Of a DNA stretch of 64,000 bases, positions 1 through 64,000 are shown piece by piece. The position numbers and the translations under genes were made by a program. Source of the stretch: Sphingosinithalassobacter sp. CS137 (GTDB taxonomy: Bacteria > Pseudomonadota > Alphaproteobacteria > Sphingomonadales > Sphingomonadaceae); contig NZ_CP060494.1 in assembly GCF_014334115.1 (NCBI RefSeq), positions 2,200,501-2,264,500 on the forward strand, given 5' to 3'. The notes below the pieces were generated by a model that was given only the letters and a program-made list of their open reading frames with translations, was not told where the DNA came from and made no database searches. Each line of letters opens with the position of its first letter. Position 1 is the first letter of the stretch.

Positions 1-10
1 AGTTTGTGGA

Positions 11-38
11 CCGGCCCCGGATGGTTTTCCGGGGCCGG
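11..38. terminator. GC-rich hairpin, probable terminator of an upstream gene
   Basis: Ten bases (11-20, ccggccccgg) are perfectly complementary to 29-38 around an 8-base loop. There is no T-run after the stem, so it may be a weak or Rho-assisted terminator, or a hairpin separating the next gene from an upstream operon lying outside the window. Confidence 0.5.
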
Positions 39-56
39 TATTACAGGAGAAGGACG

Positions 57-176
57 ATGATGAATGGTGAAATGCCGTCGGCGATGATGGGGATCATGGG
101 ACTGTTCTGCCTGTTGCTGGCTGTCCTGATGGTGTTGGGCATCGCCGCGCTGATCAAGTATCTTCGGAGCAAATAG
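57..176 (+). CDS. 39-residue single-span membrane peptide at the head of the copper cluster
   Basis: A short ORF with a good ribosome binding site (aggagaagg, a few bases upstream). The product begins with a methionine-rich stretch (six Met in the first 14 residues), followed by one hydrophobic span of about 20 residues and a basic tail (KYLRSK). Its stop codon ends one base before the GTG start of the multicopper oxidase, so the two are very likely translated together. The methionine content fits a copper-associated membrane peptide, but no family is recognised and the role is inferred only from position. Confidence 0.6.
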   Translation: MMNGEMPSAMMGIMGLFCLLLAVLMVLGIAALIKYLRSK

Positions 177-177
177 A

Positions 178-1719
178 GTGGACCGGTGGGTCATCTCGAC
201 CGGTCTCGACCGACGCGCCTTGCTGAGAACAGCCGGCACAGCCGCTGCCGGCTTCATGGTTTTTCCGTTGTCGGCCTGCGAAGCGAGGAACTCGCTGCTT
301 GGTTCCGATGGAGCCGGTGCCAATTCGCTTGTCATTCCCCAGCGCGACCAGGGAACCGTCGAACTGGGCGTGCGGGTATTCCGACTGTCAGTATCCGCAG
401 GGCAGAAGGAATTCGCTCCCGGCGTCGCTTCGCCCACGATCGGGGTAAACGCGCCCTACCTTGGCCCGACGCTGGAGATGCGCCGCGGCGAGCGGGTTCG
501 GTTGCATATCGACAACGAACTGCCAGAGGGTGCGACGGTCCACTGGCATGGATTCGAGCTTCCCGCCGCCGCTGACGGCGGACCGCACCAGCTGATCCGT
601 CCAGGCACACGCTGGAGCCCGACCTTCGAAGTTCGCCAGCGCGCTTCGCTCTACTGGTATCACTCGCATCTGCATCGCGGCACGGGACCGCAGGTCTATG
701 CGGGGCTCGCCGCACCGATCTACGTCCGCGATGACGAGGAAGACGCGCTCGATCTGCCGAGCGAATACGGCGTCGACGATATCCCGCTTATCGTCCAGGA
801 CCGCCTGCTCGATAGCTCCGGCAGGCTGCTCTATCCGCAGACCATGCATGCACAGATGATGGGCGTGCGCGGAGACCGTATCTTCGTGAACGGTACTCAG
901 AACGCAGTGTTCGACGCGGGAACCGGCCTGTTGCGCCTGCGCATCCTCAATGGTTCGAATGCGCGCTTCTACGATTTCTCGCTGTCCGGCGGGCAGACCA
1001 TGCAATTGGTCGCGAGCGATGGCGGCCTTCTCCAGCGCCCCCATCCGATCCGGTCGCTCAGGCTCGCCCCGGGAGAACGCGCGCAGGTGATCATCGACCT
1101 TTCCGAGGGTCGCCCACTCAGCCTGGTCGCCACCAGCCCGGACAATTCGATGAGTATGATGGGCGGGGACGGCCGGGGCATCATGAGGCGAGGCATGATG
1201 AATCGGGGCCGGGACGACGGCGGCGCTGACGAGGTCTTACGGATTCTCGAAATCAGGCCGCAGGGCGCACACCGATCGGCGACTTTGCCAACGCGGCTGG
1301 CCTCGTTTGCCGCGCCCGATCCGTCGGTGGCTGTCCGCACGAGGAGATTTGTCCTCGACATGGGCATGATGGGCGGCGGCATGTCGATCAACGGCGCGAG
1401 CATGGACATGAACGTCATCAACGAGCGCGTACCCGTCGGGCAGTGGGAAATCTGGGAAATCGCCAACGCCTCGATGATGGCGCACCCCTTTCATATCCAT
1501 AATGCGCAGTTTCGCGTGATCGATCGCGGCGGACGCGCGCCGTCGCCGCTGGAAACGGGGTTCAAGGACACTGTCGTCGTTAATCCGCGCGAGCAGGTGC
1601 GCCTGCTCCTGCGCTTCGAGGAACACACCGATCCGGACCTGCCCTACATGTATCATTGCCACATTCTCGAACATGAGGATGCTGGCATGATGGGGCAGTT
1701 CGTCGTCGTGAAGAGCTAG
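178..1719 (+). CDS. CueO-like multicopper oxidase with Tat-type signal
   Basis: Periplasmic multicopper oxidase of about 513 residues, the usual size for the CueO/FtsP/CotA group, probably oxidising Cu(I) to the less toxic Cu(II). The N-terminus has a twin-arginine motif (DRRALLRTAG) and a hydrophobic stretch ending LSAC, so it may be a Tat-exported lipoprotein. All copper-ligand motifs are present: HWHG (residues 122-125), YHSHLH (161-166), HPFHIH (436-441) and YHCHILEHEDAGMM (from 492). A methionine-rich loop near residues 325-345 (many MM and RGMM pairs) resembles the Met-rich copper-access segment of CueO. GTG start chosen because it sits directly after the upstream small ORF. A copper ATPase follows 12 bases downstream. 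Confidence 0.9.
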   Translation: MDRWVISTGLDRRALLRTAGTAAAGFMVFPLSACEARNSLLGSDGAGANSLVIPQRDQGTVELGVRVFRLSVSAGQKEFAPGVASPTIGVNAPYLGPTLEMRRGERVRLHIDNELPEGATVHWHGFELPAAADGGPHQLIRPGTRWSPTFEVRQRASLYWYHSHLHRGTGPQVYAGLAAPIYVRDDEEDALDLPSEYGVDDIPLIVQDRLLDSSGRLLYPQTMHAQMMGVRGDRIFVNGTQNAVFDAGTGLLRLRILNGSNARFYDFSLSGGQTMQLVASDGGLLQRPHPIRSLRLAPGERAQVIIDLSEGRPLSLVATSPDNSMSMMGGDGRGIMRRGMMNRGRDDGGADEVLRILEIRPQGAHRSATLPTRLASFAAPDPSVAVRTRRFVLDMGMMGGGMSINGASMDMNVINERVPVGQWEIWEIANASMMAHPFHIHNAQFRVIDRGGRAPSPLETGFKDTVVVNPREQVRLLLRFEEHTDPDLPYMYHCHILEHEDAGMMGQFVVVKS

Positions 1720-1731
1720 GAAGGAGTTCGC

Positions 1732-4089
1732 ATGAGCAAGGGGGACAGCGTGCTCGAGGGCACGGCGATCGATCCGGTCTGCGGGATGAGCGTCGAGATC
1801 GACGGGGCGAAATACACTGCCGAGCACGAGGGCGCGCGACACTATTTCTGCTCGTCGCGCTGCCATGACAAGTTCCGCTCGGATCCAGAGCTCTATCTGT
1901 CGGGCGCGCACCTGAATGCTGTCGAGGATGTGCCCGAGGGCGCGATCTATACCTGCCCGATGCATCCCGAGATACGCCAGCCGGGCCCGGGGAGCTGCCC
2001 GATATGCGGGATGGCACTCGAGCCGGAAACCGTGAGTCTCAACGAAGGACCCGATCCCGAACTTGTGGACATGCGCCGGCGCTTCTGGTGGAGTGCGCTC
2101 CTCACGCTGCCGCTGTTCGCCTATGCGATGAGCGATATGGTTCCGGGGCTCAGCTTCGACCAGCTGATCGAGCCGGCCCGGGCGCAGTGGGCGCAGTTCG
2201 TCCTCGCCACCCCCGTCGTTCTATGGGGCGGCTGGCCGTTTTTCGTACGTGCGTGGCAATCGCTCAAGACGCGCAATCTCAACATGTTCACGCTGATCGG
2301 AATCGGGGTCGGCATTGCCTATCTGTTCAGCCTGGTGGCGACCGCGCTGCCGGATTTGTTCCCGCCGGCGTTCCGCGACCACTCGGGCCGGGTGGGCGTG
2401 TACTATGAGGCAGCAGCGGTCATCACGACGCTTGTCCTCCTCGGGCAGGTACTGGAATTGAAGGCACGCGGCTCGACGTCGAGCGCCCTTCGCGCACTGC
2501 TCGAACTCGCCCCGCCTTCTGCTGTGAAGATCTTCGGCGAAGCCGATGAACGCGAAGTTCCGCTCGATGAGCTTGTGACCGGTGACCGCTTGCGCGTGCG
2601 GCCTGGTGACAAGGTCCCGGTCGACGGCGAAATCGAGGAGGGATCGAGCGCAATCGACGAGTCGATGGTGAGCGGCGAACCCCTGCCGGTGACCAAGCGC
2701 GCGGGCGATACGGTCATCGGCGGAACGGTCAACCAGACCGGGGGCTTCATCATGCGGGCCACCAACGTCGGCAAGGACACCATGCTGTCCAAGATCGTCC
2801 AGATGGTCGCCGAGGCGCAGCGCAGCCGCGCGCCGATTCAGCGATTGGCCGATCAGGTCGCGGGCTGGTTCGTGCCCGCCGTCGTCGTGGTCGCAATCGT
2901 CACTTTCGTGGTGTGGGCGATCTGGGGGCCGGCTCCGGCTTTCGCCTATGCGCTGGTAAACGCCATTGCGGTCCTGATCATTGCCTGTCCCTGTGCGCTG
3001 GGGCTCGCCACGCCGATGTCGGTAATGACCGGCACCGGCAAGGGCGCGCAACACGGCATCCTGATTCGCAATGCCGAAGCGCTCGAGACGCTCGAGAAGA
3101 TCGATACGCTGGTGGTCGACAAGACCGGCACGCTGACGATGGGCAAGCCCGATCTGGTAGCGGTCAACCCGGTCGAAGGTATCGATGCCACCGAATTCCT
3201 TGCTTCGGTCGCGGGCGTCGAGATGGGCAGCGAGCATCCGCTTGCCCACGCAATCGTCGAGGGCGCCCGGGTACGCGGGGTGTCGCCCGCCAACGCAACG
3301 GACCTGGCCTCGACTACCGGCGAAGGCGTCGAAGCGACCGTAATTGCCCGCCGGGTGGCGATCGGCAACGAGAAGATGATGCGGCGGGTCGGGATCGACG
3401 ACGAGACCTGGTTGGGCTCGGCCGAAGCCGGTCGCGCGCGGGGGCAAACGGTGATGTTCGTCGCATTCGACGGGCGCCCGGCAGGCTTGATCGCAGTGGC
3501 CGATCCCATCAAACCGACCAGTTCGGCGGCCATCGCCGCGCTGCACGGTCGTGGCATTCGCGTGGTCATGCTGACCGGCGACAGCCGCGGTACGGCCGAA
3601 GCGGTGGCGCGGGAGATGGCCATCGACGAGGTGCACGCCAACGTCTCGCCCGAAGACAAGCACCGCGAAGTAGAGAGGCTGAAATCCGAGGGGCGCCGTG
3701 TCGCGATGGCAGGCGACGGGATCAACGATGCGCCCGCGCTTGCAGCAGCCGATGTCGGCATCGCCATGGGCACCGGCACCGACGTGGCGATCCAGAGCGC
3801 CGGGGTTACACTGGTGCGCGGCGATCTGACCGGCGTGGTGCAGGCGATAGTCCTGTCACGCGCGACCATGCGGAACATCCGGCAGAACCTGTTCTTTGCC
3901 TTCGCCTACAACACGCTGGGCATTCCCGTTGCCGCAGGCTTGCTGTTTCCGTTTACCGGCCTGCTGCTCAATCCGATGATAGCGGCGGCGGCCATGAGCC
4001 TGTCTTCGGTTTCGGTGATTGGCAATGCACTGCGACTGCGCGGAGTGAAGCTGCCGATCTTTGCGGGGCAAGGCGCTCGCGAAAGCTGA
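1732..4089 (+). CDS. Copper-type P1B ATPase with N-terminal YHS and heavy-metal-binding domains
   Basis: Inner-membrane P1B-ATPase (785 residues) predicted to pump copper out of the cytosol. The N-terminus has no classical HMA domain. It has a YHS domain (DPVCGMSV near residue 12, CSSRCHDKF) and a short metal-binding domain (YTCPMHPE to [10 protein letters not shown], about residues 73-100). The pump core is complete: phosphatase motif GEPLPVTK, metal-site CPC (C419/C421), phosphorylation site DKTGTLT (D463) and hinge GDGINDAP (D662). YHS-type ATPases of this layout occur with CopAB-type systems; substrate preference (Cu versus Ag) cannot be told from sequence. ATG has a good Shine-Dalgarno (aaggag) and lies 12 bases after the oxidase. 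Confidence 0.93.
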
Positions 4090-4144
4090 CACTTTCAACG
4101 GATGCCGCCGAACCCGGAGTTACGACATCGCGCCAGTTGGATGA

Positions 4145-4906
4145 TTATGCGGACGGGCCTGCCGACGGTCTACGAACCTTCTTGCGTCGCAGCTTTGGAA
4201 ACCGGTTTGCCAACAGGACGAAGCCCGACAGAGCGATGGTCGTTCCGCCGATCCCGAACACCAGCAGCCACCAGCTGTTGATCCGGTCCCGCTCGGTCCA
4301 GTCCATGATGTGCAGTCCCCAGACGAAGTCGAAGAAGCGCCAGGTATCGCTTCGTGCGGCCAGAATCGCTCCGCTGGATGCGTCGATATAGATTCTCGTC
4401 GTGTCCTCGTCGCCGAAGGTGACCTGCCAGGCGGGAAAGGGCCCGCGGAACTCCGTTCCGACCGGTGTCTCGATGAGCATCTCGCTTGCAATCAAGGTTT
4501 CGGGTCCGGTCCATGCACGACGGGCAATGGCGCGCGCGTCGACACGGGATAGCGGCGAGAGCTTCTGACCGGTGGCAGGATCATGCAGGGATTTCGACCC
4601 GTTGCTCCGCTCGATCTGAACAACAGAACGGCCGGCCACGGATTTGGTCGTCAGCGCGACGAGGTTTTGTCGATCCCCCAACCATCGCGGTCCGGGGAAC
4701 GCAGGATCGAGCGTTTCGGCCTGCCGTGTAATAACGTGTTCGGACCGCACCTTCTCGATCTTGAGGAAGGACATGATGGCGCCCGTGCCCATCCACAACA
4801 GCGCCTGGACACCGACAAACAGCGCGAGCCACTTGTGCAGCTTGCTGCCGAAAACATGAAGCCGCAGCTTGCGCGACGGCTTTCGAGATGCCGGTATCGA
4901 CGCCAC
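4145..4906 (-). CDS. PepSY-domain membrane protein, last gene of the cop operon
   Basis: Protein of 253 residues with an N-terminal membrane span (HKWLALFVGVQALLWMG, about residues 24-42) and a C-terminal one (WWLLVFGIGGTTIALSGFVLL), around a soluble region with PepSY-like sequence (RAWTGPETLIASEML, DTTRIYIDASSGAILAAR). Single-unit PepSY-TM proteins accompany metal and redox uptake or reduction systems; the reaction is not known. The GTG start follows the upstream stop by six bases. The gene ends convergently with the P-ATPase across about 55 bases. Confidence 0.72.
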   Translation of the reverse strand: MASIPASRKPSRKLRLHVFGSKLHKWLALFVGVQALLWMGTGAIMSFLKIEKVRSEHVITRQAETLDPAFPGPRWLGDRQNLVALTTKSVAGRSVVQIERSNGSKSLHDPATGQKLSPLSRVDARAIARRAWTGPETLIASEMLIETPVGTEFRGPFPAWQVTFGDEDTTRIYIDASSGAILAARSDTWRFFDFVWGLHIMDWTERDRINSWWLLVFGIGGTTIALSGFVLLANRFPKLRRKKVRRPSAGPSA

Positions 4907-4912
4907 GAGGCC

Positions 4913-5464
4913 TTATTCGCTGCGCGGCGCGCGCGACGACGAATGGTATTGCACGATCTTCCACCCATCGGCGTCGTGCGCGAGCACCGAGGTCGCAACG
5001 CCTTCGCGCTCGATCACCCGCCCGTCCGTGAGTTCGATCCGGTAGGTATAGCTCTCGCGCCCAAAGGCCATGTGCCCCATCCGGCTGACCGCGACCGTCG
5101 GCTTGCCAAAAACGAAACTCGTGATCGCATCGAGCTCGGGTCCGAGATGATGCTCCATGTAGTTCGCGAAGCTTCCTTCGTCCTTTCCGTTCTCGAAAAC
5201 GAAGGACTCATCTGCGAATAAAGCGATCATGGCATCCGCATCGCGGGCCGTCAGGGCACTGCGATAGGCGGTCAAGACAGCCTCTGCGCCCGCCACATCG
5301 TCGTTCATGGCCGCCATGTGGTTTGTATGATTCATGGCTTGCCCCGACTGGTTCATCGGCGTCGAGGCGGCGTGCTCGGTATGATCCGCAGACTGCGCCA
5401 TCGCCGCGGGGGTGGTCGCTGTCAGGGCCAAGGCGATCGTTCCTCGAATTATCCATGCGTGCAT
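4913..5464 (-). CDS. Exported NTF2/SnoaL-like protein of the cop operon
   Basis: Protein of 183 residues with a signal peptide (MHAWIIRGTIALALTATTPAAMAQ), then a His/Met-rich segment (HTEHAASTPMNQ, MNHTNHMAAMN) and an NTF2-like domain (VLTAYRSALTARDADAMIALFADE to VLAHDADGWKIVQYHSSSR). NTF2-like folds of this type are usually small-ligand binders; the His/Met segment suggests metal contact in the periplasm. The start at 5464 is preferred over the longer frame because gggagggag lies just upstream and a clean signal sequence follows. It starts 14 bases after copB. Confidence 0.75.
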   Translation of the reverse strand: MHAWIIRGTIALALTATTPAAMAQSADHTEHAASTPMNQSGQAMNHTNHMAAMNDDVAGAEAVLTAYRSALTARDADAMIALFADESFVFENGKDEGSFANYMEHHLGPELDAITSFVFGKPTVAVSRMGHMAFGRESYTYRIELTDGRVIEREGVATSVLAHDADGWKIVQYHSSSRAPRSE

Positions 5465-5478
5465 TGAACTTCCCTCCC

Positions 5479-6516
5479 TCAAAACCAGAATCGTATGCCG
5501 ACGACGTAATTTGTCACGCTCGGATCTTCGCCGTTCGCCCGCGCATAGTCTGCGCTTCGCCCGACCTTCCATTCCTGTTCGACGCCGATGTAGGGCGCGA
5601 ACTCACGGGCGAATTCATAACGCAGACGCAGGCCGAGTTCGACCGTGTCCAAGCCCGACCCGATGCCGAGTTCAGGCACGTTCTGCGCCGACAGGTTAAA
5701 TTCTGCGCGCGGTTGCAGAATGAGGCGCTGAGTGATCCGCTGATCGACCTCACCTTCAATACGCGCGGTCAGGTCCCCCTTGGTGGACAGAAACGCCGCG
5801 GCATCGATTTCGAACTGATAGGGCGCCAGACCCTGGATGCCGAGGACCGCATAGGTCCGGTCGCGCGGGGCGAAATCCTGGCGTACACCTGCCTGCAGGT
5901 CGAACCACGGGCCAATTGCGCGGCTGTATAGTGCCTGGACTTCTGCGCCCTCGATTTCCTCGCCGAAACTGCCTTCGCCCTCCGATTTGAACCAGAACTT
6001 GTTGATATCGCCGCCGTAATACCCCTGCACGTCCCACAGATAGCCGTCTTTGCCCTCGCGCAGCCGGTATTCGGAGCGATCGGCCATGAACCAGAAAAAG
6101 GTCTGACCGCCCTGTTCTTCGCGCAGTTGCTCGCGGCTCGGGCGCATGGCGGCGGCGCCCCAGATGGCGTCCGCGGCACGTGGCGGCCCCGATCCGGCTG
6201 AAGGCGGCGGCGTCCCGGCGGGGATCGGCATCGCCATCGCGTCGTGATCCATTTGCGAGTGGTCGACCGTCTCCGCCTGCGCGGGGGAATGGTTCATCTG
6301 CGCATGATCGGCGATGGGTGTCTGCTGCGCGTCCGTCTCCATCTGCGAATGGTCCATTTGCAAATGGTCCATGGTGTCCGGCCGCGCGCTCTGCTCAGCC
6401 GTGGGTGCCGGTGTTGGCGCAGGAGCTGGAGCGGGCGCCGGCATGGTATGCCCGGCATGCTGTGCCAACGAGGGCGCCGCCGTACCGATGAGGAGCAGTG
6501 CGAACAGCGATTTCAT
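5479..6516 (-). CDS. copB: Copper resistance protein B (outer membrane)
   Basis: CopB/PcoB family outer-membrane protein, 345 residues. Signal peptide MKSLFALLLIGTAAPSLAQ; then a Pro/Ala linker and a run of MDH/MNH-type motifs (MDHLQMDHSQM, HAQMNH, DHSQMDHDAM) typical of copper-binding CopB N-termini; then the conserved barrel (FFWFMADRSEYR, WDVQGYYGGDINKFWFKSEGE, ending NYVVGIRFWF). ATG at 6516 overlaps the copA stop as ATGA, so the two are translationally coupled. CopB acts with CopA in copper sequestration at the outer membrane. Confidence 0.93.
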   Translation of the reverse strand: MKSLFALLLIGTAAPSLAQHAGHTMPAPAPAPAPTPAPTAEQSARPDTMDHLQMDHSQMETDAQQTPIADHAQMNHSPAQAETVDHSQMDHDAMAMPIPAGTPPPSAGSGPPRAADAIWGAAAMRPSREQLREEQGGQTFFWFMADRSEYRLREGKDGYLWDVQGYYGGDINKFWFKSEGEGSFGEEIEGAEVQALYSRAIGPWFDLQAGVRQDFAPRDRTYAVLGIQGLAPYQFEIDAAAFLSTKGDLTARIEGEVDQRITQRLILQPRAEFNLSAQNVPELGIGSGLDTVELGLRLRYEFAREFAPYIGVEQEWKVGRSADYARANGEDPSVTNYVVGIRFWF

Positions 6517-8360
6517 CCGTGTTCTCCCACGCGCTCTTGCTCGGGCGCATCGCCCTTCGGCGCCACGGTGACGATCTGAAACATCCCTGCATGCATGTGA
6601 TAAAGAAGGTGGCAATGGAACGCCCAGTCTCCGGACTCGTCGGCGGTCAGATCGAACGAGGCGCTCCCGCCGGGCTGGACGATGACGGTGTGCTTCTGCG
6701 GCTGGCGGTCTGCCGGCGCGCCGTTCACCAGTTCGAAAAAATGGCCATGCAGGTGGATCGGGTGCGCCATCATCGTGTCATTGACCAGCTTCACCCGGAC
6801 CCGTTCATTGTAGGCGAAACGGATCGGCTCGTCGCTGACCGACGAGAACTTCTTCCCGTCGAACGACCACATGAACCGTTCCATGTTGCCCGTCAGGTGG
6901 ATTTCCATCTGGCGGGACGGCGTGCGCAAGTCATCGTTGGGCTCAAGCGCGACCAGATCCCTGTAGGTAAGGACCTTGTGCGGGACCTTGTCGAGCCCGA
7001 TGCCGGGATCGCCCATCCGGTCGACCGGATTCATCGCCACCATGTCGAGGCCCGGCCCGACCGCCACATCCGGCGACAACATGGACGTGTCGCGCATGTT
7101 CATGCCGCCCATGTCCATCGCGCCCATGGGCTCTGCTGCACTCGTCGTGGCCGGGTTCGCAGGAGCGTGCCCCATGGCGGAATGGTCCATTCCGCTAATG
7201 GAGTCGTCGCTGCCATCCATCCCGGCCATGCCACCGCCGTGATCCATGCCGCTCATACCCATGTCGGCCATAGTCAGGAGCGGAGGGTCGCGCAGCGCCG
7301 GGACCGCCGCCCGCGCGCCGGGCCTGCTGGCGAGGGTTGCCACCGCCATGCCCGAGCGGTCCATCGACTCGGCAACGATCGTCATCGCCTCGCCGGTGGG
7401 CTCGACAACGAAATCGTATGTTTCGGCGGTGCCGATCTGAAACTCCTCGACGGCCACCGGGCGCACATTCTGCCCGTCGGCGGCGACGATTTGCATGCGC
7501 GCGCCGGGGATGCGGACATTGAAGAAGCTCATCGCGCTGCCATTGATCACCCGGATGCGCACCCGCTCGCCGGGATTGAAGAGAAACTCCAGGCCTTCGA
7601 GCGGACCATGCCCGTTGGCGAGGTACGTGTAAGTGGAGCCGGTCACATCGAGAATGTCGGTCGGCATCATGCGCATTTGTGCCCACATCCGCCTGTCCTC
7701 TCCGCTCAGCGGATAGTCGTCGGTCCAGGTGGTTTTCTGGTAATTGAAGTACCCTTCGCCCTTCTTCAGCTTGTCCATGATCGCGTGCGGATGCATCGGC
7801 GTGAATTCGCTGAGCAGCAGCACGTAGTCGCGGTCCGCCTGCACCGGATCGGCTCCCGCCGGATCGATCACAATGGGGCCGTAGTGCCCCGCCTGCTCTT
7901 GAAGATCAGAGTGGCTGTGCCACCAGTAGGTGCCGGTCTGGCGAATGGCGGGAAGATCGTAGGTGAAGGTCTCGCCCGGCTTGATGCCCGGGAAACTGAC
8001 GCCAGGCACGCCGTCGAACTGGAACGGCACGAGAAGCCCGTGCCAGTGTATCGAGCTGTCCTGCGAAAGCGTGTTCGTGACGTTGAGGCGAACAGGCTCC
8101 CCTTCCTTCAGCCGGACCAGCGGTCCGGGCACGCTGCCGTTGACCGCAATGGCATGGCCCCTGCGGCCCTGAACCACGCGCGGGCCTTCACCGATCGTCA
8201 GATCGATCGATGATCCAGAGACTTCGTCGGAGCCCGAGCGAATAACGCCATTGTGAATATTGGCGCCTCGGGCCCAGGCGGGAGTCAGGGCAGTCAGCCC
8301 GGCCAGACCGGCGGCACCGGCCCCTGCGCCCAGAAGGCCTCTTCGGTTCATCGTCAGCAT
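6513..8360 (-). CDS. copA: Copper resistance multicopper oxidase CopA (PcoA type)
   Basis: Periplasmic multicopper oxidase, 615 residues, the usual size for CopA/PcoA. A Tat signal (NRRGLLGAGAGAAG) is followed by three cupredoxin domains with ligand motifs IHWHG, WWHSHSD, HPIHLHGHFF and FHCHLLYHMHAGM. A Met/His-rich segment in the middle (MADMGMSGMDHGGGM, SGMDHSAMGH) matches the MDHxxM copper-storage motifs of this family. Start 8360 chosen because AGGA lies six bases upstream; the internal MNRRG start has no such site. It begins 56 bases after the ECF sigma gene, inside the same operon. Confidence 0.94.
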   Translation of the reverse strand: MLTMNRRGLLGAGAGAAGLAGLTALTPAWARGANIHNGVIRSGSDEVSGSSIDLTIGEGPRVVQGRRGHAIAVNGSVPGPLVRLKEGEPVRLNVTNTLSQDSSIHWHGLLVPFQFDGVPGVSFPGIKPGETFTYDLPAIRQTGTYWWHSHSDLQEQAGHYGPIVIDPAGADPVQADRDYVLLLSEFTPMHPHAIMDKLKKGEGYFNYQKTTWTDDYPLSGEDRRMWAQMRMMPTDILDVTGSTYTYLANGHGPLEGLEFLFNPGERVRIRVINGSAMSFFNVRIPGARMQIVAADGQNVRPVAVEEFQIGTAETYDFVVEPTGEAMTIVAESMDRSGMAVATLASRPGARAAVPALRDPPLLTMADMGMSGMDHGGGMAGMDGSDDSISGMDHSAMGHAPANPATTSAAEPMGAMDMGGMNMRDTSMLSPDVAVGPGLDMVAMNPVDRMGDPGIGLDKVPHKVLTYRDLVALEPNDDLRTPSRQMEIHLTGNMERFMWSFDGKKFSSVSDEPIRFAYNERVRVKLVNDTMMAHPIHLHGHFFELVNGAPADRQPQKHTVIVQPGGSASFDLTADESGDWAFHCHLLYHMHAGMFQIVTVAPKGDAPEQERVGEHG

Positions 8361-8416
8361 GTAGATTCCTGAAGGTTTTCCATGACCCGGAATTACGCAC
8401 CAAGCGGGCTTTCCCC

Positions 8417-8974
8417 TCACTCGAGGTCGAGTTTATTTCTGAGCTGCTTGCGCGCGCGGTAGACCAGCGATTCCACCGCTTTTTCCGAAATGCCGAGCAG
8501 TTCGGCAGCCTCGCCCTGGCTTCGCCCCTCGACCGTCACGAGTATAAGGGCTTCGCGCAGGCGCCGCGGCAGATTGAGGATCTCTGCATGGGTTGCCTTT
8601 AGAAGCTGCTTGTCCAAAGCCTCGATTTCCGGCGACGGCGCGCGATCGGCAGCGAGATCGATTTCCAGCACCTTTCCGAAGCCCAGGAATCGGGCCGCTT
8701 TCCTGCGCCGCAATCTGTCGCGACACTTATTCAAGGTGATGGTGGTCAGAATGGGCAGGATAGGCCGCATTGGGTCGAGCCGCGCGCGGGCGATCCAGGC
8801 CGATGCCAGCGCACTCTGCACCGCATCCTCCGCATCCTGGCGAACGCCCAGCATTCGAAACGAAGTCGCCAGCAGTCTCGGCAGTAACGGTTCTACGAGC
8901 AGGGTGAAGGCACGGCGGTCACCGGCGACAACCTTTGCGACAAGCTGCTCCTGGTCGTGAGATTGCCCCTGCAC
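8417..8974 (-). CDS. ECF sigma factor, CnrH-like
   Basis: RNA polymerase extracytoplasmic-function sigma factor of 185 residues. Region 2 is seen around residues 12-80 (FTLLVEPLLPRLLATSFRM, DAEDAVQSALASAW), and region 4 around 130-180 (LPRRLREALILVTVEG, SQGEAAELLGISEKAVES). The length and the position behind a CnrX-like sensor and a CnrY-like anti-sigma protein match the CnrYXH cassette of Cupriavidus. It probably directs transcription of its own operon, including copAB downstream; this is an inference from gene order. Confidence 0.85.
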   Translation of the reverse strand: MQGQSHDQEQLVAKVVAGDRRAFTLLVEPLLPRLLATSFRMLGVRQDAEDAVQSALASAWIARARLDPMRPILPILTTITLNKCRDRLRRRKAARFLGFGKVLEIDLAADRAPSPEIEALDKQLLKATHAEILNLPRRLREALILVTVEGRSQGEAAELLGISEKAVESLVYRARKQLRNKLDLE

Positions 8975-8981
8975 TCCAGGA

Positions 8982-9422
8982 TCATTCCGGCGGCGAACCG
9001 GTCAGCGACCGGGCAACCTGTCGGTCGAATTCACGTTGCTGATCCTCGTCGAGGATACTTCGCATAGCGAAAACATGCCGCACCGTCGCCTTCTGCAACT
9101 CGCCCATGCTGGCATGAACCTGGTCGATCGCGGCGCTTACCTCAGGGCCGTATTCGTGCTCGCTGTCCATCGCAGCGGCCAGAACAGCGTTCGCGCGACG
9201 AACCGCAAGTTCGCGCTGCGCGTTCTCGATATCATACCGCTCCTCGAGCCGGTCCAGTTGCTCGTCCTGGGCTGCGGTAAGATCGAGTTGCTCGTGTACG
9301 AACTCGTGGAGCCCGCCCGACTGGCCTGGCGCGAACCATCTCTGTGCCGCGGTTGCACCCATAAAACCCGCCAGAGCGGCGAGCAGAATGGCAATCAGGA
9401 TTTGCCGTTTAGGATTGGTCAT
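8982..9422 (-). CDS. CnrX-like membrane-anchored periplasmic metal sensor
   Basis: 146-residue protein with one N-terminal membrane anchor (ILIAILLAALAGFMGATAA) and a helical periplasmic domain of the CpxP/CnrX type. The Co/Ni ligands recalled for Cupriavidus CnrX (H42, H46, E63, H119, M123) line up with H39, H43, E60, H116 and M120 here, all with the same offset of three. This supports direct metal sensing. ATG overlaps the stop of the upstream anti-sigma-like gene (ATGA), and its stop lies seven bases before the sigma gene. Confidence 0.85.
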   Translation of the reverse strand: MTNPKRQILIAILLAALAGFMGATAAQRWFAPGQSGGLHEFVHEQLDLTAAQDEQLDRLEERYDIENAQRELAVRRANAVLAAAMDSEHEYGPEVSAAIDQVHASMGELQKATVRHVFAMRSILDEDQQREFDRQVARSLTGSPPE

Positions 9423-9697
9423 CGATCGACGTGCAGCAGCGCAGAAGGAGAAAGCCCTGCGTCGCTGAACAACGGATAGCTTCGATCCTGCGCGTAGGCA
9501 GGCACTTGAACGGTGACGGCTCCTGCGCTCAGTCCGACTGCGAAGAGCGCCACGAACAGCGCGCTGCGCATGGTTCTATCCCGACGCGCGCTGATATCGC
9601 CGACCCGCTCCCAGACTCCCTCCATGAAGCCGTCCGGCACCTCGGCGTCAGCATCGTGCGCGAGACCCTCGAGATAGGAACCCAATTGCTGTTTCAT
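9419..9697 (-). CDS. CnrY-like transmembrane anti-sigma protein
   Basis: Small protein of 92 residues: an acidic cytosolic segment (YLEGLAHDADAEVPDGFMEGVWERV), one membrane span (MRSALFVALFAVGLSAGAVTV) and a short periplasmic tail. Size and topology match CnrY/NccY, which hold the CnrH-type sigma factor at the membrane until the X sensor binds metal. Primary-sequence similarity cannot be judged strongly by eye. ATG at 9697 is preferred; an upstream in-frame start at 9763 would add a poorly conserved-looking 22-residue extension. Confidence 0.65.
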   Translation of the reverse strand: MKQQLGSYLEGLAHDADAEVPDGFMEGVWERVGDISARRDRTMRSALFVALFAVGLSAGAVTVQVPAYAQDRSYPLFSDAGLSPSALLHVDR

Positions 9698-9848
9698 CGG
9701 TGACGGTCGATCCTTCGGCTGCAGGTCGTTTCTCAATACGCTCGAACCGTCCGCAGCCCTCAATTGAACTTACGTGAGGGGAGGCGGCTCGGGATGCGTA
9801 ACCGCAGCATAAGCCGCGTTAACCCGCCCTGAAAGAGATCTCGTTGTT
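9698..9848. promoter_or_regulatory. Divergent promoter region between the cnr/cop operon and the DUF2231 cluster
   Basis: About 150 bases separate the two divergently transcribed units, so the promoters of both must lie here. The autoregulated ECF promoter of the minus-strand operon is expected in this stretch. I see no motif strong enough to fix its -35/-10 elements. A GTTAACCCGCCC element at 9818-9829 recurs as GTAAACCCGCCC at 12570-12581, upstream of the second DUF2231 gene. Confidence 0.45.
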
Positions 9849-10505
9849 ATGAAAGCTGCCCATCTTCTTGTGCTTCTGTGCGTGGGCTTACTCTCGGTCA
9901 GCCCTGCCCATGCGCATGGCGATGAGGAACACGGTGGAGCTGAAAACGCCAAGTTGAGCTCCGAGGTGGCCGGACAGATTTCCAAGGGTGATATCGCGCC
10001 CTCAGCTGTTCAGGCCACCGGGGCGACACCGGTGTCCAGTGGGCACGATGATGCAGCAGGAGGACATGAAAGGGCAGTGGAAGCCGGCGCGCTCGTCTTC
10101 CTTCAGAAGCTGCACCCCGCAACGGTCCATTTCCCAATCGCATTGTTCCTGGTGGCGGCGCTGACCGAACTGTTCGTTATGGCACAGCGAGGAGCAAGTC
10201 TCGAACCGGCTGTCCGCGTGCTGATCTATGGCGGCGCCGCGGGCGGCGTGATCGCGGCGCTGTTCGGGTGGATCCATACCGGTTTCTGGTTCGGCGGGGA
10301 TGCTGTGATGCAGGTCCACCGGTGGAACGGCATGCTGATCGCCGCGCTGGGCGTGGTCCTGGTGTGGCTCGCTCGCAGCCCACGGGAAAGCAGAACTCTT
10401 CTGCGGGTCGGGCTCTATTCAGTATCTGCGCTCATTCTCGCCCAGGGATTCCTTGGGGGGGAACTCACACATGGGCCCGATCACCTTGGCTTCTCCTGGA
10501 TTTGA
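9849..10505 (+). CDS. His-rich DUF2231 membrane protein
   Basis: 218 residues. A signal sequence (MKAAHLLVLLCVGLLSVSPAHA) is followed by a His-rich segment (HGDEEHGG, SGHDDAAGGHER) and a DUF2231-type four-span membrane domain beginning KLHPATVHFPIALFLVAALTELF, with further HxxxW-like positions (HTGFWFGG, VHRWNGML, LTHGPDH). Paired histidines in the membrane region are compatible with heme binding, but DUF2231 has no settled function. First gene of a plus-strand cluster running to 13158. Confidence 0.72.
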   Translation: MKAAHLLVLLCVGLLSVSPAHAHGDEEHGGAENAKLSSEVAGQISKGDIAPSAVQATGATPVSSGHDDAAGGHERAVEAGALVFLQKLHPATVHFPIALFLVAALTELFVMAQRGASLEPAVRVLIYGGAAGGVIAALFGWIHTGFWFGGDAVMQVHRWNGMLIAALGVVLVWLARSPRESRTLLRVGLYSVSALILAQGFLGGELTHGPDHLGFSWI

Positions 10506-10519
10506 AGGGAAAAATCGTC

Positions 10520-10912
10520 ATGAGTTCATTCACGCACAAGCAAATTTTTGCGGCGATCCTGATCGGTGCCGCATCAGCGGTCCTGGCTGCATGCGACCAG
10601 CAGGCAGCCCCCAACGACCGAGTGGAGGGCTCTGAACTGGGCGAGGCGGCGCCGCCGGAAACGGTCTTCCCGGTGACTGAAGTTGATGCGGACAGTTCCG
10701 CCGAGATCGAAAGCCAAGACGTCCCGGCCGCCGCCGCGGCGAAACCCGAGCGCAGGTCAGCCGATCAAGTGCCGACAAGGTCGGCAAGCAAGCCTGCGCC
10801 CAGTTCCACCACAGTCCCGATGCCTCCCAAGAGCGAGGCTGCCGAACCGGCAGATCCTCATGCAGGACATGATATGGAAGCCATGTCCGATCACGACATG
10901 AATCGCATGTAA
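10520..10912 (+). CDS. Lipoprotein with His/Met copper-motif tail
   Basis: 130-residue predicted lipoprotein with lipobox AASAVLAAC, a long low-complexity Ala/Pro/Glu region and a C-terminal metal-binding-like tail (DPHAGHDMEAMSDHDMNRM). The HDM/MDH pattern resembles the copper motifs of CopA and CopB nearby. No enzyme domain. Start at 10520 has AAGGGA upstream. It lies 14 bases after the DUF2231 gene. A periplasmic copper-binding role is inferred from the tail and the context. Confidence 0.65.
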   Translation: MSSFTHKQIFAAILIGAASAVLAACDQQAAPNDRVEGSELGEAAPPETVFPVTEVDADSSAEIESQDVPAAAAAKPERRSADQVPTRSASKPAPSSTTVPMPPKSEAAEPADPHAGHDMEAMSDHDMNRM

Positions 10913-10930
10913 CAAAGGAAGGGTCGAACT

Positions 10931-10956
10931 GGAACGATGTCGCGGTCTGTGCGGTT
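10931..10956 (+). promoter_or_regulatory. Possible EcfG-type general-stress promoter
   Basis: GGAAC (10931-10935) is followed after 17 bases by GGTT (10953-10956), one mismatch from the alphaproteobacterial EcfG pattern GGAAC-N16/17-CGTT. It lies about 70 bases upstream of the DUF305 gene start. A single short match in one window is suggestive only. Confidence 0.35.
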
Positions 10957-11023
10957 AAAAAATCAGAACCAATTCAGATCGGGACCGGCGCTCGACCAGA
11001 TTATAAATAGACAGGAGCGTTAG

Positions 11024-11548
11024 ATGGCACAGAAAGAACACGCAGACGGAGGTGAATCGAAGGGATACCTGCGCTTCATGGCGATGATCGCCACCTCAAC
11101 GGTCGTCATGTTCTTCCTAATGTATGTTAATACATACGACGCCGATCACATGACCTGGAGCGAGACACGCTTTTGGATGGCTTTCGTCATGGGGTCCGCG
11201 ATGATGGTCGTCATGATGCTGTTCATGTGGAGCATGCACAAGAACAAGACCAAGAACTTCATCATACTCGGCGTCGCTGCCGTTGTCTTCGCCCTCGCGC
11301 TTTGGCTGGTTCGTAGCCAGACTACCGTAACCGACACCGAATACATGTCGGCGATGATCCCCCACCATTCGATTGCCATCATGACCAGCGAGCGTGCGCA
11401 CATACGCGATCCGCGGGTCCGCAAGTTAGCCCACGACATCATTCTCGCCCAGCGGCGGGAGATCGCCCAAATGAAATACCTGATTGCCGATATCGAGGAG
11501 AACGGTGTTCGCACTGCGGAGCGCATGCCCGAGGAGGTGGAGCAATGA
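11024..11548 (+). CDS. DUF305 membrane protein
   Basis: 174 residues. Three hydrophobic spans (about 17-34, 46-65 and 77-95) are followed by a DUF305 core (MSAMIPHHSIAIMTSERAH, KLAHDIILAQRREIAQMKYLI). DUF305 proteins carry a conserved HH pair and helical metal-site residues and often sit in copper islands; their biochemical role is unsettled. A good Shine-Dalgarno (caggag) precedes the ATG. The stop overlaps the next ATG (ATGA), giving tight coupling to the lipoprotein gene. Confidence 0.8.
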   Translation: MAQKEHADGGESKGYLRFMAMIATSTVVMFFLMYVNTYDADHMTWSETRFWMAFVMGSAMMVVMMLFMWSMHKNKTKNFIILGVAAVVFALALWLVRSQTTVTDTEYMSAMIPHHSIAIMTSERAHIRDPRVRKLAHDIILAQRREIAQMKYLIADIEENGVRTAERMPEEVEQ

Positions 11549-12033
11549 AAATAGCAGTTACGATCGCACTTCTGGCGTTGCCTCTGGCGGCCTGCAACCA
11601 GAACACTGAGCTCGGCAATGACCGCGAAGGTCAGATCGACGCGGCGCCAACCCCGGCACCGATCATGGGTGCTGCAGCCGCACTTGAGAACGTCGCCACC
11701 GCCGCACTCAAGCCCGAAACCATGAGTGATGCAGACATCGCGGCGCTTGGTGGAAGAGAAGGGCGCTGCGCGGTCAAGCTGACCGAGGTGGACTTTCCGT
11801 CATTCCTTTACGAACCCACAGGCAGCGGCGCCATCAAGCTGAATGGCAAGCTCATTGTGTTGCGCAATGCTGGCGATGCCAGGTTTGAAGACGGTGGACT
11901 GACGGTCACACTGCAGCCGGTGGATGATGAAGGTAACGCCGGCCTCCAGGCGATGGAGATGATCATCGTTCCTCCCGGCGCGAAGGATGAGATCGGCTAT
12001 CGCGGCTATAGTCAGTGTTTCCAGGTTAGATGA
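11545..12033 (+). CDS. Lipoprotein of unknown function in the copper cluster
   Basis: 162-residue predicted lipoprotein (LLALPLAAC lipobox). After an Ala/Pro-rich spacer there is a compact domain (IAALGGREGRCAVKLTEVDF, FLYEPTGSGAIKLNGKLIVL, GYRGYSQCFQVR) with two cysteines that may form a disulfide. I do not recognise the family. Coupled by ATGA overlap to the DUF305 gene and followed three bases later by a cytochrome c gene, so it is probably part of the same envelope module. Confidence 0.65.
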   Translation: MKIAVTIALLALPLAACNQNTELGNDREGQIDAAPTPAPIMGAAAALENVATAALKPETMSDADIAALGGREGRCAVKLTEVDFPSFLYEPTGSGAIKLNGKLIVLRNAGDARFEDGGLTVTLQPVDDEGNAGLQAMEMIIVPPGAKDEIGYRGYSQCFQVR

Positions 12034-12036
12034 GGC

Positions 12037-12555
12037 ATGAGCGCAACGGGGAAAGGAGTCGTCCACGGTGCTGTTGGCGCGCTGGTCGCTCTGATCCTGA
12101 TCGGGTTGGTCGTAGTCCTCACTGGAAGCTACAATGTCGCGGCGACCGAGCGGCACACCACCGTCGGAGAATGGGCGCTCGACACGAATTTCAGGAATTC
12201 GGTGCAAGGGCACGGCAGCGACATCACTGCACCCGAACTAACGCCTGCGATGGTCGCGGCCGGTGCGGGTGAGTACAAGGCAATGTGCGCCCATTGTCAC
12301 GGAGGAATCGGCGAGGGGCGCGCCGAATGGGCCCAGGGCATGCGCCCCAAACCCCCGGCGCTTGCCGGAGCGGCCGACGAGTGGAGCGCGAGCGAAGTGT
12401 TCTGGCTGGTCAAACACGGCGCCAGGATGACCGGAATGCCAGCCTTCGGCGACACTCACGATGATCGCGCGATCTGGAATATCGCTGCCTTCGTGAAGCA
12501 GATGCCGGAGATGAGCGAAGACGAGTATATCGCGTTCGGAGAAGGCCAGCATTAG
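12037..12555 (+). CDS. Membrane-anchored class I cytochrome c
   Basis: 172 residues with an N-terminal membrane anchor (ALVALILIGLVVVLTGSYNVAA) and a single cytochrome c domain: heme motif CAHCH (C84, C87, H88) and a Met ligand candidate in MTGMPAFGD. It resembles the small c-type cytochromes that accompany multicopper and quinone-linked systems. In this cluster it is the only clear electron carrier, which suggests the cluster performs a redox step in the periplasm. It starts three bases after the upstream stop. Confidence 0.82.
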   Translation: MSATGKGVVHGAVGALVALILIGLVVVLTGSYNVAATERHTTVGEWALDTNFRNSVQGHGSDITAPELTPAMVAAGAGEYKAMCAHCHGGIGEGRAEWAQGMRPKPPALAGAADEWSASEVFWLVKHGARMTGMPAFGDTHDDRAIWNIAAFVKQMPEMSEDEYIAFGEGQH

Positions 12556-12666
12556 ATCACAAAGATCACGTAAACCCGCCCCGGGCCGCTCGCATACCCG
12601 CTCCGGCTGATCTTGCGAGGGATAGTCGCTCCAGAAGGCCAGCAACGAGACAGAGGGAGAAATACC

Positions 12667-13158
12667 GTGCCGCCAGTTCATCCGGCCCTAGTGCACTATC
12701 CCGTCGCGCTGGCGGCGACATCGGTTATTGCCGACACTGTGGCGGCAGCCATCAATGTCCCCGCGCTCCTGATCCTTGGCCAATGGGGGATGGCGATCGC
12801 GGCCGTGGGCGCGGCTATCGCCGCTCCGGCCGGTTACTTCGACATGAAACGGGGTGATCTGGCGCACGAGACGCACGAGCTCGTCCACCTGCACATGAAA
12901 TCAGGCTTGGTACTGGTAGTTGTGCTTGCGATCGCTGCCCTCTGGCGCTGGTCCCTCGCAGAGCCGACCCTTCTCTACTTCGTATTCGCCTGGATCGTTC
13001 TCGCAGGTGTGGCGCTTCAAGCCTGGATGGGCGGAGAGATCGTTTATGCACACGGCGGCGGGGTCGCAGCGGCAGGTCAGGGCACCGCACCAGAGGCCGA
13101 AGCGAAAAAGCCCTCGCGAAGGTTCTACCGCGCAATCACGGGCAAAACGCGAATCTAA
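12667..13158 (+). CDS. Second DUF2231 membrane protein
   Basis: 163 residues with four predicted spans and a DUF2231 opening (PVHPALVHYPVALAATSVIADTV) plus conserved-looking histidines (HETHELVHLHMKSG). The GTG at 12667 is chosen because AGGGAG lies about eight bases upstream; the longer TTG-started frame has an Arg-rich non-membrane leader. C-terminal tail is basic. It closes the plus-strand cluster, so DUF2231 proteins bracket the lipoproteins, DUF305 protein and cytochrome. Confidence 0.75.
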   Translation: MPPVHPALVHYPVALAATSVIADTVAAAINVPALLILGQWGMAIAAVGAAIAAPAGYFDMKRGDLAHETHELVHLHMKSGLVLVVVLAIAALWRWSLAEPTLLYFVFAWIVLAGVALQAWMGGEIVYAHGGGVAAAGQGTAPEAEAKKPSRRFYRAITGKTRI

Positions 13159-13225
13159 CGAAGAGCACCGAAGCTGATCACGTTTTCGGCGTTCATCGGG
13201 GGACGGCAGCCGTAACGGGCGTGAG

Positions 13226-13408
13226 CTAATCCTGATCCCCGCAGCCTTGCGGTCCGAGCCGATGCCGCAAAGTGGGCGCATCGAAATCTGTGGCAACGCC
13301 GACGAACAAAAAAGCATAGACGAAGACGAAAACCAACCATCCAGTAGGTCTATCGATATTCGACGGAGCTATCTCTTCAGATGCCGTGGTCGCCCCAGCC
13401 GTGGGCAT
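13226..13408 (-). CDS. 60-residue single-span membrane ORF coupled to the ion channel gene
   Basis: Starts at an ATG inside the last codons of the channel gene and ends 151 bases beyond that gene's stop. The product has a polar N-terminus, one clear span (GWLVFVFVYAFLFVGVATDF) and a short basic C-terminus. The overlap suggests translational coupling, and a channel-associated microprotein is possible. No homologue is recognised; chance ORF remains an alternative. Confidence 0.4.
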   Translation of the reverse strand: MPTAGATTASEEIAPSNIDRPTGWLVFVFVYAFLFVGVATDFDAPTLRHRLGPQGCGDQD

Positions 13409-14363
13409 TCAGCAACCCGCGGAGCCGCCTACGCCGGTCCTGCTTGGATCGAACGCCGTCGGCGAACTCTTCTTCAGAGACCGCCGGGTAGCCCCGCTGC
13501 AGGATCGAACCGAGCGATGGAACTGGCAGCGGATCATCAGCAGGTTGCACGAACTTTTGCGGCAGAGACTGGAGAACGTTCGTCAAAGCGGAGCGGACTG
13601 AGTTGAGGATCACGGCCGGAGCGCGGAGACCCCGCGGTACGCCATGAGCTGCAATCATCACAATTTGATCGAGCCGTGCAAGGCTTGCAATCGGTGACTT
13701 GGCCGCCTCCCCCGAGTGAAAATACTGGAGGACGGGGTATGCAAGATACTGCTGACTGAGCTTGGTAAGCTGGCTCGCAACGCTTTGCAGCGGCAGGGCT
13801 AGTCCCGAATAATTCCTGCCGTCCCAGCCGGCTGCGACCACTTCCGCGGGCGTATCTCCCAACCCCCATACCTCTGCGGCAAACGCTCGTGCCGAGACGG
13901 CGGCCGAAATCACGGAGATCAGATAGGTGATCGCGAGGGTCGCGGTAAAGAGGCCGGCCCCCGATGCGAGCGCGGTAGCGATCTGCCAACCGTTCCCGTT
14001 CGGCGAGAACTCGCCGTTGCCCAAGGTGAACAGTGTATATCCGACAAAATAGATCCGGTCGCTAACGTCAGCAACGGCTTGGGAAGAGCTGGCGACGAGA
14101 GAGGTCGGAGCTGACCAGAAGATCAGGAACCATCCCAGCCACAGTAAAAGTAGCCAACTCATGGTGGTGATAGTCAGGACGAGCGGACCGGCAACCACCA
14201 TCAGGCGGTGATTTCTAAAAGCTTTCAGAAGGAGCCAGACGAGGTTTGAGGCAGCGCGGGTTATTGGCCCGGCGCCCCCTCCAACCCACAGCGTGGTCCA
14301 GATCGTTTCTAGAAGTGCGGCAGCGACGATAATCACCCCGACAAATAGGATGAACCATTCCAC
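13377..14363 (-). CDS. Two-pore-helix type ion channel (K+ channel family)
   Basis: 328 residues. N-terminal span (WFILFVGVIIVAAALLETIW), further spans around the motif YFVGYTLFTLGNGEFSP, where TLGNG sits at the place of the K+ selectivity filter (usual TVGYG/TLGFG), followed by the inner helix (GLFTATLAITYLISVISAAV) and a soluble C-terminal region. Ion selectivity is therefore uncertain. GTG at 14363 has a strong aaggaggag nine bases upstream, so the longer reading frame to 14468 is unlikely. Confidence 0.75.
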   Translation of the reverse strand: MEWFILFVGVIIVAAALLETIWTTLWVGGGAGPITRAASNLVWLLLKAFRNHRLMVVAGPLVLTITTMSWLLLLWLGWFLIFWSAPTSLVASSSQAVADVSDRIYFVGYTLFTLGNGEFSPNGNGWQIATALASGAGLFTATLAITYLISVISAAVSARAFAAEVWGLGDTPAEVVAAGWDGRNYSGLALPLQSVASQLTKLSQQYLAYPVLQYFHSGEAAKSPIASLARLDQIVMIAAHGVPRGLRAPAVILNSVRSALTNVLQSLPQKFVQPADDPLPVPSLGSILQRGYPAVSEEEFADGVRSKQDRRRRLRGLLNAHGWGDHGI

Positions 14364-14690
14364 CGAAGCATTCTCCTCCTTGGTCGGCGGTCCCATCGCC
14401 GGTGGCGGGGCAGGAAGCGCGCCGGGTTGTCCCCGCACGTGCGCAGCGCCGTGTTTGCAAGCGCCCACCCCTCCGTTTGCGGTCCGCCGCCCGGTCGCCG
14501 CGGTGTGTCTTTCCGCCTACATTGGGAACCAATGCGCTTCTCGCGCGAATGTTTCATCAGACGGTCGCTAGTCGCGTCCGCGGGTTGGACCCGCTGGATT
14601 TGGTCGCGGGCGCCTGACTGCCGCCGCCACCGCACCCGTGCATCTCGAAACGCGTGCGCTGCGATCGAACCCAAGAAATAAGAGTTAACT
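14364..14690. other. Divergent intergenic region between channel and SDR genes
   Basis: About 327 bases between divergent genes. The ribosome binding site of the channel lies at its left end. I see no credible ORF, RNA or strong operator; promoters for both flanking genes are expected. Confidence 0.4.
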
Positions 14691-15701
14691 ATGTCCATCA
14701 TTCTCAAGCCGCTTGAACAGCAAACCATCGTCATCACCGGGGCCACGAGCGGCAACGGCTTGGCCACAGTCCGCGAGGCAGCCCGCAGAGGAGCTTCACT
14801 AGTGCTCGCCGCGCGCAACGCAGAGGCGCTCGAGGAAATCGCAGACGAGCTGCGTGCGACAGGTGCGCGCGTGGCGACCTGCAAGGCAGACGTCGCTTCT
14901 GACGAAGACATCGAGCGCATTGCGCAAACTGCCATCGAGGCATTTGGTGGCTTCGACACTTGGGTGAACGACGCGGCTGCGGCGATGTACGGCAGGATGG
15001 ATGAGATCCCGATGGAGGACCACCGCCGCGTCTTCGACGTCAACTATTTCGGCGTGCTCAAGGGCTCCCTTGTCGCGGCCGACCACCTGCGCGAAAAGGG
15101 CGGGGCGATCATCAATTTGGGTTCGGTCCTGTCGGATCGAGCGATGATCCTGCAGGGCGCGTATTCCGCGACCAAGCACGCGGTGAAGGCCGCCACCGAC
15201 GCCTTGCGCATGGAACTGCAGCGCGACGGCGTGCCAATCTCGGTAACCCTGATCAAGCCCGCGGCGATGCACACACCCTATCCCGAGCATGCGCGCAACT
15301 ACATGAACGAGCCGGCGAGGCTGCCGCCGATCCTCTACGATCCGCGGCTCGTGGCCGAGGCCATCCTTTTTGCGGCCGAACATTCCAAGCGTCAGCTGTA
15401 CGTGGGCGGCAACGGCTATTTAATCAGCCTAGGCGGCCGGTTTGCCAAGCGAGCGACCGACGCAGCCATGAAGGCGCTTGGTCGAAGGTTGCAGACCGAC
15501 GAGCACCAGCCCGCGCCGCCGGCGACAAAGGACAACCTCTATGAACCGCGCCAGGATGGATCAATCGATGGCCATCAAGATTACTATGTGCGGCGCACCA
15601 GCCTCCTTCTGGAAGCTCAAAAGCAGCCTGCACTTACCCTGCTTACCGCGGCAGCAGGGCTGGGTCTCCTCCTACTTCCGAGATGGGGCCGCGCCAGCTG
15701 A
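14691..15701 (+). CDS. SDR-family oxidoreductase with C-terminal membrane tail
   Basis: 336 residues. Rossmann fold with NAD(P) motif TGATSGNG near residue 17, a structural segment (VNDAAAAMYG), catalytic serine region (INLGSVLSD) and the YSATK catalytic Tyr/Lys pair. After the SDR core (about 250 residues) a polar extension leads to a short hydrophobic segment (LTLLTAAAGLGLLLLP), suggesting membrane attachment. Long SDRs of this type are common in sphingomonads, often labelled short-chain dehydrogenase only; the substrate cannot be inferred. It sits alone beside the copper block. Confidence 0.82.
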   Translation: MSIILKPLEQQTIVITGATSGNGLATVREAARRGASLVLAARNAEALEEIADELRATGARVATCKADVASDEDIERIAQTAIEAFGGFDTWVNDAAAAMYGRMDEIPMEDHRRVFDVNYFGVLKGSLVAADHLREKGGAIINLGSVLSDRAMILQGAYSATKHAVKAATDALRMELQRDGVPISVTLIKPAAMHTPYPEHARNYMNEPARLPPILYDPRLVAEAILFAAEHSKRQLYVGGNGYLISLGGRFAKRATDAAMKALGRRLQTDEHQPAPPATKDNLYEPRQDGSIDGHQDYYVRRTSLLLEAQKQPALTLLTAAAGLGLLLLPRWGRAS

Positions 15702-16109
15702 ATGCGCTATCCCATTGAGGGTAGCTCTTGAGATCGCAGCGCGACATGTCGATCATTTGAAATCAGAGCGAAGGGCGGCCATCGATTGTCTTCAAATCAT
15801 TCTGGAAAAAATGGTGTAGAGTCCTTAAAAAGGCATCGAACCAATACCTTAGTGGCCGTTTGCGGGCCCTTTCCGGGCTTTTTCCGAAAGCCGCATTCTG
15901 GAAGTGCCTGTTATAAATGCGGAAAATACCTTGAATTGGATGCCTCTTCTGGCACCATTTGTTCTTCCGCCGGGGTCCGCGGAAGTGCGCCAAACCCATG
16001 GTTTTCCGCCGTTTTTGGGGTAAAGTCGTCTTCCGAAATTCGGGTGCGATCGGGAACAATCATGGTATCCGTTATGGTATCGAGCCGCCCTTATGGGCGG
16101 TCGATGCCA
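15702..16109. other. AT-richer gene-poor segment upstream of an integrase relic
   Basis: Visibly lower in GC than its neighbours and without a credible gene. It contains a 7-bp stem hairpin (CTTCCGC 15964-15970 with GCGGAAG 15979-15985), several other ttccg/cggaa copies, a repeated ATGGTATC (from 16062 and 16074) and a hairpin CCGCCC-ttat-GGGCGG (16085-16100) just before the integrase-like start. This is the kind of place where recombinase arm sites and an attachment site would lie, but no clear att duplication is visible in the window. Confidence 0.45.
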
Positions 16110-16400
16110 TGGGAAAATTGTTCTCGACGATGGTCGCCCACGCAAGGCCGCCGGAACGGCCATATAAGCGCACCGACGACGGGTCTTTATCTCCTAGTCA
16201 AGCCGAACGGCGCAGGCTCTGGCGGCTGAACTGCGCCTATCTCGGCAAGCAGCACACGCTTTCGTTCGGGCCTTGGCCGGAGGTGGGGCTGGCCGCGGCA
16301 CGCTAGCAGCTCGCCGAAGCACGCAGATTGATCGCCGCTGATTTCGATTCTTCGCATGAGCAGAAGCTCGCGCTTGCCAGGCCAGCTCGACTGCGACGTC
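16110..16400 (+). pseudogene. Decayed N-terminal fragment of a P4-type tyrosine integrase
   Basis: The translation matches the N-terminal arm-binding domain of P4-type integrases but only across frames: RPYKRTDDG in one frame, then GLYLLVKPNGAGS in another, then LWRLNCAYLGKQ, TLSFGPWPEVGLAAAR back in the first, a TAG stop (16304-16306), and a continuation resembling EARRLIAADFDSS. So there are two frameshifts and a nonsense codon, and the catalytic domain is missing. It marks past integration of an island at this point. Confidence 0.75.
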
Positions 16401-16487
16401 TTCTTCATACGATGCTGATGGAAGCATCGTCCGAGCGCCCGTCGCTTTTCTTCCGATCGCCGAGCAAGATCGACAAGGATGGGTCAC

Positions 16488-17987
16488 TTACACCGGATCG
16501 CTGGCGGATCTCATTCTTCGCGAAGAGGCCAGGAGCAGCAAACCCCCGGCCAGCAACGCCGCATTGATCGCCCACACGGTCACGCTGCCGCTACCACTCG
16601 CGCGGAAAATCGAATGGCCGACCGCGATCCCGGCGAGCAGCAATGCAGTGGCAAGCTTGCCTGCGTGAGCGAGCACGCGCGCCGACAGAATCGCGCACAG
16701 CCCCAGGCACAGCACCGTGCCGCCGGCCCAGATGGCGACCATCTGTTCGGACGAGGCCGAGGGCAGCATCAGCGCCACTGCGGCAACCAACCCTAGGCCG
16801 ACCGGCTGGCTCCATACCACAGCCGCCCAGACGCGCTCCCACCCGGGCGCGGGGCGTCCCTTGTCCCGGCGCCTCGCCAGCCAGATGTTGACGCCGCCGA
16901 CCGCGAGATAGGTCATCCCCAGGCCGAGAATGAAGTAGACGATCTTGATGATCGGACCGCCGAACCAGCCGAAGTGCAGCGGGCCGAGCGAACCCTGGAT
17001 GCGCTCGCCCGTCGTCGCTTCGGGAAGCGACTTGGCGTAATATCGCTCGCCGTTGCGAGCGAAGCCATATTCCGCGCCGCCGGCCAGCACCCTGTCGTCA
17101 CGGTAGGAAAGCACGACCGCGCCGCCCTGTTCGGTCGGGTGGACGAGTTCGATCCGCTCCAGCCTGCTCGCGCTGGGCCGGGATTCCAGCATGGGCCGAA
17201 TGTCGATCATCGGCGCCGCAGCGGGATTGTCGGCGGGTTCGGGCGGCAGGAACAGATCGTAGATCTTGCCGGTGTCGCCGCTGAACATCGCCATGCCGAG
17301 CACACCCACGACGATCGTCACCAGGCCCAGAAATGCCCCGCTCAGCGAAACGATGAAGTGAAAGGGCAGGCCCCATACGCCGATCCGGTTGTGCAGGTCC
17401 GCTTCCTGCAGGCGGGCCGAACCGCCGAGCCGGAGATGGAAGGCGTCGCGAAAGATGCGGGGATGCGCGAGGATGCCCGAGATGAGGGAGGACAGCAGCG
17501 CCACGCCGGTCATGCCGACGACGAAGCCCCCCCAGGTCGACGGCAGGTGCAGGAAGATGTGCAGTCCGGACAGAAAGGCGGACCACGGCGTCTCCAGCGG
17601 CCCGACGATCCGGCCGGCCTCATCGGCCAGCCAGACCGACTGTTCCTGCGCGTAGACATAGATTCGCAGGAGCGGATTGTCGTCGGCCGGCAGCGTTGCA
17701 TAGACGTGGCCGATTTCCGCACCGCCGCGTTCTACGGCCCCGGTCAGCGCGACCTGGATGGCATCGTTCGAAAGCTGTCGAATCTCGGGTGCGCCGGCGG
17801 CTTCCCACCAGATAAATTCATCGTAGAACACCAGCAGCGAGCCCGACAGGCAGACGACGTAGATCGCCGCCGCGAAGGCGAGCCCGAGGCCGCTGTGCCC
17901 CTTGAGCACCGCCTGGACGAACCCTGCGGGCACGCGCGCGAGAAGTGGCTTGCGGCGCGGTCGCTCGCGCGGTGTCGTGTCGTCCAT
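16488..17987 (-). CDS. PepSY-associated TM protein (ferric-reductase-like, iron uptake)
   Basis: 499-residue membrane protein of the PepSY-TM family: first span GLGLAFAAAIYVVCLSGSLLVFYDEFIWWEAAGAPEIRQ region near the N-terminus, a PepSY-containing periplasmic part, HIFLHLPSTWGGFVVGMTGV, HNRIGVWGLPFHFIVSLSGA, and further C-terminal spans. Proteins of this type next to TonB receptors are thought to reduce or strip iron from siderophores. The true start is ATG 17987, which overlaps the upstream stop (TGATG); the longer open frame to 18536 is only antisense/out-of-frame coding. Confidence 0.8.
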   Translation of the reverse strand: MDDTTPRERPRRKPLLARVPAGFVQAVLKGHSGLGLAFAAAIYVVCLSGSLLVFYDEFIWWEAAGAPEIRQLSNDAIQVALTGAVERGGAEIGHVYATLPADDNPLLRIYVYAQEQSVWLADEAGRIVGPLETPWSAFLSGLHIFLHLPSTWGGFVVGMTGVALLSSLISGILAHPRIFRDAFHLRLGGSARLQEADLHNRIGVWGLPFHFIVSLSGAFLGLVTIVVGVLGMAMFSGDTGKIYDLFLPPEPADNPAAAPMIDIRPMLESRPSASRLERIELVHPTEQGGAVVLSYRDDRVLAGGAEYGFARNGERYYAKSLPEATTGERIQGSLGPLHFGWFGGPIIKIVYFILGLGMTYLAVGGVNIWLARRRDKGRPAPGWERVWAAVVWSQPVGLGLVAAVALMLPSASSEQMVAIWAGGTVLCLGLCAILSARVLAHAGKLATALLLAGIAVGHSIFRASGSGSVTVWAINAALLAGGLLLLASSRRMRSASDPV

Positions 17988-18547
17988 CAGAACCCCCTGA
18001 CAATGGCGAGGCCGAAGCCGAACGCGGTGACCGCGACCAGGAAGGCCAGCGCGCGCAGGATGCGATTGTCGGCAAGCGTCCACGCCATGCACGCGCCCCA
18101 GACGACTGGGATCAGAAGCCCGCCGACGACAAGTCGTGTCTGGGGCGCACCGCCGGTCCAGGCGGTATAGAATATCCCGATGCCCATCGCGGCGATCAGG
18201 CCGATGGGCAGCGCCAGCAACCAGCGCAGGACGCCGCGCCACCATGTCGATGCACGCTCGATCGGTTCCGGTGCGAGACTGCGGTTCTTCCGCTCGCGGC
18301 GCCGGCGCAGCTCGTATCCGCTGGCCACCACCGCCAGCGCCGCCACGCCGGTGATCGGAAAGGCGATGAACAGGCCGCGCATCGATCCGAACGCCGCCAT
18401 CGCCACCGCGAAGGTGGCGATCATGACCCCCCAGCCCAGCCATTTCCATGCGACGCCATCGCTGCCGCGCGCACTCCATGCGCGGCGGAGCAGGAGCGCT
18501 CCTGCGGCGCCGCCCCCGCCGATTATCGCCATCCACAGGCTGTCCAT
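17987..18547 (-). CDS. Hypothetical multi-span membrane protein in the receptor operon
   Basis: 186 residues with about five hydrophobic spans (MAIIGGGGAAGALLLRRAW, VMIATFAVAMAAFGSMRG, FPITGVAALAVVASGYEL, LLALPIGLIAAMGIGIFYTAWTGG, ILRALAFLVAVTAFGFGLAIV). A basic cytosolic loop (RRRRERKNR) is in the middle. I do not recognise the family. It lies 22 bases after the TonB receptor and overlaps the PepSY gene, so it probably belongs to the same uptake system. Confidence 0.68.
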   Translation of the reverse strand: MDSLWMAIIGGGGAAGALLLRRAWSARGSDGVAWKWLGWGVMIATFAVAMAAFGSMRGLFIAFPITGVAALAVVASGYELRRRRERKNRSLAPEPIERASTWWRGVLRWLLALPIGLIAAMGIGIFYTAWTGGAPQTRLVVGGLLIPVVWGACMAWTLADNRILRALAFLVAVTAFGFGLAIVRGF

Positions 18548-18569
18548 GAAGAAAATCCCCGTCCGGCTA

Positions 18570-20921
18570 TCAATAGCGCGCGGTCAGGATGATGCCATAT
18601 TCGCGCGGCGCCACCGCCGGGGTGACGAAGATCTGGTTGGGCTGATCCCCCGGGCCGACAAAGGACGTGGCGAATTCCTCGGTCAGGTTGCGACCATAGA
18701 CGGTCAGGTCGAAATTGTCCCCACGATAGCCGATGCTCGCGTTGAGCAGGAAGAATCCGTCGTTCTCATATTGCGGGTCGTTCTCGAAATCCGAGAAGGA
18801 GCCGCCCTGGTAGGTCGCATTGGCCTGAACGAAGATCCTGTCGGTCACGAACTGGCGTCCGCCAACCGCCGCGGTCCAGTCGGGCGAATAGCGGAAGTCA
18901 TTGCCGGCGAGATCCACGCCGGTCACGCCGCCCGTCGTGCACGTTTCCAGAAACGCAGCATTGATGCCGGTGCGGCAGAATTCCTCGAATTCGGTCTTTG
19001 CATAGCCCAGGCTGGCGAACAGGTCGGTGCGGCGGGTCGGACTGTAATTGGCTTCCAACTCGAAGCCCCAGATCTTCGACTTGCCGGCATTCTGTGTGTC
19101 GACGTTGAATTGAACGCCGTCGATCGGGACATCGACCTGCTGATCGGTCCAGATGCCGTAATAGGCGTTAGCGTTGATCACGAGGGTGTCGTCGAGCCAT
19201 TCGGTACGCGCCGCGATCTCGAAATTGTCGAGATATTCCGGGTCGAACGTATCGAGCTGGCCGGTGGTGCCCACGCGAGCGCCACCCGCGCGATATCCGC
19301 GCTTGTAGAAAGCGGAGAGCATGACATCGTCGTTCACGGCATAGGTCAGGCCGACCTCCGGAAGGAACGCGCCGAAATCGGTCTCGTAGGATTCCGATGT
19401 CGCGACAAGGCTGGCTCCCAGGATCGCATTCACCTGCGCCACCCCCGCTTCGACCACCGGCCCCAGGCCCGGTTGCAGCATGTCGGCAACGGCGCCCGCC
19501 TGCGCCGGATCGGGCAGCGGCGTGCTGGCATCGAGCACATTGTTCTGCGAAAGGTCGGACGACACTTCTTCGCGGTCGTATCGCAAGCCCGCCGAGAGCG
19601 TAAGCCGATCGGTGATGTCGAATTCAGCCTGCGCGAAGAAGGCGTAGTTGGTCGTGTCGCTCGACCCGATATTGTTGACATCGACCAGCAGGAACGGCGG
19701 ATAGAAGGGAAGCAACACGTCCGGTACGCCGAGTTCGGTCGGGTTGAGAACCACCGTCGGTGCGAAAACGCCGTCGGAGCTTATGTCGATGTAGAAAACT
19801 CCGGCCGTGCCACGCAGACGATCGCCCGCGTAGGTGACGCGCAGTTCCTGCGAAAAGTTTCGAGCCTCCTCGACCTGGAATCCTTCGCCCAGCGACGCCG
19901 CCGTCCCATCGAAGTCGGTCGACGTCGCATAGTCGGCATCCATGAAGGCGGAGATCGACTTAATGCTCCATGTGTCGGAGAAGCGATATTCGAGATCTAG
20001 CGAACCGATCAGAAGTTCGTTCTCCGTCCGGTTCGGGATATTGTTCGAGGTCTGATAGAGATCGAGCGGCTCGCCGACGGCAAGGGCATAGTTGTTCGTG
20101 CCTTCCGTCCGGTCTTGATATTGCAGCGATGCGAGCGCCCTGAAGCTGGTGCTGGGTTCGAGCAGCACCCGTCCCCGCACCGTGGTGTTCTCGCTCGCGC
20201 CGTCATCCTCGTCACCGGTCGTGCGGTTCTTCAGGAAGCCTTCCGTTCCGGAATGCTCTGCGGTCAGCCGGAAAGCCGCGACGTCGCCCAGCGGCACGTT
20301 GACCATGCCTTCGACCGCATAGGTTTCGAAATTTCCGTATTCGGCGCGCGCCGCGATGTCGAAGCCGCTGGGATCGGGCTCGAAGGTACGCACCACAAGC
20401 GCCCCCGCAAGGGCGTTGCGCCCGACATTGGTGGACTGAGGGCCGCGGAATATCTCGATCTGCGAAACATCCCAGAGGTTCTTTGGGTAGGCGCTCGCGA
20501 AAATGCCGGTCAGCGGGACATTGTCGTAATATACGACGCCGAGATCGCCCGATCCGCCGGTCGCGTTGAAATTGCGCGTGATCCCCCGGATGGAAAAATC
20601 GAAGCCGCCGAAGGTGATGCCGACATTGGCCGATTGCAGAAAGACATCGTCGATCTCGAGCAGGGTGCGCTGGTCGATCGTTTCCGCGGTGGTCACGGCA
20701 ACGCTTTCCTGCGTATCCTGCAGCGTGCGTTCGATCTTCTGACCGGTAACGACGATCGTATGGACCGAGGCGTCGCGGGAAGTGGACTGGTCCGCCTCCG
20801 GTTGGTCGGACTCTACACCTGCCGGCGCCGTTTGCGCGAACGCCGTTCCGCTCAGAGTGCACAAAGCAACCACGCTGGCGGACAGCTGCGCGACCATGCG
20901 CGCTTTCAATCGATAGTTCAT
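18570..20921 (-). CDS. TonB-dependent receptor (siderophore type)
   Basis: 783-residue outer-membrane receptor. Signal peptide ends in AFAQ; TonB box-like HTIVVTGQ; plug domain (IERTLQDTQESVAVTT, VSQIEIFRGPQSTNVGRNALAG) and a long barrel ending with an aromatic-type C-terminus (YGIILTARY). The plug phrase IEIFRGPQST and the linked PepSY protein favour a ferric-siderophore substrate. First gene of a three-gene minus-strand operon. Substrate identity is inferred from context only. Confidence 0.88.
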   Translation of the reverse strand: MNYRLKARMVAQLSASVVALCTLSGTAFAQTAPAGVESDQPEADQSTSRDASVHTIVVTGQKIERTLQDTQESVAVTTAETIDQRTLLEIDDVFLQSANVGITFGGFDFSIRGITRNFNATGGSGDLGVVYYDNVPLTGIFASAYPKNLWDVSQIEIFRGPQSTNVGRNALAGALVVRTFEPDPSGFDIAARAEYGNFETYAVEGMVNVPLGDVAAFRLTAEHSGTEGFLKNRTTGDEDDGASENTTVRGRVLLEPSTSFRALASLQYQDRTEGTNNYALAVGEPLDLYQTSNNIPNRTENELLIGSLDLEYRFSDTWSIKSISAFMDADYATSTDFDGTAASLGEGFQVEEARNFSQELRVTYAGDRLRGTAGVFYIDISSDGVFAPTVVLNPTELGVPDVLLPFYPPFLLVDVNNIGSSDTTNYAFFAQAEFDITDRLTLSAGLRYDREEVSSDLSQNNVLDASTPLPDPAQAGAVADMLQPGLGPVVEAGVAQVNAILGASLVATSESYETDFGAFLPEVGLTYAVNDDVMLSAFYKRGYRAGGARVGTTGQLDTFDPEYLDNFEIAARTEWLDDTLVINANAYYGIWTDQQVDVPIDGVQFNVDTQNAGKSKIWGFELEANYSPTRRTDLFASLGYAKTEFEEFCRTGINAAFLETCTTGGVTGVDLAGNDFRYSPDWTAAVGGRQFVTDRIFVQANATYQGGSFSDFENDPQYENDGFFLLNASIGYRGDNFDLTVYGRNLTEEFATSFVGPGDQPNQIFVTPAVAPREYGIILTARY

Positions 20922-20949
20922 TTCCCAAAGCCCCCTTTGTTTCCCCGTC

Positions 20950-21230
20950 CGCTAACGCGAATCATTCGCAGCGGCAAGAGCAGAGGGAGCTCCCGGCCGT
21001 TGACGAGCAGGAACATGACGACGCCGAGTTGGGAGATGGTCAGGATCGCCTGCGCGTCGGCGACAAGGCCGAGTGCGGCAGGCCCCACGAGCACGCCTGC
21101 CGCGAATAGCCTGGATCGAGCCAAGCCCCAGCCTGCGGAACAGAGGAGCGGCGAGAACCGCAGCGCTCATCAGCGCCACGACGGGCCCGATCGTCGGGCC
21201 GAGGCTAGCGTCCGCCAAATCGGTGATCCC
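20950..21230 (-). pseudogene. Relic of a Kef-type K+/H+ (cation/proton) antiporter N-terminus
   Basis: Two frames on the minus strand together give the start of a CPA2/KefB-like antiporter: IGPVVALMSAAVLAAPLFRRLGLGSI in one, then FAAGVLVGPAALGLVADAQAI and LTISQLGVVMFLLVNGREL in the other, with a frameshift near 21115. The sequence then degenerates into unrelated text before the TonB gene. Only about 80 residues of a protein that is normally 400-600 remain, so it is a truncated pseudogene. The rest of the 20922-21405 gap holds nothing else I can name. Confidence 0.6.
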
Positions 21231-21405
21231 GAATGGTTTCGAGCGGTGGGCCGCCACTTCCGCGCCGTGGCGGACACGCCGGACACGATCACGAACCGGC
21301 GACCGCCGCATCCGCGACACCCTATCCCTGCGCCAGCTGCACCGGGCTAGCCGTCGACGGCGGGCAGCTTTCGCGCGATCGGCAGCGCAGGCGCGTGGTT
21401 GCCGC

Positions 21406-22287
21406 TCATCGCGCCTGCGCATGTTCTCCGAAGCATTCGATCAGCATTTCGGTGAGCACCCGTATCTTCCTGGACGGATGCTGGCCGGGCGGACGCACCA
21501 CGAAGATTCCGAGTTCGGGTGGGGGATAGTCGGGCATGACCGGCACCAGCGCGCCCGATGCGAGATGATTCTCGATCAGTCCCACCGGGAGCCCCGCTAT
21601 CCCTAGGCCTGCCAGCGCCGCGGCGACCAGCGCAACGCCATTGTCGCCCTTGAAGCGTCCATGTGGTCGCATGGCGATCACCTTGTCGCCGTCTACCACG
21701 GGCCAGGTCTCGGTTCCTTGCATCAGCGCCTCGTGCGTGACGAATTCCTCGGGGGTTTCCGGTGATCCGTGCTTTTCTATGTAGCTCGGGGAGGCAACGT
21801 AGGCCGCGTGCATCGGACCGATGCGCCGCGCGATCAGATTGGAGCTGGGCAGGCTGCCAACCCGGATGGCGCAATCGAACCCTTCGGCAATAAGGTCGAC
21901 GAAGCGATCGGTGTAGCAGGTATGGATATGCAGCGCCGGATGGCGCTGCGCCATGTCAGCGAGCACCGCGGCGAAGTGAGTCGGCCCGAACGAGAGCGGC
22001 GCCGCCACGCGCAAACGGCCCTTCAGGTCGCCATCGGGAGAGATTACTTCCATCGCCGTTTCAATCTCGGCGACGGCGCGCGCCGCATAGTCGCGGAAGG
22101 CCGCGCCCGCCTCGGTCAGTGCGGCGCCGCGGGTCGTCCGCGCCAGAAGCTGGGCGTCGAGATCCTGCTCGAGCCGGGAGAGCCGTCGACTCACGATCGA
22201 TTTCGACAGGCCCAACCGACGTGCGGCGGGGGATATGCCTCCGGAGTCGGCGACCTCCACGAAGGTCCGCAGCGCATCGATGTCCAT
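21406..22287 (-). CDS. LysR-family regulator divergent from an oxidoreductase operon
   Basis: 293 residues. N-terminal winged helix (MDIDALRTFVEVADSGGISPAARRLGLSKSIVSRRLSRLE) and a LysR effector domain (GRLRVAAPLSFGPTHFAAVLADM, FDCAIRVGSLPSSNLIARRIG). It belongs to the CrgA/AaeR-like group by the effector-domain wording. Start 22287 is chosen for the aggggaa just upstream and the standard MDIDAL opening. It is divergent from the isochorismatase-led operon across 140 bases and probably controls it. Confidence 0.88.
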   Translation of the reverse strand: MDIDALRTFVEVADSGGISPAARRLGLSKSIVSRRLSRLEQDLDAQLLARTTRGAALTEAGAAFRDYAARAVAEIETAMEVISPDGDLKGRLRVAAPLSFGPTHFAAVLADMAQRHPALHIHTCYTDRFVDLIAEGFDCAIRVGSLPSSNLIARRIGPMHAAYVASPSYIEKHGSPETPEEFVTHEALMQGTETWPVVDGDKVIAMRPHGRFKGDNGVALVAAALAGLGIAGLPVGLIENHLASGALVPVMPDYPPPELGIFVVRPPGQHPSRKIRVLTEMLIECFGEHAQAR

Positions 22288-22427
22288 CCGGTGTTCCCCT
22301 CTGCGCGACACAGCACGCCGAGCGCTGACGCTACCGCGCCGGGGATCGGAGTGGCAATGTCACGCTGATGTTCCGCCCCCATGGGTTCGCGCGGCGAGCC
22401 TGCAAACAACGTCAGCAAAGGATGATC

Positions 22428-23078
22428 ATGGCACTCCGCAACGGCCTCGACTCGCTTCTGCGTCCCGAAGACTCGGTGCTCGTTCTGATCGACCACCAGC
22501 CCTATCAGCTCGCCAATCTGAACAGCCACGACCCGCAGACAGTTGTGAACAACACCACCGCGCTGGCGAAGATGGCCAAGGCGTTCAGCGTGCCCACCAT
22601 CCTGACCAGCGTGATCGCCGAGCGCGGCGGGCTGCTTTTCAAGCAGCTCACGGATGTGTTCCCCGGCCAGGAAGTGATCGACCGCACGCTGATCAACACC
22701 TGGGAGGACCAGACGGTCGTCGATGCCGTCAAGGCGACCGGCCGGAAGCAGCTCATCATCGCGGGCCTGTGGACGGAGGTCTGCGTGGCCATGCCCGCGA
22801 TCCACGCAGCAGGCGAGGGCTGGGACGTCACGGTCGTCACCGACGCCTCGGGCGGCACCTCGATGGAGGCGCATCAGATAGCGATCCAGCGCATGATCGC
22901 GGCAGGCGTGAACATGATGACCTGGGCCGCGGTCGCTTCCGAATGGCAGCGCGACTGGGCGCGAACCGACACCGCGGTGCTGCTGCCTCCGATCCTGATC
23001 GACCACTTCGGCGGCAGCGGCATCGCCTACATGTGGGAACAGCAGTTGCTGAACACGCCGGTCGGTCCGGCAGCGTAA
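22428..23078 (+). CDS. Isochorismatase-family cysteine hydrolase
   Basis: 216 residues. Isochorismatase/nicotinamidase fold with the acid residue in LVLIDHQPYQ (D25 region), the lysine step near LLFKQLTDVF, and the nucleophile cysteine in AGLWTEVCVAMPA, with TDASGGTSMEAHQ following. The family hydrolyses amides, ureas or isochorismate; this subgroup (YcaC-like) has no settled substrate. ATG 22428 is preceded by aaagg at a proper distance. First gene of the LysR-flanked operon. Confidence 0.86.
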   Translation: MALRNGLDSLLRPEDSVLVLIDHQPYQLANLNSHDPQTVVNNTTALAKMAKAFSVPTILTSVIAERGGLLFKQLTDVFPGQEVIDRTLINTWEDQTVVDAVKATGRKQLIIAGLWTEVCVAMPAIHAAGEGWDVTVVTDASGGTSMEAHQIAIQRMIAAGVNMMTWAAVASEWQRDWARTDTAVLLPPILIDHFGGSGIAYMWEQQLLNTPVGPAA

Positions 23079-23093
23079 ACCCCGGTCCTGCGG

Positions 23094-23134
23094 GCGGACC
23101 TGCGCCGGCGATCGACGATCGTCCGCAGGTCCGC
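23094..23134 (+). terminator. Long-stem hairpin between isochorismatase and MoaF-like genes
   Basis: An 11-bp perfect inverted repeat (GCGGACCTGCG 23094-23104 and CGCAGGTCCGC 23124-23134) around a 19-base loop. No T-run follows, so it may be a partial terminator or an mRNA-stability element between operon genes. Confidence 0.45.
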
Positions 23135-23165
23135 GACCGCCGGAGACCCCCGCAGGAGCAGCGAC

Positions 23166-23882
23166 GTGCACGAAGGACGCTTTCCGGTCGGACAGGAAAT
23201 GGACGTCAGCTATCCGGAGTTCGCAGTGCATCTGACGCTGCATTCCGAAACGCAGATGACGTTCGAGATCGCCGACGGACCCTACGCGCATACCGAGACG
23301 GTGGAGATCGCGGTCGTGCCGCTGGGCAACGGCAGCTTCGCGGTCAGCTGGCAGGAGGAGTCCGGCGCGACGGTCGCCAATGTCCAGGATTTCGACCGGA
23401 ACGTCGTCCATTCCTTCGTCACGCTTCCGCGCGGCGATTTCCTGCGGCTGACCGGCCCGATCATGGTCACGCGCCCGGCGGACCGGGCCTCGGACGACCG
23501 TCCGCTACGCAACAAGGCTTTGGTGCTCGAGGCAATGACCGCGCTGTTCCAGCGGCGCGACGCGGAAGCGGTCGAGCGGTTCTACGCGCCGGACTATGTG
23601 CAGCATAATCCGAACATCCCGCAGGGTCGCGACGCACTGACGGCGATCGTCGCGGAGCTCTCGGCGGACGTCTGGTACGAGCCCGGCATGATGGTTGCCG
23701 AAGGCGACCTCGTCGCGATTCACGGCCGCATCACGGGATGGGGGCCGGTGCCGCAAGTAGTGGTCGACCTGTTCCGCGTCGAGAACGGCCTGCTTGCCGA
23801 GCATTGGGACGTTCTTCAGGGCGAGGCCGAGTCCCCGATCGGCGGCGTGCCGATGTTCGACCCCGAGGAGGGAAAGCGCTGA
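23166..23882 (+). CDS. MoaF-like domain fused to SnoaL/NTF2-like domain
   Basis: 238 residues in two parts. The first 105 residues resemble MoaF-type small beta proteins (FPVGQEMDVSYPEFAVHLTLHSETQMTFEI). The second part (from about 115) is a SnoaL-like domain (LVLEAMTALFQRRDAEAVERFYAPDYVQHNP, VVDLFRVENGLLAEHWDVLQ). Both folds bind small ligands. GTG start supported by caggag six bases upstream. The stop overlaps the next ATG by one base (TGATG). Confidence 0.72.
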   Translation: MHEGRFPVGQEMDVSYPEFAVHLTLHSETQMTFEIADGPYAHTETVEIAVVPLGNGSFAVSWQEESGATVANVQDFDRNVVHSFVTLPRGDFLRLTGPIMVTRPADRASDDRPLRNKALVLEAMTALFQRRDAEAVERFYAPDYVQHNPNIPQGRDALTAIVAELSADVWYEPGMMVAEGDLVAIHGRITGWGPVPQVVVDLFRVENGLLAEHWDVLQGEAESPIGGVPMFDPEEGKR

Positions 23883-24922
23883 TGGAGATCGGTGTCGACA
23901 GCTTCGCGGCGATCCTGCCCGATCCGGTCACTGGTCGGTTGCCCTCGGCCACCGAGCGGATGGCGGCGCTGCTCGACGAGATCGAGACGGCCGACCGGGT
24001 CGGCCTCGACGTGTTCGGAGTCGGCGAGCATCACCGCGCCGAGTTTCTGGACTCCGCGCCTGCCATCATCCTTGCCGCCGCGGCGGCGCGGACGCGCCGC
24101 ATCCGGCTCACCAGCGCGGTCACGGTGCTGAGCGCGGTTGATCCGGTCCGCCTGTTTCAGGAGTTCGCGACGCTCGATCTGATCTCGGGCGGGCGCGCCG
24201 AGCTGGTGGTGGGCCGCGGGTCGTTCGGCGAAGCCTTTCCGCTCTTCGGCCTCGATCCGCGCGCCTATGACGATCTCTTCGCCGAGAAGCTCGATCTGCT
24301 GCTGGCGCTCGGCGAGACGCCGGATCTTCACTGGCAGGGGCGCTTCCGCCCGCCGCTCGCCGGACAGGGCGTGTTCCCGCGCCCGCATCAGCCGCGCCTG
24401 CCGGTCTGGCTGGGCGTCGGCGGCACGCCGCAATCGTTCGCGCGCGCCGGCACGCTGGGCCTGCCGCTGATGGTCGCGATCATCGGTGGCACGTTCGAGC
24501 GTTTCCGGCCGCTCGTCGATCTCTATCGCGAGGCTGGCAAACAGGCGGGGTACAGCGCCGATGCCCTGAAGGTGGGCGTCCATGCTATGGGCTTCGTCGG
24601 CGAATCCGACGCGGCCGCGCGCGACGCCTTCTTTCCCGGCTGGGCGCATCTCACCGGCAGGATCGGCCGCGAACGCGGCTGGACGCCGCCCACGCGCGCG
24701 CAGTTCGATGCATTGGCCGGTCCTGAAGGCGCGTTCCTCCTCGGCGCCCCCGATACGGTCGCCGCCAAGATCGCCGATGCGCGCGAGACGCTGGGCGGGC
24801 TGGCGCGCATCACCTTCCAGATGAGCACCGCCTCGCTCGAAACCGCGGCAATGCAGCGATCGATCGAACTCCTCGGCACGCAAGTCGCACCGCTGGTCCG
24901 CTCCGCCGGGGCGGTGGCGTGA
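23882..24922 (+). CDS. LLM-class (luciferase-like) flavin-dependent oxidoreductase
   Basis: 346 residues with the luciferase-like TIM barrel: EIGVDSFAAILPD, GLDVFGVGEHHRAEF, RIRLTSAVTVLSAVDPVRLFQEFATLDLISGGRAELVVGRGSF. It would use reduced FMN or F420 for oxidation of an organic substrate. Group members are found as stand-alone oxidoreductases and the substrate is unknown. Overlaps both neighbours by a few bases (TGATG upstream, GTGA downstream), so it sits inside a tightly coupled operon. Confidence 0.86.
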   Translation: MEIGVDSFAAILPDPVTGRLPSATERMAALLDEIETADRVGLDVFGVGEHHRAEFLDSAPAIILAAAAARTRRIRLTSAVTVLSAVDPVRLFQEFATLDLISGGRAELVVGRGSFGEAFPLFGLDPRAYDDLFAEKLDLLLALGETPDLHWQGRFRPPLAGQGVFPRPHQPRLPVWLGVGGTPQSFARAGTLGLPLMVAIIGGTFERFRPLVDLYREAGKQAGYSADALKVGVHAMGFVGESDAAARDAFFPGWAHLTGRIGRERGWTPPTRAQFDALAGPEGAFLLGAPDTVAAKIADARETLGGLARITFQMSTASLETAAMQRSIELLGTQVAPLVRSAGAVA

Positions 24923-25884
24923 CCGCCGCGCGCCCGGATAGGCCAGGGATCACGCGTCGCACAGCCGTCACCTACATAGGTACAATGGCAGTCGCGAGTG
25001 CCCTGCCAATCCCGAGTTTCTCGCAACCCACCACGAACGGAGACCGGACCATGTCGACCTTCACCACCAGCGACGGCGTCACCCTGTTCTACAAGGACTG
25101 GGGCCCCAAGGACGCGCAGCCGATCATGTTCCACCATGGCTGGCCGCTCAGCGCCGACGATTGGGACAATCAGATGCTGTTCTTCCTCGGCGAAGGCTTT
25201 CGCGTCATCGCGCACGACCGGCGCGGGCACGGCCGGTCGGACCAGACCGACACCGGCAACGACATGGACACCTATGCCGCCGATGTCGCGGCGCTGGCGC
25301 GTGCGCTCGACCTCAAGGGAGCGGTGCATGTCGGCCATTCGACCGGCGGCGGCGAAGTGATCCGCTACGTCGCGCGCAGCGAGCCGGGGCGCGTCGCCAA
25401 GGCCGCGCTGTTGGGCGCGGTGCCGCCGATCATGCTGGCGACCGAACGCTATCCCGGCGGCCTGCCGATGGAGGTGTTCGACGGCTTCCGCGCCGCGCTT
25501 GCGAGCAACCGCGCGCAGTTCTTCCTCGATGTGCCCAGCGGCCCCTTCTACGGCTTCAATCGGCCGGGCGCCGAAGTGAGCGAAGGGCTGATCCGCAATT
25601 GGTGGCGGCAGGGAATGATGGGCGGGGCGAAGGCGCATTATGATTGCGTCGCGGCCTTCTCGGAAACCGACTTCACCGAGGATCTGAAGGCCGTGTCGCT
25701 TCCCGTGCTGCTGATGCACGGCGAGGACGACCAGGTGGTGCCGATCGACGCTTCGGCGCGCAAGGCGATCGAGCTTCTCCCTAACGGCACGCTCAAGACC
25801 TATCCGGGCCTGTCGCACGGCATGTTTGCCACCCACCCGGATGTGATCAACGCCGATCTGCTCGGCTTCATCCGCGCGGGCTGA
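24919..25884 (+). CDS. Alpha/beta hydrolase, non-heme chloroperoxidase type
   Basis: 321 residues. Alpha/beta hydrolase with nucleophile elbow GHSTGGGE, acid in HGEDDQVVP and catalytic histidine in LSHGMF; overall very like cofactor-free chloroperoxidases/esterases (MSTFTTSDGVTLFYKDWG opening). The GTG start at 24919 overlaps the upstream stop and would add a twin-arginine leader (TRRTAVTYIGTMAVASALP). The alternative start is ATG 25051, which has ggaga upstream and gives the standard cytosolic length; which is used is open. Confidence 0.85.
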   Translation: MTAARPDRPGITRRTAVTYIGTMAVASALPIPSFSQPTTNGDRTMSTFTTSDGVTLFYKDWGPKDAQPIMFHHGWPLSADDWDNQMLFFLGEGFRVIAHDRRGHGRSDQTDTGNDMDTYAADVAALARALDLKGAVHVGHSTGGGEVIRYVARSEPGRVAKAALLGAVPPIMLATERYPGGLPMEVFDGFRAALASNRAQFFLDVPSGPFYGFNRPGAEVSEGLIRNWWRQGMMGGAKAHYDCVAAFSETDFTEDLKAVSLPVLLMHGEDDQVVPIDASARKAIELLPNGTLKTYPGLSHGMFATHPDVINADLLGFIRAG

Positions 25885-25885
25885 C

Positions 25886-27079
25886 ATGGCCGACGTGATC
25901 GACAATCCGGCCGAGAGCCGGTTCGAAATGGAGATAGGCGACAGCCACGAACTGGCTGTCGCCTATTACCGCCTGAACGGCGATCGCGTCGTCCTGACTC
26001 ACACGATCGTGCCCGAGCGGTTTTCCGGACAGGGCATCGGTTCCGAACTCGCCCGCGGCGTTTTCGACACGATCCGCGAGACGGGCAGGCAGGCAGTGCT
26101 GCTCTGCCCCTTCATGAAGGCTTTTTATGCGCGACACCCGGAATATTCGGACATCGTCGCGCGCGGTGCGCTCAGGAGACATGCCATGATTGAACTGGTC
26201 ATCGACCAGCGCCGCCGCGATCTGGGCGGCGGCTTCGAAGTCGGGCGGGTGCTGCCCTTCGCCAGGCGGCGGATGGTCGGCCCGTTCATCTTCTTCGACC
26301 ATATGGGGCCGGTCGATCTGGCGCCCGGGATCGACCGCAGCCTCGATGTGCGTCCGCACCCGCATATCGGCCTGTCGACGGTGAGCTATTTGTTCTCCGG
26401 CGAGATCATGCACCGCGACAGCCTCGGCTATGAGCAAGCGGTCCGACCGCGCGAGGTGAACTGGATGACGGCGGGACGCGGCATCACGCACAGCGAGCGC
26501 TTCGAGCATGCGCGCGAACATGGCGATCTGGTGCACGGCATCCAGGCATGGGTCGCGCTGCCGGACGGGCAGGAAGAGACCGATCCGGGGTTCACGCATC
26601 ATTCGGGCAAGGATCTCCCGCAATGGTCCGATGGCGGCGTGAACGGCCATCTGATCGCCGGCAGCGCCTATGGCCTGACGGCGGGGGCGAAAACCCATTC
26701 GCCGCTGTTCTACGCGCATCTCGACATGACGGCGGGAGCGGTCGCCGAGGTCCCGGGCGGCCATTCCGAACGCGCGCTCTATGTCGCCGAAGGCGCAGTG
26801 GAGGTCGACAACCGCCGGTTCGATGCGGGCCAGATGCTGGTGCTCGACACCGCGGCATCGCAGGTGCGCGCGCTCGAGCGGTCGACGGTAATGGTACTCG
26901 GCGGCGAGCCTGTCGGCGAGCGCCACATCTTCTGGAACTTCGTGTCGTCGTCGAAGGATCGGCTCGCCGAGGCGGCGGCGGACTGGAAGGCGGGGCGGAT
27001 GAAGCTGCCCGATGCCGACGATCAGGAGTTCATCCCGCTGCCGGATGGCCCGCCGCCCTCCGCGCCGGCGATGTCGTAG
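25886..27079 (+). CDS. GNAT (COG2388) domain fused in frame to pirin
   Basis: 397 residues. Residues 1-95 are a small GNAT N-acetyltransferase (VLTHTIVPERFSGQGIGSELARGV, LLCPFMKAFYARHPEYSDIV). From Met101 (26186) a full pirin follows (IDQRRRDLGGGFEVGRVLPFARR, PFIFFDHMGP, RPHPHIGLSTVSYLFSGEIMHRDS, MTAGRGITHSER), with the metal-binding histidines of the pirin cupin in place. A strong Shine-Dalgarno (caggag) precedes codon 101, so pirin can probably also be made alone. Last gene of the operon, one base after the hydrolase stop. Confidence 0.82.
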   Translation: MADVIDNPAESRFEMEIGDSHELAVAYYRLNGDRVVLTHTIVPERFSGQGIGSELARGVFDTIRETGRQAVLLCPFMKAFYARHPEYSDIVARGALRRHAMIELVIDQRRRDLGGGFEVGRVLPFARRRMVGPFIFFDHMGPVDLAPGIDRSLDVRPHPHIGLSTVSYLFSGEIMHRDSLGYEQAVRPREVNWMTAGRGITHSERFEHAREHGDLVHGIQAWVALPDGQEETDPGFTHHSGKDLPQWSDGGVNGHLIAGSAYGLTAGAKTHSPLFYAHLDMTAGAVAEVPGGHSERALYVAEGAVEVDNRRFDAGQMLVLDTAASQVRALERSTVMVLGGEPVGERHIFWNFVSSSKDRLAEAAADWKAGRMKLPDADDQEFIPLPDGPPPSAPAMS

Positions 27080-27123
27080 CGCGGGCCGAAAGGAATACGG
27101 AGAGCGACGGCGTCGCTCTCCGG

Positions 27124-27648
27124 TCACGCCGCTCCATCGAGGAATACGTGGAGCGAGCGGATTCGCCCTTCTTCGACATACGCGACATCGGTGCCGGTGG
27201 CGACGGGCGGACCGTACGGCGGTCCCAGGCGCCACTGCAGCCTGCCCAGGCCATGATGCCCTGCGCCGGCCCGCTGCGCCGTGAATAGAAACGCCTCGGG
27301 CAGATCGGCGAGCAGTTCGGTCACCGCCTGCGAAATCGCCTCGTGCCCCGTCGCAATGCGCTCCTGCTCATAGAAGACGGCATTGTCGGCATAGAGCGCC
27401 CGGATGACTTCCATGCGCCGCACGGGATCGCGCTCGCCGAATACATTCGTCAGGTTCGTTCGCAGGATCGCGTCATAGTCGACGAGATCCTCTGACGGCT
27501 CCGGCGCTTCGGCTGGCTCGGCGGCCGAGCCCTCCGCCCCGACGATAAGCGACACCGCCCCCGCGACCTTCCGTTTCGCACCCGCGAGCGCTCGCGTAAT
27601 CCAACCGGCTCCCGATACGTGGCTATCGATCAAAAGCTTCTGTCGCAT
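27124..27648 (-). CDS. SnoaL/NTF2-like protein
   Basis: 174 residues. A poorly conserved-looking first third (Ala/Glu/Pro rich) is followed by an NTF2-like domain (LTNVFGERDPVRRMEVIRALYADNAVFYEQER, GHEAISQAVTELLADLPEAFLF, VAYVEEGRIRSLHVFLD). No catalytic set is recognisable. It faces the GNAT-pirin gene with 44 bases between stops and may belong to the same accessory locus. Confidence 0.7.
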   Translation of the reverse strand: MRQKLLIDSHVSGAGWITRALAGAKRKVAGAVSLIVGAEGSAAEPAEAPEPSEDLVDYDAILRTNLTNVFGERDPVRRMEVIRALYADNAVFYEQERIATGHEAISQAVTELLADLPEAFLFTAQRAGAGHHGLGRLQWRLGPPYGPPVATGTDVAYVEEGRIRSLHVFLDGAA

Positions 27649-27798
27649 GGCCGTCTCCGCTGGAACGAACGTGTATCTGGCGCCGCGAACCGCGCCGCTG
27701 TAGCAGCGTCAGGCGGATATCCGTGTCGCGGCTGAAGGAACGCTGCGACAAGATTTCAGCACTGTTCCCGCAAGGCCGGCGCTCCGGCGCCGAACCGT

Positions 27799-29049
27799 TC
27801 AGCGCCGCAGCACGTCCTGCCAATCCGGATGCCGCGCGAACTGCGCATTGGCGAACGGGCAAAGCGCGATGATCGAGACGCCGTCCCGCCGCGCATCCTC
27901 GACCGCCGCAAGCACCATGCGCTCGCCGATCCGTCGCCCGCGCAGCGCCCTTGGAACCTCGGTATGATCGATGATGATCAGCGATTCGTTGGCGCGGCTG
28001 TAGGTCATCTCCGCCTCGTGCCCGTCGATGACGATGCGATAGCGTCCCTTGGACGTTCCGTCCTCGCGTTCGACATCCGCTTCGATGGGCGGCGGCGCCT
28101 CGGCCGTGCGCTGGGCATCGGCCGGACGAACCTCTCGCGGCCGACCGTCGCCGCACTCGAGAATATCGCGATCCCATTTGCCGAGCCGAGCCGCTGCATC
28201 ATAGGTGGATTCAAGGAACGCCAGCAGCGCCGCGTCGCCGTCTTCGGCAGACTGCACTGCCTCATAGGGCAGGACGAACTCCGAAAGCTCCGAATGCCAG
28301 AAGGCCGCCTCGGGGCGAACCGCTGCGCGATCGAAGCCCGCGGGAGCGGGATAGGCATAGGCATAGAAGGCGGCGTAATCGATGCCGCCCCCGCCCGGCC
28401 AGAAGCCGGCAGAGGAAACCTCGCGATCGTACGCCTCCTGCGCCACATCGTTGGGTAGAGCCGGAACACCGCCGCCGTGAAGGGGCGCACGCCTGCCCGA
28501 GAAGCGCGTGACGGCCATGTCGAAGCTTCCCCAGAACAGATGCACCGGGCTGCACTTTCCGAGGAAAGAAGTCCGGAACCGCTTGAACACGCGGTCGATG
28601 TTCAGCAGCGCCTGGTGGAACCGCTGGACGGCGTCCCGGTCATAGGGACGATCGCGGTGGTCCTCGATGAAGGGGACCGGGAACGGCACCTCGTTGGGCG
28701 AGCCGTCGAATTGCGGCTGGCCGCCCAGTTCCGACACCATCGCGACGAACGCGGCATGGAACGCCGCTACCGTCATCGGCTGGAGCACGAACGAAGCGGC
28801 TCGGCCGTCACCGGTGGTGCCGATCACGCGATGATCGTGAAAATCGAAAGCGATCTCGATTCCCGGCCCGTCGGGTATGAGCGACGAGGTGAGCCCTTTT
28901 GCAGTCACGTAGAACGTCGCGTGCCACGAGTGGTTGACCCAGGGCGTCCTTGCCAATCGATATTTTCCGGCGATCTGCAGGTAGAGATGAAGCGCTGCGC
29001 TCGTCTCCCGCCATGCGAGATAGTCGAGAGGGGGCCATCGACGGTCCAT
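27799..29049 (-). CDS. DUF5996 protein with C-terminal GNAT (COG2388) domain
   Basis: 416 residues. The first about 310 form a DUF5996 domain (WPPLDYLAWRETSAALHLYLQI, VNHSWHATFYVTAKGLTS, VHLFWGSFDMAVTRFSGRRAP, GFWPGGGGIDYAAFYAYAYP). The last about 90 are a small GNAT of the same class as the one fused to pirin (IIIDHTEVPRALRGRRIGERM, IIALCPFANAQFARHPDW). Start 29049 has aggaga six bases upstream. DUF5996 has no known role; the paired GNAT suggests a small-molecule acyl transfer or binding job. Confidence 0.76.
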   Translation of the reverse strand: MDRRWPPLDYLAWRETSAALHLYLQIAGKYRLARTPWVNHSWHATFYVTAKGLTSSLIPDGPGIEIAFDFHDHRVIGTTGDGRAASFVLQPMTVAAFHAAFVAMVSELGGQPQFDGSPNEVPFPVPFIEDHRDRPYDRDAVQRFHQALLNIDRVFKRFRTSFLGKCSPVHLFWGSFDMAVTRFSGRRAPLHGGGVPALPNDVAQEAYDREVSSAGFWPGGGGIDYAAFYAYAYPAPAGFDRAAVRPEAAFWHSELSEFVLPYEAVQSAEDGDAALLAFLESTYDAAARLGKWDRDILECGDGRPREVRPADAQRTAEAPPPIEADVEREDGTSKGRYRIVIDGHEAEMTYSRANESLIIIDHTEVPRALRGRRIGERMVLAAVEDARRDGVSIIALCPFANAQFARHPDWQDVLRR

Positions 29050-29408
29050 GGGATCTCCTGCTTGTTCGCGTCCGACCGGCTGGGTCGAACCCGTCACAAG
29101 CATTGAACCAGAGCCATCCATGCGACTAGCCTCGGTTCATGGCACACTGTGTTCCGTATCGAGCAACCTCGCTTCCCACAACTCGGGTCTTCTGCCGTTG
29201 ATGTTTGGCCATTCGAGCGGTCGTGAGCTATTCCGGCCGTGGAAGGGGGAGTGCACGACATCGGGAAGTCGTGGGCGGTAAGCTGTAAGTTTGCTCACGA
29301 TGCTCGAAGGACCAAAGGCGGACCTTCAGGAAATAGCCCAGCCCAATCCTGTGGTGCGGCTGAAATCGATATCGACACCGCAGATCCGCTCAGTCAGACC
29401 ACCGGCTT
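29050..29408. other. Intergenic region without recognisable gene
   Basis: About 359 bases between two minus-strand genes, less GC-rich than its surroundings. Short ORFs here have no recognisable domain or good start. The promoter of the DUF5996-GNAT gene should lie at its left end. Confidence 0.4.
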
Positions 29409-30296
29409 TCAAGCGCCGTCAGCTTCGATCTCACCCACGATCCACTCCGCGAAGGCTTCCGCTCGTCGATTGCTCTCTCCTGTTGCCGTCACCAGCCAGT
29501 GGCTGAACTCGGACTCGCGCTCGTCTTCCAGCAAACGCATGAGCTGACCGGCTCGTAAGTGAGCCGCGACTGCCGAGTGCCGGACGAGTGCCACACCCTC
29601 TCCCAGAAGTGCGGCCTGAAGAGTGAGTAAGCCATTTGGCAGGTGCTGCGCTGTCCGCAACGGAACATCGCCCAGCCAATCGGACCAGGAGAGGCTCCGT
29701 TCGTTGTCGCTCAGCCCGTCGTCGTGCAGCAAGGGAAACTCCGCAAGGTCGGTAATCCTGCGGGGGATCGGCATGCCCGCGATTAGGGATGGCGCACAGG
29801 CGGGAAAGACTGTGTCTGTCATGAGCAGCCGTGTTTGGCATCCGCGATAGTCGCCGGCGCCAAAACGAATGGCGACGTCGACTTCGCCATTCGACAAATC
29901 TGCCAAGGCATCGCTGATTACCAGTCGAACATCGATCTCTGGGTATCTCGCGCGAAACCGATGGAGGCGTGGAAGCAGCCAAAGCGAGGCGAACGACTGG
30001 AAGGTCGCGACGTTCAACCGCCCCTTGCGCTCAGGGCGCCCGAGCGCCCGTGTCGCCGTTTCGATGTCCGCCATGGCTCGCGCGATACTGACAGCATAGT
30101 CCTTGCCGCTGCTCGTAACCGTAAGGCCCCGAGCATGGCGCACGAACAGTTTCACACCGAGGCGATCTTCGAGCGACCTGATTTGCTGGCTGACCGCGGC
30201 GGGTGTCACGTTCAGTTCCGCCGCGGCACGCACGAAGCTGGCGTGCCGGGCCGCAGACTCGAAGGTACGGAGCAGGGGGAGTGGCGGAGCGGGCAT
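29409..30296 (-). CDS. LysR-family regulator, GcvA-like
   Basis: 295 residues. Opening PPLPLLRTFESAARHASFVRAAAELNVTPAAVSQQI is typical of the GcvA/AmpR subgroup, followed by the LysR effector domain (GRLNVATFQSFASLWLLPRLHRF, VDVAIRFGAGDYRG). It is divergent from the PhzF-like gene across 103 bases and is the obvious candidate regulator for it. Effector unknown. Confidence 0.9.
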   Translation of the reverse strand: MPAPPLPLLRTFESAARHASFVRAAAELNVTPAAVSQQIRSLEDRLGVKLFVRHARGLTVTSSGKDYAVSIARAMADIETATRALGRPERKGRLNVATFQSFASLWLLPRLHRFRARYPEIDVRLVISDALADLSNGEVDVAIRFGAGDYRGCQTRLLMTDTVFPACAPSLIAGMPIPRRITDLAEFPLLHDDGLSDNERSLSWSDWLGDVPLRTAQHLPNGLLTLQAALLGEGVALVRHSAVAAHLRAGQLMRLLEDERESEFSHWLVTATGESNRRAEAFAEWIVGEIEADGA

Positions 30297-30399
30297 CGCC
30301 TATGCCTTAGCACTGCTTAGCCTCAGGGCAAGAATCAATCGTTTGAGACAAAGCCAGGAAGGGGGCACAGAGGGCGCATCAATCGTGGAGCACCTTCCC

Positions 30400-32025
30400 A
30401 TGACTCAGCGCGACTACCTTCTCCTTGATGTCTTCACCGACCGCCTGTTCGGCGGCAACCAGCTCGCGGTCTTTCCGGATGCGGTCGGCCTGTCTTCCGC
30501 AACCATGCAGGCGATCGCCCGCGAACTGAACCTGAGCGAGAGCGTCTTCGTCCTTCACGGCGAGGACGGGGCCGATGCACGGCTGCGCTTCTTCACGCCG
30601 GCGATGGAGCTGCCCTTTGCGGGCCATCCGACCATCGGCGCGGCGGTTGCGCTCGCTTCGGTGGGAGGCGCGCTGGAGGGGCGATCCGACGTCGTATTCG
30701 CCGAGGGCGTCGGGCTCGTGCCGGTCGCGATCCGGCGGAGCGAGGACGGCGCGCTCGAGGCGACGCTCACCAGCCCGCTGCTGCCGACGCGGGTTGTCAC
30801 CAGCCTGACAAGCGCGCAGGCGGCCACCATTGCGGGCGTAGCGCTCGCCCAAATGGCGGAGTTCGGCCCGCAGGCATATTCTGCGGGCGTTCCGTTTCAC
30901 TTTCTACCGCTGCACTCGCCGGAGACGCTCGCCACGGTAAGCCTCGACCTGCAGGCGTGGCAGTCGCACTTGGCCACTTCCCTCGCGCCGCACGTCGTGG
31001 TGCTGGCGATGGAGGACTGGGAAGCCGGGCGCGAGATCCACCTGCGGATGTTCGCGCCGCTGATGGGCATTGCGGAGGACCCGGCAACCGGGGCGGCCGC
31101 CGCGGCGCTGGCGGGCCTGCTGGTCGATCAACAGTCTCCCGGCGACGGCACGCATTGCTGGGTCATCCGTCAGGGCGAGGCGATGGGTCGGCCCAGCACC
31201 ATCCACCTGGAGGTGGACGTGGTGGAGGGGCATCCCGCCGCCGTGCGGGTCGGCGGAACGGCGGTGATCGTCGGCCTCGGCACCCTGCAGGGGCTGAGCT
31301 GCCCGGCCAGCTCTGCCGCCAGGGATGAGGCCGGCACAAGCGGGGCGCCCGTGCCACGGAGTGCTTCCCCCGAAAGCGCCGTGGCGCGCCTCTACGAGCG
31401 GGCGGCGCTGGGCAGCGCGTTGCTGACCGCCGTCGCAGCCGGTGCGCTGCTACTGTCGCCTGTCCCGGCCTCGGCGCAGGACTTCACCGGTCCGCGGCTG
31501 GAGATCAGCATGGGATATGATGAGCTGGAGAGCGACGGCAGCTTCGAGGATTTCGACCAGCGCCTGGACGGCGTCCATGGGCGTGTGGCGGTCGGCTATG
31601 ATGCCGCCATCGTCGACAGGTTCGTTATCGGGGTCGAGGCGAGCATCGGGGGAACCCGCGATGCCGCGGTGACCATCATGCCGGCCGCGGATTCCTTCAC
31701 CTTCCGCCCGGGCCGCGACATCGATGTGCTCGCCCGGCTCGGCTACCGACTAGGCTCGCGCAGCCTGGTCTACGTCAAGGTGGGCTGGGCCAATGCCGCG
31801 ATCGAACTGACGGAGCGCGAGCGGGTCGGCAGCGATCAGTACGAGGTCACCCGCAGCAGCGCCGACAATGACGGCGTCCGGCTCGGCGCGGGCGTGGAGT
31901 ACAGCATCTCCGACGCGCTCTATGTCAAGGCCGAATACCGTTACACCACCTTCGGCGACGGATACGACTACCAGCCCGGTTCGCATCGCAACCAGGTGCT
32001 GCTGGGAGTGGGCTACCGCTTCTAG
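30400..32025 (+). CDS. PhzF-family isomerase joined in frame to a signal-peptide-bearing outer-membrane beta-barrel
   Basis: One open frame of 541 residues with two unrelated proteins. Residues 1-305 are a PhzF-like epimerase/isomerase: DVFTDRLFGGNQLAVF, catalytic E47 in NLSESVFV, FAGHPTIGAA, and EDPATGAAAAALAG. After a polar linker, a signal sequence (AALGSALLTAVAAGALLLSPVPASAQ, about 335-358) leads into an Opa/OmpW-like eight-strand barrel ending LLGVGYRF. A GTG at 31381 (codon 328) could start the barrel alone. A cytosolic enzyme and a secreted barrel are not expected in one chain, so two products or a recent fusion are likely. Confidence 0.75.
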   Translation: MTQRDYLLLDVFTDRLFGGNQLAVFPDAVGLSSATMQAIARELNLSESVFVLHGEDGADARLRFFTPAMELPFAGHPTIGAAVALASVGGALEGRSDVVFAEGVGLVPVAIRRSEDGALEATLTSPLLPTRVVTSLTSAQAATIAGVALAQMAEFGPQAYSAGVPFHFLPLHSPETLATVSLDLQAWQSHLATSLAPHVVVLAMEDWEAGREIHLRMFAPLMGIAEDPATGAAAAALAGLLVDQQSPGDGTHCWVIRQGEAMGRPSTIHLEVDVVEGHPAAVRVGGTAVIVGLGTLQGLSCPASSAARDEAGTSGAPVPRSASPESAVARLYERAALGSALLTAVAAGALLLSPVPASAQDFTGPRLEISMGYDELESDGSFEDFDQRLDGVHGRVAVGYDAAIVDRFVIGVEASIGGTRDAAVTIMPAADSFTFRPGRDIDVLARLGYRLGSRSLVYVKVGWANAAIELTERERVGSDQYEVTRSSADNDGVRLGAGVEYSISDALYVKAEYRYTTFGDGYDYQPGSHRNQVLLGVGYRF

Positions 32026-32219
32026 GCCACCCCCGCTGCGCGAGCGGTTCGGTCCCGGCTGAAGGTTGGACCGCGAGCGCCGGTGGCATCAAGAGCGGAC
32101 CGGAAGCGCCTCGTCGATGCTCGAAGGCCGCGACGCCGGCCAGCATCTCATCCGAGTTCACTGAAAACGATCGAGACGGGGTTGCGGCTTCGACGCCATC
32201 GCCCCTTAGGAGAAAATGC

Positions 32220-32684
32220 GTGACAACTTTCAGTAATAGCCAGCCGCCTTTCAGCGGCCTTCTAGCGTCACGCGGGTCCGCGCGCTTCTCCGGGATTGAG
32301 GCCGGGATATTATTGGGTGGGGAGGCTGCTCCGATGACGGTGATGACCTTGTCTGTCACCGAGGATCAGGGGGCGCCGGCCCACATCTCGTTCGATGAGG
32401 ACAAGCTCTTTTGCGTCTGGACCGGACGTATGCTGTTTCTCGTTGGCGAGGAGAAGTTACTAACCGCGCCCGGCGATCGGATATTCGTCGCACGTGGCGT
32501 GACGCATGGGTTCAGCGCCTTCGGCGGAGATGCGCAGATGACCCTAATCTCCACCCCAGCCCGCCATGACCGCTTCTTCGAGGCCATGGACGCGCTCCCC
32601 GTGCCGCACGAACCGGAGCAAGTGCAAGCCGTATGCGAGCGCTTCGGACAGGCGATCGTCGGACCGCTAGTTACGACGACTTAG
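32220..32684 (+). CDS. Cupin-domain protein
   Basis: 154 residues. Cupin fold features: an opening strand (MTVMTLSVTEDQGAPAHISFDEDKLFCVWTGRMLFLVGEE) and the second motif (TAPGDRIFVARGVTHGFSAFG) with a metal-site histidine pair partly conserved (H in PAHIS and THGF). C-terminal helix extension. Small cupins of this form bind a divalent metal or sugar; function unknown. GTG start with aggag seven to eight bases upstream. It stands alone between the PhzF-barrel gene and the thioesterase. Confidence 0.72.
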   Translation: MTTFSNSQPPFSGLLASRGSARFSGIEAGILLGGEAAPMTVMTLSVTEDQGAPAHISFDEDKLFCVWTGRMLFLVGEEKLLTAPGDRIFVARGVTHGFSAFGGDAQMTLISTPARHDRFFEAMDALPVPHEPEQVQAVCERFGQAIVGPLVTTT

Positions 32685-32825
32685 TTCCTGCGGGGAATTC
32701 TTGGGTCGCGATCATATTCGCACCCAACGGGTGCTGCCGTTCGGCCAATTCAGGACGAGCGGCAGCTTTCGGGACCGCAGCAGGCTAAATACCGGAGCCG
32801 AAAATGCGCCTTCTGTAAGTCCGGT

Positions 32826-33605
32826 TCACGCCGCGCCGATCGGCGTCGCGCATCCTTCCGCATCGACACTGACCATCGTGAACAGGGCGGTGGCGGCGTG
32901 GCGCCGCGCGCCGGTGAGCAACGCTTCGGCCCAGAGTTCGACCGCCACCCGCACCGAGCTTCGCCCGGTCATGCGCACCTGCGCCACCAGCTCCACCATC
33001 TCGCCTTCGCCGATCGGCGACACGAAATCGATCCGGTCCGATGCGGCCATCACCATCACTGCGCGTGCGCGGCGCGTCGCCGCGATGAAGGCCGCCTTGC
33101 CCATCATCTTCAGCGCATCGCCACCGTAGAGCGTGCCATAGTGATTGGTCTGACCGGGGAAGACCATTTCCGCCAGACGCAGCGTATCGTCCGGCTGGGG
33201 CTCCAAATCGGGGACGAGCGGCGGGAGCGGGGTTCGCGCGCCGGGCCCCTTGCCCGCCACCAGCGTGAAGCGGCCGCGCGTGCACAGCCGCCGCTCGCCC
33301 GAAACCGGCGCCTCCGCGACCAGCTCGACCTCGACATCGAGCGAACTGGTGCCGACGCGCACCACGCGACCCGTCACCTCCACCATATCGCCTGCCCGGG
33401 CAGGCGCGGCGAAGTCGATCTTTTCCGAAGCGGCGGTGACGAAAGGCGCCCGGCCGTGGCGGCTGGCGGCAAGGAACGCCACCTTGTCCATGTGCGCGAG
33501 CGCCACGCCGCCGAACAGCGTGCCGTGATGATTGGTGTCCCCCGGGAACACCATGTCGATCAGTTGCACCGGCGCGCGCGCACCCATGTCCTCCATCACC
33601 GCCAT
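32826..33605 (-). CDS. Acyl-CoA thioesterase with two hotdog domains
   Basis: 259 residues made of two tandem hotdog domains, each with the same signature: PGDTNHHGTLFGG near residue 21 and PGQTNHYGTLYGG near 153, followed by similar strands (VTAASEKIDFAAPARAGD; VMAASDRIDFVSPIGEGE). This is the YciA/BFIT-type layout: hydrolysis of acyl-CoA to free acid and CoA. It starts four bases after the metE stop and may be co-transcribed with it. Confidence 0.88.
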   Translation of the reverse strand: MAVMEDMGARAPVQLIDMVFPGDTNHHGTLFGGVALAHMDKVAFLAASRHGRAPFVTAASEKIDFAAPARAGDMVEVTGRVVRVGTSSLDVEVELVAEAPVSGERRLCTRGRFTLVAGKGPGARTPLPPLVPDLEPQPDDTLRLAEMVFPGQTNHYGTLYGGDALKMMGKAAFIAATRRARAVMVMAASDRIDFVSPIGEGEMVELVAQVRMTGRSSVRVAVELWAEALLTGARRHAATALFTMVSVDAEGCATPIGAA

Positions 33606-33609
33606 CGGA

Positions 33610-35910
33610 TCAGGCCTCGACCTGAGCGTCCGCGCGCAGCGTGCGCGCCGCCGCTACCATTGCGGCGATCGCGGGCTTCACTTCCTCCCAGTTGCGCGTC
33701 TTGAGCCCGCAATCGGGGTTCACCCACAGCTGTTCGGGACGCAGATGCTCCTGCGCAAGGCGCATCAGCGCCACCATTTCCTGCTCGGCGGGAACACGCG
33801 CGGAATGGATGTCGTAGACGCCCGGTCCGATCGCGCTCGGGTAGCGGTATCGCGCAAAGCCTTCGAGCAACTCCATCTGCGAGCGCGCGGTTTCGATCGA
33901 GATCACGTCGGTGTCCATCGCGGCGATCGACGGGAGGATCTCGTTGAACTCCGAATAGCACATATGCGTGTGGATCTGCGTGGCATTGCCCACGCCGGCG
34001 GCGGACAGGCGGAAGCAGTCGACAGCCCAGTCGAGATACGCCTGCCAGTCGCGCCTGCGCAGCGGCAGCCCCTCGCGCAGCGCCGCCTCGTCGATCTGGA
34101 TCGCCTTGCATCCGGCGGCCTCGAGATCGGTCACTTCGTCGCGGAGCGCGAGCGCGATCTGGCGGCAAGACGCCTCGCGCGGCTGGTCGTCCCGCACGAA
34201 GCTCCAGTTCAGGATCGTCACCGGGCCGGTGAGCATCCCCTTCACGGGCTTGTCGGTGAGCGATTGCGCGTACCGCCACCAGTCCACGGTCATTGGCCGC
34301 GGGCGCGAAACGTCGCCAAAGAGGATCGGCGGACGCACGCAGCGCGAGCCGTAGCTCTGCACCCACCCGTTCATGGTGAAGGCGAAGCCGGCGAGCTTCT
34401 CGCCGAAATACTGCACCATGTCGTTGCGCTCGAACTCGCCGTGGACGAGCACGTCGAGCCCGACGCCCTCCTGCCAGCGAATCGCGCGCTCGGTCTCTTC
34501 GCGCAGAAAGGCGTGATAGGCCGCGCCGTCGAGCGCTCCGCGGTTGTGCTCGGCACGGGCGTGGCGCACCTCGGCGGTCTGGGGGAAGGAGCCGATCGTG
34601 GTGGTGGGGAAGAGCGGCAGCGCCAGCACTTCGGCCTGCGCGCGGATGCGCTCGGCATGCCCCGCAGGCCGTTCGCGCATCGCAGGCGTCACTCCGGCGA
34701 GCCGCGCCTGCACCGCGGTGTCGTGGATGCGCGGCGAGGTCTTGCGGCTGGCGGCGGCGCGTGCCGAGGCGGCAAGCGCATCGTACACGCTCTCCGCGCC
34801 GCCGTTCAGCGCGCGCCGGAGCAGGTCGAGCTCCTCGATCTTCTGCACCGCGAAGGCGAGCCATTGCTTGAGCTCGTCGTCCAGCTTGGGCTCGAGCCCG
34901 AGGTCGACCGGCACGTGCAGCAGCGAGCAGGACGGCGCGAGCACCAGGTCGCGCTCCGCCGCCACCGGCTCGATCCGTGCGAGCAGTGCCTGCAGGTCGG
35001 CGCGCCACACGTTGCGCCCGTCGATCACGCCAAGCGACAGCAGCAGCTCCCTCGGCGCGCTGCGCAGCACTGTCTCGAGCTGGTCGGGCGCGCGGACGAG
35101 GTCGACGTGCAGCCCGGCGACGGGAAGCGAAGCGGCAAGCGACAGATTGTCTTCCAGCCCGCCGAAATACGTCGTCAGCATCAGCCTGGGCCCGCTCCGG
35201 CCGAGCTTGGCATAGGCGCGGGTGAAGGCGCGGCGCTGCGTCTCCGACAGGTCGGTCACGAGGATCGGCTCGTCGATCTGCACCCATTCGGCCCCCTCGC
35301 GCGCCAGATGGCCGAGGATCACGCCGTAGAGGCCGAGCACCTCGTCGAGCAGGTCGAACGGATCGACGCCCTGCCCCTTGGCGAGGCTGAGCCAGGTGAC
35401 GGGCCCCAGCAGGACCGGACGCGTGTCATAGCCCTGCGCCTTTGCCTCGCGATATTCCTCGACGATCTTGAGCCGGCCCAGGCTCAGCTTCTGTCCCGGC
35501 TCGATCTCGGGAACGATATAGTGGTAGTTGGTGTCGAACCATTTGGTCATTTCGCCCGCGGTAACGCTGCCATGGGCGTGGCCGCAGCCCGCGCCACCGG
35601 TACTGCCGCGCGCCATCGCGAAATAGGTGGCGAGGTCCGCTGTACCGTGCGCGGCGCCATAGCGCGTGGGGACGGCGCCCAGCATCAGGCTGGTGTCGAG
35701 CACATGATCGTAGAGCGAGAAGTCGTTGGACGGCAGCCAGTCGACGCCCAGCGCCTTCTGCCGCGCCCAGGCGGCGGTGCGCAGGCCCGCGGCGGTCTCC
35801 TGAAGCTGGGCCGCATCGATCGTGCCGGACCAGAATTTTTCGAGCGCGAATTTGAGCTCCCGACGCGGACCGATGCGCGGGAAGCCGAGTGTGGCAACAG
35901 TGACAGTCAT
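33610..35910 (-). CDS. metE: Cobalamin-independent methionine synthase
   Basis: 766 residues, the full size for MetE, which moves a methyl group from 5-methyltetrahydrofolate (polyglutamate) to homocysteine without B12. The opening LGFPRIGPRRELKFALEKFW, the zinc-site motifs HTHMCYSEF and NPDCGLKTRNW, and TTTIGSFPQT of the C-terminal half are all present. A cobalamin riboswitch lies in its leader, so the gene should be off when B12 is available and a MetH enzyme elsewhere takes over. The thioesterase gene follows closely. Confidence 0.97.
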   Translation of the reverse strand: MTVTVATLGFPRIGPRRELKFALEKFWSGTIDAAQLQETAAGLRTAAWARQKALGVDWLPSNDFSLYDHVLDTSLMLGAVPTRYGAAHGTADLATYFAMARGSTGGAGCGHAHGSVTAGEMTKWFDTNYHYIVPEIEPGQKLSLGRLKIVEEYREAKAQGYDTRPVLLGPVTWLSLAKGQGVDPFDLLDEVLGLYGVILGHLAREGAEWVQIDEPILVTDLSETQRRAFTRAYAKLGRSGPRLMLTTYFGGLEDNLSLAASLPVAGLHVDLVRAPDQLETVLRSAPRELLLSLGVIDGRNVWRADLQALLARIEPVAAERDLVLAPSCSLLHVPVDLGLEPKLDDELKQWLAFAVQKIEELDLLRRALNGGAESVYDALAASARAAASRKTSPRIHDTAVQARLAGVTPAMRERPAGHAERIRAQAEVLALPLFPTTTIGSFPQTAEVRHARAEHNRGALDGAAYHAFLREETERAIRWQEGVGLDVLVHGEFERNDMVQYFGEKLAGFAFTMNGWVQSYGSRCVRPPILFGDVSRPRPMTVDWWRYAQSLTDKPVKGMLTGPVTILNWSFVRDDQPREASCRQIALALRDEVTDLEAAGCKAIQIDEAALREGLPLRRRDWQAYLDWAVDCFRLSAAGVGNATQIHTHMCYSEFNEILPSIAAMDTDVISIETARSQMELLEGFARYRYPSAIGPGVYDIHSARVPAEQEMVALMRLAQEHLRPEQLWVNPDCGLKTRNWEEVKPAIAAMVAAARTLRADAQVEA

Positions 35911-35920
35911 TGTTCTTCAA

Positions 35921-35937
35921 CCCCGAAGAAATCGGGG
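35921..35937 (-). promoter_or_regulatory. Hairpin just before metE, possible riboswitch expression platform
   Basis: CCCCGA (35921-35926) pairs with TCGGGG (35932-35937) eleven bases before the metE start codon. Its G-rich arm overlaps the probable Shine-Dalgarno region, which would suit translational control by the upstream riboswitch. Confidence 0.45.
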
Positions 35938-36031
35938 GCGGCCGGACGGGCACGCACCGGACGCGCGGCGAGAAGACTCCGGCCGCGGACACGCAAGCGG
36001 CCAGACCGGGCACCCCGCCGGTGGACGGTAT

Positions 36032-36230
36032 CGCGTCGGAGGCAGGTCTCCTGGCTCGCGGGTCAGCACAGACGATCCGTCTTCCCAAGAGGCGAGCCCC
36101 TCAGTGACATCGGTGGATCGCTGCTCGCCACTTACAGTTGCGGGGGCAGCGCCGGCCTTGCGAGCGAACCCGCGCACCGGCTTCCCGTCTTAGCTTCGGC
36201 GCGGGCACGCCCGACCGAAGAACCTCGACA
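36032..36230 (-). ncRNA. Cobalamin riboswitch upstream of metE
   Basis: Read on the minus strand, the leader has the hallmark elements in order: gacGGGAAGCCGGTG, then CTGCCCCCGCAACTGTAAG (B12 box region), GTCACTGAG, TTGGGAAGACGG and AGCCAGGAGACCTGCC at the 3' end (36041-36055). These are the conserved core pieces of the AdoCbl riboswitch. The ends are approximate. It begins about 120 bases upstream of metE and should shut off metE when cobalamin is bound. Confidence 0.95.
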
Positions 36231-36258
36231 CGGTCAGCATCGGCGCAATCGCATCCCG

Positions 36259-36264
36259 CGTCAA
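36259..36264 (-). promoter_or_regulatory. Possible -35 element of the metE promoter
   Basis: On the minus strand TTGACG (36259-36264) is followed after 17 bases by GATGCT, an acceptable -10. This would start transcription just before the riboswitch, with the palindromic operator immediately upstream. Confidence 0.4.
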
Positions 36265-36271
36265 GCATGAC

Positions 36272-36287
36272 ATAAAGAATTCTTTAT
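36272..36287. promoter_or_regulatory. Perfect 16-bp palindromic operator upstream of metE (SahR-like?)
   Basis: ATAAAGAATTCTTTAT is a perfect palindrome, nested in a wider dyad (tcaagc 36261-36266 and gcttga 36293-36298). AT-rich ATAAAG...CTTTAT palindromes are typical of ArsR-family operators controlling methionine-cycle genes (SahR) as I recall. It lies just upstream of the presumed -35. Confidence 0.55.
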
Positions 36288-36442
36288 ATCGCGCTTGACC
36301 TGCTTCAGGCAGAAAGCTTGCGGCATAGTTTCGGTTCCTCTGGGTCCAGCAGCGTGCCGCTCGCGGTCACCGTCCCTGCCGTGGGGACGGACATGGTGGT
36401 GCGCTACCCGTTCCCACCCGCCGCCTGTCTGACATCCGTGAG

Positions 36443-36459
36443 ACGTTATACCATTGCAT
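36443..36459. promoter_or_regulatory. Zur-box-like sequence upstream of the TonB-CobN-like operon
   Basis: ACGTTATACCATTGCAT matches 12 of 16 non-central positions of the proteobacterial Zur pattern ATGTTATA-N-TATAACAT. It overlaps a possible -35 (TTGCAT, 36454-36459), the right place for repression. One degenerate match; treat as a lead. Confidence 0.35.
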
Positions 36460-36543
36460 TTGTGGTTTGGCGCCGATAGCGCGTGTCACGTCGCAACATA
36501 ACCACAGCTCCCGGGGGGGAGCTGGCACACGGGTCGGGGAACA

Positions 36544-38493
36544 ATGAAGCACTGGACATTTCTGTCGGCGGCCGCGCTTGTCTGCCTTTCGAGCACTGCA
36601 TGGGCACAGGATTTTGCCGGCGGGGACGCTTCCCGGCCGCGCGAGGGTGATACCCTCGTCGTGACTGCCACCCGGTCCGAGCAGGCGGTGTCCGAGGCGC
36701 CTGCCACCATTTCGGTCGTGACCGGTACCGAGCTACGCCGCCGGCCGGTGCAGGATCTCGCCGAGGCGCTCGAGAACGAGCCGGGCGTGGTGATCAACGG
36801 CATCGGCATGACGCGTCGCGGCATCTCGATCCGCGGCATGTCCAACGAACATGTGCTCACGCTGATCGACGGCCGGCGGATCAACGATTCCGCCGCCAAC
36901 ATGGCGCATGTCGATTTCGACCTCGGCTGGGTGCCCAGCATCGCGATCGATCAGATCGAGCTGGTGCGCGGCCCGCTTTCGGCGCTCTATGGCTCGGAGG
37001 CGCTGGCCGGCGTCGTCAACGTCCGCACGCGCCGGCCGGAGCGGCTGGAGGTGAGCGCGCTCGGCATCCTCGGCTTCCGTGACGGGGAGGGCGGCGACAG
37101 CGCGCAGCTGTCGGCGCTGGTCGGCGGCCCGTTGAGCGACACGCTCGGGCTGGTCGCATGGGGCGAATATCGCCACCGCGACCGCACGCAGAGCGCCGCC
37201 GATCCGCGGCAGAGCGAGCTGGAAGAGCGCGAGGCGCTGAGCGGGAGCATCATCGGCTGGTGGACGCCCGCGCCGGGCCATCGCATCGAGATCGGCCAGG
37301 CGGCGATCGACGATGATCGCACCCGCGACACGATCACTACCGGTTCCGCGCCGGTCTACTACGAATATCGGGATCATGTGACGCGCGCACAGACGCACGG
37401 CAGCTACACCGGCGAATGGGGCTGGGGTTCGGTGCAGGCGCGCGCCTATCGCTCGGTGCTGGAGCGCGTGAACGAACGCGACCAGAACCAGACGCCAACC
37501 CAGCCGACCAGGGGCGTCGACTTCGTCGCCGATGCGCAGCTGACGGTCGCGCCGTTCTCCGGCGCGCGGCTCACGCTGGGCGGTGAACATCGCAACGAGT
37601 GGCTGCGCGACGCCACCATCAACACGGCGGGCGAAGCGAGCGTCAACCATGACGCGCTGTTCGTGCAGGCCGAACGGGAGCTGACGCGCGGCGCGACGCT
37701 GACAGCCGGCAGCCGCTTCGACCATCACGACGCCTATGGGTGGGAAACGAGCCCGCGCGCCTATCTGGTGATCGAGCCGCTCCCCGGATTGACGCTGCGC
37801 GGCGGCGTCGGCGGAGCATTCAAGGCGCCCAGCCTGAAGCAGCTGTCGCCGGGCTACATCACGGTGGCGGCGGGCGGCCGCTTCATCATCACCGGCAATC
37901 CGGATCTGAAGCCCGAGACGAGCACCAGCTATGAAGCGGGCGCGACCTATTACGGTTCGGCATGGCAGCTCGGCGCCACGGTGTTCCAGAACGACCTTAA
38001 CAATCTGGTGCAGACCGAATGCGTTGCATTCTGCGGAATCCGCGGCCGCGAGCGCCGCACCTATCTGAACGTCAACCGCGCGCGCATCCGCGGCGTCGAA
38101 GTGAGCGGCAGCGTTTCGCCCGTCGCGACGATTACACTGTCGGGTAGCTACAGCTATGTCGATCCGCGCGACCTTTCGGCCGACCAAGAGCTGACCGAGC
38201 GGCCGAACCATACGGCAAAGGTGCAGCTTGGCTGGCAGGCGCTGGAGACCACACGGCTCGAGGTGCGCGGGCGCTATATCGGCGAGCAGACGCTGCTCTC
38301 GAACGCGGTGCCGGTCCGGCTCCCGGATTACAGCCTGTGGTCGCTCGACGCGAGCCAGGCGCTTACGGATGCGCTGACGCTGAAAGCCGGTGTCGACAAT
38401 CTGTTCGACGAGCGACTTTCGGATGCTTCGGGGCTCTACAGCTTTGCCGAGCCCGGCCGCATCTTCTTCGTCGGCCTGGGCGCCAACTTCTGA
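36544..38493 (+). CDS. TonB-dependent receptor of the CobN-like chelatase operon
   Basis: 649-residue outer-membrane receptor, BtuB/HmuR/CirA size. Signal peptide ends STAWAQ; TonB-box-like GDTLVVTAT; plug with GVVINGIGMTRRGISIRGMSNEHVLTLIDGRR and IELVRGPLSALYGSEALAGV; barrel with FKAPSLKQLSPGY and GNPDLKPETS (the FxAP and NPxL boxes seen in heme-type and related receptors) and a terminal FFVGLGANF. It is followed five bases later by the exported chelatase-like gene. Substrate may be a zinc complex, corrinoid or tetrapyrrole; context does not settle it. Confidence 0.88.
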   Translation: MKHWTFLSAAALVCLSSTAWAQDFAGGDASRPREGDTLVVTATRSEQAVSEAPATISVVTGTELRRRPVQDLAEALENEPGVVINGIGMTRRGISIRGMSNEHVLTLIDGRRINDSAANMAHVDFDLGWVPSIAIDQIELVRGPLSALYGSEALAGVVNVRTRRPERLEVSALGILGFRDGEGGDSAQLSALVGGPLSDTLGLVAWGEYRHRDRTQSAADPRQSELEEREALSGSIIGWWTPAPGHRIEIGQAAIDDDRTRDTITTGSAPVYYEYRDHVTRAQTHGSYTGEWGWGSVQARAYRSVLERVNERDQNQTPTQPTRGVDFVADAQLTVAPFSGARLTLGGEHRNEWLRDATINTAGEASVNHDALFVQAERELTRGATLTAGSRFDHHDAYGWETSPRAYLVIEPLPGLTLRGGVGGAFKAPSLKQLSPGYITVAAGGRFIITGNPDLKPETSTSYEAGATYYGSAWQLGATVFQNDLNNLVQTECVAFCGIRGRERRTYLNVNRARIRGVEVSGSVSPVATITLSGSYSYVDPRDLSADQELTERPNHTAKVQLGWQALETTRLEVRGRYIGEQTLLSNAVPVRLPDYSLWSLDASQALTDALTLKAGVDNLFDERLSDASGLYSFAEPGRIFFVGLGANF

Positions 38494-38498
38494 TCGCG

Positions 38499-41400
38499 AT
38501 GCGCCGGCTGCTGTTCCTGATCTGGCTGCTCCTGTGGGGCATGCCGGCTGCGGCGCAGCAGCCGGTACCAGTGGTGCGCATCGTCACGACGGACTTCGTG
38601 CTTCCGGCAAAGTTCGAGCGGATGGCCGAATGGGCGCAGGCTGCGGGGCTGGAGCTGGATTGGGTCGTCGCGGGTGGTGCGGCGGCGCAGCCACCCGTCG
38701 AAGACGCCGCGATGCTGATCCTCGACGGCCCGCGGCCCAGCGACATGGCGAGCATCGAGCGACTGGTCGGCGACACCGCGACGCTTACGCTCCCCTGGAT
38801 CAAAGTGGGGGGCGGCCCGCCGGGCTTCGGCAATCTGCCGCCCGGAACCGCGCGGCGGCTGATCGGCTATTATGCCGCGGGCGGCGCGCCCAATCTGCGG
38901 AACTTCGTCGTGGCCGCGGGCCGGGCGCTCGCCGGATCGCCGGTCGACGATCTGCCCGCCCCGGTTCCGCTGCCGGAAACGGGCATCTACCATCCCGATG
39001 CCGAGACGGTGTTCGCCACGCCGGACACGTATCGCGCTTGGCTCGCCGCGCGCGGTGCGGCGGCGCGGCCCATCGTCGCCATCGCGATTTCGGACGGGCT
39101 GCTGCGCGACATGCAGACCGATGTGGTCGACGCGATCGCGCGCAGCGTCGAGGCACGCGGGCTCGCGCCGGCACTGTTCTGGTTCGATGCGTCGGACGCG
39201 GAGGGGCTGACCAGCCTGCTGGCACCGCTCGGCGCGCAGGCGCTGGTGAACATGACGCACATGCAGAATGGCGATGCGCGCAAGGCCGAGTTCGCCGCAC
39301 TCGACATGCCCGTGCTGCAGGCGATCGGCGACCGCTCGAACAGCGTGGCGGAATGGCGCAATGCGACTTCGGGCGTCCCGGCTTATTCGGCGGCGGTGAC
39401 GCTGAGCGTCCCGGAAAGCTGGGGAATCTCCGATCCCATCGTGGTGAGCGCAGTCGAGGGCGGACGCGCCGTTCCGATTCCCGAACAGGTCGAACTGTTG
39501 ACCGGCAAGCTCGCGCGCCTGGTCGCGCTGCGCACCAAGCCCGCGCAGGACAAGCACATCGCACTGTTCTTCTGGAACCATCCGGTCGGCGAGGAGAATT
39601 TCTCCGCCTCGAACCTCAACGTCCCGCGCAGCCTGGAAAAGCTCACCCGCGATCTCGCCGACGCCGGCTACCGGGTCACCCCGGCGGACGAGGCGCAGCT
39701 GATCGATGCGGCGCAGGCAATGATGGGCGGTCTCTACCGTCCCGAGACGCTGGACGATCTGCTCGCACGGGGACTGGCGGCGCGTCTGCCGGTGGCGGAC
39801 TATCGCGCCTGGCTGGCGACCCTGCCCGAGGCGCGCCGCGCCGAGCTGTCGGCGGCGATGGCGAACCCGGAACAGCATTGGGCTGTGCGCGGCGGCGATT
39901 TCATCATTCCCCGGCTGCAGCTCGGCAATCTCGTCATCCTGCCGCAGCCGCCACGCGGGGGCGATCCGACGCGCAGCTATCACGATCTGACCAACGTTCC
40001 CGATCCGCTCTATCTCGCCACCTATCTGTGGGTGCGCAGCCACGCGCAGGCGGACGCGATCGTCCATTTCGGCACGCACGGCACCCAGGAATGGACGCCG
40101 GGCAAGGATCGCGGGCTGTGGGCCGGCGACTATCCGATGCTGCTGGTCGGCGACCTGCCGGTCTTCTACCCCTATATCCAGGACAATGTCGCCGAGGCAA
40201 TCCAGGCGCGGCGGCGCGGCCGCGCCGTTACGGTGAGCCACCAGACGCCCGCCTTCGCCCCCTCCGGCCTCTATGACGAGCTGCGCGACCTTCATTCGCG
40301 GATCCACGAATATGCGCAGGTCGAGGAAGGTGCCGTGCGCGACCGGCTGGCGGGGGAAATTCGCGAGGCTGCGTTCGCGGCGCATCTGGCAGACGACATC
40401 GGCTGGGATCGCGCGGCCGCCGGTCGCGACTTCGCGGGCTTCTACACCGCGCTGCACGATCATCTCCATCAGCTCGCGCGCAGCGCCATTCCGCTGGGCC
40501 TCCATGTCTTCGGCGAGCCCGCCGCGCCCGAGCACCGGCTGACGACGGTGATGCAGCAGCTCGGCCCCGACTATCTCCGCGCGCTCGGCATCGATCCGGT
40601 CGAAGCCTTTGCGGAGGATTTCTCGCAGCTTCGGGAAAGCCTGCCCTACACGACCTTGGCGCGCTACCTGCGTGACGGCGAGCCGACCAACGGCATCGCC
40701 GACGCCGGGCTGCGCGCGCAGGTCGAACGCGCCATGGCGCTCGAGCGCAACCTCGCCGAGCCGGGCGAGACCGAAGCGCTGCTGCAGGGGCTCGCGGGCG
40801 GGTTCGTGCTGCCCGGCGCGGGCGGCGATCCAGTGCGCAACCCGGAGGTGGCGAGCGGACGCAATCTCTTCGCGTTCGAGGCGGAGAAGGTTCCGGCCCA
40901 GGCCGCCTATGAAGAGGGCGGCAAGGCGTTCGACCAGCTGCTCGCGGCGTATGCCGGACGCCATGAGGGCGCGCTGCCGGAAAAGCTGGCGTTCAGCATG
41001 TTCGCGGGCGAGACGATCCGCACGCTCGGCGTGACTGAGGGGCAGATTCTCCACGCGCTCGGTCTGCGTCCGGTATGGGGGCGCGGCGGCCGCGTCGAGA
41101 CGCTGGAGATCATCCCGATCGCCGAGCTTGGCCGGCCGCGCATCGATGTCGTCGTGCAGGCGAGCAGCGTTTATCGCGACCAGTTCGACGGCTTCATGCG
41201 GCTGCTGGGCGACGCGATCGACCGGCTTGCGGCGCTCGACGAGCCGGGGCTGGCGCGCAACGCCCGCGACACCGAGGCACGGCTGGTGGCGCGCGGCATC
41301 GCGCCCGAGCGCGCGCGCGAACTCGCGCGGTTGCGCATCTTCAGCAACGCGCCCGGCGAGTACGGCAGCGGCCTGCCCGATCGGATCGCAAAGGACGCCG

Positions 41401-42380
41401 ACTGGGAGAGCGAGGACGAACTCGCCGCGACGTTCCTCGACCGGCTGCAATATGCCTATGGCGCGCGAGACTGGGGGCTGAAGCTGGAGGGTACGAACCT
41501 GTTCGCCGAGCAGCTACGCGGCGTCGATGCCGCGGTGCTCTCGCGCTCAACGAACGTCCATGGGCTGCTCTCGACCGATCATCCGTTCGAATATCTGGGG
41601 GGGCTCTCGCTCGCGGTGCGCAGCGTTTCCGGCGAGGCGCCCGACCTGTTCGTCACCGACCTGCGCCAGAGCGGCATGCCGCGCACCACGACGGCGGCCG
41701 CGTTCCTGTCGGACGAGCTGCGCGCGCGCTACCTCAACCCGCACTGGATCGGTGAGATGCAGAAGCAGGGCTATGCCGGCGCGACCGAGATGCTCGACGT
41801 CGTCAACAATCTCTGGGGATGGCAGGTGACCGATCCTGCCACCGTGCGCGCCGACCAGTGGCAGGCGATGCACGACACCTATGTGCGCGACACCCGCAAT
41901 CTGGGGCTCGACCGCTTTTTCGAGGCGGTGCATCCGGATGCGCAGCTGCAGATGATCGATCGGATGCGCGAGGCGATCGCCCGCGGCTATTGGCAGGCGG
42001 ACGCGGCGACTCGCGCCGAACTGGACGCCCGCCGCGACGCCCTTGCCCGGCTTGCCGGCGAAGCCAGCGCCGTAGCGCCGAACGGCGGCTTCGGCCTTTC
42101 GCCCGCCGCTGTCTCGAACGCGGGGACGCTCTCGGGCGCCGCCGCGCCGCCGCCGCCCGCCCCGGCGCAGGCGGACCCGCACGTCTCGCCCGCTCAGTCT
42201 TCAGCCCCGCCGCGCGGTTTCGTCCTGAAGAAGCAGGAGCTGTCGCAGCCCCAGGCCACCACTCTGCGCGGCACGGCTCCGGCGGCGGCGGCGATCCTGT
42301 TCCTTCTGCTCCTCGGCGCGCTCCTCGAGTGGCGCGCGCGCCGAAATTCTCTTGAAAAGGTTGCCGATGCCCGCGCTTGA
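38499..42380 (+). CDS. Exported, membrane-anchored CobN-like chelatase (HmuS-like)
   Basis: 1293 residues of the CobN/BchH large chelatase-subunit family but with a Sec signal peptide (MRRLLFLIWLLLWGMPAAAQQ) and a C-terminal membrane span (about 1262-1277, ILFLLLLGALLEW) with a basic cytosolic end, so the enzyme body should lie in the periplasm. The family metal-site motif HFGTHGTQEWTPGK is at residues 523-536. Cytosolic CobN inserts cobalt with CobST and ATP; none of these is nearby and ATP is not available outside. HmuS of Bacteroides, a related protein, removes iron from heme. Here metal removal or handling of a receptor-delivered ligand is the likely role. Confidence 0.85.
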   Translation: MRRLLFLIWLLLWGMPAAAQQPVPVVRIVTTDFVLPAKFERMAEWAQAAGLELDWVVAGGAAAQPPVEDAAMLILDGPRPSDMASIERLVGDTATLTLPWIKVGGGPPGFGNLPPGTARRLIGYYAAGGAPNLRNFVVAAGRALAGSPVDDLPAPVPLPETGIYHPDAETVFATPDTYRAWLAARGAAARPIVAIAISDGLLRDMQTDVVDAIARSVEARGLAPALFWFDASDAEGLTSLLAPLGAQALVNMTHMQNGDARKAEFAALDMPVLQAIGDRSNSVAEWRNATSGVPAYSAAVTLSVPESWGISDPIVVSAVEGGRAVPIPEQVELLTGKLARLVALRTKPAQDKHIALFFWNHPVGEENFSASNLNVPRSLEKLTRDLADAGYRVTPADEAQLIDAAQAMMGGLYRPETLDDLLARGLAARLPVADYRAWLATLPEARRAELSAAMANPEQHWAVRGGDFIIPRLQLGNLVILPQPPRGGDPTRSYHDLTNVPDPLYLATYLWVRSHAQADAIVHFGTHGTQEWTPGKDRGLWAGDYPMLLVGDLPVFYPYIQDNVAEAIQARRRGRAVTVSHQTPAFAPSGLYDELRDLHSRIHEYAQVEEGAVRDRLAGEIREAAFAAHLADDIGWDRAAAGRDFAGFYTALHDHLHQLARSAIPLGLHVFGEPAAPEHRLTTVMQQLGPDYLRALGIDPVEAFAEDFSQLRESLPYTTLARYLRDGEPTNGIADAGLRAQVERAMALERNLAEPGETEALLQGLAGGFVLPGAGGDPVRNPEVASGRNLFAFEAEKVPAQAAYEEGGKAFDQLLAAYAGRHEGALPEKLAFSMFAGETIRTLGVTEGQILHALGLRPVWGRGGRVETLEIIPIAELGRPRIDVVVQASSVYRDQFDGFMRLLGDAIDRLAALDEPGLARNARDTEARLVARGIAPERARELARLRIFSNAPGEYGSGLPDRIAKDADWESEDELAATFLDRLQYAYGARDWGLKLEGTNLFAEQLRGVDAAVLSRSTNVHGLLSTDHPFEYLGGLSLAVRSVSGEAPDLFVTDLRQSGMPRTTTAAAFLSDELRARYLNPHWIGEMQKQGYAGATEMLDVVNNLWGWQVTDPATVRADQWQAMHDTYVRDTRNLGLDRFFEAVHPDAQLQMIDRMREAIARGYWQADAATRAELDARRDALARLAGEASAVAPNGGFGLSPAAVSNAGTLSGAAAPPPPAPAQADPHVSPAQSSAPPRGFVLKKQELSQPQATTLRGTAPAAAAILFLLLLGALLEWRARRNSLEKVADARA

Positions 42381-42840
42381 AGCCCTGCTCTACGATGCCT
42401 CGCGCATCTTCCTCGTGCCCGTGATGGTGCTGATTCTCGCGGCGCTCGCCTATGCGCTGATCAGCCTCGGCCGGTTCGGCGTGGAGGCACTCGCGCGTAT
42501 GCGCGGGCGCGGTGGCACGCCGCTGACGGCGCACTGGCGGCGGACCGGCGGCGCGACCGATGATCTCGAACTCGTTGTCATGCGCCGCCTCGAATGGCTG
42601 CGCGTCGTTTCGCGCAGCACGCCGATGCTGGGTCTCGTCGCCACGATGATCCCGATGGGGCCGGCGCTGCTCGCGCTGGGCAGCAACGACGGTGCCAGTG
42701 TGGGTGAGAATCTGGTGGTCGCCTTCTCGTCGGTGATCCTCGCGCTCATCAGCGCCTCGATCACCTTCTTCATCTATACAATCCGCCGCCGCTGGCTGCT
42801 CGAGGAGTTGCGCGCGATCGAAATCGAAAGGAATGGCTGA
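42367..42840 (+). CDS. ExbB/TolQ/MotA-family membrane protein
   Basis: 157 residues, three spans (FLVPVMVLILAALAYALISL; LGLVATMIPMGPALLAL; LVVAFSSVILALISASITFFIY) with the MotA/TolQ/ExbB channel signature (RSTPMLGLVATMIPMGPALLALG). Such proteins form proton-driven motors. ATG 42367 has aaagg upstream and overlaps the chelatase stop by 14 bases; a TTG at 42352 is less likely. It probably energises the chelatase-containing assembly together with the DUF2149 protein, as ExbB does with ExbD. Confidence 0.85.
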   Translation: MPALEALLYDASRIFLVPVMVLILAALAYALISLGRFGVEALARMRGRGGTPLTAHWRRTGGATDDLELVVMRRLEWLRVVSRSTPMLGLVATMIPMGPALLALGSNDGASVGENLVVAFSSVILALISASITFFIYTIRRRWLLEELRAIEIERNG

Positions 42841-43151
42841 TGCGCTTCCTGGAAGATGACGAGGCCGACGATCCCATCCTATCGGTGGTCAATCTGGTCG
42901 ACCTGTTTCTGGTGATCCTCGCGGTGCTGATGGTGATCATCGCGCGCAATCCGCTGAACCCCTTCCAGTCGAAGCAGGTGGTTGTGGTCGAGAATCCGGG
43001 GCAGAAAGACATGACCATCACCGTGAAGGATGGCGAGAAGCTGGAGCGGTACACCTCGACCGCGGAGATGGGCGACGGCGGCGGCGTGAAGGCGGGCGTC
43101 ACCTATCGATTGCCGGACGGAAGTCTTGTCTATGTACCGGAACAGCAGTGA
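42840..43151 (+). CDS. DUF2149 protein (ExbD-like partner)
   Basis: 103 residues: acidic start, one membrane span (NLVDLFLVILAVLMVIIA) with an aspartate at its head (VDLFL), then a small periplasmic domain (GQKDMTITVKDGEKLERY, GVTYRLPDGSLVYVPEQQ). The topology copies ExbD/TolR, where such an aspartate carries protons. Start codon shares a base with the upstream stop (TGATG). Fourth and last intact gene of the operon. Confidence 0.8.
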   Translation: MRFLEDDEADDPILSVVNLVDLFLVILAVLMVIIARNPLNPFQSKQVVVVENPGQKDMTITVKDGEKLERYTSTAEMGDGGGVKAGVTYRLPDGSLVYVPEQQ

Positions 43152-43183
43152 AGAAGGCGGTGCGCCACGCAGGGGGAACGCCG

Positions 43184-43316
43184 ATGAAAATCGCCCATCG
43201 CATTTTTCTTGTCGGCAGCGCTGCTCGCGACCGGCGCGCCTGCGCAGCAGGCCCCCGTTGCGACCACCGACATTCCGGCCGATTTCACGCCGCCCACGGT
43301 CGCACCCGGCCTCTAG
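43184..43316 (+). pseudogene. 5' remnant of a secreted CocE/NonD-type hydrolase gene
   Basis: After MKIAHRIF a one-base shift at the T-run (43203-43207) restores a signal peptide and the start of a mature protein (LSAALLATGAPAQQAPVATT, then DIPADFTPPTVAPGL) and a stop at 43314-43316. The PVATTDIPADF wording recalls the N-terminus of CocE/NonD-family hydrolases, which would continue for about 600 residues. Only the first 45 codons survive. Confidence 0.4.
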
Positions 43317-43385
43317 CAGCAGCACCGATTGGTGAATGTTCGACGATTGAGTTACGTCCCGTCAGATAACTTCAGGAGCGTCTTC

Positions 43386-45839
43386 ATGCCGAAAGCGAAT
43401 TGCCGTCCTCTGCGCGCCTCCCTGGTAACGGTCCTGCTTGCGGGATGCGCAGTCCCGGCGCTTGCGCAAGACGCGCCGATCGTACAACCGGGAGCCCCCG
43501 GGCAGGCGTCACGGACGCTGAGCGCCAGCGATGCCGCTTCGGTTGCTGCGGCGCGCTACACACCGGCGGATATCCGGTTCATGCAAGGCATGATCCCGCA
43601 TCATTACCAAGCGGTGCTGATGGCCAATCTGGTCGCCGAGCGCACCAATCGCCCTGAGCTGATCGCCATCGCCGAGCGGATCCGCGGCTCGCAGGCAGAC
43701 GAGATCACGTTCATGCAGCAGTGGTTGCGCGATCGGGGCGCCGACGCACCGGACCCCGCCGGCCCGCACGCCATGCATCACGGTGGCGCGCATGGCGGCC
43801 ATGACATGGGCAACGGGCACACGCCGCTGATGGCCGGCATGGCGACGCCCGAACAGATGGCGCAGCTCGCCACGCTGAGCGGCACGCCGTTCGATCGGAT
43901 GTTCCTTGAGCTGATGATCCCGCATCACCGGGGGGCAATCACGATGGTCGAGGCACTCTACGACCAGCAAGGTAGCGCCACCGATCCGTATCTGTTCGAA
44001 TTTGCGAACGATGTCGTCAACGAGCAACAGGCCGAGATCGGGCGGATGGCGGCGTTGCTCGCCGGGCTTTCCAGCGATCCCCGTGCGGGCCTGAGCGCTG
44101 GTTTCCGCGACGCAGGTTCGGCGATCTCGAATCTCGAACTGGTCGCTTCGCTGCCGAAGCCGACCGGCTTTTTCGATCCGGAGAATCCGGCGGGTCTGCG
44201 ACAGCGCAAGCCGGCAAACCTGGCCGAGACGCCGGGCGGTGAACCCGGCTTCGTCGAGCGCGGCGGGCTGCTGAGCTTTGCGAACACCGACATGGCCTTC
44301 GCCGGCAATGTGATGGTCGCCGGCAATTATCATGGCTTCAATGTCTATGACATCGCGGGCGCCGGCGCGCCGCGCCTGATCAGTTCCGTTGTCTGCCCCG
44401 GCGGGCAGGGCGACGTGTCGATTGTCGGCGACCTCTTGATCATGTCGGTCGAGCAGACGCGCGGCCGGTTGGATTGCGGGCTTCAGGGAGTGGAGGAAGA
44501 TGTCAGCGCGGAACGCTTCCGCGGCATCCGTATCTTCGACGTGAGCGATTTCACGCGGCCGCGACAGGTGGGGGCGGTGCAGACCTGCCGCGGATCGCAC
44601 ACCCATTCGGTCGTTTCCGGCCCGGGTGAGGACGGTGTGATCACCGTCTATGTCTCGGGCACGGCATCGGTGCGGTCGGGCGAGGAACTGGCCGGGTGCG
44701 TGGGCGAGGTGCCGGGCGACCAGCGCACGGCGCTGTTCCGCATCGACGTGGTCGAGATCCCGGTGGCGGATCCCGCGCGCGCACGGATCGTCGCGAGCCC
44801 CGCGGTGTTCGCCGATCCCGCCACCGGGGAACTGGCGGGCCTCTGGCGCGGCGGCGATCATGGCGAGGGCACGCAGGACACCGCGCGCACCGATCATTGC
44901 CACGATATCACGGTCTTCCCCTCGCGCGATCTGGCAGCCGGGGCATGCTCGGGCAACGGCATCATCTTCGACATCAGCGACCCACGGGCGCCGAAGCGGC
45001 TCGATGTCGTCACCGATCCCGGCTTTGCCTATTGGCATTCCGCCACGTTCAATAATGACGGGACCAAGGTCCTGTTCACCGACGAATGGGGCGGTGGCGG
45101 ACGTCCACGTTGCCGGAGCTATGACCCGCGCACCTGGGGCGCCGACGCGATCTACGACATCAGCGCGGCCAACCAGCTCGAATTCGGCAGCTATTTCAAG
45201 CTTCCCGCGCCGCAGAGCGAACAGGAAAACTGCGTCGCGCATAACGGCGCGATCGTCCCGGTTCCGGGCCGGGATATCTTCATTCAGGCCTGGTATCAGG
45301 GCGGGCTTTCGCTGATCGATTTCACTGACAGCGCGAACCCGGTCGAAATCGGCTATTTCGATCGCGGCCCGATCGATGCCGACCAGATGGCGATGGGCGG
45401 CTATTGGTCGGCCTATTGGTACGATGGCCGCATCTACGGGACGGAGATCGCCCGGGGGATCGACGTGTTCGCGCTGAAGCCGAGCGCGCATCTGACCGCA
45501 AACGAGATCGCTGCCGCAAAGCTCGCGGATCAGGGCCGTGTGTTCAATCCCCAGCAGCAATTCCCGGTCAACTGGCCCGCCGACCCGGTGGTCGCGAAAG
45601 CCTTTCTCGATCAGCTCGAACGGACCGACAGTCTGTCCGCGTCGATGCGCGCGGCGCTTGACGAAGCACTCGATGCCGCTGCGCTGCGGCTGGGTGCCGG
45701 CAACACCGATTCGGGGCTTTCGGACCGGTTGGCCGCGCTTGCCGGCCAGTTGCCGCCGGCAGACGGCGGCGATGCGGTCGCGCGGCGACTCGCTGGCCTT
45801 GCCGAAACGCTGAACGGGATCGCCGCGCGGCTGCGCTGA
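43386..45839 (+). CDS. Secreted DUF305 protein fused to LVIVD-repeat beta-propeller
   Basis: 817 residues. Signal region (LVTVLLAGCAVPALAQ); two DUF305 units (FMQGMIPHHYQAVLMANLVAE; FLELMIPHHRGAITMVEALYD) separated by a His-rich stretch (HAMHHGGAHGGHDMGNGH); then LVIVD-type repeats (GFNVYDIAGAGAPRLISS; GIRIFDVSDFTRPRQVG; SLIDFTDSANPVEIGYFDRG) forming a probable propeller. DUF305 units carry paired histidines typical of copper-linked proteins. Start supported by caggag. It may be a periplasmic metal-binding or scaffold protein; the function is not established. Confidence 0.82.
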   Translation: MPKANCRPLRASLVTVLLAGCAVPALAQDAPIVQPGAPGQASRTLSASDAASVAAARYTPADIRFMQGMIPHHYQAVLMANLVAERTNRPELIAIAERIRGSQADEITFMQQWLRDRGADAPDPAGPHAMHHGGAHGGHDMGNGHTPLMAGMATPEQMAQLATLSGTPFDRMFLELMIPHHRGAITMVEALYDQQGSATDPYLFEFANDVVNEQQAEIGRMAALLAGLSSDPRAGLSAGFRDAGSAISNLELVASLPKPTGFFDPENPAGLRQRKPANLAETPGGEPGFVERGGLLSFANTDMAFAGNVMVAGNYHGFNVYDIAGAGAPRLISSVVCPGGQGDVSIVGDLLIMSVEQTRGRLDCGLQGVEEDVSAERFRGIRIFDVSDFTRPRQVGAVQTCRGSHTHSVVSGPGEDGVITVYVSGTASVRSGEELAGCVGEVPGDQRTALFRIDVVEIPVADPARARIVASPAVFADPATGELAGLWRGGDHGEGTQDTARTDHCHDITVFPSRDLAAGACSGNGIIFDISDPRAPKRLDVVTDPGFAYWHSATFNNDGTKVLFTDEWGGGGRPRCRSYDPRTWGADAIYDISAANQLEFGSYFKLPAPQSEQENCVAHNGAIVPVPGRDIFIQAWYQGGLSLIDFTDSANPVEIGYFDRGPIDADQMAMGGYWSAYWYDGRIYGTEIARGIDVFALKPSAHLTANEIAAAKLADQGRVFNPQQQFPVNWPADPVVAKAFLDQLERTDSLSASMRAALDEALDAAALRLGAGNTDSGLSDRLAALAGQLPPADGGDAVARRLAGLAETLNGIAARLR

Positions 45840-46139
45840 CGCGTCGGCTACGGTCGATCCCGACGGGCGTGTGCGCGGTCAGCAGAACCTGCGGCTGCGC
45901 GCACCCACCATCCAGAACCGCTTCGCGCCCCGCGCGATCCTGAAGCAACCTATCGCGCGGGCTTCGGATTCGGACGGCGTTCGCGACCGACTCTGATTGG
46001 ACATCCCGCGCTCCGCCAACACGGGCGCGGAAAATGGCGGCGCTGCCCGCCGGCTGGTTCCGGAGAGCAGCGCCCCCGCATCAGCCGGCGCAATGGCCGG
46101 CGTTCGTTCCTGCTCGCCCGCACTCGCGGGGTGGCTTGC
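45840..46139. other. Intergenic region with a possible degraded coding remnant
   Basis: About 300 bases with no intact gene. One frame from 45850 reads TVDPDGRVRGQQNLRLR, resembling the C-terminal end of GMC-family oxidoreductases (VDPxGRVxGxxNLRV), but the match breaks off quickly. Otherwise nothing recognisable. Confidence 0.3.
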
Positions 46140-46430
46140 TCACTGATCCGCCGGTGCGGCCGGCCCGATCGGGCGCTCGACCGATCGTTCCAGCATCGCG
46201 ATCACGTCCATCAGATGATGATGCGCCTCGCGCATTTCCTCATGCATCGCGCGCCGGCGTGGATGTTCGTCGGCCATATTGCCCAGGCTTGCGCCGGTGC
46301 GTTCGAGCACGGTCCCATGCTGCTCAATCGCTGTCATGTGCCGATTGATCTGGCTGTCTCCGCCGAACTGTTCGAGCATCGCGCGCAGCACCTCCTGCGC
46401 GTGCCGATGCTGCTCGCGCCAGCGCCGCAC
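46140..46430 (-). CDS. Small helical, His/Met-containing protein; possible truncated gene
   Basis: 96 residues from a GTG start, strongly helical (REQHRHAQEVLRAMLEQF, ASLGNMADEHPRRRAMHEEM), unknown family. The frame continues upstream past a TAA, where a better-looking start MTAEAALQQSY occurs. The original gene may have been longer and then interrupted by the nonsense codon (TAA directly after LQQSY). Lies just downstream of tRNA-Leu on the same strand. Confidence 0.4.
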   Translation of the reverse strand: MRRWREQHRHAQEVLRAMLEQFGGDSQINRHMTAIEQHGTVLERTGASLGNMADEHPRRRAMHEEMREAHHHLMDVIAMLERSVERPIGPAAPADQ

Positions 46431-46545
46431 ATCTTCGCGCCACGCATTGTGCTCGGCTTAATACGACTGCTGCAGGGCAGCTTCTGCTGTCATGCCGGTG
46501 CGGTCCTGCTCCGCCGCCAGGCTCGCTGTGAAAGCAGCGGCGCGG

Positions 46546-46574
46546 CTCCTCGCCCGATGAGGAGGGGCGAGGAG
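46546..46574 (-). terminator. Hairpin downstream of tRNA-Leu
   Basis: CTCCTCGCCC (46546-46555) is complementary to GGGCGAGGAG (46565-46574) with a 9-base loop, ten bases after the tRNA 3' end. No T-run, but position and stem strength fit a terminator. Confidence 0.5.
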
Positions 46575-46583
46575 AAGAAGGAT

Positions 46584-46670
46584 TGGTGCGGTCGAGAAGA
46601 CTCGAACTTCCACGGCCTTTCGGCCACAACGACCTCAACGTTGCGCGTCTACCAGTTCCGCCACGACCGC
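46584..46670 (-). tRNA. tRNA-Leu (anticodon GAG)
   Basis: The minus strand folds as a class II tRNA: acceptor GCGGTCG pairs with CGACCGC before ACCA (encoded CCA), D-arm region GGCGGAACTGGTAGACGC, anticodon stem CAACG/CGTTG around loop TTGAGGT (anticodon GAG, reading CUC/CUU), long variable arm (GGCC-GAAA-GGCC) and TTCGAGT T-loop. Length 87 with CCA. Confidence 0.97.
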
Positions 46671-46716
46671 ACGTGAAAACCCCGCCGGACATGCTCCGGC
46701 GGCTGGCAGGCGGACG

Positions 46717-46745
46717 CCCCTAGCACCGTGCGTCGCACCTTGCAA
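46717..46745 (-). promoter_or_regulatory. Promoter of tRNA-Leu
   Basis: On the minus strand TTGCAA (46740-46745) and TAGGGG (46717-46722) are separated by exactly 17 bases and end about 47 bases before the mature tRNA 5' end, as expected for a sigma-70 tRNA promoter. Confidence 0.6.
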
Positions 46746-46801
46746 CTGCTGGTTACGGCGCTTCTCACAACCCCCAAACCCGCCTAGGGCCGCGTCCCAT
46801 C

Positions 46802-48160
46802 ATGTACCTCTCGCCTGCCCGTTCCGCCGAGTTGCGCCGCATTCTGTCGTTGGCCTGGCCGGTGATGCTGACCAGTCTCAACTGGACGCTGCTCCAGGTG
46901 ACCGACATCATCGTGGTGGGCCTGGTCGACACCGGCGAAGTGGCCGCGCTCGGCGCGAGCCGCTCGCTCACTTTCGTCGGCGTGGTGCTGGCGCTCGGCG
47001 CGCTCACCGGCGTGCTGGTGTTCTCGGCGCGGGCCGACGGCGCGGGCGAACTGCGTCGCACCGGAGCGATCCTGCATCAGGGGCTGGCGCTCGCGGCGGT
47101 GCTCGGTCTCGCGGGCGGCGCCATCCTGTTCGTCTTCGCCTTGCCGATGCTGCTCGCGATCGGCGTGGCGGCCGATCTCGCGCCGGCGAGCGCACGGGTG
47201 GTGCAGGTCATGGCCTTCGCCTTCTTTCCCCAGCTGGTGATGATCGCGGCAAGCTTCTTTCTCGAAGGTGTCAGCCGCCCGCGCCGCGTGATGGCCGTCA
47301 ATCTCGCGATGCTGCCGCTCAATGCGCTCCTCGCCTGGGCAATGTCCGGCGGCCATTGGGGGCTGCCGCAGATGGGCGCGGTCGGCGCCGCCGGTGCCAC
47401 TGCGATCGTCACCGCGCTGGGCGCGGCGGCGATGGTGGCAGCGGCCTTGACCCTGCCCGGAGCTGCCGAGCGCGGCGTCCGCGACTGGAGCGGCTTCCGG
47501 AGCCGTGACACGCTGGCTGGGGCATGCGCGCTGATCGGCTTCGGCGCCATGCCGGCGCTCGCCTCCGGACTGGAGATCGCGGGCTTTTCCATTCTGATCG
47601 CGCTGTCGACGCAACTGGGCGAGGCAGTCACCCATGCGTTCCAGATCGTCTTTTCGATCCACAACATCACCTTCGGCCTGGCGCTCGGCTTCGGCTCGGC
47701 GGCAGGCGTGCGGGTCGGCAACGCCGTGGGCGAGGGGCGGATCGAGGCAGCGGCGGGCCGCACTGCGATCGCTGCCGCTGCCTCGGCAGCGGCCACAGGG
47801 CTGTGCGCGATCTTCCTGCTCATCGCCGCGGCGCCGGTCGTGAGCCTGTTTCCCTCCACGCCGCAGGTGCAGCTGGTTGCCACTGCGATGCTGCTGCTGT
47901 GGGCGCCGTTCATCCTGTTCGACGGGCTGCAGGTGGTGCTGGTCTATGCACTGCGGTCGCTCGGCGACCAGGTGGTCGCCGGGCTGCTCGGCATCGTCTC
48001 CTACTTCCTGGTGACCGGCGGGCTCGGCATCGCGCTCGTCCACGCCGGCTGGGGGGCGCGTGCACTGGTGCTCGCGTCGGCGGCCGGCATGGTGACGGCG
48101 GCGCTACTCTACGGTGCTCGCCTGGCCTGGATCAGCCGCCGAGTTCCCCTGCGAAGCTGA
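46802..48160 (+). CDS. MATE-family efflux transporter
   Basis: 452 residues with about twelve spans in two related halves (LAWPVMLTSLNWTLLQVTDIIVVGLV; IGFGAMPALASGLEIAGFSILIALSTQLGE). Typical NorM-like length. MATE proteins export cationic drugs or metabolites using Na+ or H+. It ends convergently with the zinc-ribbon gene, overlapping it by 29 bases. No local regulator. Confidence 0.9.
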   Translation: MYLSPARSAELRRILSLAWPVMLTSLNWTLLQVTDIIVVGLVDTGEVAALGASRSLTFVGVVLALGALTGVLVFSARADGAGELRRTGAILHQGLALAAVLGLAGGAILFVFALPMLLAIGVAADLAPASARVVQVMAFAFFPQLVMIAASFFLEGVSRPRRVMAVNLAMLPLNALLAWAMSGGHWGLPQMGAVGAAGATAIVTALGAAAMVAAALTLPGAAERGVRDWSGFRSRDTLAGACALIGFGAMPALASGLEIAGFSILIALSTQLGEAVTHAFQIVFSIHNITFGLALGFGSAAGVRVGNAVGEGRIEAAAGRTAIAAAASAAATGLCAIFLLIAAAPVVSLFPSTPQVQLVATAMLLLWAPFILFDGLQVVLVYALRSLGDQVVAGLLGIVSYFLVTGGLGIALVHAGWGARALVLASAAGMVTAALLYGARLAWISRRVPLRS

Positions 48161-48839
48161 GCTCGAGGATCCGGGCATCCTCCGGCACGTCGAGCTGAGC
48201 CGAATTGAAGTCGATCGCGGCTTGCCCGTCGAGGAAACGCTCCTGCGGAGAGATCCGCCAGGCGAATACGGGCCGGCCGCTCGCATCGCGCAACTCGACG
48301 CGAATGTCGGGCACGCGCTGCCGCTCGCCGGTAGGGTTCACCACCTTGCCGGAGACGGCGAACAGCTCGCTTCCGCTCGGCAGCGGGCGCCGCTCGATCT
48401 GCTTCTCGGTGAAGCGCAGCGGCGTCTCGGTCGCTCCCATGTTGAGCCCGAGCTGCGAGGCGATGCCGGGCGCGCCGGTGAACAGGATCGCGGCCGAGCC
48501 GAGCAGCATCGAGACGCCCGCGACGACGGCAGCGACGGTCCAGCGCCTGGCGGGATTGCGCCGCGGCTTGAACGGCGGTTCGGTGGCAAAGGGATCATAG
48601 CCCGGGACCGCACTGCTCTGCGCAGGCTGCGGCTGGCTGGACGGAGCGGCGCGCGGAGTAGGCGCCACTGCGGGTTCGGGGGCAGGCGCGCTTGCCGCAG
48701 CCGTCGAGCGGTCGAGCACGATCGGCGCCTGGAACCAGCTGTGCTTGCAGCTTGCGCAACGCACCGTGCGTCCCTCCGCGCCGATCGCGCTGTCGGGGAC
48801 CAGATACCGCGTACGGCATTGAGAACATTCAAGGATCAT
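48132..48839 (-). CDS. MJ0042-type zinc-ribbon membrane protein
   Basis: 235 residues. N-terminal zinc ribbon with C5-xx-C8 and C28-xx-C31 (MILECSQCRTRYLVPD, VRCASCKHSWF), a Pro/Ala linker, one membrane span (RRWTVAAVVAGVSMLLGSAAILF) and a DUF3426-like extracytoplasmic domain (LFAVSGKVVNPTGERQRVPDIRVEL). Common conserved alphaproteobacterial protein near cell-division/core genes; exact role unknown. Confidence 0.85.
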   Translation of the reverse strand: MILECSQCRTRYLVPDSAIGAEGRTVRCASCKHSWFQAPIVLDRSTAAASAPAPEPAVAPTPRAAPSSQPQPAQSSAVPGYDPFATEPPFKPRRNPARRWTVAAVVAGVSMLLGSAAILFTGAPGIASQLGLNMGATETPLRFTEKQIERRPLPSGSELFAVSGKVVNPTGERQRVPDIRVELRDASGRPVFAWRISPQERFLDGQAAIDFNSAQLDVPEDARILELSFAGELGG

Positions 48840-48989
48840 GACGCGCCATTCTTGCCCGCCGCTGCTCCGCGGCCGGTGCAGGCGACTCTAATCACGTCCC
48901 GCTGAGGCAGGCAAGAGCGGGTGCGGAAGCTTGCGCGAGGCCCGCGCCGAGAACCGGGGCGTCCTGCGCGCGGAAGTGCGCCGCGGTCG

Positions 48990-50258
48990 CTACTCCGCGT
49001 CGAGCAGCGCGTCGGCTTCGGTGCGCTCGGGCACGTCTTCCGAGCGGGCGGAGATCACGGTGGTGGTCGACACGTCCATGGTGACGTTCGCCACCGTCCG
49101 CATGATGTCGGGCAGCGTTTCCACCGCGACCAGCAGCGCAAGCGGCTCTACCGGAACGCCCATCGCGATCGCGATGGGCGCGATCGAACTGACGAAGCTG
49201 ATCGCACCGGGAAGGCTGACGGCGCCCAGCGTGGTGATCGCGGCCGCGGCAATGCCGGCGGCGAGCTGCTGCGGCCCCAGTTCCATCCCGAAGACATGGG
49301 CGACATAGATGGCGACCGCGATGTTCATGCAGGGGCCGGTCACGCGGAAGATCGCGACCGCCAGCGGCAGCGTGACGCCCGAGGTGGCGACCGGCACGCC
49401 CAGTCGCTCGGCGCCCGCCAGCATCGCCGGAAGCGACGCGAGCGACGACTGGGTGGAGATGGCGACTGCCTGGCTGGGGCCCACTTCACGCGCGAACCTG
49501 CCCAGCGGCACACGCCCGCCGAACACCGCAAGCGGGTAGGCGAGCAGCCACAGCACGCCGCCCACCGCCGCGACGACGATCACATAATGCGCCAGCGCTC
49601 CCAGCGCCGACGTGCCCGCACGGGCGCCGACGACGTAGGAAAGGGCGAGCACGCCGATCGGCGCCAGCCATAGCACCCAATGGATCATCACCAGCATGAC
49701 ATCCGCCAGGGCGCGGAAGAAGCGCACCAGCGTCTCGCGCGGCTCGGCCGGGAGCCGCGTTACGGCGAAGGCGAAGACGGTGGTGAAGAGGATGAGCGGG
49801 AGGAAGGCGTCGTTGGCGGCGGCGGCGATCGGATTGGTCGGGATGATCGCCGACAGGAATTCAGAGAAGGGCGGGATCTCGCCCGCAGGCTCGGCGCCCG
49901 CGAAGGTGGCGCGCAGCGCCGCGGCGGCCTGCTCCGGCAACGGCCAGAGATCGAGAAACAGCGGGGTGAGCAGCGCACCGATCGCCGCCGAGATCCAGAG
50001 CAGCACGAGGAACAGCACGATGGCACGGGTTGCAAGGCGGCTCGCCCGCGCCGCCTCCGCCGTGGCGGCGATACCGGTGACGAGCAGCGCCACGACCAGC
50101 GGCACGATCGTCATGCGCAGAGCATTGAGCCACGCGGTGCCGATCGGCTGGGCGACGTCGACGAAATCGAGCGCGCGTTCGGGCCATGCCGCAGTGGTGG
50201 CGATACCCAGCGCCAGGCCGGCGAGAAGCGACAGAAGGATGCGGGTGGCTTGCGACAT
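48990..50258 (-). CDS. Dicarboxylate/amino acid:cation symporter (SDF family)
   Basis: 422 residues with the SDF/GltPh architecture: [16 protein letters not shown], the serine-rich re-entrant loop ([22 protein letters not shown]), the TM7-type region ([30 protein letters not shown]) and TM8 ([18 protein letters not shown]). Cation-driven uptake of C4-dicarboxylates or acidic amino acids; exact substrate unknown. Divergent from glmM with 71 bases between starts. Confidence 0.88.
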
Positions 50259-50329
50259 GCTCGATCTTGACTGTTTTGCGCGCTATCACGGGGCACGCGC
50301 GTTCGTACAAGGTCGCGAAGAGACAGGGC

Positions 50330-51670
50330 ATGGCAAGAAAATATTTCGGCACCGACGGCATCCGGGGGGCCACCAATCGGAAACCGATGACCGCCGAGAT
50401 GGCGATGAAGGTCGGCATGGCGGCCGGCGCGCACTTTCGGCGCGGCGATCACAAGCATCGTGTCGTGATCGGAAAGGACACGCGCCTCTCGGGCTATATG
50501 CTCGAAAATGCGATGACCGCGGGCTTCACCAGCGTGGGCATGGACGTGGTGCTACTGGGCCCGATGCCCACGCCGGCGGTGGCGATGCTGACGACGTCGA
50601 TGCGCGCGGACCTGGGCGTGATGATCTCGGCGAGCCACAATCCGTTCGCCGACAATGGCATCAAGCTGTTCGGCCCCGACGGCTACAAGCTCTCCGACGC
50701 CGACGAGCTGGCGATCGAGACGCTGATCGATAGCGAGACCGCACTCGCGCCCTCGGCCGAGATCGGGCGTGCCCGGCGCGTGGAGGATGCGCGGGGGCGC
50801 TATATCCACTTCGCCAAATCGACCTTCCCCGATGCGCTGCGACTCGATGGAATGAAGATCGTCGTCGATTGCGCCAATGGCGCGGCCTATCAGGTGGCGC
50901 CTTCGGCTCTTTGGGAGCTGGGCGCCGAAGTGATCGCGATCGGAGTCACGCCCAACGGCAAGAACATCAATGACGGGGTTGGATCGACCGCTCCCGAAGC
51001 GCTGTGCGAGACGGTCGTTGCATCGGGCGCGCACATCGGCATCGCGCTCGATGGAGACGCGGACCGGCTGATCGTGGCAGACGAGACCGGCCGGGTGGTG
51101 GACGGCGACCAGCTGATGGCGGTGATCGCCAGCGGCTGGGCGCGGGTGGGGCGACTCCAGGGCGGCGGCCTGGTCGCGACGGTGATGTCGAACCTCGGGC
51201 TCGAGCGGCATCTGGCGGCGCAGGGGCTCGGCATGATCCGCACCCAGGTCGGCGACCGGCACGTGCTCGAGAAGATGCGCGGATCGGGCTACAACGTCGG
51301 CGGCGAGCAATCGGGACACATCATCCTGAGCGACTATGCGACGACCGGCGACGGGCTGGTCGCCGCGCTGCAGGTGCTTGCCGAACTCGCTCGCGCCGGA
51401 GCGCCGGCGAGCGAAGTGCTGCACCGCTTCGACCCGCTGCCGCAAATCTTGAAGAACGTGCGGTTCGGCGGAGGCGCGCCGCTGGAGGACGCGGCGGTTC
51501 AGGAGGCGATCGCCGAAGTCGAGGCCGAGCTCTACGGGCGCGGCCGGCTGCTGATTCGCAAATCGGGCACCGAGCCGGTGATCCGGGTGATGGCCGAAGG
51601 TGACGATCGCGCGCAGGTGGAGCGGGTGGTCGACCGGGTGTGCGACGCGGTACGGGTTGCGGCTGCCTGA
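50330..51670 (+). CDS. glmM: Phosphoglucosamine mutase
   Basis: 446 residues, full GlmM length. Converts glucosamine-6-phosphate to glucosamine-1-phosphate for UDP-GlcNAc and cell-wall synthesis. Opening [13 protein letters not shown]; phosphoserine loop [14 protein letters not shown] (S102); metal loop [13 protein letters not shown]; sugar loop GGEQSGHII; phosphate-binding loop [12 protein letters not shown]. Start fits the opening and an AGACAGG upstream. Leads a compact row of plus-strand genes. Confidence 0.97.
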
Positions 51671-51672
51671 GC

Positions 51673-51876
51673 GTGCCTGCAATCGTGCTGCTTCGGTTCT
51701 TCGTCGCGGCGGTCACCGTGCTCGCAGTGATCCGCTTCGTGCGGGCAGGGAGTTTTCGCCTGCAGGGGCTAGAACCGATCGCCCGCGAGACGCGGTCTGC
51801 GCTGTTCTGGGGGCTGGTGGCGGACGGGCTGGCGCTTGCCGCCTGGATCGCGGGAACCGCCTGGATGCCCGGCTGA
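51673..51876 (+). CDS. 67-residue membrane protein after glmM
   Basis: GTG start two bases after the glmM stop. Two hydrophobic spans (VLLRFFVAAVTVLAVIRFV; ALFWGLVADGLALAAWIAGTAW) with a short charged loop. No family recognised; probably a real microprotein because of the spacing and membrane pattern. Confidence 0.55.
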   Translation: MPAIVLLRFFVAAVTVLAVIRFVRAGSFRLQGLEPIARETRSALFWGLVADGLALAAWIAGTAWMPG

Positions 51877-51925
51877 CCGCGCCTCCGCGGCTTGCATCGT
51901 GCGGGCACGCGCCTATCGTTCGGCC

Positions 51926-52150
51926 ATGCTCGAGATGCGCCCCGATTGCGAACGCTGCGGCACCGATCTGCCCGCCGATGCGCATGGCGCATTCATCTGT
52001 TCGTTCGAATGCACCTTCTGCGCCGAATGTGCCGACGCGCTGGACGAGCGCTGCCCGAACTGCGGCGGCGAACTGCTCGACCGGCCGACTCGGACCGGCG
52101 AGCGGCTGAAGGCAAATCCCGCGAGCGACCGGCGGCGGTTCGCCGGATGA
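51926..52150 (+). CDS. DUF1272 cysteine-rich zinc-binding protein
   Basis: 74 residues with eight cysteines spaced in pairs (C8/C11, C25/C29, C32/C35, C43/C46), opening MLEMRPDCERCGTDL and FICSFECTFCAECAD, which is the DUF1272 pattern. Likely a small double zinc-binding fold; biochemical role unknown. Stands 49 bases after the membrane microprotein. Confidence 0.85.
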   Translation: MLEMRPDCERCGTDLPADAHGAFICSFECTFCAECADALDERCPNCGGELLDRPTRTGERLKANPASDRRRFAG

Positions 52151-52305
52151 TTTCGCGCGGGCTTGGTGCGGGCTGTGCTTGTGGAGGCACTGGTCTTTCT
52201 TCTACCCGTCGGCGAGCGTTAAGAACGGTAAGCGGGCCCGGTGGGGGGATGCGCAATGCGAACGGACGGGCTTGAACGCGCGCCGGGGCAACTTCGGGAG
52301 CAGAT

Positions 52306-53499
52306 GTGACGGTCCCACGGATATTGATCATCGCCGGCTCGGATTCGGGCGGTGGCGCGGGCATCCAGGCGGACATCAAGACCGTCACGATGCTGGGCGG
52401 CCATGCGATGACCGCGATCACGGCAATCACTGCGCAAAGCACGACCGGTGTCGATGCCGTTCATCCGGTGCCGACCGACATGGTGTTGGCGCAGATCGAC
52501 GCGTGCATCGGCGATCTCGGCGTCGATGCAGTGAAAATCGGGATGATCGGATCGCCGCGCACCGCCGCGGCGGTCGCCGGGCGGCTGGAGGAGCTCGCCG
52601 GCATTCCGATCGTGTTCGACCCGGTGATGATCGCCTCTTCGGGTGCGAAGCTGGCCGACGAAGCGACGATCGCCGCATTCGAGCGGCTGATGCGGCTTTC
52701 CACCGTGACCACTCCCAATCTGCCCGAGCTGAAAGCGCTTTCGCGGATGGCGACGGGCGATGTCGAGGCGCAGCGGAAGGCCGCGCGCGCTCTGGTCGCC
52801 GAGCGCGGCTGCGCGCTGCTGGTGAAGGGCGGGCATGCCAAGGGCGCGCAGGTGACCGACCGGCTCTATTGTCCTGACGACGGCAATCCGCCCGAGATGG
52901 AATGGCGCGACGCGCGGATCGACGGCACGGAGGATCACGGCACCGGCTGCACGCTTGCCAGTGCGATCGCAGTGGAGCTCGCCAAGGACTGGCGCCTGCC
53001 CGAAGCAGTGGCGCGCGCGCGGCGCTTCGTGCGCGTGGCGATGCGCGAGGCGCCGGGGCTGGGCAAGGGGCACGGGCCGATGGGACAGCAGGGCGTGCGG
53101 CTCGACCTCAATCTCTCGCGCTTTGCACCGATGTTCAACCACGCCACGCTGCCGGCGCGCGACTATGACGCAAGTGCGCGCTTTTATCGCCTGCTCGGCC
53201 TGAAGGAGATCGTGCGCGCGGGCCCGCGCTACTCGCGCTTCGAAAGCGAAGGCGGCGCGACGCTTTCGATCGAGACGACCGATCATATCGAGGCGCCGGT
53301 GACCTTCCTCGAGTGCGGCGATCTGGACGTCACCGTCGCCTTCCTCAAGCAATCGGGTATCGTCCTCGACAGCGAGCCGACCGACCAGCGTTGGGGCTGG
53401 CGCGAGGCGCGGCTCACCGATCCTTCGGGCAATGCGATCTGCCTCTATCAGGCTGGCGAGATGCGGCGCTTTCCTCCATGGCGCGTCGACGATGCCTGA
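52306..53499 (+). CDS. thiD: ThiD (HMP/HMP-P kinase) fused to a VOC-family domain
   Basis: 397 residues. Residues 1-270 are ThiD, which phosphorylates hydroxymethylpyrimidine twice for thiamin synthesis: opening RILIIAGSDSGGGAGIQADIK, VDAVKIGMIG, FDPVMIASSG and GTEDHGTGCTLASAIA. From about M276 a glyoxalase/VOC-type domain follows (FNHATLPARDYDASARFYRLLG to DPSGNAICLYQAGE). The internal ATG (53131) has no ribosome binding site, so it appears a true fusion. GTG start has cgggag upstream. Overlaps rnhB by eight bases. Confidence 0.88.
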   Translation: MTVPRILIIAGSDSGGGAGIQADIKTVTMLGGHAMTAITAITAQSTTGVDAVHPVPTDMVLAQIDACIGDLGVDAVKIGMIGSPRTAAAVAGRLEELAGIPIVFDPVMIASSGAKLADEATIAAFERLMRLSTVTTPNLPELKALSRMATGDVEAQRKAARALVAERGCALLVKGGHAKGAQVTDRLYCPDDGNPPEMEWRDARIDGTEDHGTGCTLASAIAVELAKDWRLPEAVARARRFVRVAMREAPGLGKGHGPMGQQGVRLDLNLSRFAPMFNHATLPARDYDASARFYRLLGLKEIVRAGPRYSRFESEGGATLSIETTDHIEAPVTFLECGDLDVTVAFLKQSGIVLDSEPTDQRWGWREARLTDPSGNAICLYQAGEMRRFPPWRVDDA

Positions 53500-54127
53500 T
53501 CTGAAACATGAACGCCGCTATGCCCGGCTGCACAAGGGGCCGGTCGCAGGGGTTGACGAGGCGGGGCGCGGGCCGCTCGCGGGACCGGTGGTGGCGGCAG
53601 CGGTGGTCCTCGACCCGAAATGCGTGCCCGACGGAATCGACGATTCGAAGGCGCTGACCGCGACGAAGCGGGCGGCGCTGTGCGCGGCGCTGCTCGAATG
53701 CGCGCAGGTGGGCGTCGGCATGGCCAGCGTCGAGGAGATCGACCGGCTCAACATCTTCTGGGCGAGCATGCTGGCGATGACGCGCGCGGTGGCGGCGCTG
53801 CCCGGCGCGCCCGCGTTCGTACTGGTCGACGGCAATCGCTGCCCCGACTGGAACCATGCCAGCGCGGCAGTGGTGGGCGGTGACGCGCTTTGCCTGTCGA
53901 TCGCCGCGGCGTCGATCGTGGCCAAGCACCGGCGCGATTGCATGATGGCCGAATATGACCTGCAGTATCCCGGCTACGGCTGGGCATCGAACAAGGGCTA
54001 TTCGGCCAAGGCGCATCAGGAGGCGCTCAAGGTGCTCGGCCCGACGCCGCTGCATCGGCGGAGTTTTGCCCGGGTGGCGCAGGCGGAACTGGATCTCGGG
54101 CCGGTTCAGCTTGTCGCGGCGGAGTAG
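53492..54127 (+). CDS. rnhB: Ribonuclease HII
   Basis: 211 residues. RNase HII removes RNA from DNA-RNA hybrids and misincorporated ribonucleotides. Catalytic acids in GVDEAGRGPLAGPV (D22, E23), VLVDGNRCP and AAASIVAKHRRD; the C-terminal GYSAKAHQEALKVLGPTPLHRRSF is typical. Starts inside the end of thiD-VOC. RNase HII next to ccrM is a common alphaproteobacterial pattern; here three small genes lie between them. Confidence 0.96.
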   Translation: MPDLKHERRYARLHKGPVAGVDEAGRGPLAGPVVAAAVVLDPKCVPDGIDDSKALTATKRAALCAALLECAQVGVGMASVEEIDRLNIFWASMLAMTRAVAALPGAPAFVLVDGNRCPDWNHASAAVVGGDALCLSIAAASIVAKHRRDCMMAEYDLQYPGYGWASNKGYSAKAHQEALKVLGPTPLHRRSFARVAQAELDLGPVQLVAAE

Positions 54128-54208
54128 GCGTCGGTGCTCTTCGTCGGCAGCCATTGGCCCTCGCCGGTAGCTGCTTCACCCTGCGCCAGCGAAAAGGCGG
54201 GTTGAGCG

Positions 54209-54643
54209 GTGGCGTGTCGGCTGAGCCACGGCTGGCCGACGATCGCGCTTTACGGCGGTGCGCTCGCGCTGGGGACGGCGGCGCTGCAATGGCTCGATTA
54301 TCAGCGGATGGTGCGGAGCAATTCGGACGATGTGGTGATCTTCGTGATCGCGCTCGCATTCCTCGCACTCGGGGTGTTCGCGGGAATGCGCTTGCTGCCG
54401 CGCGCCGGGCCGAGAGCATTCGATGGCAATCCGGCGGGACGCGAGGCGCTGGGGATTTCTCCGCGCGAATATGAAGTGCTGCTCGAGCTGGCGGCGGGGC
54501 GATCGAACAAGGAGATCGCGCGGGCGCTGGGCGTTTCGCCCAACACCGTGAAGACGCACGTCGCGCGGCTCTATGCGAAGCTGAAGGCGACCCGGCGGAC
54601 CGACGCGGTGGCGAAGGCGCGGGCGCTGGGGATCGTGCGCTAG
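54209..54643 (+). CDS. Membrane-tethered LuxR-type DNA-binding protein
   Basis: 144 residues: two hydrophobic spans (IALYGGALALGTAALQWL; VVIFVIALAFLALGVFAGMRLL) followed by a LuxR-type HTH (ISPREYEVLLELAAGRSNKEIARALGVSPNTVKTHVARLYAKL, about 80-130). No receiver domain, so it may be constitutive or respond to membrane state. GTG start with ggcggg upstream region. Similar short membrane-LuxR proteins are widespread but poorly studied. Confidence 0.8.
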   Translation: MACRLSHGWPTIALYGGALALGTAALQWLDYQRMVRSNSDDVVIFVIALAFLALGVFAGMRLLPRAGPRAFDGNPAGREALGISPREYEVLLELAAGRSNKEIARALGVSPNTVKTHVARLYAKLKATRRTDAVAKARALGIVR

Positions 54644-54698
54644 CTTCTGCGGCGGACCGACTGCGCTCGAATTCCGCCGCGGTACGTGCGGAGGAGGA

Positions 54699-54836
54699 TC
54701 AATCGACGGGACAGTCGATCTCGCGTTCGGTGCAGGCGACCGTACCGGCGCCAGCCGCGCCGGCGAGCAGCGCAACGCAGCCCGAAGTGGCGAAGGCGGT
54801 CGCCGTTAGCGCGGCCGCCACGAAAAGCTTCTTCAT
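54699..54836 (-). CDS. 45-residue entericidin-like lipoprotein
   Basis: Lipoprotein with basic start, signal (KKLFVAAALTATAFATSGC) and a short Ala/Gly-rich mature part ending ACTEREIDCPVD, three cysteines in all. The size and composition resemble small entericidin-like lipoproteins, though similarity is weak. It lies divergent from the DUF4199 gene. Confidence 0.55.
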   Translation of the reverse strand: MKKLFVAAALTATAFATSGCVALLAGAAGAGTVACTEREIDCPVD

Positions 54837-55023
54837 CCGACCGCTCCGCTTTCGTTCCGATGTTACGCGTGCGTAATGCTCTTTCGGCGCGGACGTTCCC
54901 TCGGGGTGGGATTTCCATCGCCCGGCGGAAGGATTTCGCGCAAATCACCCGTTCGGGCGATTGCTCCACGCCGTGTCCCGAGGCCTGATCGGCGGACGAT
55001 CCATCGCATTCAGGAGAGAAACC

Positions 55024-55564
55024 ATGCTGAAGACCATTCTCACCCACGGCGCCATCGCGGGCCTGGTCGTGGCGATCCCGCTGTTCGGACTGAACGTGCT
55101 TCTCGACGGCCCGCCCGAAGGTGGCGTCGGCATGGCGATCGGCTATCTCACCATGCTGGTCGCCTTCACCACCATCTTCCTGGCGATCAAGCGCCGGCGC
55201 GACGCGGTGCAGGGCGGCGTGATCCGGTTCCTGCCCGCGCTGGGCCTGGGCCTCGGCATCACTCTGGTGGCGAGCGTGCTCTATGCGATCACGTGGGAAA
55301 TCGTGCTCGCGACGGGCGTGGATTTCGTCGGCCAGTATAGCGCCGATACGGTCGCGCGGATGCGCGCAGCCGGTGCGCCCGAGGCCGAGATCGCCGCGAC
55401 GCAGGCGGAGCTGGCCGCCTTCGCCGAGCAATATGCCGATCCGCTGTTCCGCTTCGCGATCACGCTGGCGGAGATCTTCCCGATCGGGCTGCTCGTGTCG
55501 CTGGTGTCGGCCGGACTGCTCGCCAATCGGAGCTTCCTGGCCGTCGATCGTACCGCCGCCAGGT

Positions 55565-55566
<2 letters not shown>
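55024..55566 (+). CDS. DUF4199 membrane protein
   Basis: 180 residues with four spans (HGAIAGLVVAIPLFGLNVLL; MAIGYLTMLVAFTTIFLAIK; ALGLGLGITLVASVLYAITWEI; FAITLAEIFPIGLLVSLVSAGLLA) and a charged periplasmic loop, matching DUF4199. Function unknown. Start supported by caggagag upstream. It ends just before the ccrM regulatory region. Confidence 0.82.
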
Positions 55567-56881
<1,315 letters not shown>

Positions 56882-56951
56882 GCGGCGCGCCCGCTTTCCG
56901 CTGAACGAACGCCCTTCGACAGCCCCGGTGCTATCGCGGTAGAGGTGGCGA

Positions 56952-58055
56952 ATGGAACTCCCGATCGCCGCGCGCTGCTATCTTCGCCCCGTCCAGTTCG
57001 TCGACACGCCGGTCGGGCGCGACGGTGAGGTGGCGCGGCTGGCGGGCGGGCTGCAGTGGTTCGCTGCCTATGAGCTGATCGCAGTCGTCGATGGAAAGCG
57101 CGTCGCGCAGCGATGCGTGCCGGTGAGCGATTTTGCGCGGGTCGTCGGCGGCTCCGGGCACGAGGCGGCGCTACTCGATCTTGCCGCGCGCCTTTCCGCG
57201 GCGCGCGCGCCGCTGACGCTGGGCGAGCGCGTGCTGCGGCTCGACCAGCCGGCGACGATGGGCATTCTCAACGTGACCCCGGACAGCTTTTCCGACGGCG
57301 GCGCGCATTGGGACGATCCCGCCGCAGCGGCGCAGGCGGGTTTCGACATGGCGGCGAACGGCGCGGCGGTGATCGACGTGGGCGGTGAATCGACTCGGCC
57401 CGGCGCTGAGGCGGTGTGGGAAGGCGACGAGATCGCGCGGACGAGACCGGTGATCGAGCGGCTGGCGGCCAGCGGAACGGCCGTCTCGATCGATACGCGC
57501 AAGGCCGCGGTGATGGAGGCGGCGCTCGCGGCGGGCGCGCATCTGGTCAATGATGTGGCGGCGCTGCTGCATGACGAGCGTGCGCTCGAAGTGGTGGCGG
57601 CGGCCGGATCACCGGTGGTGCTGATGCATTCGCCCGACCCGAAGAGGGAGCCGCATGGCGGCAGCGGCTATCGCGACGTGCTGATCGAAGTCTATGACTG
57701 GCTCGAACGCCGAGTGGGCGAAGTGGCGGCGGCGGGAGTCGATCGCGCGAAGATCCTGATCGATCCCGGCTTGGGCTTCGGCAAGTCGCTGCAGCATAAT
57801 CTGACGCTGCTCAACGGGCTCGCGCTGTTTCACGGGATCGGCTGCCCGATCGTGCTGGGGGCCAGCCGCAAGCGGATGATCGGTGCGCTGTCGCATGAGG
57901 CGCCGGCCGATTCCCGACTCGGCGGGTCGATCGCGCTCGCGCTGAAAGGCGCGGAACTAGGCGCGCAGCTGATCCGCGTGCACGATGTGTTCGAGACCGC
58001 GCAGGCGCTGCGTGTCTGGCGCGGAATGCGCGACGCGGCGCTCGTAGCGCGGTGA
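56952..58055 (+). CDS. folP: Dihydropteroate synthase
   Basis: 367 residues. Joins pterin pyrophosphate with p-aminobenzoate in folate synthesis. The catalytic core has MGILNVTPDSFSDGG, DVGGESTRPGA, VSIDTRKAAVMEAAL, DPGLGFGKSLQHN and LGASRKRMIG. An N-terminal extension of about 100 residues (RPVQFVDTPVGRDGEVARL) is longer than in E. coli FolP but looks usual for this bacterial group. It ends inside a palindrome shared with the convergent lipoprotein gene. Confidence 0.95.
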   Translation: MELPIAARCYLRPVQFVDTPVGRDGEVARLAGGLQWFAAYELIAVVDGKRVAQRCVPVSDFARVVGGSGHEAALLDLAARLSAARAPLTLGERVLRLDQPATMGILNVTPDSFSDGGAHWDDPAAAAQAGFDMAANGAAVIDVGGESTRPGAEAVWEGDEIARTRPVIERLAASGTAVSIDTRKAAVMEAALAAGAHLVNDVAALLHDERALEVVAAAGSPVVLMHSPDPKREPHGGSGYRDVLIEVYDWLERRVGEVAAAGVDRAKILIDPGLGFGKSLQHNLTLLNGLALFHGIGCPIVLGASRKRMIGALSHEAPADSRLGGSIALALKGAELGAQLIRVHDVFETAQALRVWRGMRDAALVAR

Positions 58056-58077
58056 GCGCGCGCTCACCGCGCTACGA
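58042..58077. terminator. 36-bp perfect palindrome spanning both stop codons of convergent genes
   Basis: The left half (58042-58059, TCGTAGCGCGGTGAGCGC) is perfectly complementary to the right half. It contains the folP stop (58053-58055) and the lipoprotein stop (58064-58066), so both proteins end in VAR. Symmetric position suits a bidirectional terminator, though no T-run follows. Confidence 0.7.
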
Positions 58078-59086
58078 CGGGGTCCGGCTCGATCTGCAGG
58101 GTGCGCAGGACGCCCATCATCGCGGTCGTCGGCTCGCCACCCTGATGGCGCCATAGCCGCTCGACGATCAGCGTGCGATCGCCGGCGGGCAGGAAAGTCC
58201 AGCTGGAGCCCGAACCTTCGGCCCCCTGCGTGATGCGAAAGCCGCTGCGGCCGGCGAGATCGGCCTCCTCGATCCTTCCGCTCGGAAAGCGGCTGCGAAA
58301 AGTGGCCACCGGAGTATCGCTGATCGCGATCGCGAGACCGGGCTCCATGCGCGCCTCGCAGCGCTGGGTGAGGCCGGATTCGCCGTAGCTGCAATTGCGC
58401 TGGCCGAGCTGGGCCGTGCGATCGCGGCGGATGAGCTTGGTCGCATCCAGCGTCTCCTCATAGCTGGGCGGCAGCTGCACCTCGGTATCGACCAGCGCAT
58501 GCCGCTCCGGATCGTAGAGGAAGCTGGCCGGGCCGGCGCGTCCGACGAGCATCATGCTGTCGAGCGCACGCCCGGCGGTCTGCTCCCAGGGCGAGCCCGG
58601 GCGGGAGGGATGCGAGAAGCGCGCAGTGACGAGCCGCTGGTCGTCGGGACGCAACAGCAGGACGTGGACGCGCGCGCCGTCCGCATTGGTGCCCGTCGCG
58701 CGCCAGACGGCGACGCCGTCGTTCACGACCGAGACGTCCTGAAGGCCTTCGCGGACGGCGGCGACCTGCTGCTCGAAGCCGCGCCCGAGCGCGTTGTTGC
58801 TGCCGAACACGCGCAGCGTCGCGTCGCCGTTGCGGAACACGCGGCCGTCGTCGTTGGCCGGCGGGTCGGTGGCGACGAACCCGGGCGGCACTTCGATCGC
58901 GAAGTCGAACCGGGCGTTCCGATAATCGACCCACGCGTCGCCGGTTCGTTGGGCCTGCACGGGGCCAGGCGATGCTTCGGCGGTGGGCATGGCGCCAGGC
59001 GTGGCGCGCGGTTGCGGGTCGGACGACTGGCCCGAACAGGCCGCGAGCGCCGCGGCGGCGGTCAGCAGAGGAGGCAAAAGTCGCAT
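58064..59086 (-). CDS. Lipoprotein of unknown function
   Basis: 340 residues with lipobox LTAAAALAAC, a short disordered stretch, then two similar alpha-beta units (WVDYRNARFDFAIEVPPGF; GFRITQGAEGSGSSWTFLPAGDRTLIVERLWRHQ). Four or so cysteines in the second half (NCSYGESGLTQRCEARME). No recognised family. Outer-membrane-linked by signal only. Confidence 0.7.
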   Translation of the reverse strand: MRLLPPLLTAAAALAACSGQSSDPQPRATPGAMPTAEASPGPVQAQRTGDAWVDYRNARFDFAIEVPPGFVATDPPANDDGRVFRNGDATLRVFGSNNALGRGFEQQVAAVREGLQDVSVVNDGVAVWRATGTNADGARVHVLLLRPDDQRLVTARFSHPSRPGSPWEQTAGRALDSMMLVGRAGPASFLYDPERHALVDTEVQLPPSYEETLDATKLIRRDRTAQLGQRNCSYGESGLTQRCEARMEPGLAIAISDTPVATFRSRFPSGRIEEADLAGRSGFRITQGAEGSGSSWTFLPAGDRTLIVERLWRHQGGEPTTAMMGVLRTLQIEPDPVVAR

Positions 59087-59134
59087 GGCCCGTCAAAGCA
59101 TGACGCGAGCGGGTGTTCCAGACGTGGCGGCGGC

Positions 59135-60562
59135 TCAGGCGGCGTTCTGGTCGATCCCCAACTCACCCAGCTTGCGGTACAGCGTCGAGCGGCCGATGCC
59201 GAGCCGACGCGCCACTTCGGTCATGCGGCCCCGGTAATGGCCGATCGCGAGACGGATCACGTCCGCTTCGATCTCCTCCAGCGGGCGCAGATTGCCGTCG
59301 GGCCGGAACAGCGTGACTCCGGCATGGCCGGTCGCAGGCTGGCTGGCGGCGCTGCTTTCGGGCTTTCCGGCTGCCAGCTGGGCGATCTGGGGGAAGTCGG
59401 TGCGGGTGAGCGCATCCCCCTCGCAGAGCACGGCGGCGCGGAAGAGCGCGTTCTGGAGCTGGCGCACGTTGCCGGGCCAGTCATAGGAGCCGAGCAGCTG
59501 CAGCGCCTCGTCGGTGATGCCGAGCGGCCGCAGCCCCGGCTGCTCGGCGATGCGGCCGAGCAAATGGCGGACGAGCGCCGGAACGTCGCCGCTGCGGTCG
59601 CGCAGCGGCGGGATCGTCACCTGGACGACGTTGAGGCGATAATAGAGATCCTCGCGGAAGCGGCCGGCCTCGACCTCGGCGATCAGCGTCTTGTTGGTCG
59701 CGGCGACGACGCGGACGTCGACTTCGCGCGTGTGGCGCGCACCGAGCGGCTGGATTTCGCCCGACTGCAGTACCCGCAGCAGCTTCACTTGCGCCTCGAG
59801 CGGCATCTCGCCGATTTCGTCGAGGAACAGCGTGCCGCCATCGGCTTCCTGGAAACGGCCGATCTTGCGCTCGAATGCGCCGGTGAACGCGCCCTTTTCA
59901 TGGCCGAACAGCTCGGACTCGACGAGGTTGGCGGGGATGGCGCCGCAGTTGACGCAGATCATCTCCTTCTTCGAGCGGGGGCTGGCGGCATGGATCGCCT
60001 CGGCGACGACCTCCTTGCCGACGCCGCTTTCGCCTTCGATCAGCACGGGCACGCGGGCGCGTGCCGCCTTGGCGGCGATCGCGAGCGCAGCGCGGAACTG
60101 GGGCGCGGACCCCACGATCTCGTCGAAGGCGAGCGGATGCGAGAGCTTTTCGGTGAGTGGGCGCAGTTCGCCCGAGCTGGTGCCGCCGACCGCGGTCTCG
60201 AGCGCAGCGAGCAGCCGTTCCGAGGCGAGCGGCTTGACCAGAAAATCGGTGGCGCCGGCGCGCATTGCCGAAACGGCGGCGGCGACCGACCCGTTGGCGG
60301 TGAGCATCAGGATCGGAAGCTGTGGGCGGCGCGTGCGCAGTTCGGCGATGAGCTGCGCGGAATCGCAGTCGAGTGCCCAATGATCGAGAATCACGGCGTC
60401 GAGCGCCATTCCGTCGGGCGTGCCGAGGGTGGCGATCGCAGTTTCCGATTCGCCCGCGAAGATGGTGCGCCAGCCGCGGCGCGCGGCGATGGCGGCGACG
60501 AGGCGGCGCTGTGCCGGTTCGTCGTCGATCAGCATCAAGAGGCGCTGCCCGTTTCGCGTCAT
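59135..60562 (-). CDS. NtrC-family sigma-54-dependent response regulator
   Basis: 475 residues: receiver domain (acid pair D13/D14, phosphoacceptor D60 in VILDHW, lysine in FLVKPLAS), AAA+ domain with Walker A GESGVGKE and the sigma-54 contact [19 protein letters not shown], and a Fis-type HTH ([22 protein letters not shown]). Start 60562 has aagga eight bases upstream; a very long upstream frame is only antisense to pntAA. No partner kinase is near, so it is an orphan in this window. Confidence 0.92.
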
Positions 60563-60720
60563 CCGCCGTCCTTCGTCTCTGCTGTCCCGCATTGAAGCGG
60601 AATTGATACGCAAAATGCGTAAAGGCGGGCTTAAGCGTGCCAAAGCCGCACGACTCTTGAGGAGGAACAAGAGGCCGGTTAAGGGAAGAGCAACAGCTGC
60701 GTTTAGGGGAAGTTGGCGCA

Positions 60721-60846
60721 ATGGCCGAACAAGGCGAACTAAAAGCTCATCGGGCGACCTACGGCGGCTTTCTGTCGATGGTGAAATGGGGCTCGGTGAT
60801 CGTGGCGATCCTGGCTCTTGGCGTCGTCCTGCTGATCGCGCCCTGA
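60721..60846 (+). CDS. aa3-type cytochrome c oxidase subunit IV (small)
   Basis: 41 residues: polar head (AEQGELKAHRATYGGFLSMV) and one span (WGSVIVAILALGVVLLIA). This is the classical bacterial aa3-oxidase subunit IV pattern (AxHxxTYxxFxxxxKWG). It ends one base before pntAA. Its gene is often found next to the pnt operon in alphaproteobacteria rather than with the cox genes. Confidence 0.85.
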   Translation: MAEQGELKAHRATYGGFLSMVKWGSVIVAILALGVVLLIAP

Positions 60847-60847
60847 A

Positions 60848-61978
60848 GTGAAGATCGCCGTCCTCAAGGAGCTCGCAGCCGGCGAACGGCGCGTTTCGGC
60901 AACTCCGGAGACGGTCAAGAAATTCACGGGGCTCGGCGCAGAGGTCGCGGTCGAGACCGGCGCGGGCGCAAGCGCTTCGATCTCCGACGACGCCTATGCC
61001 GCGGCCGGCGCCACGCTTGGTCCGCGCGCACAGGTGATCGCCGGCGCCGATATGCTGCTCGGCGTGCAGGGCCCGGATCCCGCAAGCCTGGCCGGACTGA
61101 AGCAGGGCGCCTGGATAGTGGCCGGGCTCAATCCCTTCGGCGAGCGCGCGCGTGTCGATGGTTATGCCGCGCTCGGTGCCGAGGCGCTGGCGATGGAGTT
61201 CATGCCGCGCATCACGCGCGCGCAATCGATGGACATCCTCTCGAGTCAGTCGAACCTCGCCGGCTACAAGGCGGTGCTCGATGCGGCGGCCGAATATGGC
61301 CGCGCCTTTCCGATGATGATGACTGCCGCGGGCACCGTCTCCGCCGCGCGCGTGTTCGTGATGGGCGTGGGCGTCGCCGGGCTGCAGGCGATCGCGACCG
61401 CGCGGCGGCTGGGCGCGCAGGTGAGCGCCACCGACGTGCGCGCCGCGACCAAGGAGCAGATCCTGTCGCTCGGCGCCAAGCCGATCTTCGTCGAGCAAGT
61501 GAAAGGCATCGAGGGCGAAGGCACCGGCGGCTATGCCACCGAAATGTCCGACGAGTACAAGGCGGCGCAGGCCGAGCTGGTGTCGAGCCACATCGCCAAG
61601 CAGGACATCGTCATCACCACTGCGCTGATCCCGGGCCGCGCCGCGCCGCGTCTGATCAGCGATGCACAAGTCGCCTCGATGCGGCCGGGCAGCGTGATCG
61701 TCGACCTGGCTGTCGAGCAGGGCGGTAATGTGGAAGGCGCGGTTGCGGGCGAGATCGTCGAGAAGCACGGCGTGAAGATCGTCGGACACCGCAACGTGCC
61801 GAGCCGGCTGGCGGCGGACGCATCGGCGCTGTTCGCGCGCAACCTGTTCAACTTCCTCTCCGCCTTCTGGGACAAGGATGCGGGGCGGCCCGTGCTGCCC
61901 GACGACGATGAGATCGCGCAGGCGATCCGGCTGACGCGCGGCGGGCAAGTGGTGAACGCGCGGCTGCTCGCGCAATGA
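60848..61978 (+). CDS. pntAA: NAD(P) transhydrogenase alpha subunit, part 1 (domain I)
   Basis: 376 residues. NAD(H)-binding domain I of proton-translocating transhydrogenase: KIAVLKELAAGERRVSATPETVKKF, GADMLLGVQGP, RITRAQSMDILSSQSNLAGYKAV, and the NAD fold VFVMGVGVAGLQAIATARRLGAQVSATDVR. Makes NADPH from NADH at the cost of the proton gradient. GTG start right after the oxidase subunit IV stop. Its stop overlaps the next start (ATGA). Confidence 0.95.
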   Translation: MKIAVLKELAAGERRVSATPETVKKFTGLGAEVAVETGAGASASISDDAYAAAGATLGPRAQVIAGADMLLGVQGPDPASLAGLKQGAWIVAGLNPFGERARVDGYAALGAEALAMEFMPRITRAQSMDILSSQSNLAGYKAVLDAAAEYGRAFPMMMTAAGTVSAARVFVMGVGVAGLQAIATARRLGAQVSATDVRAATKEQILSLGAKPIFVEQVKGIEGEGTGGYATEMSDEYKAAQAELVSSHIAKQDIVITTALIPGRAAPRLISDAQVASMRPGSVIVDLAVEQGGNVEGAVAGEIVEKHGVKIVGHRNVPSRLAADASALFARNLFNFLSAFWDKDAGRPVLPDDDEIAQAIRLTRGGQVVNARLLAQ

Positions 61979-62289
61979 TCCCGCGGCTCGCCATGACCGC
62001 AGTGGCGGCGGGCCTGGGCGGATGCGGCCATTCGAGCGACGGGGTGGCGCCGCAGGCGGTGCGCGCGTGCGAGGGCTGGATTCAGAACAATCTCGGCTAT
62101 CGTTCGGACTACCGACGCAACGGCGTACGTCAGGCGCTCGGACCGGAGCGGTCGGTCGTGCGCATCGGCTTCGAAGGCACCAACACCTTCGGCGTGCGCA
62201 TCGACGGCGAAGCCTATTGCGTCTTCACGACCGAGGCGGGGCGGCTCGGCCGTTTTCTGCCGCAGGATTCCTTTCTCACCGACAGCTAG
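61975..62289 (+). CDS. Small lipoprotein-like protein inserted in the pnt operon
   Basis: 104 residues with a short signal and lipobox-like AAGLGGC, then a compact domain (RACEGWIQNNLGYRSDYRRNGVR, VVRIGFEGTNTFGVRIDGEAYCVFTTEAG). Overlaps the pntAA stop by four bases and ends eight bases before pntAB. No family recognised. Its place inside the operon suggests co-expression, but a functional link is only inferred. Confidence 0.65.
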   Translation: MIPRLAMTAVAAGLGGCGHSSDGVAPQAVRACEGWIQNNLGYRSDYRRNGVRQALGPERSVVRIGFEGTNTFGVRIDGEAYCVFTTEAGRLGRFLPQDSFLTDS

Positions 62290-62297
62290 GCGGACCC

Positions 62298-62579
62298 ATG
62301 GACTTCATCGCGATCCTGTCGATCTTCGTACTGGCGTGTTTCGTCGGCTATTACGTGGTCTGGTCGGTTACGCCGGCGCTGCACACGCCGCTGATGGCGG
62401 TGACCAATGCGATTTCCTCGGTGATCGTCGTCGGTGCGCTGATCGCGGCGATGGCGGCGGGGCAGGAGGTCGCGAAATGGCTGGGGCTGGTCGCGGTGGC
62501 GCTCGCCAGCGTCAACATCTTCGGCGGCTTTGCCGTGACCGAGCGGATGCTGGCGATGTACAAGAAGAAGGAGCGCTGA
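62298..62579 (+). CDS. pntAB: NAD(P) transhydrogenase alpha subunit, part 2
   Basis: 93 residues, three spans (FIAILSIFVLACFVGYYVVWSV; AVTNAISSVIVVGALIAAMAAG; WLGLVAVALASVNIFGGFAVT), with TPLMAVTNAISS as in all PntAB proteins. It supplies part of the membrane proton path. The C-terminus is short and basic (RMLAMYKKKER). Confidence 0.94.
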   Translation: MDFIAILSIFVLACFVGYYVVWSVTPALHTPLMAVTNAISSVIVVGALIAAMAAGQEVAKWLGLVAVALASVNIFGGFAVTERMLAMYKKKER

Positions 62580-62582
62580 GCC

Positions 62583-62759
62583 GTGGCGGGGGACAGCAGC
62601 GTGCTTCGGTCCGCACGCAGCAGCCTGCGGGTGGCGCTTCCCGTGGCGGTCGTGTCGCTTTGCGTTCTAGGGGGATACCAGGTCGGCAAGGACATGGCGC
62701 TGCGCGATAATGCGCGCGACGCGCGTGCGGCTCAGCAAGACATTCGGGGGAACGACTGA
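62583..62759 (+). CDS. 58-residue single-span membrane protein between pntAB and pntB
   Basis: GTG start three bases after the pntAB stop; its stop overlaps the pntB start (TGATG). Polar basic head, one span (VALPVAVVSLCVLGGYQVG) and a charged tail (DMALRDNARDARAAQQDIR). Translationally locked to the transhydrogenase genes, so probably a real accessory microprotein. Confidence 0.6.
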   Translation: MAGDSSVLRSARSSLRVALPVAVVSLCVLGGYQVGKDMALRDNARDARAAQQDIRGND

Positions 62760-64000
62760 TGCACGAAGCGGCTCCCGTGAACCCCTGGGTGGCGCTGGCC
62801 TATCTGGTCGCCGGCGTCTGCTTCATCCTGGCGCTGCGCGGGCTTTCCTCGCCCGCGACCAGCCGGCGCGGCAACCGGATGGGCATGATCGGCATGGCGA
62901 TCGCGATCGTCACCACGCTGGTCACGCACGAGATCGCGAGCCCCGTCGAGCTGATCGCGGCTATCGCGATCGGCGGCGCGGTGGGCTGGCTGATCGCGCA
63001 GCGGATCGCGATGACGGCGATGCCGCAGCTCGTGGCGGCGTTCCATTCGCTCGTAGGCATGGCTGCGGTGCTCGTCGCCGCGGCGGCGTTTCTCAATCCA
63101 GCGGCCTTCGGCATCGCCGATCTGGTGATCCCGATGATCGGCGAGCCGTTCCAGGCGATCAACCGCGTCAGCCGCGTCGAAATGGGTCTGGGCGTGGCGA
63201 TCGGCGCGATCACCTTCTCGGGATCGGTGATCGCGTTCCTGAAGCTGAACGGCAATATGAGCGGCACGCCGATCCTGCTGCCGGCGCGGCATGCGATCAA
63301 CCTGGCCCTGCTCGCCGCGATCCTGGGGCTGATCGCCTATTTCCTGCAGGACCAGAGCCCCTGGGTGTTCTGGACGATCACCGGCCTGTCGTTCCTGATC
63401 GGGTTCCTGCTGATCATTCCGATCGGCGGCGCGGACATGCCGGTCGTGGTGTCGATGCTGAACAGCTATTCGGGCTGGGCCGCCGCGGCGATGGGATTCA
63501 CGCTGGGCAACACGGCGATGATCATCACCGGCGCGCTGGTGGGCAGCTCGGGCGCGATCCTCTCGTACATCATGTGCCGCGCGATGAACCGCAGCTTCAT
63601 CAGCGTGATCGCCGGCGGCTTCGGCGCCGACAGCGGCGGCGCGGCCGGCGGCGGCGAGAAGATCGACCGGCCGTGGAAGCGCGGATCGGCCGAGGACGCG
63701 GCCTTCCTGATGAGCCAGGCCGAACAGGTGATCATCGTTCCCGGCTACGGCATGGCGGTGGCGCAGGCGCAGCACGTGCTGCGCGAGATGACCGACAAGC
63801 TGAAGGAGGAGGGCGTGCGGGTGAAGTTCGCCATCCACCCGGTGGCGGGGCGCATGCCGGGGCACATGAACGTGCTGCTGGCCGAAGCGAACGTGCCCTA
63901 CGACGACGTGTTCGAGCTGGAGGACATCAACAGCGAGTTCGCCCAGACCGACGTCGCCTTCGTGATCGGCGCCAACGACGTGACCAATCCCGCGGCGAAG
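62759..64000 (+). CDS. pntB: NAD(P) transhydrogenase beta subunit (partial, runs off the window)
   Basis: The first 414 codons are present with no stop. Membrane domain (PWVALAYLVAGVCFILALRGLS; AMPQLVAAFHSLVGMAAVLVA; VEMGLGVAIGAITFSGSVIAFLKLNGNMSG) and the beginning of the NADP(H)-binding domain III (SAEDAAFLMSQAEQVIIVPGYGMAVAQAQH, HPVAGRMPGHMNVLLAEANVPYDDV). About 50 more residues are expected beyond position 64000. ATG shares a base with the upstream stop. Confidence 0.95.
   Translation, partial: MHEAAPVNPWVALAYLVAGVCFILALRGLSSPATSRRGNRMGMIGMAIAIVTTLVTHEIASPVELIAAIAIGGAVGWLIAQRIAMTAMPQLVAAFHSLVGMAAVLVAAAAFLNPAAFGIADLVIPMIGEPFQAINRVSRVEMGLGVAIGAITFSGSVIAFLKLNGNMSGTPILLPARHAINLALLAAILGLIAYFLQDQSPWVFWTITGLSFLIGFLLIIPIGGADMPVVVSMLNSYSGWAAAAMGFTLGNTAMIITGALVGSSGAILSYIMCRAMNRSFISVIAGGFGADSGGAAGGGEKIDRPWKRGSAEDAAFLMSQAEQVIIVPGYGMAVAQAQHVLREMTDKLKEEGVRVKFAIHPVAGRMPGHMNVLLAEANVPYDDVFELEDINSEFAQTDVAFVIGANDVTNPAAK

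Follow-up and report, generated by a model that had tools for sequence, protein, structure and literature searches.

A four-gene operon of Sphingosinithalassobacter sp. CS137 is probably switched on when zinc runs short. Judged by sequence, it belongs to the zinc-starvation response, like PA1922-PA1925 of P. aeruginosa, because Zur-type boxes lie upstream of it across its relatives and also at zinc genes of its own genome. Our best reading is that its CobN-like product is a periplasmic de-chelatase that, assisted by a pair of ExbB-like and DUF2149 proteins, strips an imported tetrapyrrole-type complex of its zinc, or possibly of cobalt. For the explanation as a whole, a Zur-repressed metal-scavenging machine built around a motor-assisted de-chelatase, we see about even chances. 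The export signals, catalytic residues, gene linkage and Zur-type boxes were established from sequence, and we infer the direction of the reaction, the metal, the substrate, the role of the motor and its coupling.

The operon lies in a window of 64,000 nt (contig NZ_CP060494.1, positions 2,200,501 to 2,264,500). Open reading frames and Pfam matches placed there, as four contiguous genes, the TonB receptor, CobN-family protein, ExbB-like protein and DUF2149 protein that a sequence-only reading had described as tightly linked (Table 1). The CobN-like gene starts 5 bp past the receptor stop codon, and its own 3′ end is overlapped by the ExbB-like frame, whose stop codon in turn overlaps the ATG of the DUF2149 gene. 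The receptor carries Plug and TonB_dep_Rec_b-barrel domains and scored 349 bits against the CirA NCBIfam model, under the cut-off of 745; the BtuB models were far under theirs. No TonB gene was seen within the operon, and its four genes leave no room for HmuT or HmuY.

Table 1. Features of the operon and its upstream region; coordinates are those of the window.
Feature	Coordinates	Strand	Remarks
Zur-type box GTTATACCATTGCA	36445..36458		85 bp before receptor ATG
TonB-dependent outer-membrane receptor, CirA-like	36544..38493	+	649 aa
CobN-family (BtuS/HmuS-like) chelatase, predicted exported and membrane-anchored	38499..42380	+	1293 aa, no cysteine; ATG start
Signal-type N-terminus MRRLLFLIWLLLWGMPAAA	38499..38555 (end approximate)	+	Read from sequence
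His254, aligned with HmuS heme ligand His254	39258..39260	+	Residue comparison
His527 in HFGTHG, equivalent of HmuS His538	40077..40079	+	His in 84/84 sequences, 6/6 HmuS, 30/30 canonical CobN
Asp1027-His1028 ... Glu1031, equivalents of HmuS Asp1208, His1209, Glu1212	41577..41591	+	Residue comparison
Juxtamembrane motif PRGFVLKKQ before C-terminal helix	42210..42236	+	In 78/84 sequences, 0/30 canonical CobN
C-terminal hydrophobic anchor	42276..42332 (limits approximate)	+	Read from sequence
ExbB/TolQ/MotA-like membrane protein	42352..42840	+	162 aa from TTG, or 157 aa from ATG 42367
DUF2149 protein	42840..43151	+	103 aa

We surveyed the gene neighbourhood in 80 related loci, taken as the best 80 of 480 confirmed stretches, so that the sample leans to close relatives. 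The order chelatase, ExbB-like, DUF2149 was found in 78 of them, a linkage beyond chance, and the two misses were contig ends. Seven loci carry a receptor from another TonB-receptor group, and there too the ExbB-like and DUF2149 genes directly follow the chelatase. The recurrent flank clusters that were identified comprise an ABC ATPase, ZigA, a FauA-like receptor and the alternative receptor, with no corrinoid gene among them (other clusters, mostly shadow frames, lay outside the scan). We rejected a cobalamin riboswitch as regulator, as the sole Rfam match at the gathering threshold is on the minus strand before metE and not before the operon. Linkage to metE was also discarded as a clue, since just 2 of the 83 other loci have metE close by (flank lengths differ).

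The CobN-like protein matched CobN-Mg_chel with 974 bits over most of its length, and domain and fold place it in the class I chelatase superfamily (CobN/ChlH/HmuS). For comparison we used 84 sequences of its type, the window included, six HmuS proteins and 30 canonical CobN proteins, the best-scoring PF02514 matches, of which one (L111) was compared with NCBIfam. The signal peptide and C-terminal anchor proposed earlier were borne out: the N-terminus, MRRLLFLIWLLLWGMPAAAQ, reads directly as signal-type, and a hydrophobic N-terminus was found in 75/84 sequences versus 1/30 canonical CobN and an anchor in 73/84 versus 0/30. As far as sequence allows, this argues against a cytosolic location. 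The core lacks cysteine in 78/84 sequences, compared with a mean of 10.5 and a minimum of 5 in canonical CobN. The position of His254 is His in 81/84 sequences and 6/6 HmuS but 0/30 canonical CobN, and the positions of HmuS 1209 and 1212 are His/Glu in 84/84 sequences versus Asp/Gln in 30/30 canonical CobN. In HmuS, His538 and His1209 are described as holding the active-site cation, and the H538A substitution as abolishing activity (PMC12583661). At the place of the juxtamembrane motif, HmuS has KGVVMKKEE (aligned by eye).

The box ahead of the operon is one of three zero-mismatch matches of GTTATANNATNNCA in the genome and agrees at 10/14 positions with TGTTATANTATAACA, a comparison based on 70 upstream regions picked by a stricter rule. 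It has one mismatch to the published Pseudomonas consensus, a score that 16% of control windows equal. For the box counts we used 76 loci and the window, 77 upstream regions in all; L003, L005, L045 and L059 were excluded because the receptor start lies outside the locus. Of these regions, 61, spread over three proteobacterial classes, contain a Zur-type box ahead of the operon, compared with 2.0% of control windows, and the Pseudomonas consensus occurs exactly in 49/77 versus 0.9% of controls. The window's own genome has an almost identical box ahead of a ZnuD-like receptor gene and a related one ahead of the merC-zur pair. A ZigA-cluster GTPase gene flanks the operon in 11 loci, and the one member scanned was over the ZigA cut-off. 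The Fur consensus was not enriched upstream (0/77 at 13 of 18 positions, control 2.65%), which speaks against Fur control of the operon. PA1922-PA1925 has been published as Zur-regulated (PMC4542158, PMC8531726), with transcripts 45- to 147-fold higher in a znuA mutant (PMC4542158). A review states that Zur control of PA1922 seems restricted to P. aeruginosa within its genus, judged on 150 bp upstream (PMC10393844), whereas we found boxes across three proteobacterial classes, which is new here. The question of the substrate can be confined to the response to zinc starvation.

The ExbB-like protein matched MotA_ExbB (PF01618) weakly, with 26.3 bits over a cut-off of 22.9; it had no NCBIfam match and no relatives in the PDB by sequence at E 1. 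The DUF2149 protein matched its Pfam family with 86 bits, and a low-confidence model predicts one helix (residues 12-36) carrying Asp21 and a small strand-rich domain. Both Asp21, in the membrane, and Thr98 of the ExbB-like protein (numbered from TTG) were conserved in 79/79 rows. Of the ExbB/ExbD-like pair in the sequence-only reading, the ExbB half was retained on this weak match, but kinship of DUF2149 with ExbD found no support by sequence, and the low-confidence model gave no structural match, an ExbD-like fold included. The pair is likely a small proton motor. In locus L053 there is a second DUF2149-like frame.

The closest solved structure by sequence was HmuS, the parallel drawn beforehand (466 bits, against 349 for CobN and 343 for ChlH; profile scores 610, 521 and 500). 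The window protein shares with HmuS the class I chelatase fold, the signal and C-terminal anchor, and the His-His-Glu site, and the literature places ExbB-like and DUF2149 genes in the hmu operon too. In contrast to HmuS, it has Leu in place of the heme ligand Met79, and Met is not among the five commonest residues there (the head alignment is uncertain); the Met-rich insertion of HmuS (212 aa, 23 Met) is reduced to 47 aa with no Met, and the residues at Gln1198 and Trp1202 differ. The window operon also differs from hmuYRSTUV in lacking HmuY and HmuT and in having boxes of Zur rather than Fur type. Trees built on 55 and 23 of the sequences separated the window-type clade well from HmuS.

The operon, a distant sphingomonad-type relative, shares with PA1922-PA1925 (receptor, CobN-like, ExbD-named and hypothetical protein) the protein family, the general operon plan and control by zinc starvation (PMC4542158, PMC8531726). 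The role of PA1922-PA1925 was called undetermined in 2015 and is left open in the later literature that we cite. Rodionov et al. (2003, as cited in PMC6460266) described BtuS as a third type related to CobN, and the window protein is like it in being an apparently periplasmic, anchored protein of exported type outside cobalamin loci; B. fragilis BtuS1 and BtuS2, however, serve heme iron (PMC6460266), unlike an operon with zinc-type control. One member of the window clade (P0067) is named 'CobN-like chelatase BtuS for metalloporphyrine salvage' in its source. The P. aeruginosa protein P0111, presumably PA1923, falls in the family with 58% identity over 91% of the query, in line with the parallel drawn beforehand. 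Class I fold and the His538 equivalent are shared with CobN and ChlH/BchH as well, but these are cytosolic proteins, and canonical CobN is cysteine-rich and has Asp/Gln at the second site.

We consider it scarcely credible that the protein is the ordinary cobaltochelatase CobN of B12 synthesis, as its database name has it. The NCBIfam equivalog NF004644 'CobN' did score 1665 bits on it, over the cut-off, but the same model scored the P. aeruginosa representative of the exported clade at 2325 bits, whereas the canonical CobN that was scanned, L111, was best matched by TIGR02257 (1607 bits). CobS and CobT, both over their cut-offs, are encoded about 500 kb from the operon, so that the absence of CobST in the sequence-only reading holds for the operon and, by location, for the periplasm but not for the genome. 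CobT was found in 222/289 genomes of the class and any PF02514 protein in 115, and it is therefore no marker of cobalt insertion. The CobN-like gene is the single CobN-family gene of a genome in which no CbiC was found, its product is exported by sequence and has His/Glu for Asp/Gln, and its type does not track with cobalamin synthesis: CbiC occurred in 1/7 genomes with DUF2149 versus 94/108 other genomes with PF02514. As canonical loci were covered with about 1.5 kb of flank, the statement that canonical CobN lacks the motor genes relies on the genome-wide search for DUF2149. It is less far-fetched, but still doubtful, that we are dealing with a proteobacterial HmuS that demetallates heme for iron, its link to zinc being regulatory only. 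The kinship to HmuS, the shared catalytic His pair and His254, an operon content resembling hmuRSUV (PMC10434189, PMC13227078) and a FeoB match in the genome would fit; the Zur-type boxes, the missing Met79 and Met-rich insertion, the two differing residues and the bare four genes would not.

An alternative that concerns the metal, cobalt or a corrinoid rather than zinc, appears unlikely, though more plausible than heme. Beyond kinship with CobN, it draws on the suggestion of Pederick et al. that elevated cobalt in a znuA mutant might be due to the operon (PMC4542158), on the assignment of other Zur-regulated P. aeruginosa genes to pyochelin-cobalt traffic (PMC11481552) and on repression of the Zur regulon by cobalt (PMC13083405). 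The CirA-like rather than BtuB-like receptor, the seven loci with a different kind of receptor and the identified flanks speak against it. Somewhat likelier, yet still improbable, is that the chelatase works independently of the ExbB-like/DUF2149 pair, which would energise nothing but the TonB receptor. The MotA_ExbB match is compatible with this, and a figure legend assigns HmuU/HmuV to receptor energisation (PMC12583661), but the pair keeps its place immediately after the chelatase even where a different kind of receptor is present, the genome holds three other ExbD/TolR-family matches, and the operon shows no TonB gene. DUF2149 and CobN-family matches are each present in Methanosarcina acetivorans as well. 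This archaeon has no outer membrane. CobN and ChlH insert metals, and the protein might likewise not be a de-chelating enzyme at all: as a periplasmic binder of high capacity or as an inserter, it would pass zinc to a carrier or make zinc-corrin or zinc-porphyrin. We give this little credence, about as little as heme demetallation: mutants of B. fragilis BtuS are reported to have retained de-chelatase activity in extracts (PMC6460266), but the active-site pair of HmuS is kept in all 84 sequences, and recombinant HmuS is described as taking iron out (PMC12583661).

In the favoured zinc de-chelatase reading, a fall in zinc would release Zur from its box and the four proteins would be made. The receptor, energised presumably by the ordinary TonB motor of the genome, would import a metal complex into the periplasm, where the tethered CobN-like protein would bind it between the head/neck, with His254, and the body. 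The metal would be set between His527 and His1028, the latter held by Glu1031; protonation of the ligand would let the metal leave. This would be the HmuS reaction with a complex of zinc, or of a metal replacing zinc, as substrate, most probably a tetrapyrrole. The freed metal may then cross the inner membrane via a carrier; the genome yielded a match to the ZIP family but none to ZnuA. CobN and ChlH/BchH work with ATP-driven partners. The ExbB-like/DUF2149 pair might be a small unit, driven by protons, that docks onto the juxtamembrane segment and serves the chelatase as these AAA+ partners do, either returning the head to its starting state or extracting the product. The fully specified version, in which proton motive force replaces the AAA+ ATPase through a conserved VxGxVL docking strand and imported zinc-tetrapyrroles are the substrates during zinc starvation in many Proteobacteria, seems less likely than not.

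In databases the family goes by 'cobaltochelatase CobN', and the P. aeruginosa literature that we cite presents it as a gene of B12, cobalt or free-zinc uptake. Our analysis points to a de-chelation function by which many Proteobacteria respond to zinc starvation, and for this locus it offers His527, His1028 and Glu1031 of the chelatase and Asp21 of the DUF2149 protein as concrete test residues. If the reading is true, zinc locked in tetrapyrroles would be a zinc source for bacteria, and proton force could drive chelatases.

The sequence-only reading had described four genes, for a TonB-dependent receptor, a CobN-family protein, an ExbB-like protein and a DUF2149 protein, as tightly linked, which was borne out by their mutually abutting or overlapping frames and by conserved loci in other genomes. 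We compared 80 loci (the best 80 of 480) from Alpha-, Beta- and Gammaproteobacteria. The ExbB-like and DUF2149 genes lie downstream of the chelatase gene in 78/80, the remaining two loci stopping there, and two of the 80 start within the chelatase gene. A receptor resembling the window's (at least 200 bits) is present in 71/80, and a different TonB receptor occupies the equivalent place in seven, all Hyphomicrobiales (Pfam in five loci; a BLAST cluster covers seven). As the receptor kind changes in these loci, the motor genes track the chelatase and not any one receptor. Across these loci, the four-gene arrangement is thus inherited as one block. The 836-aa protein encoded directly downstream combines DUF305/CopM-like and choice-of-anchor-B-like regions and is without a relative among the sequences flanking 83 other loci.

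Features of the operon, its surroundings and related loci
Feature	Location	Strand
metE	window 33610-35910	-
Cobalamin riboswitch RF00174	window 36023-36242	-
Zur-type box	window 36445-36458	
TonB-dependent receptor	window 36544-38493	+
CobN-family protein	window 38499-42380	+
ExbB-like protein	window 42352-42840	+
DUF2149 protein	window 42840-43151	+
836-aa protein	window 43329-45839	
CobS and CobT, window's genome	L136:4329-7561	
Second DUF2149-like frame, Xanthomonas massiliensis	L053:14698-15042	

The window CobN-like protein has a signal-type N-terminus and a hydrophobic C-terminal helix. Of 84 such sequences (the window's, those of the 80 loci and three more), 75 passed an N-terminal and 73 a C-terminal hydropathy test, versus 1/30 and 0/30 canonical CobN proteins; the test is simple with arbitrary thresholds, and some failing sequences end at a contig edge or score just below. 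The core is cysteine-free in 78/84; the canonical proteins have 10.5 cysteines on average (minimum 5), and HmuS, the likewise exported heme de-chelatase of Bacteroides, has 6 over its full length. Low cysteine content is a sign independent of hydropathy. The sequence thus marks the protein as exported, and all three features agree with the periplasmic location proposed earlier.

Two residues are kept in 79/79 rows, Asp21 of the DUF2149 helix and Thr98 of the ExbB-like protein, and presumably correspond to the Asp of ExbD and the Thr of ExbB. For DUF2149, proposed to be ExbD-like, structural comparison found no match to the fold. A VxGxVL-type juxtamembrane motif precedes the anchor in 78/84 sequences versus 0/30 canonical CobN proteins; HmuS has KGVVMKKEE there by eye. 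This motif could be a docking strand for the motor, and our reasoned guess is that the motor acts on the chelatase.

The name 'CobN' would imply a B12 enzyme. DUF2149 has matches in 9/289 class genomes, above cut-off in seven, all with a CobN-family gene. The two genes adjoin in five (G000, G135, G183, G266 and G287), and in G127 and G227 DUF2149 and the listed CobN-family matches are on separate contigs. CbiC, for corrin ring synthesis, was not found in the window's genome (a single 3.19 Mb contig, whose sole CobN-family gene is that of the operon) and occurs in 1/7 DUF2149 genomes versus 94/108 other CobN-family genomes. In the exception, G266, the contig with CbiC also encodes a second CobN-family protein. 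We therefore rejected the B12 enzyme identity, and the clade stands apart from cobalamin synthesis as anticipated. The G287 protein (L142; 1464 aa), beside a weak DUF2149 match, lacks the HmuS-type residues (His1209 and His254 equivalents) and is perhaps another type. The window's genome encodes CobS and CobT without CbiC or a cytosolic CobN; orphan CobST is common, given CobT in 222/289 class genomes, and as only 115 have any CobN-family gene, CobT is no marker of cobalt insertion. NCBIfam NF004644, the source of the name, scores 2325 bits on a P. aeruginosa clade member; this equivalog, 'cobaltochelatase subunit CobN', appears to describe the exported clade, which would therefore be misnamed by automatic annotation.

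We scored 77 regions upstream of the first operon gene (window and 76 of the best 80 of 480 loci) with a 14-position consensus that we take to represent the Zur-type palindrome. Scores of at least 10 occurred in 61/77 regions versus 2.0% of random windows from the same loci (5.0% of shuffled upstream DNA), and of at least 12 in 33/77 versus 0.17% (0.08% shuffled). Reversed and scrambled motifs reached 10 in 15/77 and 12/77 regions, and 12 in none; a Fur motif was not enriched in the 77 regions. The published Pseudomonas consensus was exact in 49/77 (control 0.9%, shuffled 1.5%). Six of the seven loci with the alternative Hyphomicrobiales receptor have a box of at least 11 upstream.

The window's own box, with one mismatch to the published consensus, is not significant alone, but is supported by related boxes at zinc-type genes elsewhere in the genome. 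GTTATACCATNGCA recurs 50 bp upstream of a receptor with a His-rich loop (best NCBIfam model ZnuD, below curated cut-off). A MerC-Fur pair has a related site 29 bp upstream; Zur is the best-fitting model for the Fur member of this pair, also below curated cut-off. No zinc gene was traced for the remaining 10 of 13 pattern matches in this genome, and the reversed pattern gave 15. ZnuA had no match in the genome (the same search was positive in 11/14 control genomes), and a ZIP match (36.8 bits) is barely above cut-off. A ZigA-type GTPase cluster flanks 11 loci; the single member scanned exceeds the ZigA cut-off and adjoins a Zur-like gene below cut-off. Divergent from the operon, a cobalamin riboswitch (108.6 bits) precedes metE, whose product is a zinc enzyme, so that two metal-linked controls lie back to back. 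The second DUF2149-like frame of X. massiliensis is near a second receptor.

PA1922-PA1925 of P. aeruginosa is under Zur control and shows strong induction when zinc is scarce, and authors discuss a role in taking up free zinc or cobalt (PMC4542158, PMC8531726, PMC8456098, PMC11761036, PMC13083405, PMC10393844). A review considers Zur control of PA1922 seemingly peculiar to P. aeruginosa within the genus (PMC10393844). Of 18 regions from loci named Pseudomonas, Stutzerimonas, Halopseudomonas, Ventosimonas or Denitrificimonas, seven score 12-14/14 and seven only 7 or 8; thus Zur-type control looks broader than P. aeruginosa, yet not universal. The description of BtuS as a third CobN type goes back to Rodionov et al. 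(2003; cited in PMC6460266). Our literature search, mostly of papers outside subscription, found no proposal of a zinc de-chelatase of the exported CobN-like type.

Catalytic residues, export, operon conservation and zinc-type boxes are all evident at the sequence level. From its likeness to HmuS, we strongly infer that the window CobN-like protein is a de-chelatase. With moderate confidence its metal would be zinc, and the ligand may be a tetrapyrrole because known class I chelatases use tetrapyrroles.
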